Part shown: positions 1 to 64,000 of the stretch, piece after piece | Position numbering within the stretch: position 1 is the first letter of the stretch | How the letters are laid out: each line of letters begins with the position of its first letter | NCBI GenBank assembly: GCA_002701845.1 | Contig: NZXG01000006.1 | Location: forward strand, 1-64,000 | Direction of reading: 5' to 3' | DNA: 64,000 nucleotides | Origin: Pseudomonadales bacterium | GTDB lineage: Bacteria; Pseudomonadota; Gammaproteobacteria; Pseudomonadales; Ketobacteraceae | Program-made: the position numbers and the translations under genes | Notes under the pieces: generated by a model | Databases searched by the model: none | Told to the model about the DNA's origin: nothing | Seen by the model: only the letters and a program-made list of their open reading frames with translations

Positions 1-355
1 GACATCAAAAGCCATGCAGTGTGATATTTTTCCAACAGCTACCGTAATTTAAAGTTTCAACGATCAAATTCTGGATTTATAGAGGTCCCCTAAAGAAAAT
101 ATCTAAATTTAGACAGTTCCGGCACTGATTGCTTTGAGTGAACCGGCTATACCAACCCCCGAAATAGGCCCCACCCCATGGGGCTGGCAGGCATAATCAA
201 GCGAAGGAAAAAAAGAACAAAATGGTTTCTTTTGGTCCAGACCCAAACATGGTCCACAAAGGCGCAGATCCATTAGATGTTAGAGTGGAAAGAACTGGAT
301 AAATTTGCGTTAAAACGGTCTATCTGTATTGGTCAGTATTTTCAAGGAACTGAAT
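1..355. other. Non-coding left end, AT-rich
   Basis: No convincing gene is seen here on either strand. Base composition is visibly poorer in G and C than the rest of the window and continues into the next two genes. A small hairpin (GCCCCA, loop CCCCA, TGGGGC; 168-184) has no T-run, so it is not called a terminator. The stretch probably holds the promoter for the gene at 356, but no clear -35/-10 pair stands out. Confidence 0.5.
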
Positions 356-703
356 ATGTCAGAAGCCATTACAGTAGAAGATGCCACTTACATTAAAGCA
401 ATAGTAAAAGCTTACTATGGTGATGCAGTCGCTAATCGAATCACCATCTCATCGGTATCTGAAGAAACTGTAAATTCTGTTGCTATTATGCTCCATGAAA
501 CGGTGGATTGTAGCAAGTGGATAGACGCCGTGCCGAACCCACCGGACTTGTTGTCTCCGTCAAAAAATCTACACAAATGGGCTCTGAGAGTTATTCGAGC
601 TGCTGGTAGGCCGTTTGTACTTGAAAACGAAAAAGTAAATATTATGTGCAAAGTGTTTTTGGCAAACAAATTCAAAAGTGACATCATAATGTCGCTGAAT
701 TAG
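356..703 (+). CDS. Hypothetical protein (115 aa)
   Basis: I do not recognise this 115-residue protein. It starts MSEAITVEDATYIKAIVKAY. I chose the ATG at 356 because AAGGAA lies seven bases upstream; an in-frame TTG at 329 is possible but has no better ribosome site. There is no signal peptide or membrane segment, and residues are mixed polar and hydrophobic, suggesting a small soluble cytoplasmic protein. It ends 12 bases before a lipoprotein gene on the same strand, so the two are probably one transcript. Codon use is AT-rich compared with the window, which suggests recent acquisition. Function unknown. Confidence 0.6.
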   Translation: MSEAITVEDATYIKAIVKAYYGDAVANRITISSVSEETVNSVAIMLHETVDCSKWIDAVPNPPDLLSPSKNLHKWALRVIRAAGRPFVLENEKVNIMCKVFLANKFKSDIIMSLN

Positions 704-715
704 TAAGGAACATGC

Positions 716-1141
716 ATGATCAAGAAAATCATACTTATTTTTTCTCTGGTGTCATTAACGGCTTGTGCCACTCATAGACTTGAAATCAAACCGATCGCAA
801 GCGTTAGCACATACTTGTCAAGCACATCATTTGATAGCCTGGAGCTGGTCGGTGACGAAATTTGGTTGAAAAAAAGCGGGAAATTAATTGGAACCTTCAA
901 GTCAATCAAGAAGCAGGATAAATATGATTCAGCAATCTCAGAGGTAAGAGCGGGATATGAGACCATGAAAGACAAAGGCGGCATCGAAATTGCCAACGAA
1001 GGTTCTACATATGGTTTCTATGCACAAACAAAGAACTTTAGAACCTACTATATCGCGCATAAGAAAACCAATGATCATTGGGCTTTAATAAGTATTAAAG
1101 CCGACCTAGTGGATTCTTCCACACTGCGATTTAACGAGTAG
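716..1141 (+). CDS. Small hypothetical lipoprotein (141 aa)
   Basis: The N-terminus is a lipoprotein signal: MIKKI, a hydrophobic core, then the lipobox L-T-A-C with the lipidated cysteine at residue 17. The mature part of about 125 residues is polar, with no further membrane segment, so it should sit on the periplasmic face of the inner or outer membrane. I do not recognise the mature domain. GGAAC lies just ahead of the ATG. It follows the gene at 356 closely and shares its AT-rich composition, so both look like one imported unit. Nothing in the sequence shows what it binds or does. Confidence 0.65.
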   Translation: MIKKIILIFSLVSLTACATHRLEIKPIASVSTYLSSTSFDSLELVGDEIWLKKSGKLIGTFKSIKKQDKYDSAISEVRAGYETMKDKGGIEIANEGSTYGFYAQTKNFRTYYIAHKKTNDHWALISIKADLVDSSTLRFNE

Positions 1142-1184
1142 CCGTCCTACAAGTCAAAGCACTCGGACGCAGCGGAATCCCGGA

Positions 1185-1529
1185 TTATTCTTCCATGGTT
1201 TCCGTAGCATAGGCCTGGGACATATGCTTGTTGGAGCAGCCCAGGCAACGCATGAAGGTGGATTTGAAGGGAGTCACCACCAGGGTGTCGCCGGCTTCAC
1301 CTACGTTGCCGCCCAGGGCGGAAAACGGCAGGGAGACCACAAACAGGCCCGCGCCCACCACGGTGGCCACCAGGCTCAGGGGCCGCACCAGCAGAACATC
1401 GCCAGCCATTTCCATACCGGAGGGGCGGTCGGTGACGGTTTGCGCCTGGGATACCGCGGGCGCCGCAGCGAACAGGGCCATGGACAGGGCGACCATCACG
1501 GATTTGAATGTGCTCTTCAGGCTGCGCAT
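1185..1529 (-). CDS. Conserved exported protein (114 aa), function unknown
   Basis: A Sec-type signal peptide covers residues 1-29 (MRSLKSTFKSVMVALSMALF, then AAAPAVSQA). It is followed by one hydrophobic stretch around residues 49-73 with glycine-rich small residues, and a C-terminal segment with two cysteines (C-L-G-C). Small proteins of this general form are common next to housekeeping genes in gammaproteobacteria and have no established role; some carry an unsupported multidrug-transporter label. The ATG at 1529 is preceded by GAGGAAAT. It is transcribed in the same direction as mutM but separated by about 160 bases, so it probably has its own promoter. Composition is typical of the window, unlike the two genes to its left. 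Confidence 0.6.
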   Translation of the reverse strand: MRSLKSTFKSVMVALSMALFAAAPAVSQAQTVTDRPSGMEMAGDVLLVRPLSLVATVVGAGLFVVSLPFSALGGNVGEAGDTLVVTPFKSTFMRCLGCSNKHMSQAYATETMEE

Positions 1530-1686
1530 ATTATTTCCTCAATCAATACCTAATGTTTTTTTTAAGTGTATTCGCTAAATGGCGAACGATCCACTTTTAG
1601 CAGCCCAGTTGCCCGGCTTTTGCGCTGCATTTTGTGATCAATCGCAATTTTGCCGTGCGCCAGGGCGCTCCAGGGCGCTGTAGGGT

Positions 1687-2499
1687 TCAAGTCTGGCACA
1701 GTTTGCAGAAAACTGTAGCCCGCTGGCCCAGGCGGATCTCCCGCAGGGGGGTCTGGCACTGCCGGCAGGGCTGGCCGCCCCGGCCGTAGACCCGCAGGGT
1801 CTGGCGAAAGTAGCCGGGTTTGCCGTCGCCCCCCACGAAATCCCGCAGAGTGGTGCCCCCCATCTCGATGGAGGCGGCCAGGACGGTCTTGATGGCGGCC
1901 ACCAGCTTGTCATACCGGGCACCGCTGATGCGGCCCGCCGCCCGCTTGGGGTGGATACCGGCCAGGAACAGGGCCTCATTGGCATAGATATTCCCCACGC
2001 CCACCACCACCTGGCTGTCCATGATAAAACTCTTCACGCTGCTTTTACGGCCCCGGGAGCGCGCCAGCAGATAATCACCATTAAAGGCGTCGGTAAGGGG
2101 TTCCGGCCCCAGATTCGCCAACAGGGGATGCCGGGCCGGGTCCTGGTCAGTCCATAGCCAGGCGCCAAAACGACGGGGGTCGCAGAACCGCAGCAGGGTG
2201 CCGTCGCTGCACTTCAGGTCCACATGATCGTGGAACAGGGGCGGCTCGCCGGCGGCGGCGATGCGCATACTGCCGGACATGCCCAGGTGGGCGATGATGG
2301 TGCCGTTGCTGAAGTGAAACAACAGGTATTTGCCGCGCCGGGTGAGGGCCTTGAGTTTGCGCCCCTCGGCCTGGTGAATGGCCGGTGGTACCGGCCAGCG
2401 CAACTGGGGCTGGCGCACATGCAGGGCTTTGACACGCTTGCCCACCAGGTGGGGCTCGATGCCCCGGCGGGTGGTTTCCACTTCCGGTAATTCTGGCAT
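1687..2499 (-). CDS. mutM: Formamidopyrimidine-DNA glycosylase
   Basis: This bifunctional glycosylase/AP lyase removes 8-oxoguanine and formamidopyrimidines in base excision repair. The start is set by the invariant N-terminus MPELPEVE, where Pro2 is the Schiff-base nucleophile and Glu3 and Glu6 are catalytic; an in-frame start 27 codons upstream would bury Pro2 and is rejected. The conserved lysine lies in RRGKYLLF, the helix-two-turn-helix carries GVGNIYANE, and the C-terminal zinc finger is C-x2-C-x16-C-x2-C. Length, 270 residues, is standard. It is divergent from the hydantoinase gene at 2671. Confidence 0.97.
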
Positions 2500-2670
2500 G
2501 GGAATCTCGACAACAGGCTTAAAAGTGCCAGCGCAGGCTGGGGTACAGGCTGCGAGGGTAATTACCAGACTCCGAGGCAAACTGCAATCCGGCGGTTAGG
2601 CTTCATCATCCTGACCCACATACGGTACACTGCCACCCTGTTCGCAGTTATCTTCCCCCTGTTTCCGTCT

Positions 2671-4701
2671 ATGGCAAATCCCGATTCCAGTTCCGACATT
2701 CCGCCCGCCCCTAGCGCCGTGCTGGGGGTGGACACCGGCGGCACCTTCACGGATTTCGTGCTGTTACAGGGAACATCGGTGCGCATCCATAAGGTGCTGT
2801 CCACGCCCCAGGCGCCGGAACAGGCCATTCTGCAGGGTATCCGCGAACTGGGGCTGGAAGCCGCCGTAGCGACGGGTCAGGTGCGGATCATTCACGGCTC
2901 CACCGTGGCCACCAATGCCGCTCTGGAGGGAAAGGGGGTCAAGACCGCCCTGATCACCAATATCGGCTTTCACGATCTGCTGACCATTGGCCGCCAGACC
3001 CGGCGTGAACTCTACAATCTGCAACCGGACCCGGTGGCTCCCCCGGTGCCGGCGGACCTGTGTTTCGAGCTGCCCGGGCGGGTGGACGCCCAGGGTCAGC
3101 TGTTGGATGCGCCCTCCTCTCAGGATCTGGCGGAGCTGCGGGCAAAGCTGGCGCGGGCCGGAGTGGAGGCGGTGGCAATCAACCTGCTGTTCTCGTTCCT
3201 GAACCCGCAGCCGGAGCAGATCATCAAATCCACCCTTGAAGAGCGCTGGTTTGTCAGTGCCTCCCATGAGGTGCGGGCGGAAGCGGGTGAATATGAGCGG
3301 GGCATCACCACCTGGCTCAACGCCAGCCTCAGCCCCCGGGTGCGGCGCTATCTGCAGCGCCTGCAACAGGGGGTGGCTCCCAGCCCGCTGGCAGTGATGC
3401 AGTCCACTGGCGGCACCATGGCGGTGGACGTGGCCGCCCGCTCGGCGGTGAATATGCTGCTGTCCGGCCCCGCCGGGGGCCTGGCGGCGGCGGAATTTAT
3501 CGGCCACCAGTCCGGCTTTCGCAAGTTGCTCACCTTTGATATGGGGGGCACCTCCACCGACGTGGCGCTGATCGATGGCGGCATCCAGCTCACCAATGAA
3601 GGCCATATCGGCCCCTGGCCAGTGGGGGTGCCCCAGGTGGATATGCATACCATCGGCGCCGGTGGCGGCTCCCTGGCCCGGGTGGATGCCGGTGGCCTGC
3701 TGCAGGTGGGGCCGCAATCCGCCGGCGCCGATCCGGGCCCCGCCTGTTATGGCAAGGGCGGCCGGCAGGCCACGGTGACCGATGCCAACGCGGTACTGGG
3801 GCGGCTGCAACCGGAGTATTTTCTGGGTGGCAATATGACCCTGGACCTGGATGCCGCACAGGGGGCCATGGCCAGCCTGGCCCGGGACACCGGATTATCC
3901 CCGCTGGAAACCGCCCACGGCATTATCGACATTGCCAATGAACACATGGTGCGGGCCCTGCGGGTCATTTCCATTGAGCGGGGCCATGACCTGGACGAGT
4001 TTCAACTGTGTTGCTTTGGTGGCGCCGGCGGCCTTCACGTGTGCGCCCTGGCGGAAGCGCTGGGTATGCGGCGGGCGTTGGTACCCAACCTGGGGGGCGT
4101 ACTGTCCGCCCTGGGTATGGTGGTGGCGCCCAAATCCCGCGAACTTTCCCACGCCATGCTACAGCCATTGCCGGCACTGGACCCGGCGGAACTCCATAAT
4201 CGATTGCAACATCTGCTGACGGAAGGCAGCACCGCGCTGCAGGCGGAAGGGGTCAAAGCGAAGACCCTGCAATGGCAGTTCAGTGTGGACCTGCGTTATC
4301 AGGGCCAGCGCTTTTATCTGAACCTGCCCTGGAGCCCAGACACCGCACAGCTCACGGAGGCCTTCCACCGGCTGCATGAACAGCGCTACGGACATCGCCT
4401 GCCCATGGCGCTGGAATTGGTGAATCTGCGCTGTTCGGTGCACACCGCCGGCACCGTGGAACAGCTGCCGGGGCTGAGGCCCGGCCCGGATGCCATGGCC
4501 CCCAGCCAGGCTCCACTGGCCGGTTTCAGTGAGCCGGTCCCCGTTTACTGGCGCGAGGATCTGGCACCAGGCCAGTGCCTGGCGGGTCCAGTCCTGGTGG
4601 CAGAGACCATCGCCACCACCTTTATCGGCCCGTCCTGGCAGGCGACCGTGGACAGCTGGGGCCACCTGTTGCTGAAAAGCACCCGAGGATTCGCGTCATA
4701 G
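2671..4701 (+). CDS. HyuA-type hydantoinase/oxoprolinase family protein
   Basis: A 676-residue member of the hydantoinase A / 5-oxoprolinase / acetone carboxylase beta-subunit superfamily. The N-terminal ATP-binding signature GVDTGGTFTDFV (residues 17-28) and a second actin-fold phosphate loop, TFDMGGTSTDVALI (about residue 290), are clear. GAGGGSLARVDAGGLL and GPQSAGADPGPACYG are family hallmarks. These enzymes usually act as ATP-dependent amidohydrolases or carboxylases with a HyuB partner, and no hyuB lies within this window. A stand-alone HyuA could hydrolyse a hydantoin-like or oxoproline-like ring, but the substrate cannot be told. It runs divergently from mutM. Confidence 0.85.
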   Translation: MANPDSSSDIPPAPSAVLGVDTGGTFTDFVLLQGTSVRIHKVLSTPQAPEQAILQGIRELGLEAAVATGQVRIIHGSTVATNAALEGKGVKTALITNIGFHDLLTIGRQTRRELYNLQPDPVAPPVPADLCFELPGRVDAQGQLLDAPSSQDLAELRAKLARAGVEAVAINLLFSFLNPQPEQIIKSTLEERWFVSASHEVRAEAGEYERGITTWLNASLSPRVRRYLQRLQQGVAPSPLAVMQSTGGTMAVDVAARSAVNMLLSGPAGGLAAAEFIGHQSGFRKLLTFDMGGTSTDVALIDGGIQLTNEGHIGPWPVGVPQVDMHTIGAGGGSLARVDAGGLLQVGPQSAGADPGPACYGKGGRQATVTDANAVLGRLQPEYFLGGNMTLDLDAAQGAMASLARDTGLSPLETAHGIIDIANEHMVRALRVISIERGHDLDEFQLCCFGGAGGLHVCALAEALGMRRALVPNLGGVLSALGMVVAPKSRELSHAMLQPLPALDPAELHNRLQHLLTEGSTALQAEGVKAKTLQWQFSVDLRYQGQRFYLNLPWSPDTAQLTEAFHRLHEQRYGHRLPMALELVNLRCSVHTAGTVEQLPGLRPGPDAMAPSQAPLAGFSEPVPVYWREDLAPGQCLAGPVLVAETIATTFIGPSWQATVDSWGHLLLKSTRGFAS

Positions 4702-4737
4702 CCGGGTCTGTCGACTCGATTATCTATAATTTCACAA

Positions 4738-4765
4738 TTGATCTTAATATCGCCCAGTTTATATC
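4738..4765 (+). promoter_or_regulatory. Candidate promoter for the signalling cluster
   Basis: TTGATC (4738-4743), a 16-base spacer and TATATC (4760-4765) fit a weak sigma-70 promoter in the AT-rich gap between the hydantoinase gene and the first receiver gene. A perfect TATAAT also lies at 4725-4730 but lacks a good -35. This 160-base gap is the only space of its size ahead of the eight-gene cluster. Confidence 0.35.
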
Positions 4766-4861
4766 GATAACCAATAACTCCCCTCTCCGCCAAACATTTT
4801 GGTTTTCTTTGCTACCTTTTAGGGATGGACGAACTCTTCTGAACCCATCACTGAAGTGGCT

Positions 4862-5683
4862 ATGGAACGGCACATCCTCATCGTCGATGACGAAATCAAT
4901 ATTCTGAACGCCCTGGAACGTCTGCTGGACGAGCACGACGATCTGGTGGTGCATCGCGCCTCTTCAGGAATGGAAGGGCTGGAAGTCATTGATCAACATC
5001 CTCAAATCAGTGTCGTGCTGTCAGACCAGCGCATGCCCAATATGACGGGCATCGAGTTTCTGAAACAGGTTAAGGCCCGGTATAACAATGTGGTACGGAT
5101 GATCCTCAGTGGTTATTCCGAACTCAGCAGCATTACCCAGGCCATCAACGAAGGCTCAATCTTCAAGTTCCTCACCAAGCCCTGGGACGAGGACACACTC
5201 CTGAACAATATCCGCGAGGCCTTCGAATATTACGAACTGGCGGAAAAGAACCGCAAGCTCACCCGGCAACTACAGGAAACCAATCACAAGCTGGAGGAAT
5301 TCAATGCCGGGCTGGAGCGGCTGGTGGAGGAAAAAACCCATAAGCTGCAACTGCATGTGGCATCACTGCGGGTGTATCAGGAGGCCATCGAACGTTTTCC
5401 ATTCGCGGTGATTGGTCTGGACAACAGCCGCACCATCGTGCTGGAAAATGCCGCGGCCCGCCGCGAATTTGCAAAGCAGGAGGCCAGCTTGTTGGGTCTG
5501 CCGGTGGACTCGGCGTTTAAGGAGGAATGGCTCCCCCTGGAGTTGGAAATATGCCGCTTCAGCCAGGAGCATGGCATCAGGACGCAAACCGTTATCAACC
5601 ACAACACCATCACCCTGGTCAATCTGGGCAGCGGCGCCCAATCGGTCGGCCAGATTCTGATTACCACACCTATCGGAGAGTAG
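4862..5683 (+). CDS. Response regulator: receiver - coiled coil - PAS-like domain
   Basis: A 273-residue protein. Residues 1-120 form a receiver with the acidic pair in LIVDDE (D9, D10), the phospho-acceptor D55 in VLSDQRMPNMTG, and the conserved lysine in LTKPWD. A coiled coil (about 125-172) follows, then about 100 residues that look like a PAS fold (PFAVIGLDNSRTIVLENAAA). There is no DNA-binding or enzymatic output, so it probably signals by protein contact. I chose ATG 4862 over GTG 4856 because GAAG sits five bases upstream. It heads a cluster in which most genes are separated by fewer than 25 bases. The LxxGY...KPWD pattern also appears in the receivers at 9447 and 12696. Confidence 0.85.
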   Translation: MERHILIVDDEINILNALERLLDEHDDLVVHRASSGMEGLEVIDQHPQISVVLSDQRMPNMTGIEFLKQVKARYNNVVRMILSGYSELSSITQAINEGSIFKFLTKPWDEDTLLNNIREAFEYYELAEKNRKLTRQLQETNHKLEEFNAGLERLVEEKTHKLQLHVASLRVYQEAIERFPFAVIGLDNSRTIVLENAAARREFAKQEASLLGLPVDSAFKEEWLPLELEICRFSQEHGIRTQTVINHNTITLVNLGSGAQSVGQILITTPIGE

Positions 5684-5688
5684 TCATC

Positions 5689-6504
5689 ATGCGCGAAACG
5701 TATCAGGCACTGCTTTCTGAAATCAATCGGATGCAGCCGCTGAACCCGGTCATGCTGGAGCTGCTGTCGTTAATCAACAACCCGGACACTCAGGCGGAGG
5801 ACCTTACCCGTATCATTTCCACCGACGCCAATACCTCTGCCACCATTCTGAAAATCGCCAACTCACCGTTTTATGGCATGTCCGGCCGGATTCGCAGCGT
5901 GAAAGATGCCTGCGTCCTACTGGGTTTTGACCAGTTACGCAACATCATCTACGCCACCGCGCTGGAGCAGGCAAGCAGCGGCACGCCCCATCAGGACTGG
6001 CGCGATACGCTGCGCCGGCACACCCTGGCGGTGGCATTGATTGCCGATGGCATCTCGCAGCAGGAAGCAATTGATATCCCCCGGGGCCAGGCCTATTCCC
6101 TGGGCCTGCTGCACGAGCTTGGCAAGCAAGTGCTGATTTCCGAGCTACCGGATCTGTTCAGCGAATTCATGGCCGCTGAAGGTAATGAGAAAAGAGAGTT
6201 TTTCAGTTTCTTCAACGAAGCCGGATCCATCATTGCCAAACGCTGGCGCCTGCCGGAGGTGTTTCGGGCCTGCATTAAACATGTTCGTTCACGCAACCTT
6301 GACTTTAAACCCTTTAATCGGGAAGTGCGACTGGTGCAGTGCGCCCATCGCCTGGCCCAGGCATGGGGTTATGACACCCCGGGAGAGACCAGCACATACC
6401 AGGAGGCTGAGGTGCTCAATTATTTTTACCCCGATATGAATCCGGATGAGGTCCTGCCCCCTGTGCGGGAAACTCTTATTAATGACCCGGAACTGAGTGC
6501 TTAG
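5689..6504 (+). CDS. HDOD domain protein
   Basis: A 271-residue stand-alone HDOD protein. The domain spans roughly residues 15-215, with the typical LTRIISTDANTSATILKIAN opening, SPFYG, and VLLGFDQLRNIIYATAL. HDOD is related to the HD phosphohydrolases but lacks their metal-binding residues, and it generally works as a protein-interaction module in signalling. The ATG at 5689 has GGAGAG eight bases upstream, and the gap to the previous gene is five bases, so the two are co-translated. Around it are receivers and kinases, which suggests it is a downstream partner of one of the receivers. No ligand-binding residue can be pointed out. Confidence 0.88.
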   Translation: MRETYQALLSEINRMQPLNPVMLELLSLINNPDTQAEDLTRIISTDANTSATILKIANSPFYGMSGRIRSVKDACVLLGFDQLRNIIYATALEQASSGTPHQDWRDTLRRHTLAVALIADGISQQEAIDIPRGQAYSLGLLHELGKQVLISELPDLFSEFMAAEGNEKREFFSFFNEAGSIIAKRWRLPEVFRACIKHVRSRNLDFKPFNREVRLVQCAHRLAQAWGYDTPGETSTYQEAEVLNYFYPDMNPDEVLPPVRETLINDPELSA

Positions 6505-6522
6505 CGACAGGAGCGAATACCT

Positions 6523-7590
6523 ATGTCTATCAGCCGACTACTGCTTGTGGATGACGAGGCCAACAATCGTAACGCCATCCGCCGGCTGTTCGAAGACTAT
6601 GACCTGGAATTCACCGATGCGGAACATGGTGAAGAGGCACTTGAACGCCTGGCTCAACAGCGCTTCGATCTGATGCTGTTGGATATCAAGATGCCGGTGA
6701 TGGACGGCTTCGAGTTCCTGACACGCTACTCCGACCTCGATCTTAAACCCAAGCCCCCGGTTTGTGTTATGACCGCGTTCAGTGATTCCACTACCCGTCG
6801 CAAGGCAATCTATCTTGGAGCTACCGATTTTATCAACAAGCCCATCGACCCGGTGGAACTGGAGACGCGGGTGGCATCCCTTTTGCGCATCAGCAGCTAT
6901 CAGCAGGATCTGCTGGCCTTCAACCATAATCTGGAGCAGATGGTGGAGGCCCGTACCCGGCAACTGAAAGACGCGCACCTCAAACTGCAGGAGAGCGAGA
7001 AACAACGCACCCGCGCCTATCGGGAAATGATCAGTCGCATCACCCGGCTCACGGGTTTTAATCATTCAGAGCAGCAACTGAGCCCCCACCAACTGGCACT
7101 GTGCACCGCGGCCCTGGCCTGGCTCTGGGGCCTGCCCAAAGAAGACACTGAAAACCTTACCCTGTCGGCACAACTATACAACATCGGGTTACTGGCTCCG
7201 CCGGAGAAGCTGCGGGAGATGCCACCGGAGGCTCTGACCCGGGATGAGTTGCGGGTGCTCACGTCCTATACCCAGATTGGCAGTGGCTTGTTTCAGGACT
7301 CGGAAATCCCGCTGTTGCAACAGGCTTACCGCATCTGTCTGAATTGCGAGGAGCACTTCGATGGCAGCGGCATGCCCAGCGGGCTGAGCGGCGAGACCAT
7401 TCCCATCGAAGCCCGGCTGCTGACCACGGCCCGCTTCATCCTGAACTGTATCCGGCATCAACCGGAGCCGTCTATGGATTATCTGCGCAGCTCGTTGCAG
7501 GAACATGCCGGCACCCTGCTGGACCCCAATATAGTGGAGATGCTGATGCAATCGGACGACACTCTGGACAATCTCATCAACGACCTGTGA
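6523..7590 (+). CDS. Response regulator with degenerate HD-GYP domain
   Basis: A 355-residue protein with an N-terminal receiver (D10, D11, phospho-acceptor D54 in LLDIKMPVMDG, lysine in INKPID), a coiled coil (about 125-165) and a C-terminal fold that follows HD-GYP c-di-GMP phosphodiesterases closely. The metal ligands are gone: HD of HDIGK is Y219-N220, the RxHP histidine is replaced by threonine (T250), the HH pair is N274-C275, and GYP is GMP (283-285). This should be unable to cleave c-di-GMP and may instead bind it or bind a partner. The ATG follows ACAGGAGCGA. It lies 18 bases after the HDOD gene and six bases before the membrane kinase gene. Confidence 0.85.
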   Translation: MSISRLLLVDDEANNRNAIRRLFEDYDLEFTDAEHGEEALERLAQQRFDLMLLDIKMPVMDGFEFLTRYSDLDLKPKPPVCVMTAFSDSTTRRKAIYLGATDFINKPIDPVELETRVASLLRISSYQQDLLAFNHNLEQMVEARTRQLKDAHLKLQESEKQRTRAYREMISRITRLTGFNHSEQQLSPHQLALCTAALAWLWGLPKEDTENLTLSAQLYNIGLLAPPEKLREMPPEALTRDELRVLTSYTQIGSGLFQDSEIPLLQQAYRICLNCEEHFDGSGMPSGLSGETIPIEARLLTTARFILNCIRHQPEPSMDYLRSSLQEHAGTLLDPNIVEMLMQSDDTLDNLINDL

Positions 7591-7596
7591 AGCCCC

Positions 7597-9444
7597 ATGA
7601 AAAACGATTCTGTGGACCAACTGGTTCTAATGGCACAAATGATGGCGGAGCACGATGACCCCCGCTTGTATGGCAAGTTCAACAGCCACCGACCGATCAT
7701 ATTCATCGTGCTGGCCGGTCTGCTGGTGGCCGTCATTTCATTGTTCTCCGCATTTCAATGGGAATCTCATGTAACGGACAGCCTGACTGATACCAGCGAA
7801 CGGACCTATGAAACCGAGATTCAGCGCAATCTAACCAAGATGATCCAAAGCGCCAGCGCGGTGGCCGGCTTCGTCGAAGGTTCCGATTATGTGACCCAGC
7901 AGGAGTTTGTTCAGTTTTCCAATCGGCTGTTCCACTCCGACGAAGTCATCGACATGCTCGCGTTACTGAACTATCGAGAGGAACAACGGATGTTCCCGGG
8001 CAATCAGGCTGTACTGGAAGAGATTCAGCAATATCTTCGCGACAGGTTTAAAGGGTACCCGCCGGGGCAACGGGAGTCCGGTGAGTTTCGGGTGCTGAAC
8101 ACAACCGCTTCTGAACTGCCTCGGCTGCTGTTCCTACTGGCTCCTGAGTTTCCTACCGAGGACAGAAATTTGCTGGTGGTTGCGGAAATGCCGGTCAAGA
8201 AATTACTGACCCATATTGACCGCCAATCCATTGTGAGTCTCCAGGTCTCGGACAATATCGGCAATCAAAGCAACCTGACATTGATGAGCGCACCGGACAC
8301 TGGGGATGTCAATACGCAGACTCTGGAAATCGCCAACCTTTCCATTTCTCTACGCTACCTTAGCGATACGCCCACGCTACAAAGTGCCGGCTATCTCAAA
8401 TGGATACTGGTGGTCTCCACGCTGATATTCACCGCCTCCCTGGTTGCCCAGTATATCTACACCCGGCGCTCCATCCGGCAACTGGCCAATCTGGCGGTTC
8501 ACCGGGCCAACGACCTCACTGCCATCAACAGTGAACTGACCGACGAAATTCTCAGCCGCATCGAATTTCAGGCGGAACTGATGGAAAAGAATCAGGAAAT
8601 CCATCAAATGAATGAAAAGCTGGAAGAGGCCCAAAACCAGTTGATCCAGCAGGAAAAACTGGCGTCCCTGGGTCAACTGGCGGCGGGTGTGGCCCATGAG
8701 ATCAACAACCCGGTGGGTTATATTAATTCCAACCTCAGCATGCTGAACAAATATGCGGATCGCGCCATGAAACTCATCGCCTACCTGGTGGAGCAGATTC
8801 AGCACACACAGAATCCGGACCTGATCGACGCAATGGAACAGGGTAAAACCCAACAAAAATACAGTACGGTTGAACGCAACATGCTGGAAGTGATTAAAGA
8901 GTCCCAGGAGGGGCTGACCCGGGTCAAACAAATCGTGCAGGATCTGAAGGACTTCTCCCGTATTGACGAGGCCGAGTGGCAGTGGGCCGATCTGCACGAG
9001 GGCATTGACAGCACACTGAATATTGCCTGGAACGAAATCAAATACAATGCCACGGTTGTGAAGGAGTATGGGGAAATTCCCGATGTGGAATGTGTGCCTT
9101 CCCAGATCAATCAGGTCATCATGAACCTGCTGGTGAATTCAGCCCATGCCATGAAGTCCTCGGGCACCATTACCATTCGTACCGCCTGTCAGGACGACAA
9201 TGTGCGAATCGAAGTGGAGGACGACGGCTGCGGTATCCCCCCGGAAATCATGGGGCGTATTTTTGATCCGTTCTTTACCACCAAAGAGGTGGGCAAAGGT
9301 ACCGGCCTGGGGCTGTCACTTTCCTACGGCATCATCAAGAAACATAACGGTGAGCTGCTGGCGGAATCCACGCTAGGCGTGGGCACTTGTTTCACCATTA
9401 TCCTGCCCATCAATCATTCACAACCGGATCATCAGGCGGCCTGA
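7597..9444 (+). CDS. Membrane sensor histidine kinase
   Basis: A 615-residue inner-membrane kinase. Transmembrane helices at about 33-52 and 267-288 bracket a periplasmic sensor of about 210 residues that looks like a CHASE-type domain. A long coiled coil (295-355) leads to the H-box [15 protein letters not shown] with phospho-accepting H367. The ATP-binding lobe has all boxes: N ([10 protein letters not shown]), G1 (DDGCGIP), F ([10 protein letters not shown]) and G2 ([11 protein letters not shown]). There is no attached receiver, so phosphate must go to the separate receivers in this cluster. The ATG lies six bases after the preceding gene. The HEINNP type is shared with the soluble kinase at 11477. 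Confidence 0.93.
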
Positions 9445-9446
9445 TT

Positions 9447-10781
9447 ATGATTGCAGCAGAATCCGAGCACTCAGTACCGGTGACCGCCACTTTACTGCTG
9501 GTGGATGATGAGGCTCACGTGCTGGCCAGCCTCACCCGGCTGTTCGAGGATGATGGTGAGTTTCAAATCATCGCCAAGACCTCAGCGGTGGATGCTCTAT
9601 CGCTACTGAAGCAGACGCCGGTGGATCTGATTATTTCGGATATGCGCATGCCGGAGATGGATGGAGCCACGTTTCTGCACCAGGCGAGCCAGCTCTGGCC
9701 GCAAACCCCCAGGGTACTGCTGACGGGATACGCCGATATCGAGTCCACCATTCGTGCCGTCAACGAGGGCGGCATCGCCCGGTACGTGGCCAAGCCCTGG
9801 GATGACGAGCGTCTGTTACAAACAGTGAACGAGCTGCTGGAAGTCAAGCGGCTGCGGGAACAAAACGCCAGATTATTGCATATCAAGGAGCAACAACGGG
9901 CGGAACTGCAGCGGCTGACGGAAAACCAGGAATCGATAATCCAGCGACGCACCGCGGAACTGGAACAAACCGCTTCCCAACTGGAAGTGGCCTACCAGGA
10001 ACTCCATGACGCCTATTTCCAATCGATACCTTTACTGTCCCACCTGGTGGAGATGAATGAACGCTTCAAAAAAAATCATTCCAACCGGGTGGCCAGTATC
10101 GCCAGGCTGATTGCCGAATCCATGGAGCTGGATAAAGCCCAGGTCAGGCAGATATTCATTGGCGCGTTGTTGCATGATATCGGCAAGATCGCCCTGGAGC
10201 AGACTATTCGGGCAAAGCCCGTGGACAAGATGTCAGCGTTGGAATCCAAACGCTACCGCCAACACCCCATGCTGGGGGAAAGCGCCCTGTTATCCTTCGA
10301 TCCCCTGCGGGAGGCGGCGCAGATTGTTCGCAGTCATCATGAACGGTTTGACGGTAAAGGCTTTCCGGATCGTTTGTCCGGAGAAGGCATTCCCCTGGGC
10401 GCTCGCATTGTGGCGCTGGCCAACGACTACGACAACCTGTTACTTCCAAACAATTTCCTGGGTAAAGCGCTGGTGGAACTGCAGGCCCATGAATTTGTCA
10501 TCAACGAATCCTGCAAACGCTACGACCCCCAGGTGGTGCGGGCGTTCGACCAGGTGATCGACGAGGTCCATCGGCTGCTGGCCAATGACAAGGAGACCAC
10601 CCTGCCCCTGGCCAAAGTGGAACCCGGCATGATACTGAGTCAGGACCTGATCAATCAGCATGGTATGGTGATGCTGGTGGCCGGCCGCAAGCTGTCCGAG
10701 GCCCATATAAAAAAGTTGAAGCAGTTTGAAGAGGCTTTCAACAGCCGCTTGATGGTTTCAGTCAAGCAAACCACCGGCTGA
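9447..10781 (+). CDS. Response regulator with HD-GYP phosphodiesterase domain
   Basis: A 444-residue protein: receiver (phospho-acceptor D65 in IISDMRMPEMDG, LLTGYAD, AKPWDD), coiled coil (about 130-190), then an HD-GYP domain with intact metal ligands (H243-D244 in HDIGKI, H273 in RQHP, H297-H298 in SHHERFDG, D327). The GYP motif is GFP (305-307). It should hydrolyse c-di-GMP to pGpG or GMP, gated by receiver phosphorylation; the GFP variant makes activity likely rather than certain. About 60 further residues at the C-terminus form an unassigned module. The ATG starts two bases after the kinase stop codon, so the kinase at 7597 is the natural phosphodonor. Confidence 0.9.
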   Translation: MIAAESEHSVPVTATLLLVDDEAHVLASLTRLFEDDGEFQIIAKTSAVDALSLLKQTPVDLIISDMRMPEMDGATFLHQASQLWPQTPRVLLTGYADIESTIRAVNEGGIARYVAKPWDDERLLQTVNELLEVKRLREQNARLLHIKEQQRAELQRLTENQESIIQRRTAELEQTASQLEVAYQELHDAYFQSIPLLSHLVEMNERFKKNHSNRVASIARLIAESMELDKAQVRQIFIGALLHDIGKIALEQTIRAKPVDKMSALESKRYRQHPMLGESALLSFDPLREAAQIVRSHHERFDGKGFPDRLSGEGIPLGARIVALANDYDNLLLPNNFLGKALVELQAHEFVINESCKRYDPQVVRAFDQVIDEVHRLLANDKETTLPLAKVEPGMILSQDLINQHGMVMLVAGRKLSEAHIKKLKQFEEAFNSRLMVSVKQTTG

Positions 10782-10801
10782 GGCAACAAGGGTCGTTCTC
10801 C

Positions 10802-11473
10802 ATGGCGGAATTCGATAACGAGACACAACGGCTTACCCTGAAAGTGGTTTTCTACGGCCCGGCCCTGAGTGGCAAAACCACCAACCTTACCCGGCTGCAT
10901 GATCTGTTGGGAACGGATCTGAAGGGGGAGATGATGGTGCTGGAAACCCAGAACGACCGCACCTTGTTTTTTGATCTGTTGCCCCTGGGCCTGCGCGCGC
11001 CATCCGGCCTGCTGATCAAGCTAAAACTGTTTACCGTGCCGGGCCAGACCGTCCACGACAGCACCCGCAAGGCAGTGCTGTCCCGGGCCGATGGGGTGGT
11101 ATTTGTCGCGGATTCGCAAACCAGTCAGATCGCCAATAATGCGGAGTCCTTCCATAACCTGGAACTGAACGCCACCCGTCTGGGTCTGGACTTCGCAAGC
11201 CTGCCCATGGTGGTGCAATTCAATAAGCGGGACCTGCAGGACATCGTCCCCAAAGCGGAGTTGGAGCAACTCTGGTCCGGCGCGCCCTGGCCGCTTACCT
11301 TCGCCAGTGCCCTCCAGGGAGAGGGGGTCATTGACAGCTTCGCCGCGCTGTTGGGTCAGCTATACGACCACCTGGATCCGGACTACGCACTACTCCTGGA
11401 ACATCAACTGGATCGCCAGGGCTTCTGCGACGGTTTACTGGGTCCTGTTGTCAGCGATACGCCGGGGAACTGA
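10802..11473 (+). CDS. MglA-like Ras-family small GTPase
   Basis: A 223-residue GTPase of the bacterial MglA group. The P-loop is GPALSGKTTN (residues 19-28), the switch I region contains the MglA-like run NDRTLFFDLLPL, switch II is TVPGQTVHDSTRKAVL, DGVVFVADSQ is the MglA/Arf-like strand, and FNKRDL is the base-specificity motif. MglA proteins in Myxococcus and others set cell polarity and steer pilus or gliding motors, with MglB as activating protein; no mglB is present here. It sits inside a kinase/receiver operon and two genes upstream of a receiver-ATPase fusion resembling a pilus motor, which fits a polarity-control role. Confidence 0.88.
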   Translation: MAEFDNETQRLTLKVVFYGPALSGKTTNLTRLHDLLGTDLKGEMMVLETQNDRTLFFDLLPLGLRAPSGLLIKLKLFTVPGQTVHDSTRKAVLSRADGVVFVADSQTSQIANNAESFHNLELNATRLGLDFASLPMVVQFNKRDLQDIVPKAELEQLWSGAPWPLTFASALQGEGVIDSFAALLGQLYDHLDPDYALLLEHQLDRQGFCDGLLGPVVSDTPGN

Positions 11474-11476
11474 GCC

Positions 11477-12703
11477 ATGGATCTTGACATTAATACTGAA
11501 TTCAGTGCCGAAGAGCTGTGTCGCAATCTGGACCTGAACGCGCTCGGCAACGCCTTATGCTCGCTGCTGGACGCACCCCTCGCCCTGCGTACCTGCAACG
11601 GCACTCTGCTGTATGGCGAACCGGAGCTGATGGCGGCCCAACGCCAACCCCTGACCCTGGACTTCGAACCCATCGCCTGGCTGGAGTGCGGCCGCACGGA
11701 CCCCCGGCTGGCAGACGCCGCCGCACTACTGCAGACCCTGCTGCGTAATCGGGCCCGCTATCAGATGGCGGCGGATATGTACAAATCGGTGACCATCGCC
11801 GACTTTGAAGCGCTGCAACAGAGCAACGCGGAACTGGCCGCCGCCAATGAACGGTACCGGACCCTGGCGGCCTCCCTGGAGCAGAAGGTAGAGGAGCAGG
11901 TGCGAACCATCGAAGCGGGACAGCGCCGTTTATTCGAAAGCGCCAAGCTTGCGGCGGTTGGACAGCTGGCCGCTGGTGTGGCCCACGAAATCAATAACCC
12001 CATCGGTTTTATCAACAGCAATTGCAGCGCCCAGGCTCGCTATCAGAAAAAACTACAGAGCTTTTTTTCAGACTATATGGAGCAGCTTCCCCCCGCAGTC
12101 CAGGCCGCGTTTAACGAACGCAAGCTGGATCGGGTGCTAAACAACTGGGGGGAAGTCATCGAGGAATCCGTGGCAGGTTGCCACCGGGTCAGAGACATTG
12201 TGCAGGCGTTACGGGTTTTTGCCAGTATTGATCAGGAAGCCTGGTCGGCCATCGATCTCAATGCCATGCTGGATAACGTGTTGAATATTATTCGCTGCCG
12301 CTTCGACCACGCCCACTGCATCAGCCTGAACCCCAGCGCAGTGCCCTTCATCCACGGTCAGCCCGGTTATATCGCCGAGGCCTGCTACAGCCTGCTCAGT
12401 AATGCCCTGGAGGCAGTGCAGGAGGCCCCGGAGCCGACCATTGAGATACACTTTGAAGCCGGCCCGGACAGCGTCAGCATCCTGATTTCCGATAACGGCC
12501 CGGGGATCGCCCCCCAGGATCTGGAGCGGGCCTTCGATCCGTTTTTCACCACCAAGGAGGTGGGTGCCGGCACCGGCCTCGGACTCTCCAGCTGTCGCGA
12601 CATTGCCCATGCCCATAACGGCACAGTGCACCTGCGCAACCGCCAGCCCCGGGGCGTGGAAGCGCGCCTGACCCTACCGTTGGGAGACCACCCCCATGAG
12701 TAA
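11477..12703 (+). CDS. Soluble sensor histidine kinase
   Basis: A 408-residue kinase without transmembrane segments. The first 100 residues are an unrecognised domain, followed by a coiled coil (about 110-155). The H-box [15 protein letters not shown] has H170; the catalytic domain shows the N box (SLLSNALEAV), G1 (DNGPGIAP), F ([10 protein letters not shown]) and G2 (GAGTGLGLSS). The start lies three bases after the GTPase stop, and the end overlaps the next gene by eight bases, so translation of GTPase, kinase and ATPase is coupled. The N-terminal domain may sense GTPase state or a cytoplasmic ligand; this is inference. It shares class and motif wording with the membrane kinase at 7597, as if derived by duplication. 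Confidence 0.92.
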   Translation: MDLDINTEFSAEELCRNLDLNALGNALCSLLDAPLALRTCNGTLLYGEPELMAAQRQPLTLDFEPIAWLECGRTDPRLADAAALLQTLLRNRARYQMAADMYKSVTIADFEALQQSNAELAAANERYRTLAASLEQKVEEQVRTIEAGQRRLFESAKLAAVGQLAAGVAHEINNPIGFINSNCSAQARYQKKLQSFFSDYMEQLPPAVQAAFNERKLDRVLNNWGEVIEESVAGCHRVRDIVQALRVFASIDQEAWSAIDLNAMLDNVLNIIRCRFDHAHCISLNPSAVPFIHGQPGYIAEACYSLLSNALEAVQEAPEPTIEIHFEAGPDSVSILISDNGPGIAPQDLERAFDPFFTTKEVGAGTGLGLSSCRDIAHAHNGTVHLRNRQPRGVEARLTLPLGDHPHE

Positions 12704-14954
12704 ATACATGGACCTGTTCGGCGGCGGCAAACCAAATACGCAAGGTGCCGCCACCACGCCGCTGCGCCCCCAAAGCCGGACCTACCGCATCCTGCTGGTG
12801 GATGACGAACCCAATGTCATTAAATCCCTGACCCGGGTCTTCGAAGAGGAAAACTATCAGATTGTTGCCGCCGCCGACGGCAAGCAGGCGCTGGAGATTC
12901 TAAACCGGGAACCGGTGCAGCTGATCATTTCCGATTTCAAGATGCCGGGAATGGATGGGGCGGAATTACTGTCCCGGGTGAAAAACGCCTGGCCGGACAC
13001 CATCCGCATCATGCTCACCGGGCAGGCCGATACCGCAGCGGTCATGGGCGCCATCAACCAGGGGGCGGTGTATAAGTTCATTCTCAAGCCCTGGAACGAC
13101 GATGACCTGAGGATCACAGTGTCGCTGGCCCTGGAGCAGTACGATCTGGTGCAACGTAACCGGGCGCTGGAACAGGAGAACCGCAAAAAACAGCAACAGA
13201 TCAGCAAACTGTCCAACCTGGCGGTGAGCAACCGCAGCCAGATTGCCAATCTGCTGCGTAAAAAGAACCTGCTGACCGAAGCCGAGATGCAGGAACTGCA
13301 AACCATTTGCCGCAGCAAAAAGGTTTCCCCGGTGCGGGTTATCATCGATCGCGAATGGGTCACTGAGAAACAAATTCACAGCCTGCTGCGGGACGAACTG
13401 CAACTGCAGGAGATCCAGCTGGACGAGGTGCAGATTCCCCGGGCGGTCACCGAACTGATTCCCGGCAGTTTTTGCCGCAATCAGATGGTGCTGCCCATCG
13501 ATTTGCAGGGCTCCCAGTTGCGGCTGGTCATGGCCGACCCCCTGGACACCGGCCTGCTGGACGATCTCAAATTCATTTCCGGGTTACAGATCGAGCCCCT
13601 CATTGCGCCCCTGTCCGCCCTGCGCAAAAAAATTGAGGAGTTTTATGGCGAAAGCAGTCAGGCCACCCGCTTCGACAACCTGGAAACTCTGATCGATGAC
13701 CTGGACCCCTACGAAAAAATCGAAGTGGTGATGGAGGAGGAAGATGACATCGCCCTGGACGATCTGTTGCGGGCCACCGAGGAGCCACCCGCCATCCGCC
13801 TGGTGAACTCCATTGTGATCGAGGCCATCCGCATGGGGGCCAGCGATATTCATATTCATCCCCAGGCCAAACATGTAATGGTGCGCTATCGCATCGATGG
13901 CATTCTGCAGAACAAAATCGCCATTCCCCTGAATCTGCACCGGCCGCTGGTGTCCCGCATCAAGGTGATGGCTGAGCTGGACATTTCCGAACGCCGCCGG
14001 CCCCAGGACGGCCGGATCACCGTCAAGACCCCCATGCGCATTGTGGACCTGCGAATTTCCTGCCTGCCCACCATCAACGGTGAGAAAGTGGTGTTGCGCA
14101 TCCTGGACAAGAACGGCGCCATCCGCAAGATCGAGGAACAGGGCTTCTCCCCGGAGGAGCTGAGAAAAGTGCTGCACATGGTCAATCAACCGCAGGGCAT
14201 CCTGTTGGTGACCGGCCCCACCGGCAGCGGCAAAACCACCACACTGTATACGCTACTGCAACACACCGCCACCCCGGAGAAAAACTACCTCACCATTGAG
14301 GATCCGGTGGAATTCTATATGGATCAGGCCGGTCAGGTGAGTGTCATGGAACGGATTCAGCTGGACTTTGCCTCGATCCTGCGGGCCATACTGCGCCAGG
14401 ATCCGGACGTGATTCTGCTGGGGGAAATCCGCGACATGGAAACCGCGGAAGTGGCTTTCCACGCCGCCATGACCGGCCATATGGTGTACTCCACCCTGCA
14501 CACCAATTCCGCCATGGCCACGGTGGCGCGGCTGCTGGATATCGGCCTGAAACCTTACGTGGTGGCCAGCGGGCTGAGCGGGGTGATTGCCCAACGCCTG
14601 CTACGCCGGCTCTGTATTCACTGCCGGGAACCCGGCACCCCGGACCCCGCCAAACTGCAGGCCCTGGGTGACCCTTATCCGGGCCTTACCAGCACCCAGC
14701 AGGCCCGGGGCTGCCCCCGCTGCGGCAATTCCGGCTACAGTGGCCGGGTTCCCATTTACGAAGTGCTGGTGGCGGATGACCGGCTGCGGGACGCCATCGC
14801 CAGCATGGCCCGGGACAACAACCTCAGTCTGCAGGATAAGTACACCTTTACCGGCGATTCGCTGTTCGACAGTGCCTATCGCCGGGTGGCCGCGGGGGAG
14901 ACTTCGGTGGACGAGGTGCTGCGGGTGATGGGCCCGCGTCAGATAGCCGCCTAA
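12696..14954 (+). CDS. Receiver domain fused to PilB/GspE-type secretion ATPase
   Basis: A 752-residue fusion. Residues 30-145 are a receiver (D36, D37, phospho-acceptor D80 in IISDFKMPGMDG, T108, K131). A coiled coil (150-180) leads to a MshEN-like N-terminal domain (about 183-318), then a full type II secretion/type IV pilus ATPase: Walker A GPTGSGKTTT (507-516), Asp box IEDPVEF, Walker B VILLGEIRD, His box, and a C-x2-C/C-x2-C zinc site (C640, C643, C673, C676). Ordinary PilB and GspE lack a receiver. It should be a hexameric motor with phosphorylation control. It overlaps the soluble kinase gene. No pilin, PilC or PilQ genes are adjacent. Confidence 0.92.
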   Translation: MSKYMDLFGGGKPNTQGAATTPLRPQSRTYRILLVDDEPNVIKSLTRVFEEENYQIVAAADGKQALEILNREPVQLIISDFKMPGMDGAELLSRVKNAWPDTIRIMLTGQADTAAVMGAINQGAVYKFILKPWNDDDLRITVSLALEQYDLVQRNRALEQENRKKQQQISKLSNLAVSNRSQIANLLRKKNLLTEAEMQELQTICRSKKVSPVRVIIDREWVTEKQIHSLLRDELQLQEIQLDEVQIPRAVTELIPGSFCRNQMVLPIDLQGSQLRLVMADPLDTGLLDDLKFISGLQIEPLIAPLSALRKKIEEFYGESSQATRFDNLETLIDDLDPYEKIEVVMEEEDDIALDDLLRATEEPPAIRLVNSIVIEAIRMGASDIHIHPQAKHVMVRYRIDGILQNKIAIPLNLHRPLVSRIKVMAELDISERRRPQDGRITVKTPMRIVDLRISCLPTINGEKVVLRILDKNGAIRKIEEQGFSPEELRKVLHMVNQPQGILLVTGPTGSGKTTTLYTLLQHTATPEKNYLTIEDPVEFYMDQAGQVSVMERIQLDFASILRAILRQDPDVILLGEIRDMETAEVAFHAAMTGHMVYSTLHTNSAMATVARLLDIGLKPYVVASGLSGVIAQRLLRRLCIHCREPGTPDPAKLQALGDPYPGLTSTQQARGCPRCGNSGYSGRVPIYEVLVADDRLRDAIASMARDNNLSLQDKYTFTGDSLFDSAYRRVAAGETSVDEVLRVMGPRQIAA

Positions 14955-14981
14955 CGTACCACCAAATGCAAACCTGAACGC

Positions 14982-15012
14982 AAAAAAGCCGGACGGCAGT
15001 GCCGACCGGCTT
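14982..15012 (-). terminator. Rho-independent terminator of rpmB-rpmG
   Basis: On the minus strand an almost perfect stem (AAGCCGG-T-CGGC, loop ACT, GCCG-T-CCGGCTT) is followed by a run of T. It lies 22 bases past the rpmG stop codon. On the plus strand the T-run is poor, so it may end the signalling cluster only weakly. Confidence 0.85.
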
Positions 15013-15034
15013 CCCAATTCCGCTGATAAATCAA

Positions 15035-15190
15035 TTACTTGATTTTAGCTTCCTTGAACATGACATGCTTGCGAATCACGGGATCAAACTTCTTGATCTC
15101 CATCTTTTCGGGCATGTTGCGCTTGTTTTTAGTGGTGGTGTAGAAATAGCCAGTACCGGCGCTGGACACCAAACGGATTTTATCACGCAT
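15035..15190 (-). CDS. rpmG: 50S ribosomal protein L33
   Basis: A 51-residue basic protein reading [20 protein letters not shown] at its start and ending in [11 protein letters not shown]. It is the standard L33 length. The zinc-binding cysteines of some L33 forms are absent, so this is the cysteine-free (C-minus) version. It lies 12 bases after rpmB on the same strand, the usual gammaproteobacterial pair, and is followed by a strong terminator. The protein joins the large ribosomal subunit near the exit-site tRNA. Confidence 0.97.
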
Positions 15191-15202
15191 GATCCTGACT
15201 CC

Positions 15203-15439
15203 TTACACTCGTTCGCCACGGGCACGCAGATCCGCCAATACGGTATCAATGCCCTTTTTATCGATGATACGCATACCCTTGGAGGATACCCGCAGCCGGA
15301 CAAAGCGCTTCTCGCTCTCAACCCAAAAGCGATGATGGTGCAGGTTGGGCTCAAAACGGCGCTTGGTTTTGTTGTTCGCGTGTGACACATTGTTTCCGGT
15401 AATCGGGCGCTTGCCGGTTACCTGACAAACCTTAGCCAT
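15203..15439 (-). CDS. rpmB: 50S ribosomal protein L28
   Basis: A 78-residue basic protein starting [20 protein letters not shown] and ending in [11 protein letters not shown], a close match to the bacterial L28 family in length and motifs. It is the first gene of the rpmB-rpmG operon. The 210-base gap upstream to radC must contain its promoter; the gap is rich in short GGTTAC/GTAACG repeats but I see no clear -35/-10 pair. L28 binds 23S rRNA in the large subunit. Confidence 0.97.
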
Positions 15440-15649
15440 GATCGTTCTCCACAGTGGTCATATCGCTGACTCGACACAACCTGACAGTCTATTCGGTTAC
15501 CCTGACCTGGTCCGTTGCCCTGACCCAGGCGGTGAGTCTTCACGGTTACGCGGTAAAGCGGTAACGCGGTTACTCTTGAAGGGGGGCTGCTTTATACCAA
15601 AGCCCCCTGGCAAAATCAACCGATCTCTGGAATCGGCCCCGGGGCCGGC

Positions 15650-16324
15650 TTACAGCAGGCCCCGCTCCGCCATGGACACCACCTCGCCGTCCCCCACGAT
15701 AAAGTGGTCCAGCACCCGCACATCCACCAGCTCCAGAGCCGACTGCAGGCGCCCGGTAATATGATGATCCGCCGAACTGGGCTCGGCCACCCCGGAGGGA
15801 TGATTATGGGCGAAGATCACCGCCGCCGCATTCAGGGCCAGTACCTTTTTCACCACCTCCCGGGGGTAGACCGAGGCGCCGTCAATGGTGCCGGTAAACA
15901 GCTCCTCAAAGCGGATCAGCCGGTTCTGGTTATCCAGAAACAGGCAGGCAAACACCTCGTGGGGGTAGGCCCGCAGCCGGGCCTTGAGAAAGCGCCGGGT
16001 CAGGGCCGGACTGGTAAACGCCTCGCCCCGGTCCAGAGTGGACTCCAGATAGCGCCGGCCCAGCTCCAGGCAGGCCTGGAGTTGCGCCCATTTCGCCACC
16101 CCCATGCCATGAATTTCGCTGAACTGGCGGGGGGACGCCTCCAGCACCCCACGCAGGCCGTCAAAGTGGGCCAGGATATCCCGCGCCAGTTCCACGGCGC
16201 TCTTGCCCTGGACGCCGGTGCGCAGAAAAATTGCCAGTAATTCGCTGTCAGTGAGGGCGTCACCACCCCGGGCCAGCAGTTTTTCCCGGGGCCGTTCGTC
16301 CACGGGCCAGTCGGTGATTGCCAT
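15650..16324 (-). CDS. radC: RadC family JAMM-fold protein
   Basis: A 224-residue RadC protein. A helix-hairpin-helix region (about 30-80, including [14 protein letters not shown]) precedes the JAMM/MPN metallo-domain, with its ligands in HNHPSG and SSADHHIT (H-x-H-x-P-S-G...S-x2-D). The name suggests DNA repair, but the repair role has been disputed and the enzymatic function is unknown. The start at 16324 ([17 protein letters not shown]) matches the family N-terminus; longer in-frame starts add an unlikely GC-driven tail. It is divergent from coaBC, as in other gammaproteobacteria. Confidence 0.95.
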
Positions 16325-16595
16325 AGTTCCGGTTCCGCTTTTTCCCATACAGACCCGGACCCGGCAAAGGATTGTCGGCTTTTTCCGGGGCCCCACCGGC
16401 CGCCCCGCAACCCCGTACCCGCCTGGCCATACCCACCCGGCCACATCCACATAGTGCCCGCCGCACCGGCGTCCCCCGCACTCACAGCCGAGACCGGAGC
16501 TTGTGCGCCGCCCCCGCTCCTTTTACCATGACTGCAGGGACTGATAAGTTGCTGGAATCACTGGACTATACTTAATGAACAATACGGGATGAACT

Positions 16596-17822
16596 ATGCT
16601 GGAACTGGCCAACCGCCGCATCGTCCTGGGCGTGACGGGCGGCATCGCCGCCTACAAAAGTGCGGAACTGATCCGTCGCCTGAGTGCCCTGGGAGCGGAG
16701 GTGCGGGTGGTGATGACCGCCGCGGCCCAGGAGTTTATCACCCCCCTGACCCTGCAGGCCCTGTCCGGCAACCCGGTGTACACCTCCCTGCTGGACCCGG
16801 CGGCGGAGGCCGCCATGGGGCATATTGAACTGGCCCGCTGGGGGGATCTGCTGCTGGTGGCCCCCGCCAGCGCGGACTTTCTGGCCCGCCTGGCCCACGG
16901 CCATGGCAACGATCTGCTCACTACCCTGTGCCTGGCCGCCCGCTGCCCCCTGGCGGTGGCGCCGGCCATGAACCAGGCCATGTGGGCGGCGGCGGCCAAT
17001 CAGGACAATGTGCAGAAACTGAAACAACGGGGAGTCCACCTGTTGGGCCCTGCCGAGGGTGAACAGGCCTGTGGCGACATTGGCCCCGGGCGGATGCTGG
17101 AGCCGGAGGAGCTTGCCCGGCGGGTAAGCGAACTGTTCCCCAGCCAACGGCTCAGTGGCCGCCGGGTGGTGATTACCGCCGGCCCCACCCGGGAGGCCAT
17201 CGACCCGGTGCGCTATATCAGCAATCACAGCTCCGGCAAGATGGGTTTTGCCCTGGCCGCCGCCGCCCGCGATGCCGGGGCCCAGGTGACCCTGATCAGC
17301 GGCCCGGTGCACCTGGCCACCCCGGATCGGGTCACCCGGGTGGACGTGGTCAGTGCCCGGGAAATGTACGAGGCAGCGCTGGCCCGGGTCCAACAGACCG
17401 ATATTTTTATTGCAACCGCTGCCGTGGCGGATTACCGGGTGAAAAATTCACAGACCCACAAAATCAAAAAGCAGGATAATAAAGGCCAACCTCCCGTACT
17501 GGAGCTGGAGGAAAATCCGGACATTGTGGCGGCGGTGGCCGCCTCCGACCCGCATCCGTTCACGGTGGGCTTCGCCGCCGAAACCCGGGAAGTGGAGCAC
17601 TACGCCCGACAGAAAATTCAGCGCAAGGGACTGGATCTGGTGGTGGCCAACGATGTCAGTCAATCCCATATTGGCTTCAACAGTGATCATAACGCGGTGA
17701 CGGCAATCTGGGCCGACGGCGAAACACAGCTGGCGGAAGCCAGCAAAACCCAAATCGCCAGGGACCTGATTGTACTGATCGGTGAACACTACCAGCGGCG
17801 ACAAAAACCCAATGGAGCCTAA
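16596..17822 (+). CDS. coaBC: Bifunctional phosphopantothenoylcysteine decarboxylase/synthetase
   Basis: A 408-residue enzyme making 4'-phosphopantetheine in coenzyme A synthesis. The CoaC half (1-190) carries the flavin site VTGGIAAYKSAEL, the catalytic histidine in GHIELARWGD, PAMNQAMW, and the active-site lid cysteine in GEQACGDIGPGRM. The CoaB half (190-408) shows ITAGPTREAIDPVRYISN, SSGKMG, AAVADYR, and the lysine of KIKK, and couples CTP hydrolysis to cysteine ligation. Both halves are complete. In Pseudomonas dut comes next; here only 84 bases separate it from the phosphomannomutase gene. The GC-rich gap upstream is shared with radC and shows TATACT at 16567-16572. Confidence 0.97.
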   Translation: MLELANRRIVLGVTGGIAAYKSAELIRRLSALGAEVRVVMTAAAQEFITPLTLQALSGNPVYTSLLDPAAEAAMGHIELARWGDLLLVAPASADFLARLAHGHGNDLLTTLCLAARCPLAVAPAMNQAMWAAAANQDNVQKLKQRGVHLLGPAEGEQACGDIGPGRMLEPEELARRVSELFPSQRLSGRRVVITAGPTREAIDPVRYISNHSSGKMGFALAAAARDAGAQVTLISGPVHLATPDRVTRVDVVSAREMYEAALARVQQTDIFIATAAVADYRVKNSQTHKIKKQDNKGQPPVLELEENPDIVAAVAASDPHPFTVGFAAETREVEHYARQKIQRKGLDLVVANDVSQSHIGFNSDHNAVTAIWADGETQLAEASKTQIARDLIVLIGEHYQRRQKPNGA

Positions 17823-17906
17823 GCAATGTCGGCCACAGCTGCTAGGATAAATTAAGGGCCTGGTACCCAGGCTCACCCCTTATCAAATTATAAAACAGGT
17901 CACTCC

Positions 17907-20525
17907 ATGGTTAAAAAAGCAAAGGGGGGCGCAGCCCAGCCATCCCCGGCGGCGGGGGATTCCAAGCCCGCCACCAGCACCATGAAATCCGGTCTGCTGA
18001 CCCTGATGCTGCCGGCCATTCTGGGCTCCGCTCTGGTAGTGGCCGCCTGTGGTGCTCTGTTGTTGTTTCTGGTGCTGCAGCCCGGTGCCCAGCAACAGAT
18101 CCGACTACTGGGTGAGGCCCAGGCCCGGCACTTTGTGGGGGAACTGGAACAGTTGGCACGCCACTATGAAGCCAGCGTGCAACAGGCCGCCGACACCGAG
18201 CTGGCCACCACCGCTGTCTCCGCCGATACTGAGCAGCGCCAACAGGCCCAGCAGCAACTGTTGCAATGGTTCCCCGCCGCCACCACGGTGCGCCTGTATC
18301 CGGAGGGTCGCGCCCGCAAGGATGCCGCTGCCCTGCCCCCCATCAGTTTTGCGCAACTGGATATGGTGGCCAAGGCGGAACGCAATGACAGTGCCGCCCC
18401 CGAGGTGCAATTGCATGAGTCCGGCAGCTATCTGACCCTGGTCAAAGCGGTGCAGAAAGACGACGCCACCCTGGGCACCCTGCTGGTGAGCCTGGAACTG
18501 GCGCCCCTGCGCCAGAGCATGCCGGAACTGGACCCGGCCCTGGGCTATGTGGAACTGGTGCAGACTTTTGCCAACCAGCCGCGAGTGCTCTACAGCAGCG
18601 GCAATCCGAACTTCAAGCAGGGGGCGGGCTACGAGATCAGTGGCCAGGTGCCCCATTGGAGCGCCATCTTTTACCCCGCCCCCGCCACCAATATCATCGC
18701 CAGTCGCAGCCACCAGATCTGGATTCTGGTGGCCTCCTCGGTGCTGCTGGTGCTGCTTTTTTCCGCCGCCAGCTATTTTCTGCTGAGCCGGGCACTGCAA
18801 CACAACGCCATGGTGTTGGCGGCGTTCTTTCAGGCCCGCACCCAGAATGAAAAACCCAAACGCAACTTTACCCTGGGCATTTTTGCCTCCCTGGCCCAGA
18901 CCCTGGGCCGGCTGTTTGATGACTTCGAGGCCCGGCAGGCACGTCTGCTGGAAAAGGCCAGAGCCAGCGGCGGCGCCCCGGCGGAGCCGCCACCCCCGGA
19001 CTACGACCCCAGCTATCGCAACAACGATGTGCTGGATTTGGACCTGCACGACGACGAAGGCGACCTGCTCAGTACCGCCGCGGCAATCGACGACAACCCC
19101 CTGGAACTGACAGACATCGCCACCGCGGAGCCGGAACTGACCCAGATCGATGTCACAGTCTCGCCGCAGATATTCCGCGCCTACGACATTCGGGGCATCG
19201 TTGGCGACACCCTGGATCATGACGTGGCCTACGCCCTGGGGGCCGCCATTGCCAGCGACGCCCGCGATGCCGGCCAGGAGGCGGTACTGCTGGGCCGTGA
19301 TGGCCGCCATTCCAGTCAGGAACTGGCGGAAGCCGTGGCGGAGGGCATTCAGTCCACCGGCTGTGATGTGATCGATCTGGGTATGATCCCCACCCCCGTA
19401 CTGTACTACGCCACCAAAACCCAACGCACCCAGAGCGGGGTGATGATCACCGGCAGCCACAATCCCCCGGAATACAACGGCCTTAAGATCGTGATTAACG
19501 ATGTGACCCTGTCCGGTGAAGGGATTCAGGCCCTGCGCAAGCGGCTGGACAGTGGCAAACTGCTAAAGGGTCAGGGCCGTTACGAAGCCCTGGATATCAC
19601 TCCGGAATTTCTGGAGCGGATCTGCAGCGACGTGGTGCTGGCCAAGCCCATGAATGTGGTGGTGGACACCGGCAACGGCGCCGCCGGCCCCCTCACCTGC
19701 CAGTTGCTGGACGCCCTGGGCTGCATGGTCACCCCCCTGTATACGGAGGTGGACGGGGACTTCCCCAATCACCACCCGGATCCCAGCGACCCCGCCAACC
19801 TGGAGGACCTGATCCGCACGGTCCAGGCGGAAGGCGCGGAGCTGGGGCTGGCCCTGGATGGCGACGGCGATCGCCTGGGCCTGGTCACCGGCAGCGGCAA
19901 GATCATCTGGCCCGACCGCCTGCTGATGCTGTACGCCCGGGATCTGCTGGCCCGCAACCCGGGGGCCGATGTACTTTACGACGTCAAATGCACCCGGGAC
20001 GTGGCAGAGCTGGTGAGCAGCCTGGGGGGCCGGGCGATTATGTGCCCCACCGGGCATTCCCTGATGACCGCCAAAATGAAAGACAGCGGCGCGGTGGTGG
20101 GCGGCGAGTTGTCCGGTCACATCTTCTTCAACGACCGCTGGTTCGGCTTTGACGACGGCCTCTACAGCGCCGCCCGGCTGCTGGAAATTCTGTCCATGGA
20201 GCCGTTCGACGCCGACCAGGTGTTCACCGAATTCCCGGAAAAGGTCAGCACGCCGGAACTGCACATCCAGGTCAGCGAGGCCAATAAATTCAAAATTATG
20301 GAAAAACTGGAATCCCAGGGCAATTTTGCGGGCGGCAATCTGGTCAAAGTCGATGGAGTCAGGGTAGACTTCCCAGACAGCTGGGGTCTGGTCCGCGCTT
20401 CCAATACCACACCAGTGCTGGTGGCCCGTTTCGAAGGGGACACCGAGGCCGCACTGGATACGGTCAAGGCTGTGTTTCGCGAACAACTGTTGGCGGTCGA
20501 GCCCAAGCTGGATATTCCTTTTTAA
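17907..20525 (+). CDS. algC: Membrane-anchored phosphomannomutase/phosphoglucomutase
   Basis: An 872-residue protein of which only about 412-872 is the alpha-D-phosphohexomutase. That part begins PQIFRAYDIRGIVGD, has the catalytic phosphoserine loop TGSHNPPEYNG (S517), the metal loop DGDGDRLG, and the sugar-binding loop GGELSGHIFF, and makes mannose-1-P or glucose-1-P for polysaccharides and LPS. The first 410 residues hold a transmembrane helix (about 29-55), a periplasmic domain of about 210 residues and a second helix (about 271-293), then an acidic linker. Long AlgC forms of this shape are annotated in pseudomonads. The extension implies membrane tethering and perhaps sensing. argB follows 57 bases later. 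Confidence 0.93.
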   Translation: MVKKAKGGAAQPSPAAGDSKPATSTMKSGLLTLMLPAILGSALVVAACGALLLFLVLQPGAQQQIRLLGEAQARHFVGELEQLARHYEASVQQAADTELATTAVSADTEQRQQAQQQLLQWFPAATTVRLYPEGRARKDAAALPPISFAQLDMVAKAERNDSAAPEVQLHESGSYLTLVKAVQKDDATLGTLLVSLELAPLRQSMPELDPALGYVELVQTFANQPRVLYSSGNPNFKQGAGYEISGQVPHWSAIFYPAPATNIIASRSHQIWILVASSVLLVLLFSAASYFLLSRALQHNAMVLAAFFQARTQNEKPKRNFTLGIFASLAQTLGRLFDDFEARQARLLEKARASGGAPAEPPPPDYDPSYRNNDVLDLDLHDDEGDLLSTAAAIDDNPLELTDIATAEPELTQIDVTVSPQIFRAYDIRGIVGDTLDHDVAYALGAAIASDARDAGQEAVLLGRDGRHSSQELAEAVAEGIQSTGCDVIDLGMIPTPVLYYATKTQRTQSGVMITGSHNPPEYNGLKIVINDVTLSGEGIQALRKRLDSGKLLKGQGRYEALDITPEFLERICSDVVLAKPMNVVVDTGNGAAGPLTCQLLDALGCMVTPLYTEVDGDFPNHHPDPSDPANLEDLIRTVQAEGAELGLALDGDGDRLGLVTGSGKIIWPDRLLMLYARDLLARNPGADVLYDVKCTRDVAELVSSLGGRAIMCPTGHSLMTAKMKDSGAVVGGELSGHIFFNDRWFGFDDGLYSAARLLEILSMEPFDADQVFTEFPEKVSTPELHIQVSEANKFKIMEKLESQGNFAGGNLVKVDGVRVDFPDSWGLVRASNTTPVLVARFEGDTEAALDTVKAVFREQLLAVEPKLDIPF

Positions 20526-21484
<959 letters not shown>

Positions 21485-21485
<1 letters not shown>

Positions 21486-22084
21486 TGACCGTCAGCGAGC
21501 GCAAAGTCTCCCGCAAGGAGCAGATTCTGCAAGCTCTGGCCCACATGCTGGAAGCCTCCCCCGGAGGCCGCATCACCACCGCAGCCCTGGCCAAAGAGGT
21601 GGGCGTATCGGAAGCGGCGCTGTACCGCCACTTTCCCAGCAAGGCCAAAATGTTCGAGGGCCTGATCGAGTTTATCGAAAACTCCCTGTTTTCCCGCATT
21701 AACCTGATTCTGAAGGAGGAGCCGGACAGTGCCCTGCAGTGTGGCCAGATCCTGCATCTGCTGCTGGGCTTTGCGGAGAAAAACCCGGGCATCACCCGTA
21801 TCCTGACTGGCGATGCCATCACCGGGGAGACCGACCGCCTGCGGCAGCGGGTGGTGCAGCTGTTCGACCGCATTGAGACCCAACTGAAACAGATACTGCG
21901 GGAAGCGGAACTGAAAGAGGGGCGGCGCACCCGGCTTACGGCCACCCAGGCCGCCAATATGATTCTGGCACTGGCGGAAGGCCGCATCTGTCAGTACGTG
22001 CGTTCCGGGTTTACCCGCCCCCCACTGGCGGGTTGGGACGAGCAATGGCAACTGCTGGCGGAATCTTTGTACCGCACCCCCTGA
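21485..22084 (+). CDS. slmA: Nucleoid occlusion factor SlmA (TetR family)
   Basis: A 199-residue TetR-family protein. The N-terminal helix-turn-helix includes [20 protein letters not shown] (about 32-51), followed by [16 protein letters not shown], wording specific to SlmA/Ttk. SlmA binds palindromic chromosomal sites and blocks FtsZ ring assembly over the nucleoid. Its gene overlaps argB by one base. Position after argB or near dut/pyrE is common in gammaproteobacteria, which supports the name over a generic TetR repressor. Confidence 0.92.
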
Positions 22085-22085
22085 A

Positions 22086-22712
22086 TCAGGGATTTTCCGC
22101 CGCCTGCTGCTGCTCCATCAGATAGCGCAGACGCTCAATATCCTCCTGGTATTCCGTTCTGATCTCGGTTTTTTCGCCTTCCTTTTCTTCGATGGATTCC
22201 TCCGCCTCCCGGATCTGACGGGCGAAGCTCTGCATCTTTGAGATCAGATAATCCGGCACCGGTTGTCCGGCCCGCTCCCGCTCGGCAGCCTGACCCTGGG
22301 CAATTTCGTATTCCTTCTGCAACTTCTGAATATTGCCCTGAGTGATCTTGATGTAGGCATCAATGGCTTCCAGCTTGCGGTCCCGGGCCCGCTCCGCATC
22401 CCGTGGACTGCTGAAGATGGCCAGCAATTGACGATCCCGTTCTGCCCGTTCCGCCTGTCGCTGGCGCTCCCGCTCTTCCTCGGCCTTGGCTGCCAGCTCT
22501 TCCGGGGTTAACGCCCGGGGCACCACTTCCACCACCATGCCGCGCTCATTCAGCACTTCATAGCCCCGTCCCACCACCTCCGGTGGCAGCGTCTGGGTAA
22601 TCACCTTGCGGCCATCCTCGTTCTCATAGCGGTAGTAGTTCGCCGCCCACAACGGCTGGCACAGCATCAGGCCGATCCACAAAGCGGCTGTTGTTACTGG
22701 TTTCCACTGCAC
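22086..22712 (-). CDS. DUF4124-type exported protein with coiled coil
   Basis: A 208-residue secreted protein. From the GTG at 22712 it gives a clean signal peptide (hydrophobic core TTAALWIGLML, cleavage near PLWA-ANYY), followed by a DUF4124-like segment (YYRYENEDGRKVITQTLPPE) and a long charged coiled coil (about 75-200) rich in Glu, Arg and Gln. A longer ATG-initiated reading from 22805 would overlap the divergent permease gene and hide the signal peptide, so I prefer the GTG, with GGGAGA 11 bases upstream. Function is unknown; proteins of this type lie in the periplasm. It converges on slmA with one base between the stops. Confidence 0.75.
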   Translation of the reverse strand: MQWKPVTTAALWIGLMLCQPLWAANYYRYENEDGRKVITQTLPPEVVGRGYEVLNERGMVVEVVPRALTPEELAAKAEEERERQRQAERAERDRQLLAIFSSPRDAERARDRKLEAIDAYIKITQGNIQKLQKEYEIAQGQAAERERAGQPVPDYLISKMQSFARQIREAEESIEEKEGEKTEIRTEYQEDIERLRYLMEQQQAAENP

Positions 22713-22794
22713 GTCAGGTTGTTTCTCCCATATTGTCCATGGCTGGAATCCGGTATGATCGGCGGCCAACCGAGCCTGGACTCTGTGAGCCGCG

Positions 22795-23571
22795 ATGGAA
22801 TTCACTCCGTTTTATCTTCAGCAACTGCTGTTGCTGCTGGCGTCGCTGCTGGCCAACACCCTTTCCGCTCTGGCCGGGGGCGGCGCCGGGCTGTTACAGC
22901 TGCCCATATTACTGTTTTTGGGGCTGGCGTTTCCCAGCGCCCTGGTCACCCATAAAATTGCCAGCGTGGCCCTGGGGGTGGGGGCCACCGTGCGCCACGC
23001 CCGGGAAAACCGGCTAAATCAACGGTTTGCTCTTTTCATTCTAGCCTGTGGTCTGCCCGGTGTGACCACCGGCGCCCTGCTGATCCTGAAAATTGACGAT
23101 CAGGTCTCGGAGCTGGCCCTGGGCATTCTCACCCTGGGGCTGGGCCTGTACTCCATTGTCCGCCGCGATCTGGGCCAGACCGAACAGGCGCAGCATCGTT
23201 CCCGTCGCGGTTTACTGCTGGGGGGACTGGTACTGTATATCATCGGCACCCTGAACGGCAGCTTAACCTCGGGCACCGGCCTGTTTGTCACCCTCTGGCT
23301 GGTGCACTGGTTCGGGCTGGACTACAAGACCGCCGTGGCCTATACCTTAATACTGGTGGGGTTATTCTGGAACGGCTTTGGTGCCTTCACCCTAGCCCTG
23401 CAGGCACCGGTACAGTGGAGCTGGTTGCCGGCGCTGTTACTGGGATCGCTGCTGGGAGGCTATGCCGGGGCACATCTGTCCATTATAAAGGGAAATCAGT
23501 GGGTTAAGCGATGTTTTGAAGTGTTGACGCTGGCGGTGGGCGGTAAACTCATCAGTCAAAGCCTGTTTTGA
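22795..23571 (+). CDS. TSUP-family permease (TauE/SafE)
   Basis: A 258-residue polytopic inner-membrane protein with about eight hydrophobic helices. The first repeat shows NTLSALAGGGAGLLQLPILL and the second [20 protein letters not shown], the duplicated glycine-rich half-repeats of the sulfite exporter TauE/SafE family. Members move sulfite, sulfonates or organic acids across the inner membrane; the substrate here is not evident. The gene starts with ATG at 22795 and is divergent from the DUF4124 gene, sharing a short promoter region of about 80 bases. Confidence 0.9.
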   Translation: MEFTPFYLQQLLLLLASLLANTLSALAGGGAGLLQLPILLFLGLAFPSALVTHKIASVALGVGATVRHARENRLNQRFALFILACGLPGVTTGALLILKIDDQVSELALGILTLGLGLYSIVRRDLGQTEQAQHRSRRGLLLGGLVLYIIGTLNGSLTSGTGLFVTLWLVHWFGLDYKTAVAYTLILVGLFWNGFGAFTLALQAPVQWSWLPALLLGSLLGGYAGAHLSIIKGNQWVKRCFEVLTLAVGGKLISQSLF

Positions 23572-23596
23572 CACGGGGAAAACCTAATTCTCTTTT

Positions 23597-23615
23597 ATTT
23601 CATTGCCAATGAAAT
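23597..23615. promoter_or_regulatory. AT-rich palindrome upstream of a lone receiver gene
   Basis: ATTTCATT-gcc-AATGAAAT is a perfect eight-base inverted repeat with a three-base spacer, about 95 bases ahead of the receiver gene at 23708. Its size suits a dimeric regulator. The GC-poor stem makes termination less likely. Confidence 0.4.
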
Positions 23616-23707
23616 GAAGATCTGTATTTTTTGTGATCAAGGTCTATATTCAAGGGTGGCAGGAATAATAATGACTGTGCCCTGAGGGGCAGGTATCGAG
23701 GTGGTTT

Positions 23708-24085
23708 ATGCAGCGTCCCTTTAAGCTTCTCTGTGTTGACGACGACCTGGGTTTTCGTCGCTACCTCAGCAAATCCCTGGATGACAGTTTCGAAATCAAG
23801 TTCTTCGCCCTGGGCTTTGAGTGCCTGGCAAAAAACCAGAGTTGGGACTACGACCTGATTCTGATTGACGCCACCCTGCCGGATATGGTGTCCGAACAAC
23901 TGGTGGAAAAACTCAAGGCCATGCCGGAACTGGCGGAGATTCCGGTGATCATCATTTCTTACAAGGATTCCCCGAAAGAGCGCGCCCGCTTTGCCCGCTG
24001 TGGCTGCGACCATTTTCTCAGCAAGGTGGCCAGCCCCCAGGACATCAAAGCGCTACTGGCCAACGCCATTATTAAGGCGGCCTGA
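23708..24085 (+). CDS. Single-domain response regulator
   Basis: A 125-residue lone receiver. It has LCVDDD near residues 8-13, the phospho-acceptor in LILIDATLPDM (about D54), a serine in place of the usual threonine (IIISYKD), and the conserved lysine in FLSKVASP. There is no output domain, so it acts like CheY/Spo0F/DivK, by binding a partner. No kinase is adjacent; the nearest are in the cluster ending at 14954. A palindrome and an AT-rich leader precede it. The downstream gene is convergent. Confidence 0.88.
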   Translation: MQRPFKLLCVDDDLGFRRYLSKSLDDSFEIKFFALGFECLAKNQSWDYDLILIDATLPDMVSEQLVEKLKAMPELAEIPVIIISYKDSPKERARFARCGCDHFLSKVASPQDIKALLANAIIKAA

Positions 24086-24111
24086 CCGCCAACCCACTGG
24101 GCCCGGCCGGC

Positions 24112-24999
24112 TCAGTGCGAAAGTTGCAGCGGACTGCGGGGGGACGTAAACAGGGTTTCAAAACACCGGTGGCAGGCTTCCTTATCCTGGCGCTTGCGCT
24201 CCATCAGCCAGGACAGCATTAACAGCGTGGCCTGCTCCAGGGCTTCGTCAGGCTGCTCCGATCGCAGCAGCTGGTTGAGATTCTGTTCCAGCACGCAGCG
24301 ATCGTGAAAATCCCCCAGTAGCACCCCCAGCTGTTTCAGATCATCGATCAAAGCTTTGTCTTTGGGGCGCGGCTTTTTCACCAGCATCTGAGCCTGGTAC
24401 AGGTAATATTTGGTCCACTTACGGCATTGATGATACAGCTCATCGTCGTCCCGGGATTCCGCCTCAAAGGCCAGCTTGCGGGCGCGGCTGTAAGTAAACT
24501 CCATGCCCTCCTGACAATCCGGAGCTTGCTTGCCGGGCAGCTGCTGCTGCCACAGATCCAGAATTTCCTCCAGAGCCGGCGTCGGCGCCATGGGCGTGCG
24601 GGTGTCCCGCTGGTGCGCCTCCAGGTGCTCCGCGAAATAGCAGAGCAGGGGCTGCAGATCCCGATCCTCTCCTGCCCGGTATTCCTCCACCAGCTGACCC
24701 AGGGTCTGGTATTGCACCAGGGCATCCCGCTGGCCGGAATAAGACTTGGCCAGGGCCTTGACGGCCTGCTCCACCGTTTTCACCGCCTTCTTGCTGGCCA
24801 CCGGCCGGTAAAGTTGCAACAATGCCCGCAAGCGTTTGCTGGTGACCCGTAGCTTGTGTACCAATTTGGGGGAAAGCGCCGGCGCGGTTTCCGCGGCACT
24901 GGCCTCGGATCGCTCCCTGGCCACCGCTTTTAACAGCTTTTTTACCCGCTTTTTGGCAACTTTAAAGACCGGGTCCGATGCTTTGCTGGATTTTGACAT
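24112..24999 (-). CDS. CHAD domain protein
   Basis: A 295-residue, mostly helical basic protein with the CHAD signature: an N-terminal HKLRVTSKRLRALLQLYRP (about 48-66), then conserved Arg/Lys/His positions in ALVQYQTL, YHQCRKWTKYYLYQAQ and LGDFHDRCVLEQNL. CHAD domains bind inorganic polyphosphate through a basic pore and are known to associate with polyphosphate granules. There is no CYTH triphosphatase domain fused to it. A PPK2 polyphosphate kinase lies about 5 kb away, which makes a polyphosphate role plausible here. It is followed by pyrE on the same strand, about 65 bases upstream in genome order. Confidence 0.88.
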   Translation of the reverse strand: MSKSSKASDPVFKVAKKRVKKLLKAVARERSEASAAETAPALSPKLVHKLRVTSKRLRALLQLYRPVASKKAVKTVEQAVKALAKSYSGQRDALVQYQTLGQLVEEYRAGEDRDLQPLLCYFAEHLEAHQRDTRTPMAPTPALEEILDLWQQQLPGKQAPDCQEGMEFTYSRARKLAFEAESRDDDELYHQCRKWTKYYLYQAQMLVKKPRPKDKALIDDLKQLGVLLGDFHDRCVLEQNLNQLLRSEQPDEALEQATLLMLSWLMERKRQDKEACHRCFETLFTSPRSPLQLSH

Positions 25000-25064
25000 G
25001 GTCTTATTGTACCCCAGGAGGGCGAAAAGTCAGTCCGCTGATGGCGTTAAAATTCAGTGACAAT

Positions 25065-25718
25065 TCAGGCCACGCCATACTGTTCGCGATAGGCTTTCAC
25101 CCGGGGCAGATGCGGCGCCAGTTCGGTACTGGCGTGCTGCTCCATGTAGTCAATCAGGTCATTGAGGCTGATGATACTGATCACGGGAATGCCAAAAGCC
25201 TGCTCCACCTCCTGAATGGCGGAGAGGGAGCCGTTGCCCCGCTCCTGCCGGTCCAGCGCCACCACCACGCCGGCAGGTTCAGCCGCCGTTCCCGCCAGCA
25301 GCGCCATCACTTCGCGGATGGCGGTGCCGGCGGTGATCACATCGTCAATGATCAACACCCGTCCCTGCAGGGGCGCCCCCACCAGGTTGCCCCCCTCGCC
25401 ATGATCCTTGGCTTCTTTGCGGTTGAAGCACCACGGCAGGTCCCGGCCGTGCTGTTCCGCCAGCGCCACCGCCGTGGCGGAAGCAATAGGGATGCCTTTG
25501 TAGGCGGGCCCGAACAACACATCGAACACCACCCCCGAGTCGATAATGGCGTCGGCATAAAACCGGCCCAGTTGCGACAGGGCCAGACCGCTGTTGAACA
25601 GGCCGGCGTTAAAGAAATAAGGGCTGCTGCGGCCGGACTTCAGGGTGAACTCACCAAACCGCAACACCTGCCGCTCCAGGGCAAACTCAATAAAGCGGCG
25701 CTGATAGGGCTTCAGCAT
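25065..25718 (-). CDS. pyrE: Orotate phosphoribosyltransferase
   Basis: A 217-residue type I phosphoribosyltransferase that makes OMP from orotate and PRPP in pyrimidine synthesis. It has [16 protein letters not shown] at the N-terminus, [18 protein letters not shown], the lysine-containing flexible loop ([13 protein letters not shown]), and the PRPP loop [13 protein letters not shown]. Length and motifs are standard for gammaproteobacteria. rph lies three bases upstream on the same strand, so they form one operon. In Pseudomonas crc lies nearby between these genes; here it is absent. Confidence 0.97.
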
Positions 25719-25721
25719 GGC

Positions 25722-26438
25722 TTACCACCCCAGGGCACGCTGCTGCGCCTGAAACAACTCCTGAATGCCCTTCTCCGCCAGGTCCATCATGGCATCCATT
25801 TCCGAGCGCTGAAACGGCTCTTTCTCGGCGGTGCCCTGCACTTCCACCATGCCGCCGTGCTGGGTCATCACCACGTTCATATCGGTTTCGGCGGCGGAGT
25901 CCTCCGGATAATCCAGATCCAGCACCGGGGTACCCTGATAAACCCCCACAGACACTGAGGCAATCAGCCGCTGCAGCGGGTCGTCCTTGATCATATTGGC
26001 ATTGAGCATATGGGTCAGGGCATCCACCAGGGCCACGCAGCCGCCGGTAATGGAGGCGGTGCGGGTGCCACCGTCCGCCTGGATCACGTCGCAGTCCACG
26101 TAGATGGTGTTTTCGCCCATTTTTTTCAGGTCCACCGCCGCCCGCAGGGAGCGGGCGATCAGGCGCTGGATTTCCAGAGTGCGGCCACCCTGTTTACCCC
26201 GGGCCGCCTCCCGGCCGTTGCGGGTACCGGTGGCCCGGGGCAGCATGCCGTACTCGGCGGTGACCCAGCCCCGGCCCTGGCCTTTCATAAACCGGGGCAC
26301 CCCCTCTTCCACGCTGGCGGTACAAATCACCTTGGTGTTGCCGAATTCCACCAGCACGGAGCCCTCCGCGTGACAGGTGAATTGCCGGGTGATGATCACA
26401 TCACGCATCTGGTCCGGTTGCCGTCCGCTCGGTCGCAT
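25722..26438 (-). CDS. rph: Ribonuclease PH
   Basis: A 238-residue phosphorolytic 3'-5' exoribonuclease that trims tRNA 3' ends. It starts [20 protein letters not shown], and carries [20 protein letters not shown], the phosphate-binding [20 protein letters not shown], and [13 protein letters not shown]. The ATG at 26438 has AAGGAGTT upstream, deciding the start over a longer in-frame ATG. Unlike the truncated E. coli K-12 gene, the C-terminus is intact. It is divergent from yicC, the usual arrangement, and leads pyrE. Confidence 0.97.
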
Positions 26439-26597
26439 GGGGAACTCCTTGTGCCTGTTCTGGGGTTGCTGAGCGCGCACAGTATACTCAAAAACCGGCC
26501 CGGTTTTGGAACATTCTGCGGCCATATTAGGCCCCCCAGTGGAACTCGGTTAGAATACGGCGCCACACCCGGGGAAATTCGTCGTCAAGGAGCCTCC

Positions 26598-27464
26598 ATG
26601 ATTCGCAGCATGACCGCCTTCAGCCGTAAGGAACTCACGGCCCCCTGGGGCACCCTGGCCTGGGAACTGCGTTCAGTGAATCACCGTTACCTGGAGGTGA
26701 GTCCGCGGCTGCCGGACACCCTGCGGGATCTGGAAAATCCGGCCCGGGAGGCTCTGCGCAAGGCCCTGAGCCGGGGCAAGGTGGAATGCACCCTGAAACT
26801 GAAAGCCGAACAGGTCACCCCCGCCAGCCTGGAAGTGAATGAACCTTTTGTCCGCCAGTTGCTGGAGGCGGCCCACCGCCTGGGGGCGCTCACCGGCGAA
26901 TCCGGGACCCTGCCGGTGGCCACGCTGCTGAACTGGCCCGGGGTGGTGAAAACCCCGGCGACCGACCCCTCGGAAATCCAGCAGGCGGCCCTGAGCCTGC
27001 TGCAACAGACCCTGCGGGACTTTATCGCCAACCGGGAACGGGAAGGCGCCGAATTGGCGCAATCCATTCGTGAGCGGCTGCGGGGGATCGAGCAGCAGGT
27101 GGCGGTGGTCCGTGAACACCTGCCGGATATTCTGCAGGCCCAGCGGGACAAACTGCAGGCCCGGCTGGCGGAGGTCACTGCCAATGTGGATCAGGACCGG
27201 CTGGAACAGGAAATCGTGTATCTGGCGCAGAAAACCGATGTGGACGAGGAACTGGAGCGGCTCCTCACCCACGTGGGCGAAGTGCGCCGGACCCTGGATC
27301 AGGGGGGCGCCGTGGGCCGGCGGCTGGACTTTCTGATGCAGGAACTGAACCGTGAGGCCAACACCCTGGGCTCCAAGTCCATCAATGCGCTTACCACCCA
27401 GGCAGCCGTGGAACTGAAAGTGTTGATCGAACAAATGCGTGAACAGATTCAGAATATTGAGTGA
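26598..27464 (+). CDS. yicC: YicC family endoribonuclease-like protein
   Basis: A 288-residue YicC/YloC protein. It starts [20 protein letters not shown], with AAGGAG five bases before the ATG. The N-terminal domain has [19 protein letters not shown], and the C-terminal DUF1732 region shows [20 protein letters not shown] and [21 protein letters not shown]. coli YicC is an endoribonuclease linked to decay of the small RNA RyhB. The gene is divergent from rph. Its stop codon overlaps the start of the next gene. Confidence 0.95.
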
Positions 27465-28168
27465 TGCCTATGACCCCTGACAATAGCCCTCTTCAGCAAG
27501 AGGATCTGGATTATCTCGATCATATTCTGGATAAGTACGCCACCGACACGTCCATTCTCAACGTGTCTGAACTGGACGGCTTTCTCACCGCGCTGGTGTC
27601 CGGCCCCAATATGGTCATGCCCAGCCAATGGTTACCGGCCATTTGGGACAGCGAATCCGATAGCGAGGAGGTGGCCTGGGAAAGCGAGGCCGAGGCCGGT
27701 CGCTTTATCGGGCTGGTGATGCAGCATATGAACCAGTGCATCGATACCCTGATGGAAGCGCCGGAAGAATACGCGGCCATTCTGGCGCAGGTGGAGGACG
27801 ACGATGGTAATGTGCGGATCATTCCCGACGACTGGTGCCTGGGGTACATCCGTGGGGTGGCGTTGGGCGGCGGCTGGGATCAGTTACCGGAACCCTATGA
27901 AGAGCATCTGATGGCCATCGCCATGCATGCGGACCTGGAGTTTCAGGACGAACTGGACGCCCTGTCCGAAGAGGCCCGCACCCTGCTGCAGGAACGCATT
28001 GATCCCGCGGCTCGCGCCCTGCACGGCTATTGGCTGCAGCAGCGTATGGGGGAAATGCCGGACATGGTGGACTCCACACCGGTACATCGCGCCACCCCCA
28101 AAGTGGGGCGCAATGACCCCTGCCCCTGTGGCAGCGGCAAGAAATTCAAGAAGTGTTGTCTGCACTGA
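27464..28168 (+). CDS. UPF0149/YecA family protein with SEC-C motif
   Basis: A 234-residue acidic protein. The UPF0149 (YecA/YgfB) fold covers residues about 10-185 ([34 protein letters not shown]), and the end is a SEC-C zinc motif, [18 protein letters not shown], as found at the C-terminus of SecA. I use the ATG at 27464, which overlaps the yicC stop (TGATG); GTG 27461 and ATG 27470 are also in frame. The function is unclear; YecA in E. coli is reported to bind ribosomes through its metal-binding domain. Confidence 0.85.
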
Positions 28169-28339
28169 ATGCCCGGCGTGTAAGCAAAGATACAATGGCA
28201 GCTTTTCGTTGGTGGGAACCCTGACAATACCGATCGCTGCACCCATAAATCGCCCCATAACGCCCCCTTCTCCCTGTGGCCCCTGTCTTGCTACCCAATA
28301 CCCCACAGCATATTCACAGTGGCATAGGGGGTCTGCATC

Positions 28340-28675
28340 ATGGAATCACCGCACTTCAAACTGAACATCAATGGCGATCGATTCTTTTACTTCGAATTCT
28401 TCGGCAAACAGGGTGACCTGCTGCTGATGAGCGGCGAATACAAATCCAAAGCCGATGCCCTCCAGTCCATCAAGGACGTACAGGTGGGGTCTCTGATGAG
28501 CCCGCAGATCGCCGCCGGCAAAACCCCGGATGGGGGTAATTTCTTTGTGATCAAAGGGCAGCAGGGCGACATCCTGGCCAAGAGCGTACTGTTTGATTCG
28601 GAAATGGTGTTCAACAACGCCCTGCACCAGGTGAAAGACAGCGCCTGTATCGCCAAGACCCTGGACGCCACCTGA
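28340..28675 (+). CDS. YegP/DUF1508 family protein
   Basis: A 111-residue protein with two DUF1508 repeats: FKLNINGDRFFYFEFFGKQG (residues 6-25) followed by LLMSGEYKSKADALQSIKDV, and FFVIKGQQGDILAKSVLFDS near residues 68-87. The fold is a small beta-rich doublet of unknown function, present in many bacteria. There is no signal peptide. The ATG at 28340 has only a weak purine run upstream (AGGGGG). A gap of about 170 bases separates it from the preceding gene and about 145 from the next. Confidence 0.85.
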   Translation: MESPHFKLNINGDRFFYFEFFGKQGDLLLMSGEYKSKADALQSIKDVQVGSLMSPQIAAGKTPDGGNFFVIKGQQGDILAKSVLFDSEMVFNNALHQVKDSACIAKTLDAT

Positions 28676-28820
28676 TTTTTCCTGCCGGCACAGGGCGCCA
28701 CACTCTGGTGCATCCCAGAGGCTTGGGAAGCCCCCCAGCCTATTAGAATCAATGGCTTAGCAAGCCAGGGAACAGAACTTGCTTTAGTCTGCGCATGCTC
28801 TGTTGGCGCGGTGCTTACCC

Positions 28821-29921
28821 ATGAACGTTCTTGAACAGTTACCGGAAGGTTTGGCGGGCTGGCCCCTGGCGGCTTTGGTCAGCCTGGGCTCGCTGTTGAT
28901 CATGTGGTTTATCAAGCGCCTGTTACTGGCCCGGTTGCGGCGCCTGGCTGACCGTTCCGACTACTACTACGACAGTCTGCTGGTGAGCGCCCTGCAGTTC
29001 CCGCTCAGCCTGTTGATCCTGTTGCTTAACCTGATTCTGCTGCGCTATCTGCTGGCCCGGTTTGATGCCGACAGCGACCAGCTGGCGGAGTGGATTCCCA
29101 CCCTGGCCAAAATCCTGGTCATCTCGGCTATCGTGTTGTTCGCGGACCGTTTTCTCAGCGGCACCCTGCATCGTCAGACCAGTCGCTCCGAAGCCCTGGT
29201 GAGCAGCCGCAGCATCCTGCAGGGCATCACCCGGGGGGTGGTGTTCGGTATTGGCGCCCTGATTCTGCTAAGTACCCTGGGGATTTCCATCACTCCGCTG
29301 ATCGCCTCTCTGGGAATAACCTCCCTGGCGGTGGCGCTGGCCCTGCAGCCCACCCTGGAGAACTTTTTCTCCGGCGTGCAACTGGTGATGGACAAACCCA
29401 TTCGGGTGGGGGATTTCATTGAACTGGATTCTGGTGAGCAGGGTTTTGTGGAAAAGATCGGCTGGCGCTCCACCTGGATTCGCATGCTGCCCAATAACAT
29501 GGTGATCATGCCCAACAGTGTGTTGTCCCAATCGAAAATCATCAATTACTACTACCCGCAGAAAGAGATGTCGATGCCGGTGGAAGTGGGTGTACATTAC
29601 GATTCGGACCTGGAGCACGTTGAGCGGGTGACCGTGGAAGTGGCCCGGGAAATACTGGTTTCCCATAAATGGGGCGTGGACGATTACGACACTTTTATTG
29701 TCTATCACACCTTTGACAGCTCCAGCATCAATTTCACGGTGATGCTCAGGGCCCAGGAGTACTTCAATCAGTTTTTTATCCGCTCCGCCTTTATCAAAGC
29801 CCTGCACAAACGTTATAAGGAAGAGGGCATTGTCATTCCCTATCCCATCCGGGCCCTTAATACGGACCAGGAACGGCCGCAGTTTCAACACCAGGAGCTG
29901 ACGCGCACCGCTGGAGACTGA
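28821..29921 (+). CDS. MscS family mechanosensitive channel
   Basis: A 366-residue inner-membrane channel with four predicted helices in the first 170 residues and the MscS pore-lining helix SLGITSLAVALALQPTLENF, followed by the cytoplasmic beta domain (GDFIELDSGEQGFVEKIGWR, LPNNMVIMPNSVLSQSKIINY). It opens under membrane tension to release solutes during osmotic downshock. I chose ATG 28821 over an in-frame TTG at 28803. The length and number of helices place it nearer the YbdG/small-conductance subgroup than MscS proper. The C-terminal extension after PYPIRAL is short and polar. Confidence 0.93.
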   Translation: MNVLEQLPEGLAGWPLAALVSLGSLLIMWFIKRLLLARLRRLADRSDYYYDSLLVSALQFPLSLLILLLNLILLRYLLARFDADSDQLAEWIPTLAKILVISAIVLFADRFLSGTLHRQTSRSEALVSSRSILQGITRGVVFGIGALILLSTLGISITPLIASLGITSLAVALALQPTLENFFSGVQLVMDKPIRVGDFIELDSGEQGFVEKIGWRSTWIRMLPNNMVIMPNSVLSQSKIINYYYPQKEMSMPVEVGVHYDSDLEHVERVTVEVAREILVSHKWGVDDYDTFIVYHTFDSSSINFTVMLRAQEYFNQFFIRSAFIKALHKRYKEEGIVIPYPIRALNTDQERPQFQHQELTRTAGD

Positions 29922-30069
29922 CCCAACAGCCAACGGCATTAGGCTCCGGTCATAACCTCCAGGCATTAAGCCCCCGCCTCAGGGCACAGAAAATTATCAC
30001 AGAGTCAGTGGCAGGTGACCCCGGTCATGGCAAATTACCGCCGGTGATTCATACTGAGGACGTAAAGGT

Positions 30070-31032
30070 ATGGTTGACGAGGTTAAGGTGGAGAATCCCG
30101 TGCAGAAGTTAAAGCAGGCAAAAGATCCCGAGATTGAGGTCATGGAACAGGTGGCTGAAGAGATTCAGCAGGAAACCGAGAAAAAATACGATAAAAAGGT
30201 AATCACCAAACAGGACATATTCCGCCACGGCTATTACCCCTACAACCAGAAAATGACCCGGCGCGACTACGAAGCCAATAAGCAGGCGCTGCAGGTGGAA
30301 TTGTTGAAATTCCAGAACTGGGTCAAAACCACAAAACAGCGGGTGGTGATCGTGTTCGAGGGCCGGGATGCGGCCGGCAAGGGCGGCACCATCAAGCGCA
30401 TCATGGAACATATGAATCCCCGGGGCGCGCGGGTGGTGGCGCTGGAAAAGCCAACGGAAACGGAAGCAGGCCAATGGTATTTCCAGCGTTACGTGCAGCA
30501 TTTGCCCACCGCCGGCGAAATCGTGCTGTTCGACCGCTCCTGGTACAACCGGGCCGGTGTGGAACGGGTCATGGGCTTTTGCAGTGAGCAGGAGTATCTG
30601 GAATTTATGCGGCAAACACCGGAGCTGGAGCGGATGCTGGTGCGCAGCGGCATCCTGCTGGTGAAGTTCTGGTTTTCCGTGAGCCGGGAGGAACAGTTCC
30701 GCCGTTTCCAGCAACGGCGTCAGGACCCCCTGAAACAGTGGAAACTGAGCCCCATCGACCTGGCATCCCTGGACAAGTGGAGCGAGTACACCAAGGCCAA
30801 GGAGGCCATGTTCTTTTATACGGATACCGCCGACGCCCCCTGGACGGTGATCAAATCCGATGACAAGAAGCGGGCCCGCATCAATGCCATGCGCTATCTG
30901 CTGGCACGGGCGGATTACCCCGACAAAGACCCACAGGTGGCGGTGGAGCCGGACCCCCTGATAGTGGGCAGCGCCAGGGACATCCATGAGCAGGATGAAC
31001 AGGTGCTGACCCGCGACGATTCGACCAACTGA
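30070..31032 (+). CDS. ppk2: Polyphosphate kinase 2
   Basis: A 320-residue PPK2-family kinase that transfers phosphate between polyphosphate and nucleoside di- or monophosphates. The core is complete: Walker A FEGRDAAGKGGTIKRI (about 97-112), Walker B LFDRSWYNRAGVERVMGF (about 155-172), and lid residues in RRFQQRRQDPLKQWKLSP. The acidic/basic N-terminal 60 residues are extra to the catalytic fold. GAGG precedes the ATG. Subclass cannot be fixed by eye, so direction (nucleotide regeneration or polyphosphate synthesis) is open. It is followed after 14 bases by a small helical protein. Confidence 0.93.
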   Translation: MVDEVKVENPVQKLKQAKDPEIEVMEQVAEEIQQETEKKYDKKVITKQDIFRHGYYPYNQKMTRRDYEANKQALQVELLKFQNWVKTTKQRVVIVFEGRDAAGKGGTIKRIMEHMNPRGARVVALEKPTETEAGQWYFQRYVQHLPTAGEIVLFDRSWYNRAGVERVMGFCSEQEYLEFMRQTPELERMLVRSGILLVKFWFSVSREEQFRRFQQRRQDPLKQWKLSPIDLASLDKWSEYTKAKEAMFFYTDTADAPWTVIKSDDKKRARINAMRYLLARADYPDKDPQVAVEPDPLIVGSARDIHEQDEQVLTRDDSTN

Positions 31033-31046
31033 GGAGTAAGCCAGTC

Positions 31047-31274
31047 ATGTCCAAAAGCCAGACTCAACACGCCCGGGAGGTGGTTGACGCCTTCAAACAA
31101 AAGCTCAGCAAAAGCGGGGTTGAGCATGTGGGGCAGAAACATTTCGACGAATTGCAGCTGTTGATTGAATCCGCCATTGATTCCGCGGTGTTTCTGGAGC
31201 TGGAACGGGTGGCGGATCAGGTCAGCAGCCTGGCCCACCAGATCCGGCACAACGCGGAAACCTTCGATTCCTGA
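31047..31274 (+). CDS. Small helical protein linked to ppk2 (75 aa)
   Basis: A 75-residue protein that appears wholly alpha-helical, with heptad-like spacing in ESAIDSAVFLELERVADQVS. It has no signal peptide or transmembrane segment. GAGGAGTAAG lies ahead of the ATG, and the gene sits 14 bases after ppk2 and before a strong terminator, so it is co-transcribed with the kinase. I do not recognise the family. Co-transcription suggests it could be a regulator or partner of the kinase, but nothing in the sequence proves this. Confidence 0.7.
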   Translation: MSKSQTQHAREVVDAFKQKLSKSGVEHVGQKHFDELQLLIESAIDSAVFLELERVADQVSSLAHQIRHNAETFDS

Positions 31275-31286
31275 ACCTTTCCAGGT

Positions 31287-31317
31287 AAAAAACCCGGCGT
31301 GAAAGCCGGGTTTTTTT
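31287..31317. terminator. Bidirectional terminator
   Basis: AACCCGGC - GTGAAA - GCCGGGTT with an A-run before and a T-run after. It ends the ppk2 operon on the plus strand and the chemoreceptor gene on the minus strand (stop codon 16 bases away). Confidence 0.93.
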
Positions 31318-31332
31318 GTCCAAGGTCGAGCG

Positions 31333-34300
31333 TCAGAACTCTTCCCACTCATCATCCACACTGGCACTGGGGGCCGGTGCCAGCGGTGATCGCAGCTTCG
31401 CCGCCGGTGCCGCCGGCTTGCTTGCGGCGGCGCGGGCCGTGGCGGGCGGCGCCACCGCGGTTTGTCCCAGAGCCACCGAGGCGCTGTGATCCAGAGTGAA
31501 GAAGCCCACCAGATCCATCAGTGACCGGGCCTGTTCGGCCATGGTCTCACCAGCGGCACTGGCCTGTTCCACCAGCGCGGCGTTCTGTTGCGTCATCTCA
31601 TCCATTTCACTGATGGCCTGATTGATCTGCACGATGCTGGAACTTTGCTCCTGGGCGGCGGTACTGATATCACTGATCATGTTGGTCACATCGCGGACCG
31701 CCTGCACAATCTCCGCCAGGGTGGTGCCGGACTGGTTGACCAGCTCCGTACCCGCCTCCACTTTATTCACCGAGTCACGGATCAAATCCTTGATTTCTTT
31801 CGCGGCACCGGCGGATCGTTGCGCCAGGTTGCGCACTTCACCGGCCACCACCGCAAAACCACGACCCTGCTCGCCGGCACGGGCCGCCTCCACCGCGGCA
31901 TTCAACGCCAGCAGATTGGTCTGGAAGGCAATTTCATCGATCACACCAATAATGTCAGCGATCCGCTTGCTGGCACTGTTGATGTCCTCCATGGCCACCA
32001 CCGCCCGCTTGACCACATTGCCACCGGCTTCGGCGGTGTCCACCGCATTTTTGGATAATTGATTGGCGTGCTGGGCGTTGTCGCTGGTTTGCTGCACCGC
32101 GCCGGTCATCTGTTCCATGCTGGAGGCGGTTTCCTCCAGCGAGGATGCCTGTTCCTCAGTGCGCTGACTCAGGTCGGAGTTACCCTGAGCAATTTCATTG
32201 GCGCCAGTGGTGACCGACGCGGAAGACTCGATGATATTGGCAATCACACTTTCCAGCTTGCTCACCGTGGCATTGACATCTTCCTGCAGGCGTTTAAACA
32301 GCCCCTGATATTCCGCGGTAATGGTCTGGGTCAGATCTCCTCTGGCCAGGGCCGACATTACCCGCGCAATATCGTGCAACCCATCATTAGTAGTGGCCAT
32401 CACTTGATTCAAGCCGGAGGCGAGATTGGCGTAGAAACCGAACTTGCCATCCAGATTCAGACTGCGGCTGAAATCACCCTGGGCGGCGGCCTCGACGATC
32501 TCATTGACTTCGTTTTCGATAAGCACTTCCTGGGTACGATCCAGCCATTCCACTACGGTACCCAACCGTTCGCCGTTGGCGTCCAGTACCGGATTGGCGA
32601 TCAGCCGGAAGTGGCGCCCACCGACGTTGATCTGGGTTTCGTGGCGGGATTTCAGCTCCCGGATCATGCGCTGCTGGTGGCCAGGATTTTTATGGAACAC
32701 GTCCATATTGGCGCCTACCAACTTATCGGCTTTAAAGTTGGGCAGGTCCTTGCGGACATCGCTCTCGGCATTGCTCATCATGGCGGTAAGAGCCTGATTA
32801 ACGTATACAATGCGGTTGTCGGAATCGGCGATCATCGTATTGGTGGAACTGTTGTCCAGCGCAATGCGGACTCGCTGATTTTCCTGCGCCACCGCCAATT
32901 GCTGCTCCTCCTGCGCCAGTCGATCGGTGAGATCCTCCCACTCCACGATGGTGCCAGAGCGCTCGCCGGCGGAGTTAAACAACGGTGTGGCGGTGAGCTT
33001 AAAGGTCAGATTTTCAATCTTGATCCGGGCCCGATATACCTCTTGCAACTCACTCACCAACTTGCGCTGATGCGCCGGGTTCTGATGGAACACGTCCATG
33101 TTGGTGCCCATCAGCTGGTCCAGCTTGAAGCTGGGCAATTCTGATTCCAGGGTTTCCTGGCGACGCTTCAGCATGCGCTGCACTGCCTGATTGAGGAAGA
33201 TAATATTGTTGCTCTCATCCGCAATCATCACCGAGGTATCACAGGCCATCAGTGCATCGGCAACGCGTTTGTTTTCTTCCGCTGTTACCTTCGCCTCCGC
33301 CGCAGTCGCAGCCATTTCCTCGGCGGCCTGACGCTCGCGATCGCGGGTTTCCTTGAGGGTGGCCTGCAAGGATTCTACACCCTCCATCAACTTCGCAATT
33401 TCGTCACTGCCTCTGATGTCAATCTGGTTATCCAGGTTGCCCCGCTTGATTTCCGCCAGGTATCCCGTCGTCTGCTGCATACCCTGCAACAACCCACGCA
33501 CCACCAGCACCGTCACCAGCAGTGCCAGCGCAGTAATGACGGCCAACAGGATAGCGGTGTTACGCTGCTCCGCTCTCAGATTGTCCAGGCGCTGCTCCAA
33601 CAGGCCCTGCAGCGCGGGGACCACATCCAGTTGTAACCCAAAGCCGGCGTCCACCACCTCGGTGCCCAAGGCAAACATGGTCCGGCTGTTCAATGCTGAG
33701 CGACCGGTTTCAATGACCTGCTGTACCTCCGCCATAAACCGCTGGTTGGCATCACGGATTTCCTTGATGTCCCCGTCCAGCGCACCTTCCACGCTGGCAC
33801 TGGCTTTTTGCGCCGATCGCAGCGCCTCCTCCACCTTGTCCACCGCCAGGGGCTTCAGTGCGAGCAGGCGGTTACGTACCCCCGTGAGTGTCGGCTGTTC
33901 CGCCACCGCGGCTGCCGCCACACCCCGCATCTGCGCGGAGTACTCAATGGCTCGCGGCCGAGTAAAAGAAATCAACTGCATCAGATAAAAGCTGTCCACT
34001 TCCGGATCCAGAGTCAGATTGGATTGATCGGAAAAGAACTCGATATAACTCATGATCTGTTCAATGAAGTCGCTGTGGGCGGCAAAACCCTCCGCCGGGG
34101 GCAGGGTAGCCGGGGTTTGGCGCACCTGATCCCAGCGCACGCGAAGCTGTTGCAGGCGCTCGCCCATGGGGACACTGTCGCTGTATTGTTGCTCCAGCGC
34201 CGCCAACGCCGCAAACGCCTGCTCCACACTGGCGGCGGCCTGTTGCAGGGGCTGCCGCGCTTCTGTCACGCCCTGCGCCACCTGAATCCCATTGCCACGA

Positions 34301-34524
34301 TGTCGTTGCGCCGCCTTCAACAAAGCAAACGCTGGGGCGTAGAACTCAGTACCATAACGCTCTTTCAAGGAGAACGTTTTCTGTTGATTCCATTCCGTGA
34401 AAACAACATTGGCGAAAAAAATTACCACCACGGCAAACAGGGCCATTACCAGCCCCATTTTTGCTTTCACGCTCAGATGTGTCATCCAGTTCATTGCTCT
34501 ATTGACTCCCGCCACGAAATCCAT
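31333..34524 (-). CDS. Methyl-accepting chemotaxis protein with tandem PAS domains
   Basis: A 1063-residue receptor. One transmembrane helix lies near the N-terminus ([20 protein letters not shown]); a periplasmic domain of about 280 residues follows, then a second helix ([19 protein letters not shown]), HAMP, two PAS domains with near-identical motifs ([22 protein letters not shown]), a second HAMP-like region and the signalling hairpin ([20 protein letters not shown]). The last residues DEWEEF form a CheR/CheB tether of the W-x2-F type. The start is uncertain: ATG 34524 has GGGAG upstream; 34494 and 34485 are in frame. No che genes are in the window, so it uses a pathway encoded elsewhere. 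Confidence 0.93.
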
Positions 34525-34743
34525 GGGACTCCCTGTGTGCCTGTCCCAGTGCATATTTAGTTATAGCACTGGATTTCCGCTTCGCTATGGGCTTTGGATA
34601 TTAAGGTCTACAGTGGGGTACACAGAGGCGGATTCAGCGCCAGAGCGTCTGCGGTGCTGCGGAAAAAAACCGGAATGAACCACTATGAAAACATTGACTT
34701 ACCGCCGCCTGACAGCAGCGGCGGCAAGCCCTTAGCCTAACCG

Positions 34744-35304
34744 TTAAACCGCGCCCCAAACCTCCCGTTTGGCACTGGTGGTACAGTTCAAGACGCTATC
34801 CATATCCACCTGGGGATACCTGGGCCGGTAACTGGCCAGCTCCGTGGATAGCGTCACCAGCTTGTCCGCCGGCTTCTGCCCCTTAAAATCAGACTTCTCC
34901 ATGGCCAGCTCTTCCATGGCCTCATTCCAGGGCACCCCCTGAACCAGGGGAATCAACACCCAATGGACACCGTCCAGCGTCAGTTGCAAGGGATCCTTCA
35001 GATTGACGATGAACAACATGCCCTGCATGTCCGCGGCGAAATCCGCTCCGTACTTGTCCAGCAGCAGCGGCAGGTCCGCCACCCGGTCCAGGGCTGCCAC
35101 AAACATATGGATTTTCTCATCCGCCAGCAGCACGGCCCCGCGAATGACCGCCTCCGGCGGTTTGGCATGGCCTTTGTCATCCGCCACGCCGCCTTCGATC
35201 AATACCAGGTCGCCCCGATAGCCCCACAGATTCGCGTCACTGGATTGCTCCAGAAAGTTCACTGAGAACAGCAGGTTGTTCTCTTTATATTGTTGCAACA
35301 GCAT
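34744..35304 (-). CDS. Hypothetical protein (186 aa)
   Basis: I do not recognise this 186-residue protein. It begins MLLQQYKENNLLFSVNFLEQ; the start is set by AAAGGAG ahead of the ATG. There is no signal peptide or transmembrane helix. The middle contains alternating hydrophobic and charged strands (LWGYRGDLVLIEGGVADDKG, GVHWVLIPLVQGVPWNEAME), and the end has one cysteine. It is divergent from an IsdG-like monooxygenase gene, with about 220 bases between. The divergent layout suggests shared control, but no function can be named. Confidence 0.65.
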   Translation of the reverse strand: MLLQQYKENNLLFSVNFLEQSSDANLWGYRGDLVLIEGGVADDKGHAKPPEAVIRGAVLLADEKIHMFVAALDRVADLPLLLDKYGADFAADMQGMLFIVNLKDPLQLTLDGVHWVLIPLVQGVPWNEAMEELAMEKSDFKGQKPADKLVTLSTELASYRPRYPQVDMDSVLNCTTSAKREVWGAV

Positions 35305-35421
35305 GGTGGTCTCCTTTGGTTTCGGTATGCATCCGTCATGGCAAGAGCCGTGCCCGGGAGACGTCGGGCCAGGATTGAGTGAAAACAAGCACTTAGTTTT
35401 TTTCAGCTTGGTGGCTTTACT

Positions 35422-35452
35422 CCCGGCTGTCGCAAATACGACAATGGCCGGG
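35422..35452. promoter_or_regulatory. Nested inverted repeat in divergent promoter region
   Basis: CCCGGC-t-GTCG-caaata-CGAC-aatg-GCCGGG gives two nested stems in the gap between the divergent genes at 35304 and 35524. No T-run follows on either strand. It may be an operator or a structured leader. Confidence 0.4.
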
Positions 35453-35465
35453 CTGCATTGACCTG

Positions 35466-35484
35466 ATACCGGCGGTACCGGTAT
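35466..35484. promoter_or_regulatory. Palindrome upstream of the IsdG-like gene
   Basis: ATACCGG-cggta-CCGGTAT is a perfect seven-base inverted repeat, 40 bases before the ATG at 35524, in a place suited to an operator. Confidence 0.4.
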
Positions 35485-35523
35485 GTTGCTGACAAGCCAA
35501 TCATTATTGAGGGGAAATCCAGT

Positions 35524-35826
35524 ATGTACGTGGCCATGAACCGATTTCGCATTGCCCGGGGCCGGGAACAGGACTTTATCGAGATCTGGAAAAATCGCGA
35601 CACCCACCTAAATGAAGTCCCCGGCTTCAAGGAATTCCATCTACTACAGGGGGCCAGCGACGACCAGTGCACCCTGTTCGCCTCCCATTCCATCTGGGAG
35701 TCAGAGGAGGCTTTTGTGGCCTGGACCAAATCCGAGGCGTTCCGCAAAGCCCATGCCCAGGCGGGGGATTCCAAAGGCATTTACCTGGGGCCTCCCCAGT
35801 TCGAGGGGTTTCAGGCGGTATTATAA
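35524..35826 (+). CDS. Antibiotic-monooxygenase-fold protein, IsdG-like
   Basis: A 100-residue dimeric alpha/beta-barrel (ABM fold) protein. Residues N6, W67 and H77 fall at or next to the positions of the IsdG/IsdI catalytic triad (Asn7, Trp67, His77 in Staphylococcus IsdG), and the local sequence MNRFRIARGREQDFIEIW and VPGFKEFHLLQG fits HmoA/IsdG-type heme-degrading monooxygenases. If so, it opens heme to release iron. GAGGGG is upstream of the ATG. Other ABM proteins act on quinones or are of unknown function, so heme use is a strong guess, not proof. No heme transport genes are adjacent. Confidence 0.75.
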   Translation: MYVAMNRFRIARGREQDFIEIWKNRDTHLNEVPGFKEFHLLQGASDDQCTLFASHSIWESEEAFVAWTKSEAFRKAHAQAGDSKGIYLGPPQFEGFQAVL

Positions 35827-36011
35827 GGGCCGGCGCTGACCCGCCGCGCCGAACCAGGTATACTCCGGCGCCGGATGGCCGCCGTAGCTGATTCGGTGGC
35901 AAAATCACAGCCAAATCCATACCAGGCTGGTGCCCTGCCTGGCAGCGCAGTGGTTTTGCAGCGGCCTGCTAAACTGATAGGCAAGAAACCCTGGTTCTGG
36001 TCTGGCTCTAA

Positions 36012-36656
<645 letters not shown>

Positions 36657-36689
36657 AAAAGGCTCAGCCAATTTTATTTGAGGTAAGCC

Positions 36690-36962
36690 ATGGCCCGCGT
36701 GACCGTCGAAGACTGTCTCGAGAAAATCGACAATCGCTTCAACCTTGTACTGGTGGCCAGCAAGCGCGCCCGCCAGGTCGCCACCGGGGGCAAAGACCCT
36801 TACGTGGAATGGGAAAACGACAAACCCACCGTGGTGGCGCTGCGGGAAATCGCCGAAGGCTACGTGGACCAGTCCATTCTCACCCGCAAGCCGGAACCCA
36901 AGCAGTTCCGCGACACCTCATCTTTTCACAGCGCCTTTAACCACCAGCATATCGAGGAGTAA
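36690..36962 (+). CDS. rpoZ: RNA polymerase omega subunit
   Basis: A 90-residue protein starting [20 protein letters not shown], with [10 protein letters not shown] and [15 protein letters not shown], the fixed motifs of omega. It helps fold the beta-prime subunit and forms part of the ppGpp site 1 on RNA polymerase. Its position between gmk and spoT is conserved and functionally apt. AGGTAAGCC lies ahead of the ATG. Confidence 0.97.
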
Positions 36963-37035
36963 GCTGGTCGTTATCTGCTGTTCTCATTACCGCTCAATCC
37001 CATTACACTAAATCCTCGGAGGAGGGATTGGGCGA

Positions 37036-39150
37036 TTGCAAACCGTCGAAACACTTATAGAAAAGCTGGATTACCTGCCGCTGGAGCAGCGCCAGGACGT
37101 ACGCCGCGCCTATCATTTCGCCGAGCAGGCCCACGAGGGCCAGTACCGCCGCAGCGGGGACCCGTACATCATGCACCCTCTGGCCGTGAGCAAAATCCTG
37201 GCTGATATGCACATGGACGCCCAGAGCCTGGAAGCGGCCCTGCTTCACGATGTGATCGAAGACACCCATGTCTCCAAGCAGGATGTCACCGATGCCTTCG
37301 GCAAGGTGGTGGCGGACCTGGTGGACGGCGTTTCCAAGATCGGCGCCATCAAATTTGAATCCAAGGCCGAAGCCCAGGCGGAAAACTTCCGCAAAATGAT
37401 GTTGGCCATGACCAAGGACATCCGTGTGATCCTGGTGAAGCTGGCGGACCGGCTGCACAACATGCGCACCCTGGGCGTGCTGCACCCGGCCAAGCGCCGG
37501 CGCATCGCCCTGGAAACCCTGGAAATCTACGCCCCCATTGCCAACCGCCTGGGGATGAACAACATCCGGGTGGAGCTGGAGGACCTCTGCTTCACCCACA
37601 TGTACCCCATGCGGGCCGCCCGCATCAAAAAAGCCAGTAAAACCTCCCGTGGTCACCGCAAGGATATGATCTCCCGGCTGCAGCAGGCCATTGAAAACCG
37701 CCTGGAACGGGACGGCCTCAGGGGCCGGGTCAGCGGTCGGGAGAAGCATCTGTACAGCATCTACCGCAAAATGAAAACCCAGCGCAAACCCTTCAACGAG
37801 ATCATGGATGTGTTCGGGTTTCGCATCATCGTCGACTCCGTGGATATGTGCTATCGGGTACTGGGGGCCATCCATAACCTGTACAAACCGGTGCCCGGCC
37901 GGTTCAAGGATTACATCGCCATTCCCAAAGCCAATGGCTATCAGTCCCTGCACACCACCCTGATCGGCATGAACGGCGTGCCCATTGAAATCCAGATCCG
38001 TACCGAGGAAATGGACGCCATGGCCAACAACGGCATCGCCGCCCACTGGCTGTACAAGTCCGACCCGGATCCCGCCGGCGGGGCCCAGAACCGGGCCAAG
38101 GAATGGTTGCGGGGCCTGCTGGAAATGCAACAACGGGCCGGTAATTCCCAGGATTTTCTGGAGACCGTGAAGATCGACCTGTTTCCGGACGAGGTCTATG
38201 TGTTCACCCCCAAGGGGGATATCCTGGAGCTGCCCACCGGCGCCACCCCCGTGGACTTCGCCTACGCGGTGCACACCGACGTGGGCAACAGCTGCGTGGC
38301 GGCCCGGTTGGACCACCGTCTGGTGCCTCTGTCCACCCCCATCCAGAGCGGCCAGACCATCAGAATTATTACCGCCCCCGGCGCCTGCCCCAACCCGGCC
38401 TGGCTCAGCTTTGTCACCACCGCCAAGGCCCGGGCCAACATCCGCCACTTTCTGAAAAACCAGCGTCGCTCCGAATCCGTGGCCCTGGGGGGACGGCTGC
38501 TGGACAAGGCCCTGTCCGCCTTTGATCTGGCCCTGGAGGCCATTCCCCAGGAGCGTATCGACACCGCCCTGGCTGAAGCCGGCTTTCGCACCCTGGACGA
38601 TTTGCTGGAAGACATCGGCCTGGGTAACCAGATGGCTCAAATTGCCGCCCGCCGCATGCTGCCCCCCGAGGGTGAAACCACCGACGCCGACCGGGGCAAA
38701 CCCAAGCCACTGGTGATCCGCGGCACCGAGGGTATGGTGATCGCCCTGGCCAAATGCTGTCGCCCCATTCCCGGGGACTCCGTGATGGGTCACTTAAGCT
38801 CCGGTCGCGGCATGGTGATTCACCGGGACAACTGCAAGAACATTATTGCCGAGCTGAAGGAGAACCCGGAAAAGTGCCTGTCGGTGGAATGGGCCCAGGA
38901 TTTCGAGGGCGAATATGCGGTGGATCTGCGGGTGCAAATGGAAAACGAGCGGGGCGCCCTGGCCAGTCTGGCGTCCCTGATTTCCCAGGCCGACGCCAAT
39001 ATTGAAACCATCAATATCAAGGAAAAGGATGCCCACCTGTCGGTGGTGAGCCTGCGCATTTCCATTCGCGACCGTAAACATCTGGCCCGCACCCTGCGCC
39101 GCATGCGAACTTTGAAAGCCGTACATCGTATCGTACGGGTACGCAATTAG
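37036..39150 (+). CDS. spoT: Bifunctional (p)ppGpp synthetase/hydrolase
   Basis: A 704-residue SpoT. The hydrolase domain has [12 protein letters not shown] and [11 protein letters not shown] (HD intact). The synthetase domain has [37 protein letters not shown] and [13 protein letters not shown] (about 385-445) and C-terminal ACT (about 630-704) follow. Both catalytic sites look complete, so it may both make and remove (p)ppGpp. The start is a TTG at 37036 with GGAGGA about a dozen bases upstream; no in-frame ATG gives the full N-terminus. ridA follows 46 bases later. Confidence 0.96.
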
Positions 39151-39196
39151 AGCCTCTACCAGAACCCTGCCAACACTCAATTGTTTGGAGACCCTC

Positions 39197-39580
39197 ATGA
39201 GCCAACGTCAAATCATCGCCACGGATAAAGCCCCCCAGGCTATTGGCACCTACTCCCAAGGGGTTAAATGCGGCGGCACCGTGTACCTGTCCGGGCAGAT
39301 TCCCCTGGACCCGGCCACCATGGAACTGGTGGGCGGAAATATGGAAGCCAGTATTGTGCGGGTGTTCGAAAACCTGAAGGCGGTGGCGGAAGCGGTCGGC
39401 GGCGGCATGCAGGATATAGCCAAGCTGAACATTTACCTCATCGACCTGGCCCACTTTGGCTTGGTTAATGAAGTGATGGCGCGCTACTTCAGCGAGCCCT
39501 ATCCGGCCCGGGCGGCGGTGGCGGTGGCGGCCCTGCCCAAGGGCGCCCAGGTGGAGATGGACGCCATTATGGAACTGTAG
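39197..39580 (+). CDS. ridA: RidA family enamine/imine deaminase
   Basis: A 127-residue trimeric protein of the RidA/YjgF/UK114 family, which hydrolyses reactive 2-aminoacrylate made by PLP enzymes. It shows the family opening [15 protein letters not shown], the [10 protein letters not shown] strand, and the substrate-binding arginine in [13 protein letters not shown]. The start at 39197 (MSQRQII) has GGAG upstream; a longer in-frame ATG at 39185 is less likely. spoT-ridA order is conserved in pseudomonads. Confidence 0.95.
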
Positions 39581-39609
39581 CCCCTAACATCAAGGCGCGT
39601 GGACACTTC

Positions 39610-39847
39610 AAACCGGGCCTGACAACAGATAAGCGCGATACCGCACCACATTTAGAACAGTGCTGAGTAGGAGCCGTTGGAGCCGCAGAGGCTTCCAAGG
39701 ACGTCAGCGGCCATGGACGGCCGCTGTCGAGCGCACAGGGACGTGCTTGTAGCGTGCCTTGAAAGCCTCTGCGGCTTCAACGGCGGGATTCAAGTGCCGC
39801 AACTTGTTCCACGAATCACCACGCTTATCTGTTGTCAGGCCCGGTTT
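39610..39847. mobile_element. MITE-like element with 26-bp perfect terminal inverted repeats
   Basis: The ends 39610-39635 and 39822-39847 are exact inverted repeats (outer part AAACCGGGCCTGACAACAGA). Inside is a second, imperfect pair of 25 bases (about 39677-39701 and 39758-39782; GCCGCAGAGGCTT core, two mismatches), and near the middle a hairpin CAGCGGCC-atggac-GGCCGCTG. The whole 238-base unit could fold into a long cruciform. It has no transposase gene. It fills most of the 370-base ridA-polA gap. I see no clear target-site duplication. Confidence 0.8.
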
Positions 39848-39950
39848 TACACCCAGATCCAAGCCCATCCCCAAATCGCCCCCAACTCCAGTACAATAGC
39901 AGCCAATAACATTTGCAACGCCCAACCCACTCGCCCACAAGTGAAGAACC

Positions 39951-42638
39951 ATGGCCGCCAAAAAACCTCTCGTCCTCGTGGACGGCTCCTCTTACCTGTA
40001 TCGCGCCTTCCACGCCCTGCCGCCACTGACCACGTCCAAGGGCCAGCCCACCGGCGCCATCAAAGGCGTGCTCAACATGCTGATCCGGTTGCGCAAGGAT
40101 TACGAACCAGAGCACATGGCCGTGGTGTTCGACGCCAAAGGCAAAACCTTCCGGGATGACCTGTACGCAGACTACAAAGCCAATCGTCCGCCCATGCCCG
40201 ATGATTTGCGGGCCCAGATTGAGCCCCTGCATAACGCCATCCGGCTGATGGGCTTGCCATTGTTGATCATTGACGGGGTGGAGGCGGACGATGTCATCGG
40301 CACCCTGTGCCGGCAGGCTGGTGAGCAGGGCATCGATACCATTGTTTCCACCGGCGACAAGGACATGGCGCAACTGGTAAACGATCATGTCACCCTGATC
40401 AACACCATGACCGACAGTAAGATGGATTACGACGGTGTCGTGGAGAAGTTCGGCATCACCCCGGAACAAATCATCGATTACCTGGCTCTGGTGGGGGACA
40501 GCGTGGACAATATTCCCGGGGTGCCCAAGTGCGGCCCCAAAACCGCGGTGAAATGGCTAAAGGAATACAACAGCCTGGATCAGCTGATGGCGCACGCCGA
40601 CGAGGTTAAAGGCAAGATCGGCGACAATCTGCGGGCCAGCCTGGAGCAACTGCCCCTGTCCCGGCAGCTGGCCACCATTAAAATGGACGTGGAACTGGAG
40701 CAACAACCCACGGATTTGAGTATTCAGGAACCGGACAACGCTGCCCTGCTGGAATTGTATAAAGACCTGGAATTCAAAGGCTGGATCGCCGAGCTGTCCG
40801 GCGAAGTGGAAGCGGAAGTGGGCAGCGCCGACACCGACTACGAATGCGTCACCGACAAAAAAACGTTTCATCAGTGGCTGGACACCCTCAAGCAAAGCGA
40901 CGCCTTCGCCTTCGATACCGAAACCACCAGCCTCAACTACATGGTGGCGGAACTGGTGGGGGTGTCGTTGGCGGTGGCGCCGGGCAAGGCCGCTTATGTG
41001 CCGGTGGCCCACGATTATCCCGGCGCACCGGAGCAGCTGCCCCGGGACTGGGTGCTGGAACAATTGAAACCCTTGCTGGAAGCCGATCAACCGCAAAAAA
41101 TCGGCCAGAACCTGAAGTACGATAAAAGCGTGCTGGCGCACTATGCTATCGATCTGCAGGGTATCGGCTATGACACCATGCTGGAATCCTATGTACTGGA
41201 TTCCACCGCCACCCGCCACGACATGGACAATCTGGCACTGAAATATCTGGGCCACAAAACCATCGGCTTTGAAGAGATTGCCGGTAAGGGCGCCAAGCAA
41301 CTCACCTTCAACCATATCGCCTTGGAACAGGCCAGCGATTACGCGGCTGAGGACGCCGATATCACCCTGCGCCTGCATCAGGTGTTGTGGCCACGGCTGG
41401 AACAGGAAGGCGAGTTGAGCAAAGTGTTCACAGACATCGAGATGCCGCTGCTGCCGGTGTTGTCACGGATGGAACGCACGGGCGCGTTGCTGGACGCGGA
41501 TATGCTGCGCCAGCACAGCAAACAGCTGGCGAAGCGCATGCACGAACTGGAACAGGAGGCCCACGACATTGCCGGTGAAACTTTCAACCTGGGCTCCACC
41601 AAACAACTGGGGCACATCCTGTTTGAAAAACTGGGGCTGCCGGTGATCCAGAAAACCCCCAAGGGCGCCCCATCCACCGCCGAACCGGTGCTGCAGGAAC
41701 TGGCGCTGGACTACCCCCTGCCCAAAGTGCTGATGGAATACCGGGGCCTGTCCAAACTCAAATCCACCTACACCGACAAACTGCCGGAACTGATCAATCC
41801 GGACACCGGCCGGGTGCATACCTCCTATCATCAGGCGGTGGCCGCCACTGGCCGGCTGTCCTCCTCCGACCCCAACCTGCAGAATATTCCCATCCGTAAC
41901 GAAGAGGGCCGCAAGATCCGCAAGGCCTTCGTGGCGCAGGATGGCTGCAAGCTGGTGGCGGCGGACTACTCGCAAATTGAACTGCGCATCATGGCCCACC
42001 TTTCCAATGATGGGAACCTGTTACGGGCGTTCAATGAGGGGCTGGATATTCACCAGGCCACCGCCGCCGAAATCATGGGGGTGGCACTGGATCAGGTGAC
42101 CGGGGAAATGCGGCGTAACGCCAAGGCGGTGAACTTCGGTTTGATCTATGGCATGTCCGCCTTTGGCCTGGCCAAACAGCTGGGCATCGGCCGCAACGAA
42201 GCCCAGGAATACATCGATAACTACTTTCACCGCTACCCCGGCGTACACGAGTATATGGAAAACATCCGCGAGCAGGCCCGCAGCCAGGGCTACGTGGAAA
42301 CCCTGTTCGGCCGCCGGCTGCACCTGCCTGAGATTCAGTCCCGCAACGTACCCCGCCGGCAGGCGGCGGAGCGCACCGCCATCAATGCCCCGATGCAGGG
42401 CACGGCGGCGGACATCATCAAGCGCGCCATGATCGAAATGGACGCCTGGCTGATCAAAAAACAACTGGGTGCGCGGATGATTATGCAGGTACATGATGAA
42501 TTAATATTCGAAGTGCCGGAAAAAGAATTGGACACCGTCACGAAAGCGATCACAAAACGCATGCAAGGGGCGGCGGAACTGAAAGTTCCCTTGCTTGTGG
42601 ACATCGGGGTGGGCGATAATTGGGACCAAGCTCATTAG
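39951..42638 (+). CDS. polA: DNA polymerase I
   Basis: An 895-residue polymerase with all three activities. The 5'-3' exonuclease (1-290) shows LVDGSSYLYRAFHALPPLTT and the DxD clusters; the 3'-5' proofreading domain (about 300-490) keeps its carboxylates (FDTETTSL, DYAAEDADITL); the polymerase domain (500-895) has motif A (ADYSQIELRIMAH), motif B (RRNAKAVNFGLIYGMSAFGL) and motif C (QVHDEL). It fills gaps in repair and removes RNA primers. A MITE-like element lies 103 bases upstream, so its promoter may be altered. An sRNA gene and engB follow, as in other gammaproteobacteria. Confidence 0.98.
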   Translation: MAAKKPLVLVDGSSYLYRAFHALPPLTTSKGQPTGAIKGVLNMLIRLRKDYEPEHMAVVFDAKGKTFRDDLYADYKANRPPMPDDLRAQIEPLHNAIRLMGLPLLIIDGVEADDVIGTLCRQAGEQGIDTIVSTGDKDMAQLVNDHVTLINTMTDSKMDYDGVVEKFGITPEQIIDYLALVGDSVDNIPGVPKCGPKTAVKWLKEYNSLDQLMAHADEVKGKIGDNLRASLEQLPLSRQLATIKMDVELEQQPTDLSIQEPDNAALLELYKDLEFKGWIAELSGEVEAEVGSADTDYECVTDKKTFHQWLDTLKQSDAFAFDTETTSLNYMVAELVGVSLAVAPGKAAYVPVAHDYPGAPEQLPRDWVLEQLKPLLEADQPQKIGQNLKYDKSVLAHYAIDLQGIGYDTMLESYVLDSTATRHDMDNLALKYLGHKTIGFEEIAGKGAKQLTFNHIALEQASDYAAEDADITLRLHQVLWPRLEQEGELSKVFTDIEMPLLPVLSRMERTGALLDADMLRQHSKQLAKRMHELEQEAHDIAGETFNLGSTKQLGHILFEKLGLPVIQKTPKGAPSTAEPVLQELALDYPLPKVLMEYRGLSKLKSTYTDKLPELINPDTGRVHTSYHQAVAATGRLSSSDPNLQNIPIRNEEGRKIRKAFVAQDGCKLVAADYSQIELRIMAHLSNDGNLLRAFNEGLDIHQATAAEIMGVALDQVTGEMRRNAKAVNFGLIYGMSAFGLAKQLGIGRNEAQEYIDNYFHRYPGVHEYMENIREQARSQGYVETLFGRRLHLPEIQSRNVPRRQAAERTAINAPMQGTAADIIKRAMIEMDAWLIKKQLGARMIMQVHDELIFEVPEKELDTVTKAITKRMQGAAELKVPLLVDIGVGDNWDQAH

Positions 42639-42764
42639 TTTGGGCGGGTCCCCCCAATGCCCGCCTCATAATCCCCTGATGAGCTTGAATAATAACCATA
42701 ACGCGTGGGGATTCCGCCTTAGACCAACGGGTCACTAAATTCTTAAAATTTTTTTGAATTCAGT

Positions 42765-42792
42765 GAAACTTTTCCCGACTCAGTTCGTCTTA
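42765..42792 (+). promoter_or_regulatory. Sigma-E/AlgU-type promoter of the polA-engB small RNA
   Basis: GAAACTT (42765-42771), a 16-base spacer and TCTTA (42788-42792) fit the extracytoplasmic sigma-E/AlgU consensus (GAACTT, N16, TCTnA). Start of transcription is expected near 42799. An imperfect inverted repeat (GGGGATTCCGCCTTAG at 42707 and its partner at 42803) brackets it. Confidence 0.6.
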
Positions 42793-42798
42793 CTTACT

Positions 42799-42912
42799 GA
42801 AGCTAAGGCAGCAATCCCCAGCCGATTCTATATCGGCTACAGCAAACCGGCTTTCCCCCAAGAGCCGGAACCCTGAGCCGGTAGCTTGCCCCAAGGCTAC
42901 CGGCTTTTTTTT
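42799..42912 (+). ncRNA. Candidate small RNA between polA and engB (ErsA/Spot 42 position)
   Basis: About 112 nucleotides predicted from the promoter above to a terminator. It has three hairpins: AGCCGAT/ATCGGCT (about 42820-42838), CCGGCT/AGCCGG with a pyrimidine-rich loop containing TTCCCCC (about 42847-42868), and a ten-base terminator stem with a T-run. The polA-engB gap holds Spot 42 (spf) in enterics and the AlgU-dependent sRNA ErsA in Pseudomonas aeruginosa; position and the sigma-E-like promoter point to an ErsA-like RNA. Sequence homology has not been checked. Confidence 0.65.
42876..42912 (+). terminator. Rho-independent terminator of the small RNA
   Basis: AGCCGGTAGC, loop TTGCCCCAAG, GCTACCGGCT, then eight T. 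The T-run touches the engB stop codon on the other strand. Confidence 0.92.
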
Positions 42913-43555
42913 ATTCCTTTTCACCACCCTCGGCAGCACTGAACCAGTCCGCCAACCGACTGCGGGCCGCGTCCACACCGGTTTTATTGAGTGCGGAAAA
43001 CAGCTGCACCGAGACCGGCACGGTCACATCCGCCACCGCCTTGCGCACCGCAAACAACTGCTGGTTGGCGGCATTGCGCTTCAGCTTGTCGCTTTTGCTG
43101 AGCAGAATATGCACTGGCATTGCATAATGCTCGACCCACTCCAGCATCATCCGGTCAAACTCCTTCAGTGGATGACGCACATCCATCACCAGAAACAATC
43201 CCACCAAGCACTGCCGCTGCTCCAGATAGGCGCCCATCTGGGCCTGCCATTCCCGCTTCAGATGCTCCGGCACCTGGGCATAGCCGTAGCCCGGCAGATC
43301 CACCAGCCGCCACTCCGGCGTGACCGCAAAGAAATTGATCAGTTGGGTACGCCCCGGCGTTTTACTGGTGCGGGCCAGGCCACTGTGATCCACCAGGGCA
43401 TTTAGGGCACTGGATTTGCCGGCGTTGGAGCGACCGGCAAAGGCGATTTCCACGCCGGCCTCCGGTGGGCACTGATCCAGGCTGGGGGCACTGGTGAGAA
43501 ACCGCGTCTGGCGCAGGATCGGGGTAAAGTCATCCGGGGACATGGGCATCGGCAT
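42911..43555 (-). CDS. engB: Ribosome-biogenesis GTPase EngB (YihA/YsxC)
   Basis: A 214-residue GTPase needed for assembly of the large ribosomal subunit. G1 is [16 protein letters not shown]2 lies in [12 protein letters not shown]3 is [12 protein letters not shown]4 is SKSDKL. The start MPMPMSPDD has several in-frame methionines and the exact one is not certain. It is convergent with the small RNA, and divergent from the cytochrome c5 gene, so the 180-base gap beyond its start carries two promoters. Confidence 0.95.
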
Positions 43556-43617
43556 CCATCAAAGCAACTGCAGCTGGCCGCATTTTCCCCAAAATCCAAC
43601 ATCACTGTAAAGGTCAT

Positions 43618-43646
43618 TACCCCTTGGCTTCAGTTTGTTATATAAT
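43618..43646 (+). promoter_or_regulatory. Candidate promoter of the cytochrome c5-c4 operon
   Basis: A perfect TATAAT (43641-43646) with a weak TTACCC (43618-43623) 17 bases upstream, about 90 bases before the cytochrome c5 ATG. Confidence 0.45.
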
Positions 43647-43734
43647 CCCCGGGTTTTTTTCACATGGCTATCGAGAGAGGGGTTCCCGTACTGCGGAAAC
43701 CTTGCCGTATCAAAGGTATAGAAGGGGTTTTTTA

Positions 43735-44034
43735 ATGAAGAAACTGATGTTGGCCGCCGCCATAGTCACCCTGGGCCTGGCGGGTATCGCACAGGCGGAG
43801 GAAGCTCCCGCCAAATACAATATGTACTGCATGGCCTGTCACGGCACCGGTGCCGCTGGCGCCCCCAAAACCGGTGACAAGGCCGCCTGGGAACCCCGCA
43901 TCGAAGCTGCCGGCGGCATTGATGCCCTGGTGGAAAGCTCCAAGAAAGGCAAGAACGCCATGCCCCCCATGGGTCTGTGCAACGATTGCAGTGACGCCGA
44001 GTTGAAGGCAATCATCGTATACATGGCCAAGTAA
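43735..44034 (+). CDS. Cytochrome c5 family protein
   Basis: A 99-residue periplasmic monoheme cytochrome. After a signal peptide (MKKLMLAAAIVTLGLAGIAQ) comes the heme site C-M-A-C-H, the methionine ligand in NAMPPMG, and a disulfide pair CNDC typical of c5. The start at 43735 follows GAAGGGG; longer in-frame starts lack support. It carries electrons in the periplasm and is co-directional with cytochrome c4, 51 bases ahead. Pseudomonas aeruginosa has the same pair between engB and dsbA. Confidence 0.93.
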   Translation: MKKLMLAAAIVTLGLAGIAQAEEAPAKYNMYCMACHGTGAAGAPKTGDKAAWEPRIEAAGGIDALVESSKKGKNAMPPMGLCNDCSDAELKAIIVYMAK

Positions 44035-44085
44035 GCAGCAACTCTTTCCCAAGCACACAGAAGGCAAAATAAGTAGGATCGCATT

Positions 44086-44727
44086 ATGAAACTGGTATCC
44101 AACGTGCTGGTGGCCGCCATCCTGGCCACCGGAGCGGTAAACTGGGCACAGGCCGCCGGCGACCCCCAGGCGGGCAAAGAAAAATCCGCCACCTGCGCCG
44201 CCTGCCACGGCCCCAACGGCAACAGCACCATTCCCAACTTCCCCAAGCTGGCAGGCCAGGTTGAAAAATACACCCTCAAGCAGCTGCAGGATATGAAAAG
44301 CGGTGCCCGTCAGGTGCCCCAGATGACGGCCATTGTGGCCGGACTGTCGGATCAGGACATGGCGGATCTGGCCGCTTACTACGCGGAGCAGGAGGTGACC
44401 ACGGGTACCGCCGATCCCGAACTGGCGGAAAAGGGCGCCAAACTCTGGCGCGCCGGTAACGCCGAAGCCGGTGTTACCGCCTGTGCCGGGTGCCACGGCG
44501 CCGCCGGTAAAGGTATGCCGGAAGCCGCCTTCCCGGCGCTGGCGGGTCAACACGCCGCCTATACCCAGGCTCAGCTGGAAGCCTTCCGCGCCGCCGGCCG
44601 GGGCGATCATGAAGGCCCCTATCGCAACAACGACGGGGACGCCATGATGATGCGCTCCACCGCTGCCCGTCTGACTGATGACGACATCCAGGCTCTGGCG
44701 AGCTTTATCAACGGTTTGTACGACTGA
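44086..44727 (+). CDS. Diheme cytochrome c4
   Basis: A 213-residue periplasmic cytochrome with a signal peptide (ending near WAQAA) and two homologous heme domains: C-A-A-C-H and C-A-G-C-H, each followed by a methionine ligand region (ARQVPQMTAI; DAMMMRS). Cytochrome c4 passes electrons to cbb3-type or other terminal oxidases and is usually tied to the inner membrane surface. It follows cytochrome c5, and a strong terminator comes 19 bases after the stop. Confidence 0.96.
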   Translation: MKLVSNVLVAAILATGAVNWAQAAGDPQAGKEKSATCAACHGPNGNSTIPNFPKLAGQVEKYTLKQLQDMKSGARQVPQMTAIVAGLSDQDMADLAAYYAEQEVTTGTADPELAEKGAKLWRAGNAEAGVTACAGCHGAAGKGMPEAAFPALAGQHAAYTQAQLEAFRAAGRGDHEGPYRNNDGDAMMMRSTAARLTDDDIQALASFINGLYD

Positions 44728-44745
44728 TCCCCGATCGGTATCCAT

Positions 44746-44779
44746 AAAAAAACCCGGCACACCATAGCCGGGTTTTTTT
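44746..44779. terminator. Bidirectional terminator
   Basis: AACCCGGC - acaccata - GCCGGGTT flanked by A-run and T-run; ends cytochrome c4 on the plus strand and the converging SHP cassette on the minus strand. Confidence 0.93.
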
Positions 44780-44808
44780 CTTTCCACTGGCTTATTTCCG
44801 GGCTCTGA

Positions 44809-45366
44809 TCACTCGTCCCAATGCTGGAAATTGGGTACCTGCACGCTGTCATCATCAAACACCGCCTGCTCCGCCTGGGTGTGACAGGCATTACAGTTGC
44901 TCAGCGAGCCCACCTCCGGATTATCCCTCACCATAGCCGCCGTCAGCTCATGGTGCTTGCGCTTGATGTAAGGAACCTGGGTGATCCGCAGCGGCGGCTC
45001 TATACTCTGCACCGAGCGGGTGATCTTGCGGGCCCGCTTGTAATAGGAATTTTCCGCGCTGTTCTCAATCACATAAGCCTGAATTTCCGCCAGGGTATCC
45101 TCCCCCAATTCCGCGTTTTCGCCAAAATGATCCTCCAGAGCCACCGGATCCAGCAATTTCTGCCAGGACATTGCCAGCAGCAGCCCCGGCGGATAAGCGA
45201 AATGACAGGCCCCGCACTCCTCGGCATAGGTTTCGTTGTCCACCGGCCGGAACTCTTTCATCCGGTCCAGGGTAAACAGCCACTGGCTGAAGCTTTCCTC
45301 CGCCATCGCCGATCCCGCCAGTAATGGCAGTCCCGCCAGCACTAGTGTGAATAATGGTTTCTTCAT
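44809..45366 (-). CDS. Diheme cytochrome c, DHC type
   Basis: A 185-residue exported diheme cytochrome: signal peptide to about residue 22, heme sites C-G-A-C-H (about 52-56) and C-N-A-C-H (about 158-162). The wording EECGACHFAYPPGLLLAMSW and SNCNACHTQAEQ fits the DHC family, known partner of the oxygen-binding SHP cytochrome. It lies 13 bases downstream of the SHP gene on the same strand. It probably passes electrons between a membrane cytochrome b and SHP in the periplasm. Confidence 0.88.
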   Translation of the reverse strand: MKKPLFTLVLAGLPLLAGSAMAEESFSQWLFTLDRMKEFRPVDNETYAEECGACHFAYPPGLLLAMSWQKLLDPVALEDHFGENAELGEDTLAEIQAYVIENSAENSYYKRARKITRSVQSIEPPLRITQVPYIKRKHHELTAAMVRDNPEVGSLSNCNACHTQAEQAVFDDDSVQVPNFQHWDE

Positions 45367-45379
45367 GGTCTGTCTCCGG

Positions 45380-45736
45380 TTACTGGGATTTCAGGTAGCT
45401 GAGGATGGCCCGCTTTTCCTCAGCGGTGCATTCCCGACCCCAAGTCCACTTGCAGTTGCGGCGGAACCATTTGGCCACTTTCTTCGGGTCTTCATAGCGG
45501 CTGGGGGTCACTGACTTGGCCATGGGCTCGATCAGTTTGTGGGTGCGCTGATGTTCCCCCGCCTGGGTCAGATCCGTTCCGTGACAGGTGGTGCAGGCAC
45601 GGGAATCGCCTTTGGCGCCGAGCACTTCCTTGATCCAGAGCTGGCGACCCTGCTCTGCGGTGGGAGTCTGCTCACTCTGCGCCGACGCGGCAGCCAGCCC
45701 CAACAGAACCAGCAATACCAGGGAATACTGATGCAT
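45380..45736 (-). CDS. SHP-type cytochrome c (DUF1924)
   Basis: A 118-residue exported monoheme cytochrome. After a signal peptide (cleavage near residue 19) is C-T-T-C-H (48-52), then a C-terminal loop with N94-C95 and C103. In Rhodobacter sphaeroides SHP an asparagine, followed by a disulfide cysteine, is the displaceable sixth heme ligand, letting SHP bind oxygen or nitric oxide. The N-C pair here matches that. The gene sits between a membrane protein and DHC, as in described SHP operons. Its physiological role is still unclear in general. Confidence 0.85.
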   Translation of the reverse strand: MHQYSLVLLVLLGLAAASAQSEQTPTAEQGRQLWIKEVLGAKGDSRACTTCHGTDLTQAGEHQRTHKLIEPMAKSVTPSRYEDPKKVAKWFRRNCKWTWGRECTAEEKRAILSYLKSQ

Positions 45737-45765
45737 GGTGTAGCCTCCTTATCGGGTGATCCTGA

Positions 45766-46335
45766 TTACCAGGTGATCTTAATGGCGGTGCCCATGGCCA
45801 CCCCGCCCAGAATGCCGGGACCGGCATGACCGGCCTCAGGGGCCTCGGACACCGCCGCCACCATGGCCAGGGTACCCAGCAGGCCCAGCATCATGTGCAG
45901 GTTATCGGGATCGGTGAAGCCATCCTCGAAATGGAAATCATCCCAGTGATAGATGAAGCCGGTGGTGGCGGCCCCCGCCGCCAGTGCCGTGGCACTCACC
46001 GCGAAATATTCGTGGGCACTGTCCTCCTCCTTGGGGGACACCGCCGCCAGGGCCACCAGCGCCAGGGCTCCCAGACCCAGATACTGATGGGCCTTGCTGC
46101 CGGTAAGCCAGTGCGGCTGATACTGTTCGTTATCTTTGGTAAACATCCCGTCATTGCTGCCCGAACGGCCCGCGGCCGTGGGTCCGGTGGCCAGGGTTAT
46201 CGGCGGCGTCGACCGCCCGGCAACCTGATATATCGGGGCTTCCGGTTGCGGCAGATTCAGGTTCAGCGATCCGGCAATACAGGGGTTGCTCAGCAACGTG
46301 GTTCCCAGAATCAATACAGGCAGCGCTTTGGTCAT
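45766..46335 (-). CDS. Unknown four-helix membrane protein in the SHP cassette
   Basis: A 189-residue protein. A signal peptide (1-21) leads to a proline-rich periplasmic stretch (22-75) and then about four hydrophobic segments (84-100, 109-128, 147-163, 173-186). Histidines lie at or near helix ends: H83, H108, H130, H135 and H147, a pattern that could hold heme b. I do not recognise the family. It is encoded between the SHP cytochrome and the cytochrome b gene with short gaps (29 and 13 bases), so it is part of the same transcript. A quinol or heme role is inference. Confidence 0.65.
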   Translation of the reverse strand: MTKALPVLILGTTLLSNPCIAGSLNLNLPQPEAPIYQVAGRSTPPITLATGPTAAGRSGSNDGMFTKDNEQYQPHWLTGSKAHQYLGLGALALVALAAVSPKEEDSAHEYFAVSATALAAGAATTGFIYHWDDFHFEDGFTDPDNLHMMLGLLGTLAMVAAVSEAPEAGHAGPGILGGVAMGTAIKITW

Positions 46336-46348
46336 GAAATGGATCCTC

Positions 46349-46966
46349 TTAAGACTCAGGTGAGCGGATGTCCGGGGCTGGGGGACGGGGCTTGTATCCG
46401 GTGATCATGGCGCGGACCAGATTCTCATGGTGCTGCACACTGGCACTGAGCACCCCCAGCAGGTGCAGGCCAATACAGCCGAGCATCAGATATACCACCC
46501 AGCGATGCAGGTCCAGCAGCCGGTACGCCATGGCATCCGTGATCCAGGGATTCAGCCCCAGCAATGGCCCCTCGAATTCCAGGGCGGCGGTCAGCAGCAG
46601 ACCACTGAGTGCCATAAAACCCAGTAATCCCAACAACAGAAACACCATGGCGGCACCCAGGGGGTTGTGGCCCAGGTAATGCTCGGGCTGGCCCCGGCGC
46701 AGGGAATGCCAATAACGCACTATGGCCCGGGGCCCATAGGCAAAGCGGGAAAAGCGGGCGAACTCGGTCCCCACCAGGCCCCAGATCAGACGCACCATCA
46801 GCACCAGGGTCAGGCCATAACCCACCAGCACATGGGTTTCGTTGCTGCCCCATTCCGCGGTGTAATAGGCCGCCACGAACAGACCCAGGGTGCTCCAGTG
46901 AAACAGCCGCACCACCGGATCCCACACTTTTATCGCGTTTTTTCCCTGCGGGCCGGGCCTGACCAT
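46349..46966 (-). CDS. Membrane cytochrome b (b561/b6 type)
   Basis: A 205-residue, four-helix inner-membrane cytochrome b. Histidines at H23 (RLFHWS), H45, H100 and two in the last helices (DLHRWVVY, IGLHLLG) fit bis-histidine heme coordination. It would move electrons from quinol to the periplasmic cytochromes DHC and SHP. It is the first gene of this cassette (transcribed leftwards: cytb, unknown, SHP, DHC). Established SHP operons also pair SHP, DHC and a cytochrome b. Confidence 0.9.
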   Translation of the reverse strand: MVRPGPQGKNAIKVWDPVVRLFHWSTLGLFVAAYYTAEWGSNETHVLVGYGLTLVLMVRLIWGLVGTEFARFSRFAYGPRAIVRYWHSLRRGQPEHYLGHNPLGAAMVFLLLGLLGFMALSGLLLTAALEFEGPLLGLNPWITDAMAYRLLDLHRWVVYLMLGCIGLHLLGVLSASVQHHENLVRAMITGYKPRPPAPDIRSPES

Positions 46967-47185
46967 GGGCGCACTCCGGTTCGAGCCGATGACGGATTCT
47001 GCCCGATCCCGGGATCGGGTATGGGGCCAGTGTAGAGAAGCCGGCTTAAGGCAACCTTAAGACCCGAATACCTGGGCAGCGGATGCCCTAATGGTTATGA
47101 TGGAATTCAGTTTCCATTCAGGAGGAACCCGCTAGTCTGGAAACAGTCAGAAGTCTCAGGTCTTTTTCAGAATCAGGATTACACG

Positions 47186-47878
47186 ATGAAAAACCAATCC
47201 CTGCTAACCCCCGTTTTGCGCTGGTCCCTGGCGGCCACTCTGGCGCTGGTGACCACGCTGGCCCAGGCCGAGACCTTTCGCGAAGGGGTGGATTACGAAG
47301 TGCTGCCGCAACCGGGTAAGATCGAGCAACCGGGCAAAATTGAGGTGCGGGAGTTTTTCTCCTTCAGCTGCCCCCATTGTTTCCGTCTGGAAAGCTTCAC
47401 CCGGGAGTGGAAACAGCAGCAGGCGAACGATGTCAATTTCGTGCTGACGCCGGCGGCCCTGCGCAAAGACTGGGAACCCCTGGCCCATGCCTACTACGTG
47501 GCGGAAGCCATGGGCAAGCTGGACCAGATCAAACCGGATCTGTTTCAGGCCATTCATGTGAAAAACCAAAAGCTGTTTTCGCAATCGGACCTGGCCCGGT
47601 TTTTCACCGGCTACGGCATCAGCGAAGAGGAGTTCAACAAACTTTACAACTCCTTCAGCGTGCGGGTTAAGGTGCGCCAGGCGACGGCCCTGGCCAAGGC
47701 CTATCGCCTGCGGGGGGTACCGGCGCTGGTGGTGAACGGCAAGTACCAGGTGAAAAGTAATACCGGCAAGACCTTCGCGGACATGCTGGAGGTGGTGGAT
47801 TTTCTGGTGGAAAAGGAACGCGGCGCCGGGATAGTTGACATGCCCCAGGCACAGCGGGGCGCCGGCATGGGTCGGTAA
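47186..47878 (+). CDS. dsbA: Thiol:disulfide interchange protein DsbA
   Basis: A 230-residue periplasmic oxidase. A signal peptide ends near TLAQAE; the active site CPHC is at 62-65 in FFSFSCPHCFRLESF, and a cis-proline lies in RLRGVPALVVNG. It inserts disulfides in secreted proteins and is re-oxidised by DsbB. A short repeat, PGKIEQPGKIE, lies before the active-site strand. Residues after about 205 are a polar tail. Position after cytochromes c5 and c4 agrees with Pseudomonas, except for the SHP cassette between. Confidence 0.95.
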   Translation: MKNQSLLTPVLRWSLAATLALVTTLAQAETFREGVDYEVLPQPGKIEQPGKIEVREFFSFSCPHCFRLESFTREWKQQQANDVNFVLTPAALRKDWEPLAHAYYVAEAMGKLDQIKPDLFQAIHVKNQKLFSQSDLARFFTGYGISEEEFNKLYNSFSVRVKVRQATALAKAYRLRGVPALVVNGKYQVKSNTGKTFADMLEVVDFLVEKERGAGIVDMPQAQRGAGMGR

Positions 47879-47986
47879 CCGGCGCCCGAATCCGGAATCC
47901 CGTCATAGAACCGCCACCGATTAGTGCCTACAATTACTCACAGGCAACCCTCCCATTCATTGAGCTACCTCCCAGAGTGATCCGCT

Positions 47987-48814
47987 GTGAATTTTGATAT
48001 CAACTCTGCCCGCGAGGCCCGCCTCGACACGCCACCGCCACCGACGGTGTTACGGCTGCTCAGCTACAACATCCAGGCGGCCATCGGCACCAGTTCCTAT
48101 CACCACTATGTCACCCGCAGCTGGCGCCACCTGCTGCCGGACTGGCGCGGATTGCAGCGTCTGGGTTACATCGCCCAGGTGCTGAACCATTACGATCTGG
48201 TGTGCCTGCAGGAGGTGGACGGAGGCAGTCTGCGCAGCGGCTTTGTCAACCAGGTGGAGTACCTGGCGGAGCAGGCCCGGTTCGACTACTGGTATCAGCA
48301 ACTGAATCGAGACCTGGGCCGGTTTGGCCAATACAGTAACGGGGTACTGTCCCGGTTTGTGCCTTACGAAATTGAGGACCACAAACTGCCGGGGCTCAAG
48401 GGCCGGGGCGCCATTGTCGCCAAATACGGCAATGAACGGGACACTCTGGTGCTGGTGGGTCTGCACCTGGCCCTCAGTGAGCGGGCCCGTTTCCGCCAGC
48501 TGGGTTACATCCGCGAATTGATCCAGCACCATGAACACGTGGTGGTGATGGGGGATATGAACTGCCGCAGCGACCAGATCATTGATACCCCCCTGCGGGA
48601 CACTCACTTGAAGCAGGTGAGCGGGGATCATCACACCTATCCCAGCTGGAACCCCACCCGCAATATCGACCACATCCTGGTTTCCCCCAGCCTGAAAATC
48701 AATCAGGTGAAAGTGCTGGACTACGACTATTCCGACCACCGCCCCATTGCCATGGAAGTGGCCCTGCCGGAGGGACTGGCGGCGGCACTGCAGCCGGCAG
48801 CCAAGCAAGTCTAA
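47987..48814 (+). CDS. Endonuclease/exonuclease/phosphatase family protein
   Basis: A 275-residue EEP-fold hydrolase. It shows RLLSYNIQA near residue 22, the metal glutamate in CLQEVDGG, GDMNCRS, and the catalytic DYSDHRP near the C-terminus; HH residues and NIDHIL are also present. Such enzymes cleave nucleic-acid or lipid phosphodiesters; no substrate is evident. Start is a GTG at 47987. The same gene follows dsbA in Pseudomonas aeruginosa. There is no signal peptide. Confidence 0.88.
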   Translation: MNFDINSAREARLDTPPPPTVLRLLSYNIQAAIGTSSYHHYVTRSWRHLLPDWRGLQRLGYIAQVLNHYDLVCLQEVDGGSLRSGFVNQVEYLAEQARFDYWYQQLNRDLGRFGQYSNGVLSRFVPYEIEDHKLPGLKGRGAIVAKYGNERDTLVLVGLHLALSERARFRQLGYIRELIQHHEHVVVMGDMNCRSDQIIDTPLRDTHLKQVSGDHHTYPSWNPTRNIDHILVSPSLKINQVKVLDYDYSDHRPIAMEVALPEGLAAALQPAAKQV

Positions 48815-48823
48815 CGAAAAAAA

Positions 48824-48863
48824 TTAGGCGTTTTCACGAGCTTTTCTATACTTAGTTGAAAAC
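48824..48863 (+). promoter_or_regulatory. Candidate promoter with flanking inverted repeat
   Basis: TTAGGC (48824-48829), 17 bases, TATACT (48847-48852). A seven-base inverted repeat, GTTTTCA (48830-48836) and TGAAAAC (48857-48863), brackets the -10, suiting a repressor operator for the diguanylate cyclase gene at 48888. Confidence 0.45.
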
Positions 48864-48887
48864 CCACAACGAGATGCCGCTCCTCTC

Positions 48888-50636
48888 ATGTCCGACGCCA
48901 GCAATCTGAACTGGAAAGAGAAATACCTCTCCGCCCTGGAACAGTTTGATGTCAATCAGAAACAGGATCAGCAACGGCTGGACCTGTTGCGGCGGGGTCT
49001 GGTGCGGGTCAGCCTGGCGGCGGATGGTCTGGACCCGGCGTTGGACGAACAGCTGGCGGCTCTGCGTACCGGCCTGCGTCAGGGTTATGATGTGCGCTCC
49101 CTGGAACCCACCATAGCCAACCTGGAACAGGCGGTGGTGGCCCTGGATGACCGGCGCAAGGACGACCAGGCCGCCCTGCAGGAGGCCATCGACGCCCAAC
49201 TGGCCCATTATCTGGAACTGAGCCTGCCCCGGGCCAGCAAAAGCACCATCAAGAGTCTGCGCAAGGCACTGCCGGATCTGCTGGCGGGTAACGGTGTGCC
49301 CAGTGAGGTGATTACCGGTCTCAACACCGCCCACCGCCAAGTGACCGAGCACCTGCTGGAACGTATCGGCGAGCTGGGACAACGTCGGGAAGGACTGCTG
49401 GCCCGGCTGTTCGGTGGGGATAAAAACGCCAGTGACGCCCCCGGGGAATCCGACGCGGCGGCGACGGTCCAGGCAGCACCGCTGGAGAACCCCACGGCGC
49501 AGCAGGCCCCGGACGCGGGGCCCGCGGCATCCCCCCCGGAGGCGCCGGCAGCCGCCAGTCCGGCACCCATCGAAACAGCCGCCCAGGAACGGGAGCAGGA
49601 TCTGCTGCAGCGGGTCACCCAGGTGCTGCATAACCTGCTGGGCAACCTGGATGTACCGGAGGATTGTGCCAGCCGCAAGACGCAACTGACCGCCCGCATC
49701 GATGCTTCCTACAGCCTGGACGAACTGCCGGAAATCCTGGACGAAACCGCGCAACTGGTGGCCTCCACCCGCATGGTGGCACAGCGGGAATTCGAAGGTT
49801 TTCTGGTGGCCCTGCACCAGCGCCTCAATGAAATCCAGTCATTCCTCACCAGTGCCCGGGAGGGCGAGGCCCAGTCCCAGCGCAACCAGCAACAGCTGGA
49901 CAAAGACGTGCGCCAGGAACTGGCGGACATGCGCGCCAACGTGGCCGCCAGCAATGATCTGGGGCAGTTGAAGCTGGATATCGAGAGCATGGTCAGCCGT
50001 ATCGTGTCGGCGGTGGATCAATTCCACAGCCAGGAAAAACAGCGGCGGGATGACGTTTACGAGCGGGTGGAGGCCCTGGGCCAGCGCATGGCGTCCATGG
50101 AAAGCGAGGCCATGGAGCTGAAGAACAGCCTGGAAGCCCAGCGCCTGCAGGCGCTGCGGGATGCCCTCACCGATCTCCCCAACCGCGCCGCCTTCGACGA
50201 ATACATCGGTTCCGAGTACTCACGCTGGCGCCGCCACCACCGGCCGCTGTCCATCGGCGTGATCGATGTGGATCACTTTAAGCAGATCAACGATACCCTG
50301 GGCCATCTGCGGGGGGACAAGGTACTGCGCCTGGTGGCCCGGGAAATCAATCGGCGCATGCGGCAGAAGGATTTCGTGGCCCGCTACGGCGGCGAGGAGT
50401 TCGTGGTGGTGATGCCGGAGACCGCCCTGGAATCCGCCTACGTGGCCATGGATAAAGTGCGGGCCGCGGTGGCAGAGTGTCCGTTCAATTTCAATCAGCA
50501 ACGCATTCCGGTCACGGTGTCGGTGGGGGTGGCCAGTTTCACCGAGGGTGACTCCATTGAGGCCTGCTTCGACCGCGCCGACAAGGCCCTGTATCAGGCC
50601 AAGCACGGGGGCCGCAATCGCACCGAGCGGGGCTGA
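48888..50636 (+). CDS. Diguanylate cyclase (GGDEF protein)
   Basis: A 582-residue cytoplasmic protein that should make c-di-GMP. Residues 1-400 are helical, with an alanine/proline-rich linker (about 178-230) between two helical parts and a coiled coil before the GGDEF domain (about 410-582). The active site is GGEEF in RYGGEEFVVVMPE, and the inhibitory I-site R-Q-K-D lies exactly five residues before it, so product inhibition is expected. No transmembrane segment. Pseudomonas has a GGDEF gene in the same place after dsbA and the exonuclease. It converges on the receiver gene at 50639. Confidence 0.93.
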   Translation: MSDASNLNWKEKYLSALEQFDVNQKQDQQRLDLLRRGLVRVSLAADGLDPALDEQLAALRTGLRQGYDVRSLEPTIANLEQAVVALDDRRKDDQAALQEAIDAQLAHYLELSLPRASKSTIKSLRKALPDLLAGNGVPSEVITGLNTAHRQVTEHLLERIGELGQRREGLLARLFGGDKNASDAPGESDAAATVQAAPLENPTAQQAPDAGPAASPPEAPAAASPAPIETAAQEREQDLLQRVTQVLHNLLGNLDVPEDCASRKTQLTARIDASYSLDELPEILDETAQLVASTRMVAQREFEGFLVALHQRLNEIQSFLTSAREGEAQSQRNQQQLDKDVRQELADMRANVAASNDLGQLKLDIESMVSRIVSAVDQFHSQEKQRRDDVYERVEALGQRMASMESEAMELKNSLEAQRLQALRDALTDLPNRAAFDEYIGSEYSRWRRHHRPLSIGVIDVDHFKQINDTLGHLRGDKVLRLVAREINRRMRQKDFVARYGGEEFVVVMPETALESAYVAMDKVRAAVAECPFNFNQQRIPVTVSVGVASFTEGDSIEACFDRADKALYQAKHGGRNRTERG

Positions 50637-50638
50637 AA

Positions 50639-51004
50639 TCAGTTCAGCAGCTTACGCAGGCGGGACAGCAGCACTTCCTCATCCAGGGGTTTGGTAATCA
50701 GATCGGTGACCCCAGACGCCAGAATTTCCTCATCCTCGCCTTTGATGGCGTGCGCGGTAAGGGCAATGATGGGCAGATGCTGAAAGCGGGCCTGGGCCCG
50801 CAGCCGGCGGGTGGCCTCCTTGCCGTCGATACCCGGCAGGGAGATATCCATCAGAATCACATCGAACTCCTCGTCCTCCACCCGGGCCAGACAGTCCTCG
50901 GCACAATTGACCCCGGTGACGGCGTAATGCTCGTCCTCCAGAATCCAGGTCACCAGCTTCATATTGTCGGGATTATCTTCCACTACCAGTACTTTACCGC
51001 TCAT
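50639..51004 (-). CDS. Single-domain response regulator (CheY/DivK-like)
   Basis: A 121-residue receiver: LVVEDNPDNMKL (acidic pair and the DivK/hybrid-kinase type N), phospho-acceptor in VILMDISLPGIDG, threonine in ALTAHAIKG, lysine in ITKPLDEE. There is no output domain. The start at 51004 (MSGKVLVVEDN) is favoured over an in-frame upstream ATG. It is convergent with the diguanylate cyclase, two bases between stops. It resembles the receivers attached to hybrid kinases and may receive phosphate from one encoded elsewhere. Confidence 0.88.
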   Translation of the reverse strand: MSGKVLVVEDNPDNMKLVTWILEDEHYAVTGVNCAEDCLARVEDEEFDVILMDISLPGIDGKEATRRLRAQARFQHLPIIALTAHAIKGEDEEILASGVTDLITKPLDEEVLLSRLRKLLN

Positions 51005-51102
51005 TACCGCCGCACCGTTGAACTGTTTCGCATGGTACAAGTGTAGTCGGTTTTGCCGCCCCTGCCGGTGACAGTGGCCGCTTAAACCTGCTCTGAGGGT
51101 GC

Positions 51103-53202
51103 CTAAACCTCACCGTATTGCGCGGCATTGCCCAGCCAGCGCTGGATCAGCCGATCACCCAGGGCGCGGTTATCCTGTAACAGGGCTTCGGCCAGGCGTT
51201 TGCTGTCTTCCAGCAGCCCCTGATCCCGCAGCAGATCCGCGATGCGGAAACTCATGGCCCCGGTCTGGCGGGTTCCCAGTACCTCGCCGGGGCCCCGCAG
51301 CTGCAGGTCCCGCTCGGCAATCACAAAGCCGTCATTGGTCTGACGCAGAATGTCCAGTCGTTCCCGTCCCAGCGCCGACAGGGGCTTTTGGTACAATAAC
51401 AGGCACACACTGGCGGTGGCGCCACGACCCACCCGGCCCCGTAGCTGATGTAACTGGGCCAGCCCCAGACGCTCGGGGTTTTCGATGATCATAACGCTGG
51501 CGTTGGGCACATTAACCCCCACTTCGATCACCGTGGTGGCCACCAGCAGTTGCAGCTCCCCGCGCTTGAAGCGGTCCATCATGTCGGCTTTCTCTGCCGC
51601 CTTGAGGCGGCCATGCACCAGCCCCACCCGCACCCGGGGCAGCCACTCCTGTAACTGACGGGCAGTGTCCTCCGCCGCCTGGCATTGCAGGGCCTCGGAC
51701 TCCTCAATCAGGGTGCAGACCCAGTACACCTGCCGCCCCTCCTCACAGGCATGACGCACCCGTTCCACCACTTCCTGGCGGCGGCTGTTGTCCACCACCA
51801 CCGTTTGCACCGGGGTGCGCCCGGGGGGCAGCTCATCGATCACCGAGGTGTCCAGATCGGCGTAGGCACTCATGGCCAGGGTACGGGGGATGGGAGTGGC
51901 GGTCATGATCAACTGATGGGGCACCAGCCCCTGGTCCACGCCCTTTTGCTTCAGCGCCAGCCGCTGGTGGACCCCGAACCGGTGCTGCTCATCCACGATC
52001 ACCAGGGCCAGGCCGCGATAGCGCACGTCATCCTGAAACAGGGCATGGGTACCCACCACCATTTGCGCGGTGCCGGTGGCGATCAGTCCCAGCTGCAGGT
52101 CGCGCTTTTTGCCCTTCAGTTTGCCCGCCAGCCAGGCCACTTGCAGCCCCAGGGGTTCCAGCCACTCCACAAAGGCATGGTAGTGTTGCTCCGCCAGAAT
52201 TTCGGTGGGTGCCATCATCGCCACCTGGTAGCCCGCATCAATGGCCAGCAGCGCCGCCCGGGCCGCCACCAGGGTTTTGCCGGCGCCCACGTCCCCCTGC
52301 ACCAGCCGCAACATGGGCCGGTCACGGCACAAATCGCCGCTGATTTCCCGGTGTACCCGCTGCTGGGCGGCGGTGGGCTGGAATGGCAGGCCCGCCAGCA
52401 GTTGCTGCTCCAGGGTTGCAGTGGCGGGCAGGGCCACCGCCCGCTGACTCTGCACCCGTTGCCGCAACCGCAGCAGACTCAGATGATGGGCAGTGAGCTC
52501 CTCCAGGGCCAGTCGCTGCTGGGCCCGGTGGGTGCCGTCCAACAGGGCCTGCACCGGGGCGTCCGGCGGCGGCCGGTGCACGTAGCGCAGGGCATCGGCC
52601 AGGGAAGGCCAATCCGTTCCCGCCAGTGCCTGGGACGGCAGCAATTCCGCCACCGGTTGGGCCCGGCCCAGCAGTTTCAGCACCTGATCGCTGAGTTTGC
52701 GCAGGGTGAGCACCGAGATGCCCTCGGTGGCGGGGTATACCGGGGTGAGTGCGGCATCCACCGGCACCGTTTCCGAGTCCAGAACCCGATACTCCGGATG
52801 GGCCATCTCCCGCCCCAGGCCGGTGAACCGCACCTCGCCGTAACAGCGGACAATGGCGCCGGGGGTGAAATGATTTTTCTGGCTGGTGGAGAAGTGAAAG
52901 AAACGCAGGTGTAGCTGGCCGGTGCCATCCTCAATGCGGCAGAGCAGACTGCGGCGCTTGCGAATCACCACATCCGCCATCAGTACCCGCCCCTGAATCA
53001 GCACTTCGCTGCCTTCCCGGGTGGCGCCGATGGGCACCAGCCGGGTGCGATCCTGATAGCGGTAAGGCAGATGAAACAGCACATCCTGCAGGCTGTGAAT
53101 CCCCAGCCGGGCGAGTTTTTGCGCCTGGGCCGCCCCCACCCCCTTGAGCTCGGTCACCGGGGTGCTGGCGAAAAAGTCCGGGGCGACCGCAGACCCGGCC
53201 AT
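51103..53202 (-). CDS. recG: ATP-dependent DNA helicase RecG
   Basis: A 699-residue branch-migration helicase that rescues stalled forks. The wedge domain (about 1-260) contains ELKGVGAAQAQKLARLGI; helicase motifs follow: GDVGAGKTLVAARAAL (I), VDEQHRFG (II), TATPIPRTLAM (III), GVNVPNASVMIIENPERLGL and QLRGRVGRG (VI). The start MAGSAVAPD at 53202 overlaps the oxyR stop codon (TAATG), so the two are translationally coupled. oxyR-recG pairing is conserved in pseudomonads. Confidence 0.97.
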   Translation of the reverse strand: MAGSAVAPDFFASTPVTELKGVGAAQAQKLARLGIHSLQDVLFHLPYRYQDRTRLVPIGATREGSEVLIQGRVLMADVVIRKRRSLLCRIEDGTGQLHLRFFHFSTSQKNHFTPGAIVRCYGEVRFTGLGREMAHPEYRVLDSETVPVDAALTPVYPATEGISVLTLRKLSDQVLKLLGRAQPVAELLPSQALAGTDWPSLADALRYVHRPPPDAPVQALLDGTHRAQQRLALEELTAHHLSLLRLRQRVQSQRAVALPATATLEQQLLAGLPFQPTAAQQRVHREISGDLCRDRPMLRLVQGDVGAGKTLVAARAALLAIDAGYQVAMMAPTEILAEQHYHAFVEWLEPLGLQVAWLAGKLKGKKRDLQLGLIATGTAQMVVGTHALFQDDVRYRGLALVIVDEQHRFGVHQRLALKQKGVDQGLVPHQLIMTATPIPRTLAMSAYADLDTSVIDELPPGRTPVQTVVVDNSRRQEVVERVRHACEEGRQVYWVCTLIEESEALQCQAAEDTARQLQEWLPRVRVGLVHGRLKAAEKADMMDRFKRGELQLLVATTVIEVGVNVPNASVMIIENPERLGLAQLHQLRGRVGRGATASVCLLLYQKPLSALGRERLDILRQTNDGFVIAERDLQLRGPGEVLGTRQTGAMSFRIADLLRDQGLLEDSKRLAEALLQDNRALGDRLIQRWLGNAAQYGEV

Positions 53203-54113
53203 TACAGGGTCGCGGCGCCCTGGAGGGAACAACTGGTGATGGCCTGGGCCAGAGCGTCAATGGCTTTGGGCCGGGAAAAACGCTGGCGCCAGGCCAGAGA
53301 CACCCGCCGGTAGGGGGTCTTGCCGGCGAACGGCCGCTCCACCAGAGTGTCGGTGTCGTAGATGTGTTTGTCCGAGGAGGAGCTGGGCAGAATGGTCAGC
53401 CCCAGCCCGGATGCCACCATATGCCGCAACGTCTCCAGGGACGTGCCCTGGGGCAGACTGGTTTCATCGCTGCCTTTCAAAATACCCGGACAGGCATTCA
53501 ACACCTGATCCCGAAAGCAGTGCCCCTCACCCAATAGCAGGATATTTTCCTTTTCCAGTTGCTTGCGGGTGATCTTTTCCTGCCGGGCCAGGGGATGCTC
53601 CGCCGGAATCAAAACCTCAAAAGGTTCGTCATACAGATCCAGCAACTCCACATCCGGTTCTTCAAACGGCAGGGAAATAATAATGGCGTCCAGTTCGCCA
53701 CTGCGCAGTTTCTGTCGCAACACGCCGGTGTAGTTCTCCTCCAGGATCAGCGGCATCTCCGGCGCAATGGGTTTGATATGGCGGATCAGATGGGGAAACA
53801 GATAAGGCCCGACGGTAAAAATGGCGCCCACCCGCAACGGCAGGTTCAGTTGCCCCTTACCCTGCTGGGCCAGCTGTTTGACCAGTTCCGCCTCTTCCAG
53901 CACCTTGCGCGCCTGGGCCACAATGCGTTCGCCGATCAGGGTCACCCGCATATCGGAACGGTTACGCTCAAATATGGTCACGTCCAGTTCATCCTCGAGC
54001 TTTTTAATGGCCACGCTTAAAGTGGGCTGGCTGACGAAACAGCGCTCGGCGGCGCGCCGGAAATGCCGTTCATGGGCCAGGGTGACGATATACTTCAGTT
54101 CCGTCAGAGTCAT
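53202..54113 (-). CDS. oxyR: Hydrogen-peroxide sensor OxyR
   Basis: A 303-residue LysR-type regulator. The winged helix is at 1-60 (ERHFRRAAERCFVSQPTLSV), and the redox pair is C199 and C208 in GEGHCFRDQVLNAC, at exactly the numbering of E. coli OxyR. Peroxide forms the disulfide and switches it to activate catalase and peroxiredoxin genes. The start (MTLTELKYIV) is conserved; an upstream in-frame ATG is rejected. It lies divergent from the epimerase-like gene at 54216, and overlaps recG by one base. Confidence 0.97.
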   Translation of the reverse strand: MTLTELKYIVTLAHERHFRRAAERCFVSQPTLSVAIKKLEDELDVTIFERNRSDMRVTLIGERIVAQARKVLEEAELVKQLAQQGKGQLNLPLRVGAIFTVGPYLFPHLIRHIKPIAPEMPLILEENYTGVLRQKLRSGELDAIIISLPFEEPDVELLDLYDEPFEVLIPAEHPLARQEKITRKQLEKENILLLGEGHCFRDQVLNACPGILKGSDETSLPQGTSLETLRHMVASGLGLTILPSSSSDKHIYDTDTLVERPFAGKTPYRRVSLAWRQRFSRPKAIDALAQAITSCSLQGAATL

Positions 54114-54215
54114 GGTGTCGGGTCTTCCCCTACTGGTCACTGGGATCACAAAACGATAGCATAAGGCCATTGCATACAGAAGGTTTTAATAGTTTAGCTA
54201 TCAGGGAGCGAGCCC

Positions 54216-55064
54216 ATGGCGACGATTCTGCTGGCCGGTTGCGGTGCCATTGGCACGGCTCTGGGACAACAGCTGCAAGCGGCCGGACACCAGGTGTACG
54301 GTCTGCGGCGATCGGCGGTGGCATTGCCGTTTCCGTGCCTGCAGGGGGATCTGCATCAGCCCCTGCCCGCCGATCTGTTGCCGGCCGGGATTCATTACGT
54401 GGTGCATACCGGCACCCCCGCCGAACGCAGTGACGCCGGCTATGAGGCCGGCTACCCACGGGCGCTGCGCCATCTGCTGGACGCACTTCAGGAGCATCCC
54501 CTCAGGCGGTTGGTGTTTGTGTCCAGCACGGCGGTTTATCACCAGACCGATGGCAGCTGGGTGGACGAGGACAGCCCCACCCGCCCCCAGCGCTTTAACG
54601 GCCGGCGGGTGCTGGAAGCAGAGACCCTGCTGCGGGATGCCGGGGTGCCCGGCACCAGCGTGCGCTTCGGCGGCATCTATGGGCCGGGCCGCACCTGGCT
54701 GATGCGGCGGGTCAGGGCGGGCGCCGAGGTCCAGGCCAGCCCGCCCAAATACACCAACCGTATCCATCAGGATGATTGCGTGGGGTTGCTGGCATTTCTG
54801 ATTCAGCGCGTGGAACAGGGGTTTCAGCCACCACCGATACTGGTGGGCGTGGATGACGCACCGGCGCCGGAGCAGGAAGTCTGTCAATGGCTGGCCCAAC
54901 AGCTGAACACCCCACCGCCACGGCGGGTGCAGGCGGCGGACAGCGCCCCCCGCAACAAGCGCTGTCGCAACCAACGCCTGCACCAGCTTGGCTACCGGCT
55001 GCGTTATCCCAGTTATCGGGAAGGTTACTCGGCCCTGCTGGCGGAGTCAGGGGCGGCATGGTAA
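54216..55064 (+). CDS. SDR-family NAD(P)-dependent epimerase-like protein
   Basis: A 282-residue atypical extended SDR. The nucleotide-binding glycine motif is GCGAIGTALG (residues 8-17). SSTAVYHQTDGSWVDEDS covers the Ser/Tyr region: the tyrosine Y109 follows SSTAV, but the usual Y-x3-K is replaced by RVLEAE, so catalysis may differ or be lost. This resembles the YeeZ subgroup, whose function is unknown. It has no signal peptide. The gene is divergent from oxyR, with about 100 bases between; redox control is possible but not shown. Confidence 0.8.
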   Translation: MATILLAGCGAIGTALGQQLQAAGHQVYGLRRSAVALPFPCLQGDLHQPLPADLLPAGIHYVVHTGTPAERSDAGYEAGYPRALRHLLDALQEHPLRRLVFVSSTAVYHQTDGSWVDEDSPTRPQRFNGRRVLEAETLLRDAGVPGTSVRFGGIYGPGRTWLMRRVRAGAEVQASPPKYTNRIHQDDCVGLLAFLIQRVEQGFQPPPILVGVDDAPAPEQEVCQWLAQQLNTPPPRRVQAADSAPRNKRCRNQRLHQLGYRLRYPSYREGYSALLAESGAAW

Positions 55065-55119
55065 AACAGCGGCAGTTTGCATACACTGGGCGCGTTTTCC
55101 CATCACTATGGAGTTTTCA

Positions 55120-55716
55120 ATGAAGCGGCAGCGGGTGATAGTTACACTGGCTTTGATCACTGCCCTGTTTACCCTGGGCGGTTGCGGTATCAACAATATT
55201 CCCAGCCTGGATGAGCAGGTGAAAGCCAACTGGGCCCAGGTGGAAAACCAGTATCAACGCCGCTCGGATCTGGTACCCAATCTGGTGGCCACAGTGAAAG
55301 GATTTGCGGAACAGGAGCGGGAAACCCTGCAGGCGGTGGTGGAAGCCCGTTCCAAGGTCAATTCCATGCAGGTGGACCAGTCCATTATCAATGATCCCGA
55401 GGCGCTGCAAAAATTCGAAGCGGCGCAAAGCCAGCTCACCAGCGCCCTGAGCCGGCTGATGGTGGTGGTGGAACGCTATCCGGAGTTGAAGTCGAATCAG
55501 AACTTTTTGACCTTACAGTCCCAACTGGAGGGCACGGAAAACCGCATTGCGGTGGCCCGGCGCGACTTTATTCAGTCGGTACAGGCTTACAACACCGAGA
55601 TACGCACGTTTCCCGGGCGTATCTGGCACAGTATTCTGTACAGTGATATGCCCATCCGGGAGACCTATGAAGCCACCACAACCGGTGCCGAGCAGGCACC
55701 CCAGGTGGAATTCTGA
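55120..55716 (+). CDS. lemA: LemA family lipoprotein
   Basis: A 198-residue LemA protein. It has a lipoprotein signal ending in LGGC, and the helical core with QVKANWAQVENQYQRRSDLV and ATVKGFAEQE, LFLTLQ-type repeats and TFPGRIW near the end. GGAG lies ahead of the ATG at 55120. Its stop codon overlaps the next gene by one base (TGATG), so lemA and the two TPM proteins form one operon. LemA/TPM pairs are common and are thought to act in envelope functions, with mechanism unknown. Confidence 0.92.
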   Translation: MKRQRVIVTLALITALFTLGGCGINNIPSLDEQVKANWAQVENQYQRRSDLVPNLVATVKGFAEQERETLQAVVEARSKVNSMQVDQSIINDPEALQKFEAAQSQLTSALSRLMVVVERYPELKSNQNFLTLQSQLEGTENRIAVARRDFIQSVQAYNTEIRTFPGRIWHSILYSDMPIRETYEATTTGAEQAPQVEF

Positions 55717-56429
55717 TGCTGCGGCTGGCGCTGTTCTTGCCGTTGTTTCTGGTGGGGCTTGCCAACCTGCAGGCGGCGCCGTCCTTTCCCAAACTCAGCG
55801 GCCAGGTAGTGGATACCGCCAACCTGTTGAGCGGCGCGGTGGAACAACGAATCAGCGCCCAACTCAAAGCCCACGAAAACGCCACCGGCAATCAGGTGGT
55901 GGTGGTGACCCTGCCACAACTGCAGGGATATGACATTGCAGACTACGGTTATCAACTGGGCCGGCATTGGGGCATTGGCCAGCAGGAAAAAGACAATGGT
56001 GTGCTGTTGATCGTAGCGAAAGCAGAACGCAAGCTGCGCATTGAAGTGGGCTACGGCCTGGAAGGAAAACTCACCGACGCCATCGCCAACAATATTATTC
56101 AGACAGTGATTCGACCGGCCTTCAAGCGGGGGCAGTTTGAACAGGGTATCGAGGCCGGCGCCACCGCCATCGTGGCGGCCCTGGGTGGTCAGTACAAGAT
56201 GCGCGAGAGCCGGGAGCGTCGTAACTCACCGGCCTGGATACCCCTGATCATTTTTATCATCATCATTGTGATAAACACCCTGGGGGGCGGCATGCGCCGT
56301 CTGGGCGGTGGCCGGCGTTACGGCAGCTATTACGGTGGCGGCTTCGGCGGCGGCAGCTTTGGCGGCGGTGGCGGCTTCTCCGGCGGTGGTGGCAGTTTCG
56401 GAGGCGGCGGCGCCTCGGGGGGATGGTAA
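55716..56429 (+). CDS. TPM domain protein (YgcG type)
   Basis: A 237-residue membrane-anchored protein: signal peptide (cleavage near NLQAAP), a TPM domain (about 25-160; VVDTANLLSGAVEQRISAQL, LLIVAKAERKLRIEVGYGLE), one transmembrane helix (about 172-190) and a C-terminal glycine/serine-rich tail of more than 35 residues (GGGFGGGSFGGGGG). The TPM domain faces the periplasm and has been described as phosphatase-like in plants. It overlaps lemA by one base and the next gene by one. Confidence 0.9.
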   Translation: MLRLALFLPLFLVGLANLQAAPSFPKLSGQVVDTANLLSGAVEQRISAQLKAHENATGNQVVVVTLPQLQGYDIADYGYQLGRHWGIGQQEKDNGVLLIVAKAERKLRIEVGYGLEGKLTDAIANNIIQTVIRPAFKRGQFEQGIEAGATAIVAALGGQYKMRESRERRNSPAWIPLIIFIIIIVINTLGGGMRRLGGGRRYGSYYGGGFGGGSFGGGGGFSGGGGSFGGGGASGGW

Positions 56430-57046
56430 TGACATTATTGAACGACGCGGAACTGGAAACCATTGCCAACAGCATTGCCGAAGTGGAGCGCACCACCGAT
56501 GCGGAGCTGGTGATGGTGCTGGCACGACAGGCCGATAATTATCTGTACATTCCCACCCTCTACGCGGCGCTGGTGGCCCTGCTGGCGCCACTGGTGCTGA
56601 AACTCACGCCGCTCTGGCTGACCGCGGAAGACTTGCTGCTGATGCAGTGGATTAACTTTATTGTGCTGGCCATCGTGTTTCGGCTTCCCGCAGTCACCAT
56701 GGCACTGGTGCCCAAACACATCAAGTACTGGCGGGCCGCCAACCTGGCCCGACGCCAGTTTCTGGAACAGAATCTACACCATACCAAAGGTGAAACCGGG
56801 GTACTGATTTTTATTGCCGAAGCGGAGCACTATGTGGAAATAATCGCGGACCGTGGCATCAGCCAACACGTGAGCAATCCCCAGTGGCAGGGCATCGTCA
56901 ACGAGTTGATCGACCATATCAAGCAACGCCAGACCCTGCAGGGCATGATCGGCTGTATCAATGCCTGCGGTGCCCTGCTGCAGCAATACGCCCCCGCCAC
57001 TGAACAGAAAAATGAATTACCCAATCACCTGGTGGTGCTTGAATAG
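56429..57046 (+). CDS. Second TPM domain protein
   Basis: A 205-residue protein, also TPM-like, but different in order: a short N-terminal segment (LNDAELETIANSIAEVERTT), two hydrophobic helices (about 40-62 and 74-95), then the rest of the TPM region (TGVLIFIAEAEHYVEIIADR). There is no signal peptide; the helices anchor it. I use the ATG at 56429, which overlaps the previous stop (TAATG) and has a GGGGGG run ahead; an ATG two codons upstream is also in frame. It ends the lemA operon. Confidence 0.85.
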   Translation: MTLLNDAELETIANSIAEVERTTDAELVMVLARQADNYLYIPTLYAALVALLAPLVLKLTPLWLTAEDLLLMQWINFIVLAIVFRLPAVTMALVPKHIKYWRAANLARRQFLEQNLHHTKGETGVLIFIAEAEHYVEIIADRGISQHVSNPQWQGIVNELIDHIKQRQTLQGMIGCINACGALLQQYAPATEQKNELPNHLVVLE

Positions 57047-57203
57047 ACCATATCCAGGGCCCGGGCCCTGGTTACCCTATCGCCTTGCCACCTTGTAATA
57101 GCTACACGACCCTGTAAAACCTGCGTGATTTTCCCTGCCAATCGCGATCCAAACCGCCTCCCTAACCCCCTGATCCATCTGCATTAATTTTACAGTTCCA
57201 GGC

Positions 57204-57219
57204 TGGCACGGGATTTGTT
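57204..57219 (+). promoter_or_regulatory. Sigma-54-like promoter
   Basis: TGGCACG (-24 element), four bases, TTGTT (-12 element; consensus TTGCW, one mismatch at the usual GC). The predicted start of transcription is near 57229, giving a leader of about 37 bases before the persulfide-dioxygenase-like gene. Confidence 0.5.
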
Positions 57220-57265
57220 TTCTGAAATTAAAGGAAGCAATTGAAGCGGAGACAGGAGTTAAACG

Positions 57266-58636
57266 ATGTTTTTACACACAGAGAAAACCCCGGGACTCGC
57301 ACACCTTTCCTATGTGGTGGGCGACAGCGGTCACGCCTGCGTTATTGATCCGCAACTGGATTGTCAGCGCTATATTGAGATCGCCAACGAACACCAGTGC
57401 AAGATTGTTCATATTCTGGAAACCCATCGCAACGAGGATTTTATCTCCGGCGCCCATGCGCTGGCACAACTGACCGGCGCCACGGTCTGGCATGGCCCTC
57501 ATTCCGATGCGCACATTTCCTACGCCAAAACGGTTTATGAAGACGACTGTTTCAACATCGGCAAACTGCGGTTGTGTGTACTGGAAACCCCGGGTCACAC
57601 GTTTGACAGCGTCTGTTACTCCCTGTTCGACACCAACTTCAGCGAGGATACGCCGGTGGGCGTGTTTACCGGGGATACGCTGTTCATTGGTGACGTAGGC
57701 CGCACCGACTTCTATCCGGGACGGGATGAACACATGGCGGGACTGCTGTATCGCAGTCTGCAAAAACTCGTGCAACTGGGGGATCAGGTGCAGGTGTTCC
57801 CGGCTCACGGCGCCGGCTCAGTCTGTGGCAGCGGCATGGCGGATCGGGAGTTCTCCACCATCGGCTATGAACGCCGCTTCAACCCGCCCATCAGCGCGGG
57901 CGATGAGCAGGCCTTTATCGCCCGCAAGACGGCAGAAACCCACTACCAGGCGCCCTACTTTCAGATGATGGAAAACGCCAACGTGGAAGGGGTGGCTCTG
58001 AACCTGTCACGCCTGCAATGTCAGCCCCTCAGCAACGGCAATCTGAGCCGCTGGCTGGATCGCACCAAAGCCACCGGCGTCATTCTGGATGTGCGGGATC
58101 TGAATACGGTGAAAGCCCGTTACATTCAGAAGAGCCTGTGTCTGCACGGCCCCCTGATTAGCGCCTATGCCGGCTGGTTTCTGGCGCACAAGCCTTCCAT
58201 TATGCTGGTGGCGGCGGACTACCAACAGGCCCTGGATGCCCACCGCCAGCTGATGCGGATGGGTATCGATACGGTACAGGGATACACCACCGATGTGCCC
58301 ATGCAGGTGACCAGCGACGACCGGACCATTGAGCAGATCGATACGGTCGCCGCCGACAGCGTCCGCCAGCGTCTGGCACAATGGGACCACTGGACACTGT
58401 TGGATGTGCGCAAGGCGGAGGAAGTGGAGGCCATGCCCATGCCCGGCTCCACCCATATTTACCTGGGCCATCTGGCGGAGCGCTACCCCGAGTTGCCGCC
58501 GGACCGGCATTACACTGTGATGTGCGGCAGCGGCAAACGGGCCACCGCCGGGGCCAGCTTTCTTAAAGCCAAAGGCTACAAAAACGTGGACGTTTTCACC
58601 GGCTCCATGATGGCCTGGCAGGCATTGAATCAATAG
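57266..58636 (+). CDS. Metallo-beta-lactamase/rhodanese fusion, CstB-like
   Basis: A 456-residue cytoplasmic protein with the CstB order: persulfide-dioxygenase-type MBL domain (1-245), a rhodanese-like domain without active cysteine (about 250-345), and a rhodanese domain with C420 in MCGSGKRAT. The HxHxDH motif reads H54-R-N-E-D58-F, so two histidines are lost. Mononuclear-iron persulfide dioxygenases such as ETHE1 use the first histidine, a later histidine and an aspartate; here these are H54, H111 and D137, all present. It probably oxidises and transfers sulfane sulfur. AGGAG precedes the ATG. Confidence 0.85.
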   Translation: MFLHTEKTPGLAHLSYVVGDSGHACVIDPQLDCQRYIEIANEHQCKIVHILETHRNEDFISGAHALAQLTGATVWHGPHSDAHISYAKTVYEDDCFNIGKLRLCVLETPGHTFDSVCYSLFDTNFSEDTPVGVFTGDTLFIGDVGRTDFYPGRDEHMAGLLYRSLQKLVQLGDQVQVFPAHGAGSVCGSGMADREFSTIGYERRFNPPISAGDEQAFIARKTAETHYQAPYFQMMENANVEGVALNLSRLQCQPLSNGNLSRWLDRTKATGVILDVRDLNTVKARYIQKSLCLHGPLISAYAGWFLAHKPSIMLVAADYQQALDAHRQLMRMGIDTVQGYTTDVPMQVTSDDRTIEQIDTVAADSVRQRLAQWDHWTLLDVRKAEEVEAMPMPGSTHIYLGHLAERYPELPPDRHYTVMCGSGKRATAGASFLKAKGYKNVDVFTGSMMAWQALNQ

Positions 58637-58727
58637 TTGAACTTGCACCAGGCCCGGCGTCACCGGCAAAACCCCGGTTTCACCTCTATACTTACCGGAG
58701 GAGCCCACCAAAGGGAGTTGATTTGGG

Positions 58728-59693
58728 GTGACACACCGGTTGATCCAGGTCACGGTTCTGGTGTTGGCCTGCCACGGTATCGCACTGACCGGACAAGCCA
58801 CGCCAGGCGCCGCCAACACGCCAAACGCCACAAAAGAGCAAGGCAGTATTGCCCTGTTGGCCAAAAGCGTCAGCGACCTGAACTTCGTGGCCGCCTGGCG
58901 CGGCTGCCAGGAATATGCCAGCCGCCGTCAGTATCAGTGTTTGCTGCTGGGGCCGGAAGGTTCCGCCAGTCCCCGGGCACAATTGCAAGCCCTGGATGCG
59001 GCTGTGACCACCCACGACATCGACGCCCTGGCGGTTTCCGTTACCCATTCCGCACTGTTGGCCCATCGTCTGAAGTCTCTCAGCGTTCCGGTGTTTACCT
59101 TTGATTCACCCCTGAGTGCCCCCTACCAGGGCCTGTCACTGGCCTATGTGGGTATGGACAACCGGCAAATGGGGCGGGAGCTGGGGTATCTTGCCCGCCA
59201 ATTGCACCCCAAGGGGGGCACCCTGTGCCTGATGAGTGCCGAGAACGATACCAATCTGAACCTGCGCATGGCGGGTGTGCGGGAGGTACTCAACCGTGGC
59301 TGGACCGAACTGGCGCGTTGCCCATGGGACAGTGGGGACTCGGTGAACCGCGCCCTGCGCCAGCTGCAGACCACCTTAACCCAGCTCCAACCAGACGTCT
59401 TCATCGCCGTTGGCCACTGGCCGGTACTGGAGCCCCATCGCCTCCAGGCCATGCTCACTGCTCTGGAGACAAACGGCGCAAGCCACCACACCTCCCTGTT
59501 GTTTGCCACGGGGCATCTCAGCGAGGCCCAACTCAGCCTGCTGAACGAGGGCCTGGTGGATGGCTACGTGGCAGTGGATTTCTATCAGATCGGACGCGCC
59601 GTGGCCCAACAGATGATTGCGTATCTGGCCGGCGAAAACCCAGCGGCCCCCACTCCCGTCCCCAGCAGGACTTACACCCGGGACCGCCCATGA
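58728..59693 (+). CDS. Periplasmic sugar-type binding protein paired with GGDEF-EAL sensor
   Basis: A 321-residue exported protein of the type I periplasmic-binding fold (RbsB-like). Signal peptide at 1-25 (IQVTVLVLACHGIALTGQAT); then SIALLAKSVSDLNFVAAWRG, PVFTFDSPL, and YVGMDNRQMGRELGYLARQL, which mark the two-lobed sugar-binding group. The start is a GTG at 58728 with AAGGGAG upstream. There is no ABC transporter near, and the stop overlaps the next gene by four bases (ATGA), so it is made with the GGDEF-EAL protein and probably acts as its ligand-sensing partner. Confidence 0.85.
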   Translation: MTHRLIQVTVLVLACHGIALTGQATPGAANTPNATKEQGSIALLAKSVSDLNFVAAWRGCQEYASRRQYQCLLLGPEGSASPRAQLQALDAAVTTHDIDALAVSVTHSALLAHRLKSLSVPVFTFDSPLSAPYQGLSLAYVGMDNRQMGRELGYLARQLHPKGGTLCLMSAENDTNLNLRMAGVREVLNRGWTELARCPWDSGDSVNRALRQLQTTLTQLQPDVFIAVGHWPVLEPHRLQAMLTALETNGASHHTSLLFATGHLSEAQLSLLNEGLVDGYVAVDFYQIGRAVAQQMIAYLAGENPAAPTPVPSRTYTRDRP

Positions 59694-62041
59694 AAACAAC
59701 GGGTATCGCGCAGCGGATCACCAGCTTCAGTATCAGCATCGTGATTCTTGGGCTGTTGATTACGTTGTCCGTCACCGGCTATGTGCTCTATCAGCAAAGC
59801 TACAGCCAGAGCCACGAACACGCCCACCGTCAGATGGACGCCATGGTCAAGAGTTTAACCGAACCCCTGTGGTCACTGGACCAGTCCGCGATTCAGGCAC
59901 TGGGTGAACAATTTGCCAACGACCCCAATCTGTACCGGTTAGAGGTTTACTACCCGGAAGACAGCGCACCGCTGTTTACGCTGCAACGGCCTTCCCACAA
60001 CCCCCATCTGATGCAACTGGAACAGGAAATCCACTATCGGGATCAACACATTGGTCGGATCAATATCAGCCTGGCGCCGGAGGATAACCGGGCAGCAATA
60101 CAGCGTTATCTGCTGTACGCAGCCACCCTGGCACTGACCCTGGCTGCCCTGATGTCACTGGCGCTCCGCTACAGCGTGCACCGGGAACTCAAACAGCCTT
60201 TGGAGACTCTGGGGGCCTGGGCCGAACAGATTGCCCGAGGTCACTATGATAAATCGGCGGAGGATATTAAAGAGAATGAGCTGCAGAAACTGGCACTGCA
60301 ATTCAGTTACATGGCACATATGATCCAGGAACGGGAGGAAGAGCTGCAGAAACTGTCCAGCGCCACCGAACAAAGTCCGGCCTGCATTATGATCACCGGC
60401 GCCAACGAGCGGATTGACTATGCCAACTCGGCCTTCGAAAAAGTCATGGGCTATGGACGCGCGGAAATCATCGGTTACCCCATACGGGCGCTTTACACGG
60501 AGTCCGATAAAGAAGTGTGGAACCGGGCCCGGCAACAGGGCCGCTGGCAGGGTGAAATCAACGCCACCCGTAAAAACGGCAAGCAAATGGTGCAGTGGCT
60601 GATTGTGAAAGCGCAGTATCACAACGATGGCCGGCTCAAATATTTTATCTGTGCCTTCACCGACATCACTCAGGCTAAACTGCAGCAGCAGCGACTGGAA
60701 TATCTGGCCCACTACGACCCCCTCACCAATTTACCCAATCGCGAGCTGCTGAAAGCACGCTTCGATCAGGCCACCACCAGCCCCCAAGCCCAGAGTGGAC
60801 GGCTGGTGGTGGCATTCGTGGACCTGGACAATTTCAAACAGATCAACGATGAATGCGGCCACGATACCGGCGACAAGGTGCTGGTGGAAATGGCAGACCG
60901 TCTGCTATCCAACATCCGCGAGGGGGAAACCGCTGCCCGTTTGGGCGGCGACGAATTCATTTTGCTGTTAAGCAATATCAAGAATGAGGAACATTGTGAA
61001 CTGGTGCTGAAGGCGGTCCAGCTCACATTGGCGCAACCCTGCACCATCGAAGGCCGCAGCTTTTCCATTCGCAGCACCATTGGCGCCAGTTTCTGCCCCC
61101 TGGATCATGGGGACCTGGACACCATGATTCGCCAGGCCGATCAAACCATGTACCGCGCCAAGCTGGCGGGACGGAATCGGATTGGCATTTATAATCCGGA
61201 CCACGATGTACAGTTCACCATTCAGCATGAATCACTCCGGCGCCTGAAACAGGCCATGTTACAGAACGAGCTGGAGCTTTATTACCAGCCGCAGGTCAAC
61301 ATGGTCAGCGGCCAGGTGGTGGGGGCCGAAGCCCTGATCCGTTGGCGCCACCCCGAACGGGGCATACTGCCCCCCGGCGAATTCCTTGAGGCCGCCTACG
61401 GTACGGAAATGGAATTACTCTTGGGAAAATGGGTGATGGATGCCGCGCTTCAGCAGCTGGCCCTGTTACAAAAGGCCGGCCTTGAAATTACGATAAGCAT
61501 TAATATCTCGCCACGGCATTTGCAATCACCACACTTCCTGTCGGAACTCAATGAATTGCTGCGCAAGCATAGAAAGGCGGATGCCTCGTTCCTGCAACTG
61601 GAGGTACTGGAGAGCACTTCCCTCTCCAATGCCAATCACGTGAACCAGGTATTGAACCTTTGCCAAAAGCAATACGGTATTACCGCGGCACTGGATGATT
61701 TTGGAACCGGTTACTCTTCGCTGACCCATCTCAAAGATTTACCCATAAAGAAAATAAAAATTGATCGTTCTTTTGTGCGGGATATGATTAGCGACTCCAA
61801 CGATCATGCCATCGTTCAGGCCATTATCAATCTCTCTGACACCTTCTCTGTGGACGTCATTGCCGAGGGTGTGGAAACCGTGGAACAGGGCAGCCTGCTG
61901 ATCGGCATGGGCTGTTCCATTGCCCAGGGTTATTGTATCAGCAAGCCCATGCCCGCTGCGGAACTTATAGACTGGGTCAACGGTTACCGGCCCATAGCGG
62001 AATGGATGCCGCCTGCTCCAGTCCACCGCAATGTTTACTGA
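59690..62041 (+). CDS. Membrane GGDEF-EAL protein with PAS domain
   Basis: A 783-residue inner-membrane protein: transmembrane helices (about 11-33, 140-160) around a 105-residue periplasmic domain, HAMP, PAS (about 222-345), GGDEF (about 346-510) and EAL (about 520-775). GGDEF is intact (RLGGDEF); the I-site is R-E-G-E, so product inhibition is doubtful. EAL keeps its key residues (GAEALIRW, NISPRHL, DDFGTGYSSL, KIKIDRSF, AEGVET), so both synthesis and hydrolysis of c-di-GMP are possible. It overlaps the binding-protein gene by four bases and the broken hydrolase gene by seven, convergently. Confidence 0.94.
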   Translation: MKTTGIAQRITSFSISIVILGLLITLSVTGYVLYQQSYSQSHEHAHRQMDAMVKSLTEPLWSLDQSAIQALGEQFANDPNLYRLEVYYPEDSAPLFTLQRPSHNPHLMQLEQEIHYRDQHIGRINISLAPEDNRAAIQRYLLYAATLALTLAALMSLALRYSVHRELKQPLETLGAWAEQIARGHYDKSAEDIKENELQKLALQFSYMAHMIQEREEELQKLSSATEQSPACIMITGANERIDYANSAFEKVMGYGRAEIIGYPIRALYTESDKEVWNRARQQGRWQGEINATRKNGKQMVQWLIVKAQYHNDGRLKYFICAFTDITQAKLQQQRLEYLAHYDPLTNLPNRELLKARFDQATTSPQAQSGRLVVAFVDLDNFKQINDECGHDTGDKVLVEMADRLLSNIREGETAARLGGDEFILLLSNIKNEEHCELVLKAVQLTLAQPCTIEGRSFSIRSTIGASFCPLDHGDLDTMIRQADQTMYRAKLAGRNRIGIYNPDHDVQFTIQHESLRRLKQAMLQNELELYYQPQVNMVSGQVVGAEALIRWRHPERGILPPGEFLEAAYGTEMELLLGKWVMDAALQQLALLQKAGLEITISINISPRHLQSPHFLSELNELLRKHRKADASFLQLEVLESTSLSNANHVNQVLNLCQKQYGITAALDDFGTGYSSLTHLKDLPIKKIKIDRSFVRDMISDSNDHAIVQAIINLSDTFSVDVIAEGVETVEQGSLLIGMGCSIAQGYCISKPMPAAELIDWVNGYRPIAEWMPPAPVHRNVY

Positions 62042-63505
62042 CCGATACCAGACTCCACCGCCCAGGCCTTTATCAGCTCACCGTCGGGGGCCAGCAAATA
62101 GCCTTTACTGACCGCATCGTTCACCGACTCGTGTACCGCGGATACATAACTCTGTGGATCCGGATATAACTGGGCCAGAGTCTGCTGATCAAACAACCGG
62201 GTGGTGCCATAGGTCTGACACAGGATTTCGCTCTCGCCCTGCCCTTCACCGGACAAGGTGGCAATGGGCACATCCACATAAGGGGTACGGATGCCGCCCA
62301 GCACATTGCCGAATTGATCCCTCGCCAATCCGCCAGCCACCGGGTCCTGCATAAAACGCTCCGCCGGTCGCGGGGGTACTCCGGTACGAATCCAGTTGTT
62401 CAATAAAGTGTTGGGGGCCGGAATTCACGGGATTAGGGCATTTTACCACGATGGGCACGGCATAGCGTGTCTCCACCACCGCCGCCACGGCTGGATTGTC
62501 CCCTTTATCGGTGAGGCCAACGTTACCCACGTAGCGGTCGGCGTGGGCGGTGCCGGCCACCTCCCAGGTGCGAATCATGTCGCTATCGGGCTGGCTGTCC
62601 GCATCGGCGCCCAGCACGGCCAGGTCGCTCTCGGTCTGGAAGATCAATACCGGCACGTCGATATCATCCCTTACGTAAACCGTTTCCCGCTCGCTGAAAT
62701 CCCGCTCGCGCTGTTCCGGCTGCAGCGTCATTGAACCGTGCACCCGGCTGTGAACATAATAGCCATCGAATACTTTCTCTTGCAGCGCCAGGGCGTTGAT
62801 GTAAGTCAGCAGATGATCCGCTGACTGGGATTCGCCGGAGGCAATGGCCCGCTCCAACTGGAGTTCACCCAGCGGGTTAAAATGGCCCGGCTGAGTCACC
62901 GCTTTGGCCGCCTGATTAAAAATGTCGTAGGCGTATTTGTCTCCGGGATGAAACAGCGTACCGTAACGCTTGGGGTTCAATTTTTTCAGGCGCAGCGAAA
63001 TCGAGATGACATTGACGCCGCCTCCTTCTATTCCACCCTTTTGCGCTGACACCCCAACCCAGGCATAACCGCTGCGCATCAACTCGGTATGAGCCATTAT
63101 CCATTCAGATGAAGCTTCGGTACCCCCACTGACGTTGAGCCACTCAATGATGACAGTACCATTAAACTTCGCCGGATCTGTGGGCCGATACACAACGATC
63201 CGGGTGCGGAAATCGGCTTCGTCCTCCACCGTCACGTCCCACTTGCCATCACTGCTGCGGGGCTCTGGAGTGGTATAACTTTTGGCAGTGCCCTGGATGA
63301 AATACTCTGCCTTTTCGTAGCCAAAGGGGGCGAGTTTAATCAGGGTGGAACCCACCAGCCAGGGAATACCGGGCACATAACCTTCATCAGGCACTTCCAC
63401 GTCCTGCCAGCAGCCGGTGGCAAACAGCAGGGTCAGGAGTGTCGCTGTCGGCAACAGAAGTCTTCTTATATCAGTCTTGAAAAGATGGGTTATTATTCCT
63501 GTCAT
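62035..63505 (-). pseudogene. Alpha/beta hydrolase lipoprotein, frameshifted
   Basis: Two minus-strand reading frames join into one 489-residue protein if one G is removed from the GGGGG run at 62413-62417. The first frame gives a lipoprotein signal (lipobox near FATGC), a domain with WDVTVEDEADFRTRIVVYRP, and the nucleophile SGESQSADHLL; the second continues NTLLNNWIRTGVPPRP to the end (KGYLLAPDGELIKAWAVES). This is the Abhydrolase_10-like family. The start is ATG 63505 with GGGAAAG; TTG 63538 is also in frame. The shift could be a sequencing error or real. Confidence 0.75.
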
Positions 63506-63942
63506 AAAACTTTCCCGATTATATTTCTTATCCCACAATCATGATCACCGGCCTGCTGGAGATTGACATGATTATCAGCCAGCTGGCCTAGACGATCGGC
63601 TAGGTACAGACTAATACAAAGACAGAATGGCTGGCAATCAAAACCGCTGTGACCATTCACTCCCGGTGGCCGGAGTACCTGTTTACTCCCAAATCTGGCC
63701 GCGACACCCGGGAACCCGATGAGTCCGCACCCGGCATTCTGTTGACTTGCCCGACCGTTGAAACTATGTGAGCATAAGGCCACCGTATGGCCCATATCCC
63801 CGCACCGATTTACTCCAACACCCAGATAAATTTAGTGAAATGAGTGGAAAACCCGCCAACAAACCCACCCAACCCCAAGCGGCGCAAGCCGGGCCGCCAG
63901 CGTCAGGCGCCTGCCGGGTAGCAAGCAGTTAAAGGGAAAGCC
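63506..63942. other. Non-coding region
   Basis: About 440 bases without a convincing gene. It includes the promoter region of the hydrolase on the minus strand and of the partial gene on the plus strand. A GC-rich, partly self-complementary stretch lies at about 63879-63920, but no clean terminator or operator is visible. Nothing else stands out. Confidence 0.4.
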
Positions 63943-64000
63943 ATGACCGACTATCGAGACGAAGCAGTGGCGCCGGCCACCAATATAGAGGAGTTCCGTA
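63943..64000 (+). CDS. Start of an unidentified gene (partial)
   Basis: An ATG at 63943 with AAAGGGAAAG upstream opens a frame reading MTDYRDEAVAPATNIEEFR and running off the window. Nineteen residues are too few for an assignment; no signal peptide is seen. Confidence 0.5.
   Translation, partial: MTDYRDEAVAPATNIEEFR

Follow-up and report, generated by a model that had tools for sequence, protein, structure and literature searches.

The window, that is, the whole stretch of 64,000 nucleotides analysed here (contig NZXG01000006.1 of a member of the Ketobacteraceae, Pseudomonadales), carries two convergent genes, polA on the plus strand and engB on the minus strand, both of which were identified by profiles above their curated cut-offs (for polA also that of NF004397). 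The gap between them, in which a preliminary description had placed a small RNA, contains a predicted gene with the following anatomy:

39951 to 42638, plus strand: polA, upstream neighbour of the RNA gene (TIGR00593, 989 bits; cut-off 600)
42766 to 42771, plus strand: -35 box AAACTT, of which AACT is identical in 11 of 11 family genomes
42788 to 42792, plus strand: -10 box TCTTA, after a 16-nt spacer; TCTnA in 11 of 11 family genomes
42798 to 42912, plus strand: predicted small RNA of ∼115 nt (fold, covarying pairs, and a match of the covariance model R2 at 42821 to 42912)
42798 to 42808, plus strand: near-invariant 5′ end of the RNA, TGAAGCTAAGG (mean pairwise identity 0.98 in 11 family genomes)
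42816 to 42819, plus strand: unpaired CCCC next to the 5′ end, by sequence and fold a candidate for pairing
42820 to 42838, plus strand: hairpin 1, AGCCGAU...AUCGGCU, loop not C-rich (two-sided changes in 4 of 7 pairs)
42847 to 42868, plus strand: hairpin 2, CCGGCUUU-CCCCCA-AGAGCCGG, with a C-rich loop as candidate seed (two-sided changes in 4 of 8 pairs)
42876 to 42912, plus strand: hairpin 3 (CCCC loop) and U tract, forming an intrinsic terminator (two-sided changes in 4 of 11 pairs)
42911 to 43555, minus strand: engB (ysxC/yihA; TIGR03598, 240 bits; cut-off 124)

The start of the RNA was placed at 42798 from the -10 box and a step in conservation, its end from the U tract; the engB stop codon shares 2 bases with this predicted 3′ end. 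As 42798 to 42912 contains neither ATG nor GTG, only a single late TTG, and no open reading frame of useful length with a usual start codon, the RNA is most likely non-coding. The three hairpins, including the C-rich loop, that had been described beforehand were recovered by folding at 42820 to 42838, 42847 to 42868 (CCCCC) and 42876 to 42905 (CCCC), and the stretch from 42797 to 42912 folds with -48.9 kcal/mol, compared with -30.4 (sd 3.3) for dinucleotide shuffles (z = -5.6), none of 200 of which folded as well. The strong terminator held up likewise: a U tract follows the stem-loop of hairpin 3 (42876 to 42905), and a terminator scan returned one site only, 42875 to 42906, although the scan is weak taken alone because shuffles average 0.8 sites.

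Upstream of the RNA, the promoter lies exactly as first read, with GAAACTT at 42765 to 42771, a spacer of 16 nt and TCTTA at 42788 to 42792. It is one mismatch away from GAACTT-N16-TCTnA, and as 0.08 of shuffled gaps equal it, it could be due to chance if considered alone; it becomes convincing because it is conserved in all 11 genomes of the family and across families. These 11 (own genome included) were those with a match in a DNA search of 57 related genomes. In each of them the spacer is 16 nt long, irrespective of its mean pairwise identity of only 0.47, and the -35 box of most relatives reads GAACTT or GAACTA. The aligned RNAs (10 sequences, 9 of them distinct) form 26 pairs, 94.9% paired, with two-sided changes in 12 of the 26; none of 500 column shuffles reached 12, and sliding the structure along the alignment yielded between 0 and 3. 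Judged by sequence comparison, this pattern of conservation and covariation is that of a genuine RNA preceded by a genuine promoter.

The sigma factor that would recognize such a promoter is encoded in the own genome, where the RpoE model found five matches, one of which was above the curated cut-off. The open reading frames behind this rpoE carry RseA_N and MucB_RseB domains (above the Pfam cut-offs, under those of the NCBIfam equivalogs). A GAACTT-N16-TCTTT (one mismatch) precedes rpoE, and a perfect GAACTT-N16-TCTAA precedes rpoH; sigma-E control of both genes is established in other bacteria. Perfect GAACTT-N16-TCTnA occurs only once in the 4.9-Mb genome, compared with six occurrences of the reversed control pattern, which is why only its location before rpoH is informative, not the count.

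How far the arrangement extends beyond the family was surveyed with stretches around engB from 40 genomes of 33 families of the order and from 12 genomes of one large-genome genus. From the panel of 40, 17 without polA in the stretch and eight with a gap outside 80 to 520 were dropped before counting (the gaps of L063, L073 and L077 were too short). Promoters were then counted in one genome, the first chosen, for each of 15 families whose polA–engB gap was 80 to 900. On the sense strand, seven were perfect and 13 had at most one mismatch; the reverse strand had none of either kind, and shuffles gave 0.06 and 1.2. An intrinsic terminator at fitting distance was present in 13 of the 15. When spacers of 15 to 17 nt were allowed, a count for which the first-chosen genome per family differs, nine families had a perfect promoter and 14 one with at most one mismatch (expected, 0.09 and 1.38). 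The exceptions in the order include an empty gap in L067 (f17) and a gap without a sigma-E-type promoter in L076 (f24). When the family covariance model, R1, was run at E 0.01 on 390 genomes of the order, it matched in 53, and among the best 21 of these loci (L020 to L040), 15 contained engB, some of them also polA.

That precisely the sigma-E boxes, together with their 16-nt spacing, are conserved within the family and across families argues against a real small RNA whose transcription relies on a different sigma factor (house-keeping or stationary-phase) and whose likeness to sigma-E genes in the promoter would be incidental. The mismatch in the -35 box of the window would agree with that alternative, as would a weak sigma-70-like site at 42720 to 42749 (9/12) and the absence of such a box from Spot 42, which occupies the same position. 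We consider it unlikely.

Very unlikely is the view that the hairpins merely terminate polA and form its 3′ end, or act as an attenuator between the two convergent genes, and that they have no promoter of their own. Their place between two convergent genes, with the RNA ending at the engB stop codon, is what that view would predict. All 11 genomes, however, retain the promoter boxes despite a drifting spacer, the RNA begins with a near-invariant 5′ end, and termination needs neither hairpin 1 nor hairpin 2. In G006, a genome of the same family, the RNA found by R1 (L024) is preceded by GAAACTT-N16-TCTCA and lies distant from engB, with both polA and engB absent from the 3-kb locus. The gene can thus exist apart from its neighbours, which is to be expected if it is independent. 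The RNA gene lies ∼7 kb from engB in G014:C7 and ∼2 kb in G012:C20, indicating that insertions split the pair and the RNA was retained. Furthermore, the gap of L066 (f8) contains tandem copies of the RNA (at ∼52 to 213 and 260 to 423), each with a perfect sigma-E-type promoter and a terminator. Paired nearby matches of R2 were also observed in L141, L153 and L125. In five genomes of genus g4, which belongs to the window's family (G008, G010, G012, G013 and G014), R1 has a second, weaker match elsewhere, possibly a paralogue.

Promoters of this type were also found across the class. There, 69 engB loci of other families were sampled, of which 40 without polA in the stretch and three with a gap outside 80 to 900 were dropped. 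In the 26 families counted (gap 80 to 900; one, L117, belongs to the window's order), 10 promoters were perfect and 18 had at most one mismatch; the reverse strand had 1 and 2, respectively, and shuffles gave 0.04 and 1.59. Promoter and terminator occurred together in 17 of the 26. The class RNAs share a common build, which consists of a 5′ stem, a hairpin with a CUCCCUGAG-like loop, a CCCC hairpin and a terminator with a C-rich loop. From a trimmed alignment (A4) of 11 of them, none from the window's order, the covariance model R2 was built. As part of the rows of A4 have stem A shifted by one or two bases, R2 is imperfect and its E-values are rough.

Applied to the window, R2 found the RNA at 37.5 bits (E 1.5e-7), with stem B of this model from other orders corresponding to hairpin 2. 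The runner-up, at 15.4 bits (E 0.042), is a hairpin CCCGGC...GCCGGG with a U tract at 44723 to 44798 (plus strand), which follows a cytochrome c-like open reading frame and is probably an ordinary terminator. R2 matched 48 of 53 loci of the order at E ≤1 (missing L024, L041, L044, L045 and L076) and all 12 loci of the ErsA-bearing genus, with 30.6 to 37.5 bits. In the class, 83 of 151 genomes had a match, which in 55 (11 of them training genomes) lay on the opposite strand at most 430 bases past engB, with a median of 30. Among the other 28, the match was on another contig only (13), EngB was not found (8), the match was distant (4), or it lay on engB's own strand (3). As a point against a single family, the whole-genome runs of R2 in class and phylum, which used stricter filters than the window search, did not report the own genome.

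Since the training RNAs had been chosen from gaps in which the module was already seen, their promoter count (9 of 11) is not independent. Within 150 bases upstream of 31 untrained matches (L133, at E 0.8, excluded), 12 perfect promoters and 23 with at most one mismatch were found. The reverse strand had 0 and 1, respectively, and shuffles gave 0.04 and 0.9. Some of these matches fall in gaps already included in the promoter counts by family. The end of the -10 box usually lies 20 to 37 bases upstream of the model start. An engB-linked sigma-E RNA family was defined here by an R2 match, a GAACTT-N16/17-TCnnA promoter with at most one mismatch, and a place on the opposite strand just past engB, all three of which are found for the window RNA. 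No description of such a class-wide RNA beside engB was found in the full-text literature, the coverage of which leaves out most subscription papers. That the RNA acts mainly in cis, antisense to the engB 3′ end or on convergent transcription, is highly improbable: the engB stop codon does lie over the end of the RNA gene, and the place beside engB is kept in those 55 of 83 matching class genomes, but the overlap with the engB coding sequence is almost nil, the loops are conserved rather than complementarity to engB, and loci away from engB (G006, and G014 at ∼7 kb) retain both RNA and promoter.

As the place between polA and engB is occupied by known small RNAs in other bacteria, the window RNA was compared with named families. 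Rfam at gathering cut-offs gave no match in the window; for ErsA (RF01719), there was none at gathering (50 bits) in the window, and none at E ≤10 between 42500 and 43200. The covariance search with the ErsA and Spot 42 models, which the preliminary description had suggested, thus matched neither to the window RNA. Its proposal of an envelope-stress small RNA stands in so far as a free-standing gene with a sigma-E-type promoter is predicted in the Spot 42/ErsA position of a genome with RpoE; by Rfam score, this gene is neither of the two. In kind, the proposal appears largely right as far as sequence can tell.

With ErsA of Pseudomonas aeruginosa, an Hfq-dependent regulator of algC, amrZ, anr and oprD, the window RNA shares the polA–engB gap, a predicted promoter of the sigma-22 (AlgU) type, an intrinsic terminator with a C-rich stretch in its loop, and a match to R2; it is the positional counterpart of ErsA. 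One of the 12 loci of the large-genome genus (L081), which served as positive control, matched Rfam ErsA at 127 bits and thereby marks that genus as Pseudomonas-like. The available part of PMC5819304 gives 132 nt for ErsA, compared with ∼115 nt for the window RNA. According to the available text of that paper and of PMC8575079, ErsA depends on sigma-22 and acts with Hfq on several targets; its segment predicted to pair with anr comprises the unstructured nucleotides 31 to 54 between two stem-loops (PMC8575079, in part). No such unstructured segment is visible in the single-sequence fold of the window RNA, which has short linkers only.

In its loops, the window RNA resembles sX13 of Xanthomonas (RF02232), which is likewise adjacent to polA, of similar length, and made up of three stems with C-rich loops; the window RNA has three stems as well, with loops 2 and 3 C-rich and loop 1 not. 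The sX13 model scores 21.3 bits on the window (E 0.099; cut-off 50). As far as the available part of PMC3771888 goes, sX13 represses G-rich start regions via its C-rich loops, was Hfq-independent by experiment, and varies in accumulation under stress; the same part states that the polA locus of several groups has small RNAs with three stem-loops and C-rich motifs, asks about further ones, and names no sigma factor or sigma-E control. ErsA is not mentioned in the paper. Thus, the window RNA is ErsA-like in promoter and place and sX13-like in its loops.

Anti-hemB, or Burkholderia RNA 7 (RF02837), also combines a C-rich hairpin with a terminator; its model reaches 21.4 bits on the window (cut-off 49.5). 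In Burkholderia, this RNA adjoins hemB and engB. Anti-hemB was above the cut-off at L170:329-424 (minus strand), directly past engB and on the opposite strand, and near but under it in nine of 10 class loci tested. Beside the L170 match, no hemB but only one unrelated open reading frame was found among those of at least 110 aa. The name anti-hemB may hide an engB-linked RNA.

Spot 42 (RF00021, spf) of E. coli occupies the polA–yihA/engB gap as the window RNA does, and it is annotated as encoding a small protein, SpfP. The 148 bases upstream of it contain no sigma-E box, even with two mismatches allowed. Identity with Spot 42 was rejected, as RF00021 does not match the window and neither R1 nor R2 matches E. 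coli Spot 42. SdsR/RyeB of E. coli (RF00111) has a similar C-rich hairpin and reached 32.0 bits on the window (cut-off 38), and R1 matches E. coli sdsR in its annotated place at 22.2 bits; its genome position is unlike that of the window RNA, and its sigma factor is sigma-S. As seven loci of the same family lack an SdsR match at E ≤1 and R2 misses sdsR, identity with SdsR was set aside but kept as a lead. On the minus strand, 42739 to 42916 matched SraC/RyeA, which in E. coli is antisense to SdsR, with 33.3 bits (cut-off 37); this match probably just mirrors the SdsR-like hairpin.

The C-rich loop of hairpin 2 is strongly conserved, and with low certainty this loop and the unpaired CCCC at 42816 to 42819 may be the pairing sites. 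The loop would differ in this from ErsA, whose mapped pairing segment, in the part of PMC8575079 available, is not a C-rich loop. Complements of the loop were counted in the own genome and in three others and compared with controls: 21 compared with 11 in the own genome, 25 with 16 in G002, a genome of the window's genus, 26 with 16 in G004, and 26 with 25 in G005. Inspection of 51 of these loci (21 of 21 in the own genome, 30 of 77 in the others) revealed no position relative to start sites common to the genomes and no convincing target.

Taken together, we assign a probability of roughly 0.7 to the reading that the stretch in the window is an autonomous, sigma-E-driven gene for an mRNA-pairing small RNA, belonging to an engB-linked family that includes ErsA. 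By comparison, it builds on gene anatomy, conservation and covariation, on the conserved promoter, on the presence of the sigma factor, and on the relation to the wider family by model and position; transcription, sigma-E dependence, action in trans, the seed, targets and a use of Hfq are what we infer beyond this. Envelope stress would release RpoE from RseA, and the RpoE/AlgU-type holoenzyme would then start at ∼42798 from GAAACTT-N16-TCTTA and stop at the terminator at 42912. The resulting RNA of ∼115 nt would act in trans, its unpaired C-rich stretches pairing with G-rich stretches near translation starts, possibly with the help of Hfq, and pairing would mostly lower the synthesis of envelope or other stress-related proteins.

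The wider engB-linked pattern is of more interest than the single gene in the window. As many Gammaproteobacteria show this arrangement next to engB, several small RNAs that were named separately may be versions of one old gene. A tentative extension, which we hold to be possible but slightly more doubtful than probable, is that one sigma-E-controlled small RNA gene beside engB was already present in an early ancestor of the Gammaproteobacteria (in the wide sense), and that ErsA, anti-hemB, probably sX13, and the window RNA are its local forms; the Spot 42 lineage would have, in this place, an RNA lacking both the promoter and the loops, and SdsR might be a descendant that moved. If true, RNA-based control of envelope stress would be old and near-general in the Gammaproteobacteria, recorded under several unrelated names. 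The predicted gene in the window takes an ErsA-type envelope-stress small RNA well beyond Pseudomonas. It becomes testable whether ErsA, anti-hemB, sX13 and Spot 42 descend from one gene, and whether pairing originally took place at the C-rich loop rather than at the segment mapped in ErsA. For uncharacterized bacteria, GAACTT-N16-TCnnA together with C-rich hairpins past engB offers a search rule.

A search of named contigs with the pattern of promoter and 5′ end returned 11 stretches, one from a Ketobacter sp., one from Bartonella, which looks like a chance match, and the rest from gammaproteobacteria, in part metagenome-assembled. At E 0.001, only 18 genomes in a phylum-wide sample of 249 had an R2 match, which also counts against a single family; 16 of the 18 belong to the class. 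Matches outside the class but within the same phylum were observed at G609:C103:11290-11405 and G739:C1:1843365-1843458.
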